Shown here in pieces: positions 1 to 15,923 of a DNA stretch of 15,923 nucleotides. The notes under the pieces are model-generated. The model saw only the letters and a program-made list of their open reading frames with translations, was not told where the DNA came from and made no database searches. The first letter of the stretch is position 1; each line of letters begins with the position of its first letter. The DNA comes from an uncultured Gammaproteobacteria bacterium. GTDB taxonomy: Bacteria > Pseudomonadota > Gammaproteobacteria > Pseudomonadales > Azotimanducaceae_A. The translations under genes were made by a program, and so were the position numbers. The DNA is taken from positions 1 through 15,923 of the forward strand of contig CAJWGQ010000051.1 of assembly GCA_913041025.1 (NCBI GenBank), given 5' to 3'.

Positions 1-247
1 GGAGGTGACCTATTACCTCTAGACTGGCTTCTTCTTTGTTTCTTACGCGAGCGCCTCCTGGTTGGACAGCCGCAAGACCGATTTGCTCAAGTTTTTTCAT
101 AGCTTCTCTAACAGAGCCTCGGTTCGCATCAAACCGAGTTGCTAGATCTCTCTCAGAGGGCAATCGTTCGCCAACACGATACCTTCCTGTGAGAATATCT
201 TGTATCAGTCCTGCCGCAATCTCTTCGTGTTTACTTGTTTTTTCCAT
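1..247 (-). CDS. GntR-family transcriptional regulator, FadR/PdhR-like subfamily (N-terminal part, cut by window edge)
   Basis: Reading the minus strand from the ATG at 247 gives 82 codons of a winged helix-turn-helix domain that continues past the left edge. Visible hallmarks are the GLIQDILTGRYRVGERLPSE stretch (about residues 13-32), then a DLATRFDANRGSVREAMKKL helix-turn-helix with the SVREA recognition-helix motif, and the wing ending near QPGGARVR. This is the classic GntR fold. The effector-binding C-terminal domain lies outside the window, so the ligand cannot be inferred. An in-frame stop upstream (TAG, on the minus strand near 270) supports the ATG at 247. No convincing Shine-Dalgarno sequence precedes it. 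The gene diverges from the acidic-protein/uvrB genes. The 14-bp repeat array just upstream (262-317) is the probable site of autoregulation. Confidence 0.85.
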   Translation of the reverse strand, partial: MEKTSKHEEIAAGLIQDILTGRYRVGERLPSERDLATRFDANRGSVREAMKKLEQIGLAAVQPGGARVRNKEEASLEVIGHL

Positions 248-261
248 AATGCTGATGCAAA

Positions 262-317
262 TTGGTCTAGCCTTCTTGGTATAACCTAATTGGTCATACC
301 AATTTGGACTGGCCATT
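262..317. promoter_or_regulatory. Four tandem 14-bp TTGG-N4-RCC units, putative GntR operator array
   Basis: Four head-to-tail units each begin with TTGG and repeat exactly every 14 bp: TTGGTCTAGCCTTC (262-275), TTGGTATAACCTAA (276-289), TTGGTCATACCAAT (290-303) and TTGGACTGGCCATT (304-317). Each has the form TTGG(T/A)-NNN-(A/G)CC. The third sits in a perfect 7+3+7 palindrome, AATTGGT-CAT-ACCAATT (288-304). Its arms match the E. coli PdhR box as I remember it. FadR-subfamily GntR proteins bind sites of the type TNGTNNNACNA. The array lies 15-70 bp upstream of the divergent GntR gene, so autoregulation is the simplest reading. That assignment is inference; the repeats themselves are seen directly. 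Confidence 0.7.
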
Positions 318-378
318 TTAAAGGAGAGATTACAAAAAGCAAGCGGAATTCAGAATCAAAAATAGGTCTTTTCCAGCA

Positions 379-406
379 TTGACTCTTTTTTCTCTTAACG
401 TAATCT
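379..406 (+). promoter_or_regulatory. Putative sigma-70 promoter for the acidic protein (and perhaps uvrB)
   Basis: TTGACT (379-384) and TAATCT (401-406) are separated by 16 bp and give a plausible -35/-10 pair. Transcription would begin near 413. This is only a few bases before the GTG at 419 and about 24 bases before the TTG at 437. It would serve the acidic-protein gene and, through the 57-bp gap, possibly uvrB. No start-site data exist, so this is a motif call only. Confidence 0.4.
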
Positions 407-425
407 GGCGTCTAAATTGTGAACC

Positions 426-430
426 AGGAG
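426..430 (+). promoter_or_regulatory. Ribosome binding site AGGAG favouring the TTG start at 437
   Basis: AGGAG lies six bases before an in-frame TTG. The upstream in-frame GTG (419) has no comparable site. This makes the TTG the better start unless the transcript is nearly leaderless. Confidence 0.45.
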
Positions 431-436
431 TTCGAA

Positions 437-832
437 TTGAAAGTCAAAGTGAAAACTGACGAGTACAACATCTTTGAACGCCGTGACGGCCGATTTGCGA
501 TTCAAGATGTCGAAGGAAAGCCTGTCAATGGCGCTGATAAAATAGAAATATTGCTCCAACATGAGTTGATCGATGCTGCGTTGCCGGCGAAAGAGGAGCC
601 ATCATCGGAAGATACTGAAGAAGACGCTCCATCCGTTGCCGGTGAAGACGAGGTGCCGTCGGCCGGCCCTGATGAAACGAACGAGGAAGTGACCGAATCA
701 GCAGCTGAGACAGTTGATGCTGATCTTGAAGCAGACGCCGAGCCAGAGCCATTAGCTGAACCAGAAGAAGATAATGAGACCGATGCATCTGAACAGCCCG
801 AGGAGGAGGAAGACAAAACAGAAGATGCGTAG
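437..832 (+). CDS. Small, highly acidic protein of unknown function
   Basis: I do not recognise this family. The first 45 or so residues look like a compact folded unit with charged beta-like stretches (VKVKTDEYNIFERRDGRFAI and on to about HELIDAA). The rest, roughly 85 residues to the C-terminus, is almost entirely Glu/Asp with Ala, Pro, Ser and Thr, and is predicted to be disordered and polyanionic. There is no signal peptide, membrane segment or cysteine. Start choice: the TTG at 437 has AGGAG six bases upstream (426-430), giving 131 residues. A GTG at 419, without a Shine-Dalgarno sequence and very close to the predicted transcript start, would add six residues. It ends 57 bp before uvrB on the same strand, so co-transcription is possible. 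Such tails occur in DNA mimics and chaperone-like proteins, but nothing here proves either role. Confidence 0.65.
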   Translation: MKVKVKTDEYNIFERRDGRFAIQDVEGKPVNGADKIEILLQHELIDAALPAKEEPSSEDTEEDAPSVAGEDEVPSAGPDETNEEVTESAAETVDADLEADAEPEPLAEPEEDNETDASEQPEEEEDKTEDA

Positions 833-889
833 CAACAGCAAGAACGGGGAAGTTTTTCGCTGTCTCGAAAGTAACAGGGGCGATCATCC

Positions 890-2905
890 ATGATTACTGA
901 AGGTCAATTTGAGGTAGTCTCGAAGTTTGGGCCGGCTGGCGACCAACCGCTGGCCATAAGCCAGTTGAAAGATGGTTTATTAGATGGTCTGACCCATCAG
1001 ACACTCTTGGGTGTGACCGGTTCCGGAAAAACATTTTCTGTCGCAAATGTAATCCAAGAGGTTCAGCGGCCCGCCATCGTGATGGCCCCAAACAAAACAC
1101 TCGCTGCCCAGCTTTATGGGGAATTCCGACAATTTTTTCCAAATAACGCCGTTGAGTACTTTGTTAGCTATTATGATTACTACCAGCCGGAAGCTTACGT
1201 ACCGGCCTCGGATACCTATATAGAGAAAGATTCATCAATCAATGCTCATATAGAGCAAATGAGGCTATCCGCGACCAAAGCGTTGTTGCAAAGGCGGGAT
1301 GCGATAATAGTGGCCTCTGTATCGGCGATCTATGGACTTGGCGATCCGCAATCTTACTTGAGGATGGTTTTGCATCTTGATCGGGGGGACAAGTTTGATC
1401 AAAGGCAAATCATTCGACGTTTGGCAGAGCTCCAATATGTCAGAAACGATGTTGTTTTTCAGCGTGGATCCTATCGAGTTCGTGGTGATGTTATCGATGT
1501 GTTTCCCGCCGAGTCAGAAAAAGAAGCGCTAAGGATTGAACTGTTTGATGATGAAATTGAGAACTTGTCGACTTTTGATCCGCTTACTGGAGAAGTTCTT
1601 AATCGTCTTCCTAGATATACGGTGTTCCCCAAGACTCATTATGTGACTCCCCGAGATCGGCTTTTGGCGGTCATTGATGAGATAAAGGTTGAACTGCAAG
1701 ACCGACTAAAGGTTCTCACAAAAGCAAATAAGCTTGTCGAGGCTCAGCGACTCGAACAGCGCACGCAGTTTGATTTGGAGATGATACAGGAGCTTGGCTA
1801 CTGTTCTGGGATAGAGAACTACTCCCGGTATCTCTCAGGAAGACAGGAGGGAGAAGCGCCCCCCACTTTGTTCGATTATCTTCCAAAAGATGCCCTTTTG
1901 ATCTTGGATGAATCCCATGTGACCGTGCCGCAAATCGGGGCCATGTATAAAGGGGATCGATCGCGTAAAGAAACATTAGTTGAGTATGGTTTTCGGCTAC
2001 CTTCAGCATTAGATAATAGGCCGCTAAGATTTGACGAATGGGAGTCCTTAGCTCCTCAAATGATATTGGTCTCGGCTACGCCAGGCCCTTATGATAAAAA
2101 AATGTCAGGACAGACGGTCGAGCAGGTAGTCAGGCCCACTGGTCTGGTAGACCCACAGGTGGACATCAGGCCAGCAACCTCACAAGTAGACGATCTACTT
2201 GGTCAGATTGGGGAAGTTATTGATCGGCAGGAACGAGTGTTAGTGACGACGTTAACCAAAAGAATGGCTGAAGATTTAAGCGATTATTTGGATGAGCATG
2301 GCATTCGAGTGCGTTACCTGCATTCGGATATCGATACTGTAGAGCGAATGGAGATTATCCGAGATTTGAGGCTAGGTGAGTTTGACGTGCTAGTTGGTAT
2401 TAATTTGCTTAGAGAAGGGCTGGATATGCCTGAGGTAAGCCTTGTCGCGATTCTGGATGCAGACAAAGAGGGCTTTCTTCGCTCTGAAGGATCGCTCATT
2501 CAAACAATAGGGCGAGCAGCAAGAAACATTAATGGACGCGCGATTTTATATGCTGATCAAGTCACGAAGTCCATGCAAAAGGCTATCGATGAGACTACTC
2601 GGAGAAGAGATAGGCAGGAAGCTTATAACGCTGAGCACCAGATCACTCCTAAAACGGTGTCAAAGAACATAGCAGATGTCATGGAAGGCGCTCGGTCGCA
2701 AGATTATGTTAAGAAAAAGGTTTCTGGCAAAGGCAAGAGACAAAACGATCTGGTATTAGTTCCAAAGAGTAGCAAGGAAAGGGGTAAGCTATTGGTTGAA
2801 CTAGAGAAAAAAATGTTAAAACATGCAGAGGATCTAGAATTTGAAGAGGCTGCCAAGGTGCGCGACCAATTGCAGCAGCTGCGCGATCAAGAGTTACTGG
2901 CCTGA
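890..2905 (+). CDS. uvrB: UvrABC excision nuclease subunit B
   Basis: UvrB is the damage-verifying, helicase-like subunit of nucleotide excision repair. UvrA loads it onto lesions, and it then recruits UvrC for dual incision. The 671 residues match the family's usual length. The order of motifs is complete. Walker A is GVTGSGKT (41-48). The damage-probing beta-hairpin region with its conserved tyrosines ([10 protein letters not shown]) spans about 90-117. Walker B is DESH (340-343). The second helicase lobe contains [20 protein letters not shown] and QTIGRAARN. The C-terminal UVR domain, about 629-665, contains the [17 protein letters not shown] segment and contacts UvrC and UvrA. The ATG at 890 has AGGGG nine bases upstream. 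No LexA-type box (CTG-N10-CAG) was noticed just upstream, and no terminator is obvious after the stop. Confidence 0.98.
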
Positions 2906-3101
2906 AATTGCATAATCTTTGGAGGCAGGGCTAGATTTTCGAATCAATTTTCCAAGGTGATCAAGCTTCCAGTGCATTTGTAATGTGTTCTACTTGATTT
3001 AGAATCTCGCTTTTCACGATTTGTTACGACGAGCAACGACCCAAATGAACGTTGATAGAGAAGTATTTTGAAAATTAGCCTCAGTTTTGTGGATCAATAA
3101 G

Positions 3102-3854
3102 ATGGCTAAGTATATTGAAGAACGGGTGTCGAAAGTCATCCATTGGAATCAACATCTCTTTTCTTTTCGTTGTACCAGGAACAACTCTTTTCGATTTCAA
3201 AATGGTCATTTTGTAATGCTCGGCTTAAAGATCGAAGGTAAACCGCTTTTGAGAGCCTATTCCATCGCGAGTGCGAATTATGATGATTACTTAGAGTTCT
3301 TTTCGATAAAGGTTCCGGATGGACCTTTGACCTCAAGACTGCAACACCTTAAAGAAGGAGACTCAATTTTGATGAGTCAAAAGCCAGTAGGTACTCTGGT
3401 GGTAGACGACCTCAATTTGGGGAAGTCACTTTATCTTTTGGCGACAGGCACTGGCTTGGCGCCCTTTTTAAGCATTATCAAAGACCCCGATGTATACGAA
3501 CGTTTCGAGAACATAAAATTGATCCATTGTGTTAGAAAGAAAGAGGATTTAGCCTATTTTGATTATCTTACGAGCGATTTGAGAGAAGATGAATATATTG
3601 GTGATCATGTCACGGCTAAGTTCAAGTATATCCCTACCGTAACAAGAGAACCTTTTAAAACGACAGGGAGAATTACTCAACTTATTGAGAATCGAAGTAT
3701 AGATCTTGATCCGTTATCTGATCGCGTTATGTTGTGTGGTAGTCAGAGTATGCTTAAGGATGTGAGTCAATTATTGAACTCCAGGGGTTTTAAGGTTTCC
3801 TCTGGACAGGGTTCGCCAGGAGATTATGTCTTCGAGCGTGCCTTTGTCGAATGA
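3102..3854 (+). CDS. fpr: Ferredoxin/flavodoxin-NADP+ reductase
   Basis: This FAD-containing cytoplasmic reductase moves electrons between NADP(H) and ferredoxin or flavodoxin, supplying reduced carriers for Fe-S and radical enzymes and for oxidative-stress defence. Numbered from the ATG at 3102 (250 residues, the usual bacterial length), it has the FAD-binding RAYS motif (51-54), a second flavin-site stretch VPDGPLTSRL (71-80), and the NADP-binding TGTGLAP (115-121) followed by CGSQSML (212-218). The C-terminal end is FERAFVE, the tail typical of the Azotobacter/Rhodobacter-type bacterial enzymes. A TTG at 3087 would add five residues, but the family normally starts M-(A/S)-K, so the ATG is preferred. 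It stands alone between uvrB (about 196 bp away) and a tRNA gene. Confidence 0.95.
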   Translation: MAKYIEERVSKVIHWNQHLFSFRCTRNNSFRFQNGHFVMLGLKIEGKPLLRAYSIASANYDDYLEFFSIKVPDGPLTSRLQHLKEGDSILMSQKPVGTLVVDDLNLGKSLYLLATGTGLAPFLSIIKDPDVYERFENIKLIHCVRKKEDLAYFDYLTSDLREDEYIGDHVTAKFKYIPTVTREPFKTTGRITQLIENRSIDLDPLSDRVMLCGSQSMLKDVSQLLNSRGFKVSSGQGSPGDYVFERAFVE

Positions 3855-3938
3855 ATATGTTCATCGATCGATTTGGATAGAGTTTAATTATTTGGGAGTG
3901 GCAGGATTTTGCTCAATGCCTTGATCGCTCAACTTCGT

Positions 3939-3944
3939 TACAAT
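3939..3944 (+). promoter_or_regulatory. Putative -10 element of the tRNA-Val promoter
   Basis: TACAAT, one mismatch from TATAAT, lies 20 bp before the tRNA 5' end. The -35 region about 17 bp upstream is poor, which is common for this kind of eye-level call. A start near 3951 would leave a short 5' leader for RNase P to remove. Confidence 0.35.
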
Positions 3945-3964
3945 AAGGGAAGGTTGGTTTTTAT

Positions 3965-4041
<77 letters not shown>

Positions 4042-4121
4042 ATACATTTCTTAGGGCGACACACAAAGTCCTTAACTCATCGATTCGAACTCTAACTTAG
4101 TAGATGTTCTCTATCATCAGT

Positions 4122-5009
4122 TTAGGGGTTGCCGTTTCGCATTGATTGCATAGACTCTGATAAGAATGCTTCGATTGTGGCGTAGTAGCTTGGATCTTGG
4201 TCTAGGTCCATGTGGCCTCGATTGGCAAGGATTTTCAAAGAGAAATTTGGGATTTTGCCGACCATCCTTTCTATAGCCGGTCTTTCCTCGTCGAGTTCAC
4301 CGCATATTCCTAAAACAGGCATTGTCAGTGTGCTGATTTCATCTTCCGTGAGATTGATTATTTCTGGCATGCTTAGGAATACAGAAGAAAGGGCCTCAAT
4401 GTCTTGGCCTCTTAGCATAGAATCTGCCGTCGCGATTCCGATTTTGTCTGGTGAAAAATAGCCCATGCCGCCTGTCGCTTTAATCCATGGGCCGAAGCTA
4501 TGGTGTTTTTTAAGCGCCTCGCCCACAGCCATATAGTTTTCGGATTCTTTGCCGCCGGACAGCCCAGACCCTATAGCGGTTAAAGAAAGGACAGAAGAGG
4601 GGTTGTATGCGGCAAAACGAAGAGCAATCTCAGCCCCCATAGAGGTCCCCAACAAATGGACTTTTTCGATTTTTAGTTGAGCAAGTAGGTTCTCGACGTC
4701 TTCGACCATGTTGCTTCCATAATCCGCGACTTTTCTGGGCTTATCACTGTCACCATGCCCGCGGCAATCTAGCGCGATGATTCTAAAGCTTGATTTGAGG
4801 CGCCTGATAAGTGGATCAAATGACGAGGCATTTTGAGTTATTCCATGCAGCAATAAAAGAGGAGGCCCAGATCCCTGGTCACCAAAAGTCAGAGAAATTT
4901 GACTCGAGGTGATCTTCGAAAAATTCCTACTAAGTCTGCGATTTAAATTGGTCTTGAATCTTTGATAGAAGAGGAACAAGTTGACCGCGAAATAGGTAAA
5001 AATTTTCAC
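4122..5009 (-). CDS. Alpha/beta hydrolase with N-terminal hydrophobic segment
   Basis: This 295-residue alpha/beta-fold hydrolase shows the full catalytic set: oxyanion-hole HG (55-56), nucleophile elbow G-T-S-M-G with Ser123, acid Asp240 in GELDEERP and His266 in RGHMD. The closest general class is the esterase/lactonase/haloperoxidase-like group; the substrate cannot be read from sequence. Residues 1-17 are hydrophobic (FTYFAVNLFLFY) and followed by a basic stretch, which suggests an N-terminal membrane anchor with the positive side in the cytoplasm. The start is GTG at 5009, with a weak AAGG-type site upstream. It begins 52 bp after glpV on the same strand and looks like the last gene of the operon. 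No strong terminator is visible before the convergent tRNA gene. Confidence 0.85.
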   Translation of the reverse strand: MKIFTYFAVNLFLFYQRFKTNLNRRLSRNFSKITSSQISLTFGDQGSGPPLLLLHGITQNASSFDPLIRRLKSSFRIIALDCRGHGDSDKPRKVADYGSNMVEDVENLLAQLKIEKVHLLGTSMGAEIALRFAAYNPSSVLSLTAIGSGLSGGKESENYMAVGEALKKHHSFGPWIKATGGMGYFSPDKIGIATADSMLRGQDIEALSSVFLSMPEIINLTEDEISTLTMPVLGICGELDEERPAIERMVGKIPNFSLKILANRGHMDLDQDPSYYATIEAFLSESMQSMRNGNP

Positions 5010-5061
5010 TCTAATGCCTTGCCTAAGGCGGGAACAAAATTTAGCAAACCATTAGGAACAA

Positions 5062-6789
5062 CTATTGGTCTTGCCAGCTTTTGATCAGTTCATCGTAGGG
5101 TACGGTTTTGCCCTTCGGGTTTTCATCAGCAAGTTTTGGTTTTGGTGCCCCCTCCTGATTGAGCCAATACGCGGGATCTACGCTGTCGTTGAGTTGAGGA
5201 CCGCATTCTCCTTGGACTCCGTGAGTGGCTAAACGTTCTAGAACTCTGTCCTGCTGCTCGGCCAATTGATTCATTGCTGCTTGCGCTGTTTGTTCTCCAC
5301 TTACAGCGTTAGCCACGTTAGCCCACCAGAGTTGTGCTAACTTGGGGTAGTCGGGTACGTTGGTGCCTGTAGGAGTCCAAGCGGTTCGCGCTGGGCTTCT
5401 GTAAAATTCAACGAGACCCCCCAGCCTTGGAGCGAGTTTCGTCATGGCTTCAGATCGAATATCAGAATCCCTGATGGGTGTTAATCCGACTAACGTTTTT
5501 TTGAGCGAAACTGTTTTCGACACGACGAATTGAGCATAGAGCCACGCTGCTTGTCGACGCTCCAATGGAGTGCTCTTTAATAAAGTCCAGGCGCCAGTAT
5601 CTTGATACCCCAGTTTCATGCCCTCCGACCAATAGGGTCCGTGAGGAGAGGGTGCCATACGCCATTTTGGCGAACCATCCTCGTCTACGACCGGAAGTCC
5701 TTCCTTGATCATGTCGGCCGTAAATGTGGTATACCAGAAAATCTGTTGTGCGATCTGGCCCTGTGCTGGTACCGGTCCGGCTTCCGAAAAAGTCATGCCT
5801 GATGCTTCTGCTGGAGCATAACTCTTTAACCAATCAATATATTTTTGTAGGGCGTAGACAGCAGCAGGACTATTGGTCGCTCCTCCACGGCTCACTGAGG
5901 ATCCGACAGGTCGGCAACCCTCAACCCGGATTCCCCATTCGTCTACTGGCAAACCATTAGGAATTCCTTTGTCGCCAGCTCCAGCCATGGATAACCATGC
6001 ATCTGTAAAACGCCACCCTAGCGAGGGGTCTTTTTTACCGTAGTCCATATGACCATAGACGGGTTGGCCATCAATTTCTTTGACTTCTTTAGTAAAAAAA
6101 TCCGCTATATCTTCATAAGCAGACCAGTTGATGGGTACTCCCAATTGATAACCATAGATTTTTTCGAATTGATCTTTAAGTTGGGAGTCGCTGAACCAGT
6201 CGTATCGAAACCAATACAGATTCGCGAATTGTTGATCGGGCAACTGATATATTTTGCCGTCGGGTCCAGTGGTAAAGCTGATACCGATAAAATCCTCAAG
6301 GTCCAAAGTTGGTAAAGTGAAGTCTAAGCCTTCGTTTTCCATGAAGTCACTCAAGGCAACGACGTATCCATAGCGCGAATGAGTCCCAATTAAGTCGGAA
6401 TCATTGACGTAAGCATCGTAAACATTTTGACCGGTTTGCATTTGAGTCTGAAGTTTTTCGATTACATCGCCTTCTTGGATCAGGTCGTGATTGACCTTGA
6501 TGCCTGTGATTTCGTAAAACGCCTTGGTCAGTACTTCGCTCTCGTACTCATGGGTAGTTAGGGTTTCTGAGACAACGTTGATTGTCATTCCCCGAAATGG
6601 TTCTGAAGCTTTTGTGAACCAAGCAAGCTCATCGGCTTGTTCCTCTTTACTTAAGGTGGAGGGCTGAAATTCATTCAAGACGAGCTTTTCCGCATTAGCG
6701 GCAAAGTCGATGCTTTGGGTTGAAATGCTCTCGGTTTCTGAGCAACCCCAAAGCGTACAGACAAGTATCGAGTAAATAATGTATTTCAA
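5062..6789 (-). CDS. glpV: Substrate-binding lipoprotein of a glycerol-type ABC importer (GlpV-like)
   Basis: This 575-residue solute-binding protein resembles GlpV of the Rhizobium leguminosarum glycerol transporter. Recognisable family stretches include NEFQPSTLSKEEQ (39-51), VNDSDLIGTHSR (128-139), the QLPDQQFANLYWFR region (182-195), and the GCRPVGSS and SRGGATNSP segments (291-308). The N-terminus is a lipoprotein signal: MKY, a hydrophobic core, then L-W-G-C with Cys16 as the lipidated residue and Ser at +2. Tryptophan at -2 is unusual. The start codon is TTG, supported by an AAGGGAG site seven bases upstream on the coding strand and by the lipobox position. It is the fifth transporter gene after glpS, separated from glpU by 48 bp, the largest gap inside the transporter set. 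Glycerol is the expected ligand by family; a related polyol is possible. Confidence 0.82.
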   Translation of the reverse strand: MKYIIYSILVCTLWGCSETESISTQSIDFAANAEKLVLNEFQPSTLSKEEQADELAWFTKASEPFRGMTINVVSETLTTHEYESEVLTKAFYEITGIKVNHDLIQEGDVIEKLQTQMQTGQNVYDAYVNDSDLIGTHSRYGYVVALSDFMENEGLDFTLPTLDLEDFIGISFTTGPDGKIYQLPDQQFANLYWFRYDWFSDSQLKDQFEKIYGYQLGVPINWSAYEDIADFFTKEVKEIDGQPVYGHMDYGKKDPSLGWRFTDAWLSMAGAGDKGIPNGLPVDEWGIRVEGCRPVGSSVSRGGATNSPAAVYALQKYIDWLKSYAPAEASGMTFSEAGPVPAQGQIAQQIFWYTTFTADMIKEGLPVVDEDGSPKWRMAPSPHGPYWSEGMKLGYQDTGAWTLLKSTPLERRQAAWLYAQFVVSKTVSLKKTLVGLTPIRDSDIRSEAMTKLAPRLGGLVEFYRSPARTAWTPTGTNVPDYPKLAQLWWANVANAVSGEQTAQAAMNQLAEQQDRVLERLATHGVQGECGPQLNDSVDPAYWLNQEGAPKPKLADENPKGKTVPYDELIKSWQDQ

Positions 6790-6795
6790 GTTGCG

Positions 6796-6802
6796 CTCCC
6801 TT
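6796..6802 (-). promoter_or_regulatory. Ribosome binding site AAGGGAG fixing the TTG start of glpV
   Basis: Read on the minus strand, AAGGGAG lies just upstream of the TTG at 6789, at good spacing. No in-frame ATG lies close enough to preserve the lipoprotein signal. Confidence 0.6.
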
Positions 6803-6837
6803 ATGACATTAGTCTTTCCCTCAAGAATTATAGTATT

Positions 6838-7110
6838 TCAGCCCCACCGTAACACTACTATTGCCCAAGCAATTGCTGTTACGGATCCATACAATATTGA
6901 GGCTGAGGAAAGTCCGAGGAAAGCAATGTGGATAAATGCTGACCCTAGTAAGCTGATAAAGACTCGATCCCCCCGAGTAGTGCTTATTGGTAAAAACCCT
7001 TTGCGTTTAACGGTCGGCCTGATGATCTCCAAAACAGTAAACAGAGCTAATCCGGTCGCGATCGACACAAAAAAAATAGCCGTTGGTAGGGTCCAGGCCA
7101 TCCAACTCAC
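6838..7110 (-). CDS. glpU: Small membrane protein, DUF2160 family (GlpU-like)
   Basis: This 90-residue protein is almost wholly hydrophobic. Three membrane segments can be drawn, about 6-30 (TLPTAIFFVSIATGLALF), 48-67 and 70-88, with a basic RPTVKRKG loop between the first two. The size and position between the second permease gene and the binding protein match DUF2160/GlpU, an accessory component of the rhizobial glycerol importer whose exact role is not known. The GTG start at 7110 overlaps the glpQ stop by 4 bp (GTGA). An ATG three codons further in is an alternative start. Confidence 0.75.
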   Translation of the reverse strand: MSWMAWTLPTAIFFVSIATGLALFTVLEIIRPTVKRKGFLPISTTRGDRVFISLLGSAFIHIAFLGLSSASILYGSVTAIAWAIVVLRWG

Positions 7111-7931
7111 GAGAGTCTCCCCAAGGTAAATCCTTTTGTCAGGTGTTTTCTAACAAACCAAATTACGATAATGCCCGGGATTATGGTTAGTACACCTGCT
7201 GCCGCGAGAACACCCCAATCGATGCCCGAAGCGCTCACGGTTCGGGTCATCGTTACTACAATAGGTTTGGCATTTGTTGCCGTGAGAGTTCTTGCAAGAA
7301 GTAGCTCGACCCAGCTGAACATAAAACAAAAAAAGATAGTCACTCCGATTGCGCTACGATTGATAGGAAGGAAAATTCGGAAAAAAAAGAAAAGGAAACT
7401 GTGGCCATCAATCTCAGCCATCTCATCGAGGTCTCTGGAAATGCTAGACATGAACCCCTCGAGAATCCAAACGGCTAAAGGAATAGTAAACAGGCAATGC
7501 GCTAAGGCAACTGCGAAAGGCGTATCAAATAGTCCTATCGCTGAATAAAGCTGGAAGAATGGTATTAAGAAAACGGCGGGTGGTGCCATCCTATTAGTGA
7601 GTAGCCAAAAAAATAGTTGTCGGTCACCTAAAAACCGATAGCGAGAAAAGGCATAAGCTGCCGGTATTGAGACTATGATTGATATTGTGGTGTTGATAAT
7701 GACGTAGCTGAGAGAATTCATGAACCCCTGATACCAGGCTGGGTTAGACCAAATTTCTGCGAAATTACTTAACGTTATCTCAGTAGGAACAATAGAAAAA
7801 TTTCCTAGTATGTTGCTGTTCGACTGAAAAGCTAACGTAAACAGCCAGTAGATTGGTATTGCGAGATAGACGCAATAAAGCGCCAGCACCCATTGGCTAG
7901 GAGTCCATAATTTTGGTTTGAATTCAGTCAT
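7107..7931 (-). CDS. glpQ: ABC importer permease, MalG/UgpE type (GlpQ-like)
   Basis: This inner-membrane permease has 274 residues and about six membrane helices. The cytoplasmic EAA loop that docks on the ATPase is seen as EMAEIDGHSFLFFFFRIFLP (170-189), with the invariant Gly176 and the ending L-P. The length and N-terminal layout fit the second permease of carbohydrate-type importers. The ATG overlaps the end of glpP by 8 bp (ATGACTGA), and its stop overlaps the glpU start, which indicates translational coupling. The symbol follows the rhizobial glycerol system and is unrelated to the E. coli phosphodiesterase of the same name. Confidence 0.82.
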   Translation of the reverse strand: MTEFKPKLWTPSQWVLALYCVYLAIPIYWLFTLAFQSNSNILGNFSIVPTEITLSNFAEIWSNPAWYQGFMNSLSYVIINTTISIIVSIPAAYAFSRYRFLGDRQLFFWLLTNRMAPPAVFLIPFFQLYSAIGLFDTPFAVALAHCLFTIPLAVWILEGFMSSISRDLDEMAEIDGHSFLFFFFRIFLPINRSAIGVTIFFCFMFSWVELLLARTLTATNAKPIVVTMTRTVSASGIDWGVLAAAGVLTIIPGIIVIWFVRKHLTKGFTLGRLS

Positions 7932-8784
7932 TGTTATTGACTACGCTCGAGTAGAAGATCCAACAAAACAGTAAGGTAAAAAGAAAATATATGACGGAGA
8001 ATGCAGCGGCGGGCCCGAGATCGAACTGTCCAACCGCAATCGTCGTCAGGTACTGACTCAGAAAGGTTGTGGTATTTCCAGGGCCTCCTCCAGTAAGAAC
8101 AAAAGGTTCTGTATAAATCATAAAACTGTCGATCAGTCTGAGGAGCACTGCGATGATTAGCACGCTCCGTAGCCTGGGAAGTTCTATGTATCGAAATACC
8201 TGCCAAGCATTGGCGCCATCAAGCTCTGCAGCTTGATAATAAACAGAGGGAACTGAGGACAAGCCGGCGTAAGCCAGTAATGCGACTAGAGAGGTCCAGT
8301 GCCAAACATCCATAGCTAACAAGGTTAGCCAGGCATCCAAAGGGTCAGCAGTGTAGTTATAAGAAAAACCTATAGCGTTTAAAGCCACCCCAAGTAGTCC
8401 AATGTCTGAACGCGCAAAGAGTTGCCAGATTGTGCCGACGACGTTCCAAGGGATTAATAACGGTATCGCTAATAGAACTAGAATTAGAGAGGCGGCCCAA
8501 CCAGCCCTTGGCATCCCCCTGGCTATCAGGATTCCTAGAGGCACTTCGATCAGTAGAATGCTGGCACTGAAAGTTATTTGGCGAAGGAAAGCTTCAATAA
8601 ATCTGGGATCTTGAAGGGTTTGTTGGTACCACTGCAGTCCAACGAAAAATCGGGTGTTGAAGTCTAGTATATCTTGCACTGAATAATTAACGACGGCCAT
8701 CAAAGGGATAACGCCGCTGAATGAAACAATGAGCACCACAGGCAACACGCCCAACCATGCCCTGTTGTTTCGAGTTTTAAACAT
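7924..8784 (-). CDS. glpP: ABC importer permease, MalF/UgpA type (GlpP-like)
   Basis: This 286-residue permease has about six membrane helices. The first is at about 10-32 (WLGVLPVVLIVSFSG). The EAA loop is YYQAAELDGANAWQVFRYIE (182-201), followed by LP. The TGGGPGNTTTFLSQYL segment (231-246) is typical of UgpA/MalF-like partners. It shares 8 bp with both neighbours (ATGTTTAA upstream, ATGACTGA downstream), so it is tightly coupled to glpT and glpQ. Together with GlpQ it forms the membrane channel for the substrate delivered by the lipoprotein at 5062-6789. Confidence 0.82.
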   Translation of the reverse strand: MFKTRNNRAWLGVLPVVLIVSFSGVIPLMAVVNYSVQDILDFNTRFFVGLQWYQQTLQDPRFIEAFLRQITFSASILLIEVPLGILIARGMPRAGWAASLILVLLAIPLLIPWNVVGTIWQLFARSDIGLLGVALNAIGFSYNYTADPLDAWLTLLAMDVWHWTSLVALLAYAGLSSVPSVYYQAAELDGANAWQVFRYIELPRLRSVLIIAVLLRLIDSFMIYTEPFVLTGGGPGNTTTFLSQYLTTIAVGQFDLGPAAAFSVIYFLFTLLFCWIFYSSVVNNND

Positions 8785-9817
8785 ATTCAGATTCTTCTAT
8801 GAGTTTGTTTGATTGAAATTTCAGAAAATGTTCCAGTTTAACTGCTACTTTTTTATTTCTTGGATGATCCAGAGGGCCCGCAACGGCTATTTCGCCAGCC
8901 TGTGTTGAAATCCATGTTATACCTTTGGCAATGCCCAGCTCAGTACCAGTGAGCTGAGTTTTGGTTACTACCCCATTCAAATCACCATCTTCAGCGGGCG
9001 CAAATCTTGCCCACTCTGGCCGAAAGCCAATCTCTTTCCCTGAACCCCTCTTCGAAATATTTGAGCTCAAGAATTCGACTGAAACAAAGTTCATTCCGGG
9101 GGACCCAATAAAGGATCCAACAAATTTTTGAGCCGGCCTATGATAGAGAGATTGAGGGTCGTCGATTTGCAAAATTTCGCCTTGATCCATTACCGCGACT
9201 CGATTTGCGAAGGTAAGGGCTTCCGTTTGATCGTGAGTAACGTAGATCATGGTTAATCCCAAATCTTGCTGGAGCGTGCGTAATGTGTCTCGAAGTTGCC
9301 ACTTCATGCGAGGCTCAACCGAAGTGAGTGGTTCGTCGAGAAGTACAACCGAAATATCGGGACGAATTAGCGATTTACCGATAGCAATTAATTGCTTCTG
9401 GAATAGTGATAGATCTGCTGGGCGCTTATCAAATAGGTATGAGATGTTCAATTGCTGAACGATTTGATCAAGACGTTTTTGAACAAGCGGACGATTAAAC
9501 TTGCGGACTTTAAGAGGAAATTCGAGGTTTTCTTTTACGGATAGAGCCTCGTAGAGAACAGGGAATTGAAATACCTGAGCGAGATTCCTGTCGCGGCTTT
9601 TGACTGAGTTAATACAGTTCTTATTAAATTTAATGAGGCCAGAACTAGGTTTCAATATGCCTGATAACAGGTTTAACAGTGTGGTTTTTCCAGCACCTGA
9701 AGCTCCTAATAGGGCAAAAGCTTCTCCGCTTTCTATTTCTAATGAGACGGGTTTTAAGGCGGGATCTTCTGAGCCTGGATAACGAAACTCAAGGTTTTCT
9801 AATCGGATTATCGTCAC
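8777..9817 (-). CDS. glpT: ABC importer ATPase with degenerate signature motif (GlpT-like)
   Basis: This 346-residue nucleotide-binding subunit resembles MalK/UgpC. It has Walker A GASGAGKT (38-45), Q-loop Gln84, Walker B VVLLDEP with Asp161 and Glu162, the switch His195 in YVTHDQTEA, and a C-terminal regulatory OB-like domain containing FRPEWARFAP. The ABC signature, normally LSGGQ, reads L-S-L-F-Q (136-140), and the D-loop reads S-V-E instead of A-L-D. The matching degenerate signature is also characteristic of rhizobial GlpT, so this looks ancestral, not a mutation. The GTG start at 9817 overlaps the glpS stop by 4 bp. The symbol follows the rhizobial system, not the E. coli glycerol-3-phosphate permease. 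Confidence 0.82.
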   Translation of the reverse strand: MTIIRLENLEFRYPGSEDPALKPVSLEIESGEAFALLGASGAGKTTLLNLLSGILKPSSGLIKFNKNCINSVKSRDRNLAQVFQFPVLYEALSVKENLEFPLKVRKFNRPLVQKRLDQIVQQLNISYLFDKRPADLSLFQKQLIAIGKSLIRPDISVVLLDEPLTSVEPRMKWQLRDTLRTLQQDLGLTMIYVTHDQTEALTFANRVAVMDQGEILQIDDPQSLYHRPAQKFVGSFIGSPGMNFVSVEFLSSNISKRGSGKEIGFRPEWARFAPAEDGDLNGVVTKTQLTGTELGIAKGITWISTQAGEIAVAGPLDHPRNKKVAVKLEHFLKFQSNKLIEESEYV

Positions 9818-10800
9818 AACGACTTATCCTGAAAGAGCAGCAGGTCTCTCTGATGGACCGATACGGAAACGGTCTCCCCTGCTGATATTGACATCATTCC
9901 TGGTCTTCGAACTACCCAATCTAAGCCATCTACCTTTCCGTGCAGGATCGTCTCGTCACCCGTTGTCTCCGTGGCACTCACGGCGAATTTAAAATAGGTT
10001 TCTTGTGAAGAGGTGGTTTCGCTTGCGATGCGCACGTGCTCTGGTCTGACCGCAGTTAATTGGGCGGGCAAACTTCCTCCTGTACTAGTGGGAATTAAAT
10101 TAACACTGGGTTCACTAAAGAGATCAGCTGCTTCCTTACTAACAGGTTTTTGATACAGGTCTAAAATTGGACCCGCCTGTATTTTTTGCTGATTGGCAAG
10201 TAATAAGACCTCGTCGCCCATGGCAAAGGCCTCGCGAGGACTTGATGTTGCATAGATGACTATAGTGCCTTGTTCTGCGAGTAGTTCCTGCAGCTCTAAA
10301 GCAATGAGTTCCCTCAGTTTGTAATCGAGATTGGCAAAGGGTTCATCTAGTAACAAGACTTGTGCCTCTTTGGCTAAAGCTCTTGCGATGGCCAGTCGCT
10401 GTTGCTGCCCGCCGCTCAGTTCGTTAGGCATCCTATCGAGCAATTCCCCCAGTCCCATTCTCTTTGCGATATTTGCTGCTCTTCGATCCTGGTCTTGTTT
10501 TGACAAGCCTTTTTGCAGCAACGGCGAGATGATATTTTGCTTAACATTCCAATTGGGGTAGTTAACGAAATGTTGTAGGACTAATGCGATCGACCGGTTT
10601 TGAGCCCTCCTATCAGTTATATTTTCTTCGTCGAGCTTTAAAATTCCTTTCGCAGGACTAGATAACCCTGCGATAAATCTTAGTAGATTGGTTTTTCCTG
10701 AATTGTTGCGGCCTAACACGACTGTTGTTGAGGCTTTTTTGAACTCGTGTGAAAAAGCCTCTGATTGGGGCTCAATTTTCAGATTATGGATTTCAAACAT
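9814..10800 (-). CDS. glpS: ABC importer ATPase lacking the switch histidine (GlpS-like)
   Basis: This 328-residue nucleotide-binding subunit is the partner of the ATPase downstream. It has Walker A GRNNSGKT (30-37), Q-loop Gln76, a canonical signature LSGGQQQR (128-135), Walker B VLLLDEP with Glu153, and D-loop ANLD. The H-loop, normally T-H-D-Q, reads T-S-S-P (185-188), so the switch histidine is absent. A C-terminal TOBE-like domain contains AVRPEHVRIA (250-259). It is the first transporter gene. Its ATG lies 46 bp after the esterase gene with no strong Shine-Dalgarno sequence, so translation may depend on upstream ribosomes. Confidence 0.82.
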   Translation of the reverse strand: MFEIHNLKIEPQSEAFSHEFKKASTTVVLGRNNSGKTNLLRFIAGLSSPAKGILKLDEENITDRRAQNRSIALVLQHFVNYPNWNVKQNIISPLLQKGLSKQDQDRRAANIAKRMGLGELLDRMPNELSGGQQQRLAIARALAKEAQVLLLDEPFANLDYKLRELIALELQELLAEQGTIVIYATSSPREAFAMGDEVLLLANQQKIQAGPILDLYQKPVSKEAADLFSEPSVNLIPTSTGGSLPAQLTAVRPEHVRIASETTSSQETYFKFAVSATETTGDETILHGKVDGLDWVVRRPGMMSISAGETVSVSVHQRDLLLFQDKSL

Positions 10801-10846
10801 ACTGACGTGGCTTCAATCGTCGGCAATTTTGGTCGAGTGAAATCGA

Positions 10847-11899
10847 TCACTGAATTAGACCATATCGGTCGAATCTAGATAGAAAATCCCAAATCGCACT
10901 AGGAGCGTCTAAATCGTGTGCGCCAGAAAGGGGCCATTCATGCCCCATTTGATCCAGCAGGTACAGCGACACCTCAACACCATTCTCGCAATTGGAATAG
11001 TTACTTTGAGTACCGCCAAATCCATCTAAGGTTAGATCACTGATTGCCTTGGTTTCTGGAGTTTCGTCGCACCTATTGTTCATTTGCCAGAACGTCATTA
11101 CTTCATCGATGGGTTTCATTCCGTCGTTACCGTTTCTTGGGACAGTATTGTCGAGAGCACCATGAATCTGCAGTATCGACGTCGCGTGTGCTGGTTCGCA
11201 CGCCGCCAGGGTTTCAGGTGTCATCGACCCCGTGACGGATGCTATTGCCGCAATTTTTGTACCTAGCTCACAAGCGAGTCGATAGCTCATAAAACCGCCA
11301 TTGGACATTCCGGTCGAATAGATCCGATCCGGATCTATTCGATACTCGATTAGCATGTAATCAATTATCGTTTCAATGTAACTTACGTCGTCGGTTGTAC
11401 TGCTGGTTGTCCATCCTCCCACGTTCCAGTGAGTCGCTCCTGTTGATTGTAGGATCGATCCCTGCGGGTAAATTACGATGAAACCATTAGCATTTGCCGG
11501 GCTTTCAAAGCCGGTATAGCTAAGATTGGTTAGGGCGCTGCTAGTGTAACCGTGAAGACTAAACAACAGCGGTTGATTGTTGCTTGAATTTGAATAAGAA
11601 GTAGGAACGTACATGTAGAATACTCTATCGAGGCCACCATGCCTGAGTGCGCAGCGCTGGATGTTCGCAGGGGTTTCGGTCTGAGTTTCTGAGTTTGACG
11701 TTTCTGATTGATATTCACTGCAGCTCGGTGTCGTGTTATCTGTCCTATCGTCGGTTGTGCTCGCGGAGCTAGAGGCATTGGAGGAGGTTTGTGCAGCCGT
11801 TTGGACCTGGTTGGGCTGAGAACTGCTTCCTGATCCACCCCCACAAGATGTTATCAGGAATAGTACTAGAACCAACTGGAGTAAAGGACTTGGCATCAC
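10847..11899 (-). CDS. Secreted esterase lipoprotein, PHB-depolymerase/feruloyl-esterase (LpqC) type
   Basis: This 350-residue protein begins with a lipoprotein signal peptide (hydrophobic LLQLVLVLFLITSC, Cys19 lipidated). A Ser/Thr/Gln-rich linker of about 55 residues follows, and the catalytic domain runs from about 80. The catalytic residues are Ser199 in G-M-S-N-G-G, Asp250 in HGALDNTVP and His320 in MGHEWP. HG at 116-117 is the oxyanion region. This is the polyhydroxybutyrate-depolymerase-like/feruloyl-esterase family, which cleaves extracellular or envelope-accessible esters; the natural substrate is not known here. AGGAG precedes the GTG (11899) and ATG (11896) starts by 7 and 10 bases. 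It sits 46 bp upstream of glpS, on the same strand, within the putative operon. Confidence 0.85.
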   Translation of the reverse strand: MMPSPLLQLVLVLFLITSCGGGSGSSSQPNQVQTAAQTSSNASSSASTTDDRTDNTTPSCSEYQSETSNSETQTETPANIQRCALRHGGLDRVFYMYVPTSYSNSSNNQPLLFSLHGYTSSALTNLSYTGFESPANANGFIVIYPQGSILQSTGATHWNVGGWTTSSTTDDVSYIETIIDYMLIEYRIDPDRIYSTGMSNGGFMSYRLACELGTKIAAIASVTGSMTPETLAACEPAHATSILQIHGALDNTVPRNGNDGMKPIDEVMTFWQMNNRCDETPETKAISDLTLDGFGGTQSNYSNCENGVEVSLYLLDQMGHEWPLSGAHDLDAPSAIWDFLSRFDRYGLIQ

Positions 11900-11906
11900 A
11901 TTTTTT

Positions 11907-11911
11907 CTCCT
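11907..11911 (-). promoter_or_regulatory. Ribosome binding site AGGAG of the secreted esterase gene
   Basis: Read on the minus strand, AGGAG is followed by an A-rich spacer and then GTG-ATG. It also precedes an out-of-frame ATG-TGA, which could form a tiny decoy start and can be ignored. Confidence 0.55.
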
Positions 11912-11961
11912 GTGCCTTGTTTAGCGCGCCTACTGCGTTTCGTGAGTTAAGTCTTATGTTA

Positions 11962-12942
11962 TCAAAAGGCCAGTGAATCCAAAAAACCCATCACCTTTGT
12001 TGCGGTGCGCACTGGATCTTCTTCCATTGGTATATGCCCAAGATCTGGGTAGATAATAATGTCGGTGTTGGGTAAATTTCTATCGAATTGTTCGGCTATA
12101 GACACCGGTACTAAGGCGTCTTTCGCTCCCCACATAACGAGGGTCGGTTGAGTTAGCCGGCTAAGGTCAGGCTCTGGATTATTCCGAGTCGTTGATGGCG
12201 CCCCCCGCTGAAGGATGGCGTCCCGAGTACCTTCCCTCATAATTAGCTCGTAGTATCGATCAACAAGTTTCTGGTCGACTACCGGCGAGTTGTTATAGGC
12301 GGCCCTCAACCCTTGTTCGACTAGAAGTCCAGGATCTAGATAGCGAGCAACTGCTCGGAACCAGGATTGACTAAGCAGATAGAAGCCTATCGGAGTGTCT
12401 CCGCTCGATCTATCTTTTGCCTTTTGAGCACTTTTTCTCCACGACGAGAGTCCCACAGAGGCAACTAAAATCATAGCTTGTACGCGCTCTGAGTGGTTTA
12501 ACGTATAGCGCCATGTCGCGCCACCGCCCATCGAGTTTCCACCCAGAATAAAACGCTCTATCCCAAGCTCATTAACGATCGTATTGATTGTTTCAGTGAA
12601 GTTGTCTTCGCCGAAGGCATCTTTAGGGACTTTCCCCGTTAAACCGTGGCCTGGTAAATCTAGCGTTACTATTCTGTATTTAGAGCTTAAAATTTCTACC
12701 CATGGCTCCCAGGTATGAAGTGACGCCATTGCTCCATGCACTAGAACAACTGTAGGAGCTGCCTTTTTTCCTTGGTCGCGATAGTGAATTCGTGCTCCTT
12801 TTTCTGTAACTAAGAATTTTGAAGCTGAGTTCGTGTATTTCTCATCAACGATTTCTTTTGGAATATCGCCTTCAAAGACAAAGGGCGCTGAAGTCAGAAT
12901 CAAAATTAAAAAGGCCAGGCCAATCCATTTGAGAATTTTCAT
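11962..12942 (-). CDS. Alpha/beta hydrolase with N-terminal signal or anchor
   Basis: Numbered from the ATG at 12942 (326 residues), this protein has an N-terminal hydrophobic segment KILKWIGLAFLILILTSAP (2-20), which would export or anchor it. The catalytic elements are oxyanion HG (69-70), Ser137 in G-N-S-M-G, Asp275 in WGAKDALVP and His303 in DLGHIP. The cap region between about 165 and 255 is typical of the broad esterase/epoxide-hydrolase-like group, so the substrate is open. A TTG at 12969 would add nine residues, but it has no Shine-Dalgarno sequence and would push the signal peptide inwards. The gene is the first of nine same-strand genes and starts 62 bp upstream of the secreted esterase. 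Confidence 0.82.
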   Translation of the reverse strand: MKILKWIGLAFLILILTSAPFVFEGDIPKEIVDEKYTNSASKFLVTEKGARIHYRDQGKKAAPTVVLVHGAMASLHTWEPWVEILSSKYRIVTLDLPGHGLTGKVPKDAFGEDNFTETINTIVNELGIERFILGGNSMGGGATWRYTLNHSERVQAMILVASVGLSSWRKSAQKAKDRSSGDTPIGFYLLSQSWFRAVARYLDPGLLVEQGLRAAYNNSPVVDQKLVDRYYELIMREGTRDAILQRGAPSTTRNNPEPDLSRLTQPTLVMWGAKDALVPVSIAEQFDRNLPNTDIIIYPDLGHIPMEEDPVRTATKVMGFLDSLAF

Positions 12943-12972
12943 ACCTAGTGACTTCGGTTGGCAGTTCAATTG

Positions 12973-13002
12973 CTTACAGTCTATCAGGGAGGCGTTTGTC
13001 AG
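12973..13002 (-). promoter_or_regulatory. Weak candidate promoter for the hydrolase-esterase-glp operon
   Basis: On the minus strand, CTGACA (13002-12997) and TGTAAG (12978-12973) are 18 bp apart. Both are imperfect matches. If used, the transcript would start near 12966, downstream of the alternative TTG start at 12969, which fits the ATG at 12942. The surrounding intergenic region contains an AT-rich tract (about 13018-13038). No clear operator palindrome was seen. Confidence 0.22.
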
Positions 13003-13131
13003 GCTGGTAGTTTTGTGAATTTTTTAAATAATAAATTTGTGGTTTTGTTTCTCATGAGGATGTTTTTGTATAGGGTTGTCAGTAATGGTCCGGTCGAGTC
13101 TGTATTAGTTTTTCAGCTAGAGGGGGTTTAA

Positions 13132-13980
13132 ATGAAAGTAGGAATTATTCCTGTAAATATTGGTGTGGAAAGTGTCGAGCAAATTGTTGGTCTGGCAAAA
13201 CTTGCTGAATCATTGAAGTATGAGTCAGTCTGGACTTTCGAGCATGTGATAGTGCCAATCGATTATGAATCCAAATACCCTTACAACAGCTCGGGTAAGA
13301 TGGGAATGCCGCCAGAGACGAATTTTGTGGACCCTCTTATTGCTTTGACAGCGGTTGCTGCAGTGACTGAGGAGATTCGTTTGGGAACGGGAGTAAATAT
13401 ATTGTCCCAAGTAAATCCATTGTACATGGCGAAACAGGCAGCGAGCTTGGACTTCGTCTCGAATGGTCGATTCATGCTTGGTGTGGGCATTGGCTGGTTG
13501 AAAGAAGAATTTGAAGCCCTAGGCGTACCCTATGAAAAAAGAGGTGCGCGATTTGACGATTATGTAGCAGGTATGCGAAAGATCTGGTCAGAGGAAGTCG
13601 TGGAACATGAAAGTGAATTTATTTCGTGGCATGGCTTCAAGAGTTACCCCCTACCGATACAAAATCCTTTTCCTGTGGTCATGGGTGGCGTCAAAGGCAA
13701 GATCTTTGAGCGCACGGCTCAGTTAGGAAATGGCTGGTTTGCGCCAACGGGTGATCCGAGTGAACTTAAAGAGCATTTAGAAAGCCTGAAAATAGAATGT
13801 GACAAAGTCGGCCGAGATGTGGGTGAAATCGAGATTACCTGTATGTGGCCCGGACAGGGTGGCCGAGATTTTCTTGAGGAACTGTCGTCCGTCGGAGTTG
13901 GACGGGTTGTGGTGCCTATGATGGGTGCTGCAGATCCGACGGAGCATCTCCAGAGTATTGCAGAGACAGCGATCTTGTAA
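13132..13980 (+). CDS. Luciferase-like (LLM class) flavin- or F420-dependent oxidoreductase
   Basis: This 282-residue TIM-barrel oxidoreductase belongs to the bacterial luciferase-like superfamily, nearest to the F420-dependent Rv2161c-type group (TIGR03619) as I recognise it. Visible family features are an N-terminal beta strand KVGIIPVN, YESVWTFEHV (30-39), RLGTGVNIL (83-91), NGRFMLGVGIGWLKEEFEAL (111-130) followed by RGARFDDYVAGMRKIW (137-152). It has no signal peptide and is cytoplasmic. F420 synthesis is not usual in gammaproteobacteria, so FMN may be the true cofactor; sequence alone does not settle this. The ATG at 13132 has a strong GAGGGGG site five bases upstream. It diverges from the hydrolase operon and ends at a strong hairpin. 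Confidence 0.85.
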   Translation: MKVGIIPVNIGVESVEQIVGLAKLAESLKYESVWTFEHVIVPIDYESKYPYNSSGKMGMPPETNFVDPLIALTAVAAVTEEIRLGTGVNILSQVNPLYMAKQAASLDFVSNGRFMLGVGIGWLKEEFEALGVPYEKRGARFDDYVAGMRKIWSEEVVEHESEFISWHGFKSYPLPIQNPFPVVMGGVKGKIFERTAQLGNGWFAPTGDPSELKEHLESLKIECDKVGRDVGEIEITCMWPGQGGRDFLEELSSVGVGRVVVPMMGAADPTEHLQSIAETAIL

Positions 13981-13990
13981 TTTGATCTGT

Positions 13991-14030
13991 GGACCAATGC
14001 ATCGATTAGATGCGTTGGTCCATTTATTTT
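13991..14030 (+). terminator. Strong hairpin terminator after the luciferase-like gene
   Basis: GGACCAATGCATC (13991-14003) pairs with GATGCGTTGGTCC (14009-14021) over 13 bp with one G-U, closing a GATTA loop. ATTTATTTT follows immediately, fitting an intrinsic terminator for the plus-strand gene that ends 10 bp earlier. The T-rich tail runs into the stop codon of the convergent uppP gene. In the other direction no U-run follows the stem, so it is weak as a terminator for uppP. Confidence 0.88.
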
Positions 14031-14844
14031 AAGGCGTTAAGTCGGCAAAGATCGCCAGCGTTCCAATGATAAAGCAGTAGTAAGCGAAATATTTTAGCTG
14101 GGCTTTCTGAACTAGCGAGATCATCCATTTACAAGCAACGATGCCCGTTAGAAAAGCGGCCGTGAACCCACCAATTAAGACTAAAAGCTGACCCTCCTGT
14201 ACTGCTAGAGAACCGTCGAGTAAATCTTTGGTAATTTTCCCAAAAATTAACGGAATAACCATCAGAAAGGAAAAGCTAGCCGCTTTGGTTCGGTCTATCC
14301 CTAACAACACGGCCGTGGAAATGGTCGCACCGGAGCGTGAAATTCCAGGCAGAATTGCAACCGCTTGGGCAAGACCCAATACTAGTGCGTAAACGAAAGA
14401 AACTTCTTTATCGGTATCGCGAGATCGATCGGCAACGAACAAGAGTAAACCTGTCACCAACAACATGAGGCCGACGAGCAGTATTTGCTTATCAAACAAC
14501 CTTTCTAGCTCTTCAGAATAGAAAAACCCAATAAAGCCGGCTGGTACCATGCTCAATAGAATTTTCAGCGAAAATCGAAAAGGCTCGTTGTTTTTAAATT
14601 CAAAAAGGCCCAGAAGTATCGATGTGACCTCTTTTCTAAATACAATCAAAGTGCTGAAAGCGGTCGCGAAGTGAAGCACCACAGTAAACATCATACTCTC
14701 TCGGGGGATGCTATTGTCGCCTAACAAGAATTTCCCGAGTTCAAGGTGGCCGCTACTGCTAACCGGGAGGAATTCCGTGAGCCCCTGTATGACCCCAAGT
14801 AGAAGCGCTTCTAAAAGTGACAAGTAGGAACTCTGCGTGAACAA
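14029..14844 (-). CDS. uppP: Undecaprenyl-diphosphatase (UppP/BacA)
   Basis: UppP removes one phosphate from undecaprenyl diphosphate, recycling the lipid carrier for peptidoglycan and other envelope polymers. It acts in the inner membrane. The 271 residues contain the family's two signature regions: QGLTEFLPVSSSGHLE (20-35), giving the Q/E-xxx-E element and the conserved serines and His33, and PGISRSGATIS (167-177) with Arg171. About eight hydrophobic segments are visible. The only upstream in-frame start before a stop is TTG at 14844, with no clear Shine-Dalgarno sequence. A second TTG at 14823 would start the protein at LSLLEALL, close to the usual N-terminus of the family. It lies 52 bp downstream of the selenoprotein gene on the same strand. 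Confidence 0.96.
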   Translation of the reverse strand: MFTQSSYLSLLEALLLGVIQGLTEFLPVSSSGHLELGKFLLGDNSIPRESMMFTVVLHFATAFSTLIVFRKEVTSILLGLFEFKNNEPFRFSLKILLSMVPAGFIGFFYSEELERLFDKQILLVGLMLLVTGLLLFVADRSRDTDKEVSFVYALVLGLAQAVAILPGISRSGATISTAVLLGIDRTKAASFSFLMVIPLIFGKITKDLLDGSLAVQEGQLLVLIGGFTAAFLTGIVACKWMISLVQKAQLKYFAYYCFIIGTLAIFADLTP

Positions 14845-14896
14845 AGATTGAAAAGTTTGGTTGTCATCGTCTCAGTTAAGAGTGGGTACAAGCGTA

Positions 14897-15880
14897 TCAG
14901 TTGGCTTTGGCATTCAAGGTTTCATCGCGCACTTGTTGACCGATTTCCTTGATTTTATCGAATTCTTGTCTGCGGCGTTTGATCTCGTCTGCTGGAATAC
15001 GGTCCACATTTTGGAAATCAAGTTTCCAGTCGTGACTGGTTGACCAGATTTCAGGTGATTGAACAGTGGTCCTAGGTGCAATTGAGTTTTCCAAGAGCTT
15101 TAGGGCAAGCTCTAATGTTATGTCTTGCGAAGCTGCATTATTTGGTTTGCCAGCGGAGTTGCCAAGCGGGAAATCGGAGAATAAAAACCTAGGAACACCG
15201 CAGTGCTCAACGATGTCCTTAGCAGAACCCGCAATCACAGTAGGAATGTTATTAGCTTCCAGGTGTCTCGCGACCAGACTCACGGTCTGGTGGCAGACCG
15301 GTCAGTTGGGCACCAGTAGCACGACGTCTACGCCGTCTTTTTTTACAAGATCTAGCAAATCAGAACAGTCCTGTTGAATGGTGGTTGCTTGGCTGCGATT
15401 GGTAGGTGCTCCGTAGTATCTTGTCGAAAGCTCGCCGACTCTGCCTCTTTGTTGGGCTCTTCTAAGCGCTTCAAGAGGAAAGAAGGAATTTATGTCTTCG
15501 GCAGTAGAATATTTCCTGTCGTAGCCGACATGCGATATACCCAGAAAGTCAACCTGATCAGTATTTCCTGCATAGACCTCGTAAAATTTTGCGGCCGCGT
15601 TATATGGAGCTCCTGGTCCTTGGTCTCCAGCGCCTTTTTTATAAGGAGCGGCAGTGGTAATTAGACCGATCTTAGACTGAGCCAGTGGTTTAGTCAGAGT
15701 TGTAAAAGGTACTTCTGAGTAGGCGGCCCATTGGTAAGGATTGCCATAGCCAAGGGCTAAATAATAGTCTCTGAGCCTTTGCATGTAGGGTATAGATTCA
15801 AGGATAGGCTCTTCAGAATTGGTTAAATGGTTAGGCTTGATTGTAATTTGCGATGTATTCATAGCTTTAGAGTCTCGCAT
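14897..15880 (-). CDS. GrdB-related selenoprotein (in-frame UGA read as selenocysteine at residue 193)
   Basis: Two same-frame pieces join through a single TGA (15304-15302) into one 327-residue protein. Across the junction the sequence reads VVLLVPN-U-PVCHQTVSLV, a redox U-x-x-C motif at 193-196, and both halves share one family. The first half contains the ESIPYMQRLRDYYLALGYGN (28-47) and GDQGPGAPYNAAAKFYEVY (85-103) stretches. The second half contains KDIVEHCGVPRFLFSDFPLG. I recognise this as the glycine/sarcosine/betaine reductase selenoprotein B-like family, many aerobic members of which have Cys in place of Sec. The reaction of these aerobic relatives is unknown, and no GrdA/C/D/E partners are present in this window. 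The ATG at 15880 has AAGG eight bases upstream. The true stop at 14897-14899 is also TGA. Confidence 0.85.
15269..15304 (-). promoter_or_regulatory. Sec UGA codon and bacterial SECIS-like hairpin
   Basis: On the coding strand, directly after the UGA (15304-15302), ACCAGAC (15291-15285) pairs with GTCTGGT (15279-15273) around a five-base CGUGA loop. Below it come a C-C mismatch and three more pairs (UGC with GCG). Counting from the UGA, the loop G is nucleotide 19. Bacterial SECIS elements recognised by SelB have a small apical loop with G in the first two positions, roughly 16-37 nt from the UGA, so the geometry fits. A competing stem, GGUCUG-CCAC-CAGACC, overlaps it. Confidence 0.72.
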
Positions 15881-15923
15881 ATTAGTTGCCTTAAGGTTAG
15901 ATCAAACTATCTTTTTTATGCCC

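Follow-up and report, generated by a model that had tools for sequence, protein, structure and literature searches.

Glycine reductase and D-proline reductase work through a pyruvoyl group, which activates the substrate, and through selenol chemistry, by which a C-N bond is cleaved. The pyruvoyl subunits of these enzymes, PrdA and GrdE, are taken here to be the proteins covered by PF09338. A 2026 review places D-proline reductase under the profile TIGR04483 (PMC13188914). Selenoproteins of the kind described here are already known from two seawater surveys, which list them as "Proline reductase (PrdB)" with a U-x-x-C motif: the Sargasso Sea survey (PMC1088965) counted 42 Sec sequences, and the GOS survey (PMC2398784), where they stand under pfam07355, counted 235 Sec and 110 Cys sequences. 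The available passages of both surveys supply the counts and the name, and no test for partner subunits, CoA-transferase link or division into subfamilies was seen in them. A further comparison is FarB, a GrdB-like selenoprotein from a fluoroacetate-degrading, dehalorespiring rumen bacterium, which according to the excerpted description is encoded in an operon with the GrdE homologue farE and is proposed to cleave the C-F bond through attack by its Sec (PMC10838667).

The window, by which we mean the whole stretch of 15,923 nucleotides analysed, contains a gene that resembles the survey proteins, by description and not by sequence comparison, in its U-x-x-C motif, its pfam07355 membership (as in the GOS survey), a seawater association, abundance and the existence of Cys homologues. 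The features of the locus are listed in Table 1. The minus-strand frame is open from the ATG at 15880 to the TGA at 14897-14899 apart from the single TGA at 15304-15302, and the joined product of 327 residues reads ...VPN-U-PVCHQT... with Sec as residue 193, so that the U-P-V-C motif of the original prediction is present as described. Translation with table 11 gives the two apparent ORFs that had been anticipated, of 192 amino acids (15302-15880) and 128 amino acids (14897-15283, GTG start), and inspection by eye found no Shine-Dalgarno sequence before the GTG at 15283. Family features were said to occur on both sides of the TGA, and each half alone indeed matches TIGR04483, with profile-search E-values of 2e-10 for the upstream ORF and 9e-7 for the downstream ORF compared with 7e-27 for the joined product.

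Table 1. Coordinates of the PrdB-like gene, its recoding signals and its downstream neighbour in the window.
Feature	Position	Strand	Evidence
Probable selenoprotein gene, stand-alone PrdB-like, GRDB family (PF07355); 327 codons + stop	14897..15880	-	Frame, profiles, homologues, dN/dS
In-frame TGA, codon 193, predicted to be read as selenocysteine	15302..15304	-	TGC 54, TGT 8, TGA 19 at this column (n=81; best 80 of at least 569 loci plus the window)
Cys196 codon, second residue of the U-x-x-C redox pair	15293..15295	-	Invariant in 37-sequence alignment
AAGG, likely Shine-Dalgarno, 8 nt 5' of ATG 15880	15889..15892	-	Sequence
SECIS-like hairpin: core stem 15291-15285/15279-15273, loop CGUGA 15284-15280	15270..15294	-	Folding, covariation
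Two outer pairs of the hairpin	15294-15293 with 15271-15270	-	
Next gene downstream, undecaprenyl-diphosphatase UppP/BacA	14029..14844	-	PF02673 above cut-off, NCBIfam models below theirs

The window gene very probably encodes a selenoprotein, because the column of residue 193 holds only Cys or Sec, a hairpin is conserved behind the UGA, dN/dS is alike on both sides of it and sel genes are found in most genomes of the TGA relatives. The account that we consider likely is of a true selenoprotein that belongs to the GRDB family as a stand-alone PrdB-like enzyme, with Sec193 as its nucleophile and Cys196 as the resolving residue.

Homologues were sought in one genome per bacterial or archaeal species, and the Sec/Cys and neighbour counts refer to the window plus the best 80 of at least 569 confirmed loci (from at least 596 pattern matches), that is, to close relatives and not to the whole family. 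When residue 193 was aligned within this set, all 81 sequences had a Cys or Sec codon and no other (Table 1). Besides the window, 18 assemblies belonging to two phyla have a TGA at exactly this column: 13 carry the label Gammaproteobacteria, Pseudomonadales or K189A clade, three are alphaproteobacterial and two are Rokuibacteriota. No further stop interrupts the matched stretch in the 15 of these TGA relatives examined, nor the stretches matched by TIGR04483 in the relatives' genomes. Judged from isolate labels most of these hosts look marine, and the source bacterium is probably marine too. The gene had been described as hidden, which is fair in that standard gene calling misses a single Sec gene of this kind, but the family had already been counted in the seawater surveys by its UxxC motif and pfam07355. 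The best identity found in predicted-protein sets was 66% (among the 120 best listed of 8000 scored proteins) compared with up to 85% in a six-frame genome search, which suggests that full-length Sec forms are absent from the predicted-protein sets.

AlphaFold2 modelling (mean pLDDT 86) puts residue 193 between strand 186-190 and helix 194-209, which would set it at a helix N-terminus, a common position for a nucleophile; a structure search with the model returned no solved structure that was clearly alike. Position 193 (Sec taken as C), P194, C196, H197 and Q198 are invariant in a protein alignment of 37 sequences, and 59 invariant columns are distributed along the protein. A haem-copper oxidase is encoded in 14 of the 18 genomes of TGA relatives, and most hosts therefore look aerobic. 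The score against the thioredoxin family is 12.1 bits where 24.8 are needed, and it is rather improbable that the protein is a Sec thiol-disulfide oxidoreductase or a peroxide or antioxidant enzyme of the thioredoxin or peroxiredoxin type instead of a catabolic reductase, even though a U-x-x-C pair at a helix N-terminus and the presence of the haem-copper oxidase would both suit such a role. The spread of invariant columns suggests a specific substrate pocket, several paralogues adjoin metabolic genes, and one subfamily has U-x-x-D in place of U-x-x-C, all of which speak against such a role.

The original prediction called the protein GrdB-like. It does belong to the GRDB family, passing PF07355 with 35.6 bits (gathering threshold 22), but by profile it is nearer to PrdB than to GrdB and falls far below the cut-offs of both: the PrdB equivalog TIGR04483 scores 94.4 bits over residues 59-265 against a cut-off of 300, and the GrdB-type profiles TIGR01917 and TIGR01918 score 43.6 against 602 and 41.8 against 65. 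A TIGR04483 match above 300 bits was found in none of 20 relatives' genomes. The protein shares with PrdB the profile over residues 59-265 and the Sec of U-x-x-C, but differs from it in extending about 60 residues further at the C-terminal end than the profile match, a region with a long helix at 297-326. Its homology to GrdB, GrdF and GrdH of glycine, sarcosine and betaine reductase is distant and confined to the C-terminal half of their profiles (38-47 bits); it has 327 residues, whereas those profiles have 431-435 positions, of which only about 212-428 are matched.

The partner subunits point the same way. No glycine-reductase partners had been noticed next to the gene, and the absence turns out to be genome-wide in 17 of the 18 TGA relatives: PF09338 is absent from 17 of these genomes and from six of six Cys genomes, and GrdA (PF04723) is likewise absent from 17 of the 18. 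The one genome of the 18 that has both is G025 (Rokuibacteriota). Its two PF09338 genes have two GrdB-type genes nearby, whose motifs U-G-T-C and U-G-T-S differ from the U-P-V-C of the window protein, and its other two PrdB-profile matches are on different contigs from the PF09338 genes. This genome serves as an internal control. An ordinary D-proline or glycine/betaine reductase subunit with its partners elsewhere in the genome would account for the PF07355 score, the E-value of the joined product against TIGR04483 and the name PrdB used in the surveys (PMC1088965, PMC2398784, in the passages available), but it is very unlikely given the low PrdB and GrdB scores, the missing PF09338 and GrdA genes and the separate GrdB-type genes that G025 keeps near its PF09338 genes. 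PrdB or GrdB proper was rejected on the profile scores and the absent partners; because it scores 94 rather than 300 bits, and PrdA/GrdE and GrdA are missing from 17 of the 18 relatives' genomes, the window gene appears to be neither. Proline reduction is probably not the real job of the seawater "PrdB" family.

The PrdB-like genes are often present in several copies. A TIGR04483 search of the 18 genomes of TGA relatives gave 74 matches, one to eight per genome, including the two GrdB-type genes of G025; exactly one in-frame TGA is present in 73 of the 74, the remaining match being a fragment at a contig edge. Two Cys genomes searched in the same way gave one match each, without a TGA. Motifs were read from 56 of these 76 matches, four of the 56 being the own-family gene itself (the family of the window gene); of the other 20 matches, 16 are probably own-family by position or score and four are others. 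The 56 comprise UPVCHQT-like (19), UPVCHQSVG (8), UPLDH (6), UPxCT-like (21) and GrdB-type UGTC/S (2) motifs. The UPLDH subfamily (L094, L101, L104, L108, L129 and L136) has Asp in place of the resolving Cys, and in four of its six loci an adjacent gene comes from one homologous group, identified by Pfam as an O-methyltransferase in L104, the one locus scanned. At L106 and L110 the PrdB-like selenoprotein gene overlaps a gene for a CoA-binding domain (PF13380), followed by a PLP enzyme of Cys/Met metabolism (PF01053); these names come from Pfam on L110, with the L106 genes assigned by homology. A tree was built from 24 own-family sequences (out of 81) together with 55 of the 56 matches sorted by motif (two L106 rows shared one name), four of the 55 repeating own-family genes. 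The window pairs with its closest relative, L001, within a clade of 28 rows (24 own-family plus the four repeats) with support 100/100, in which Sec and Cys forms are intermixed. The paralogue L096, with a branch of 3.5, may be misaligned or frame-damaged.

The gene following the window gene, uppP, holds that place only in the window and L001 among the 81 loci (best 80 of at least 569 plus the window), and it is therefore probably functionally unlinked. In the same set a class III CoA-transferase (PF02515-type) is the next same-strand gene in 42 of the 81 loci, comprising seven of 19 Sec loci and 35 of 62 Cys loci, with at least 700 nt of downstream sequence available for 19 Sec and 59 Cys loci. 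The adjacency spans Pseudomonadota, Rokuibacteriota and Actinomycetota, and in some loci the CoA-transferase overlaps the PrdB-like gene by 4 nt; the 42 are not independent events, because many of the Cys loci are from Bradyrhizobium. The adjacent CoA-transferases of G005 and G014 share 76% and 63% identity with the L002 enzyme, compared with at most 45% for the other CoA-transferases of ten genomes (among the matches listed), so the adjacent ones look like one orthologue group. Among the NCBIfam models the adjacent CoA-transferase fits succinate--glutarate CoA-transferase best, but its 258 bits (cut-off 750) are too few for its substrate to be named. In the window no CoA-transferase adjoins the PrdB-like gene, and a search of ten genomes for the orthologue elsewhere gave no match above 41% (among the matches listed) in the seven that lack an adjacent CoA-transferase, including G001, the genome of L001. 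The coupling is thus a property of many relatives and not of the window locus, since uppP is the next gene in the window and L001 and no orthologue was found elsewhere in G001.

A sodium:solute symporter gene takes the place of the CoA-transferase downstream in eight gammaproteobacterial loci (within 500 nt in seven, at 673 in one), and a glyoxalase-like gene follows further on in the same eight. Elsewhere in the window, the minus strand at 5062-10800 carries two tandem ATPase genes, two permeases and a solute-binding protein (three of the five identified by Pfam and two by eye), likely an ABC transporter operon, the upstream part of which has the same gene order in L001. The plus strand at 13132-13980 encodes a luciferase-like oxidoreductase that scores above the cut-off of the F420-dependent model TIGR03619.

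We infer that the window protein is a selenol/thiol enzyme whose substrate is a small acid in activated form. A mechanism can be drawn tentatively by analogy, because no pyruvoyl partner was found and the class III CoA-transferase is the next gene in about half of the loci; for the same reasons a CoA thioester would be the simplest alternative means of activation. Sec193, at the helix N-terminus, would act as nucleophile, and its selenolate would attack the carbon beside the activated carbonyl of a small organic acid, presented as a CoA thioester in those relatives that have the CoA-transferase. This would displace the leaving group and form a Se-C bond, and Cys196 would then resolve the intermediate, releasing the product and leaving a selenenylsulfide to be reduced by thioredoxin or a small thiol. 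Attack, Se-C bond and resolution by Cys196 in this form are a possibility that we hold with some reserve. The proposed Sec attack of FarB on a carbon bearing a leaving group is similar, as far as the excerpted description allows comparison (PMC10838667), although FarB, unlike the window protein, comes from a dehalorespiring rumen bacterium and is encoded with a GrdE homologue.

Constraint is similar on both sides of the UGA, dN/dS against L001 (85% identical) being 0.066 for residues 30-192 and 0.070 for residues 194-327. The two ORFs called with table 11 are what a sequencing error in the TGA, or a pseudogene, would give, but 18 further assemblies of two phyla share the TGA at that column (among the best 80 of at least 569 loci), both halves are under like constraint and the hairpin is preserved, which leaves such an origin with a negligible chance, and for the lineage a sequencing error is ruled out by the TGA common to the relatives. 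A host in which every TGA encodes some amino acid (code 4 or 25) would also keep the frame open through one TGA, but this is next to impossible and code 4 was rejected, as none of the 12 other window genes checked has an internal TGA, seven of them end in TGA and all 12 use TGG.

The UGA at codon 193 would be read as selenocysteine under the direction of the hairpin immediately downstream. This SECIS-like hairpin lies 10-34 nt after the U of the UGA and has a GU in its loop, which is the rule for bacterial SECIS loops. Its predicted energy in the window is -18.9 kcal/mol, equalled by six of 200 dinucleotide shuffles (z -2.04); against 300 synonymous shuffles z is -2.62 and the share as stable 0.00. 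In synonymous shuffles the 19 Sec genes have a mean z of -1.21 and the 62 Cys genes one of -0.35 (Mann-Whitney p 0.0018), with five of 19 and five of 62, respectively, singly below 0.05. Mean folding energies are alike (-14.2 for Sec genes, -14.0 for Cys genes), and stability by itself is weak evidence for a hairpin in the Sec group. The codon evidence is stronger. All 19 Sec genes use AGT for the serine at +8, as do four of the 39 Cys genes with an AGY serine there (Fisher 9e-12, in a test that ignores kinship). Codon identity to the window over +5 to +9 reaches 0.91 in Sec genes (0.39 elsewhere), compared with 0.48 in Cys genes (0.38 elsewhere). The run of codons identical with L001 was not significant.

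Among the 17 distinct Sec rows, 92.8% of cells are paired, compared with 20.9-30.7% when the structure is slid along the alignment and 74.9% in the 57 distinct Cys rows; the Cys rows also lie above their slid controls, since part of the stem is maintained by the conserved protein code itself. Pair 15-31 covaries in the Sec rows (U-A in eight, C-G in seven, U-G in one and unpaired in one, L008), and pair 19-27, which shows the largest contrast between the groups, is formed in 14 of 17 Sec rows and seven of 57 Cys rows. Pair 14-32 is unpaired in seven of the 17. Five structure measures were compared with shuffling in the Sec rows: three were reached by one of 500 shuffles each, and two showed no gain (304/500 and 500/500). 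The hairpin is thus conserved, partly covarying and held at synonymous sites in the Sec genes. A Cys gene of Belnapia (L022, 8487-8528) keeps CACCAGACCGTGAGTCTC, close to the Sec hairpin and perhaps a relic of an earlier Sec gene.

The machinery for selenocysteine was searched for in the genomes of the relatives, and selA, selB, selC and selD are each present in most of those with a TGA. SelA is above cut-off in 15 of 18 genomes, SelB in 13 of 17 (L027's genome left out) and SelD is found in 11 of 18. A tRNA-Sec of at least 67 bits is found in 11 of 17, and a further genome has one at 49.8 bits beside its own selD; 67 bits was used as the bar because five of 14 control genomes also exceed the gathering score of 47. 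Among the Cys-form genomes SelB is above cut-off in four of 11. Several genomes of TGA relatives look incomplete, and G010 (1.6 Mb) and G011 (2.0 Mb) have no SelA, SelB or SelD above cut-off. G001 carries selA, selB and tRNA-Sec together on one contig, with no SelD above cut-off and no COX1, a pattern expected of an incomplete genome. In three relatives selD itself has one in-frame TGA (G015:C23:23574-24500, G025:C31:24695-25639 and G029:C256:4655-5605).

No report of missing partners, copy number or a CoA-transferase link for the PrdB-like group was found in the open-access literature. The analysis shows a group without partners in 17 of 18 genomes, with one to eight copies per genome and, at about half of the loci, with an adjacent CoA-transferase. 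More speculatively, the seawater "PrdB" selenoproteins might not be proline reductases but a large unnamed enzyme group of aerobic bacteria that uses Sec, or Cys in many other species, for reductive cleavage of carbon-heteroatom bonds in small acids, in which a dedicated class III CoA-transferase rather than a pyruvoyl subunit provides activation, as the CoA thioester, and which has been duplicated over many substrates, up to eight per genome; this we think unlikely as a whole. If the published "PrdB" counts refer to the PrdB-like group, few selenoprotein families in surface seawater would be commoner. The label "PrdB" comes from an anaerobic enzyme, and the partner subunits of that enzyme were not found in 17 of the 18 genomes examined. 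The partnerless, multi-copy and CoA-transferase-adjacent features make this unsupported label testable, and Cys forms are available in cultured Bradyrhizobium and Siccirubricoccus.
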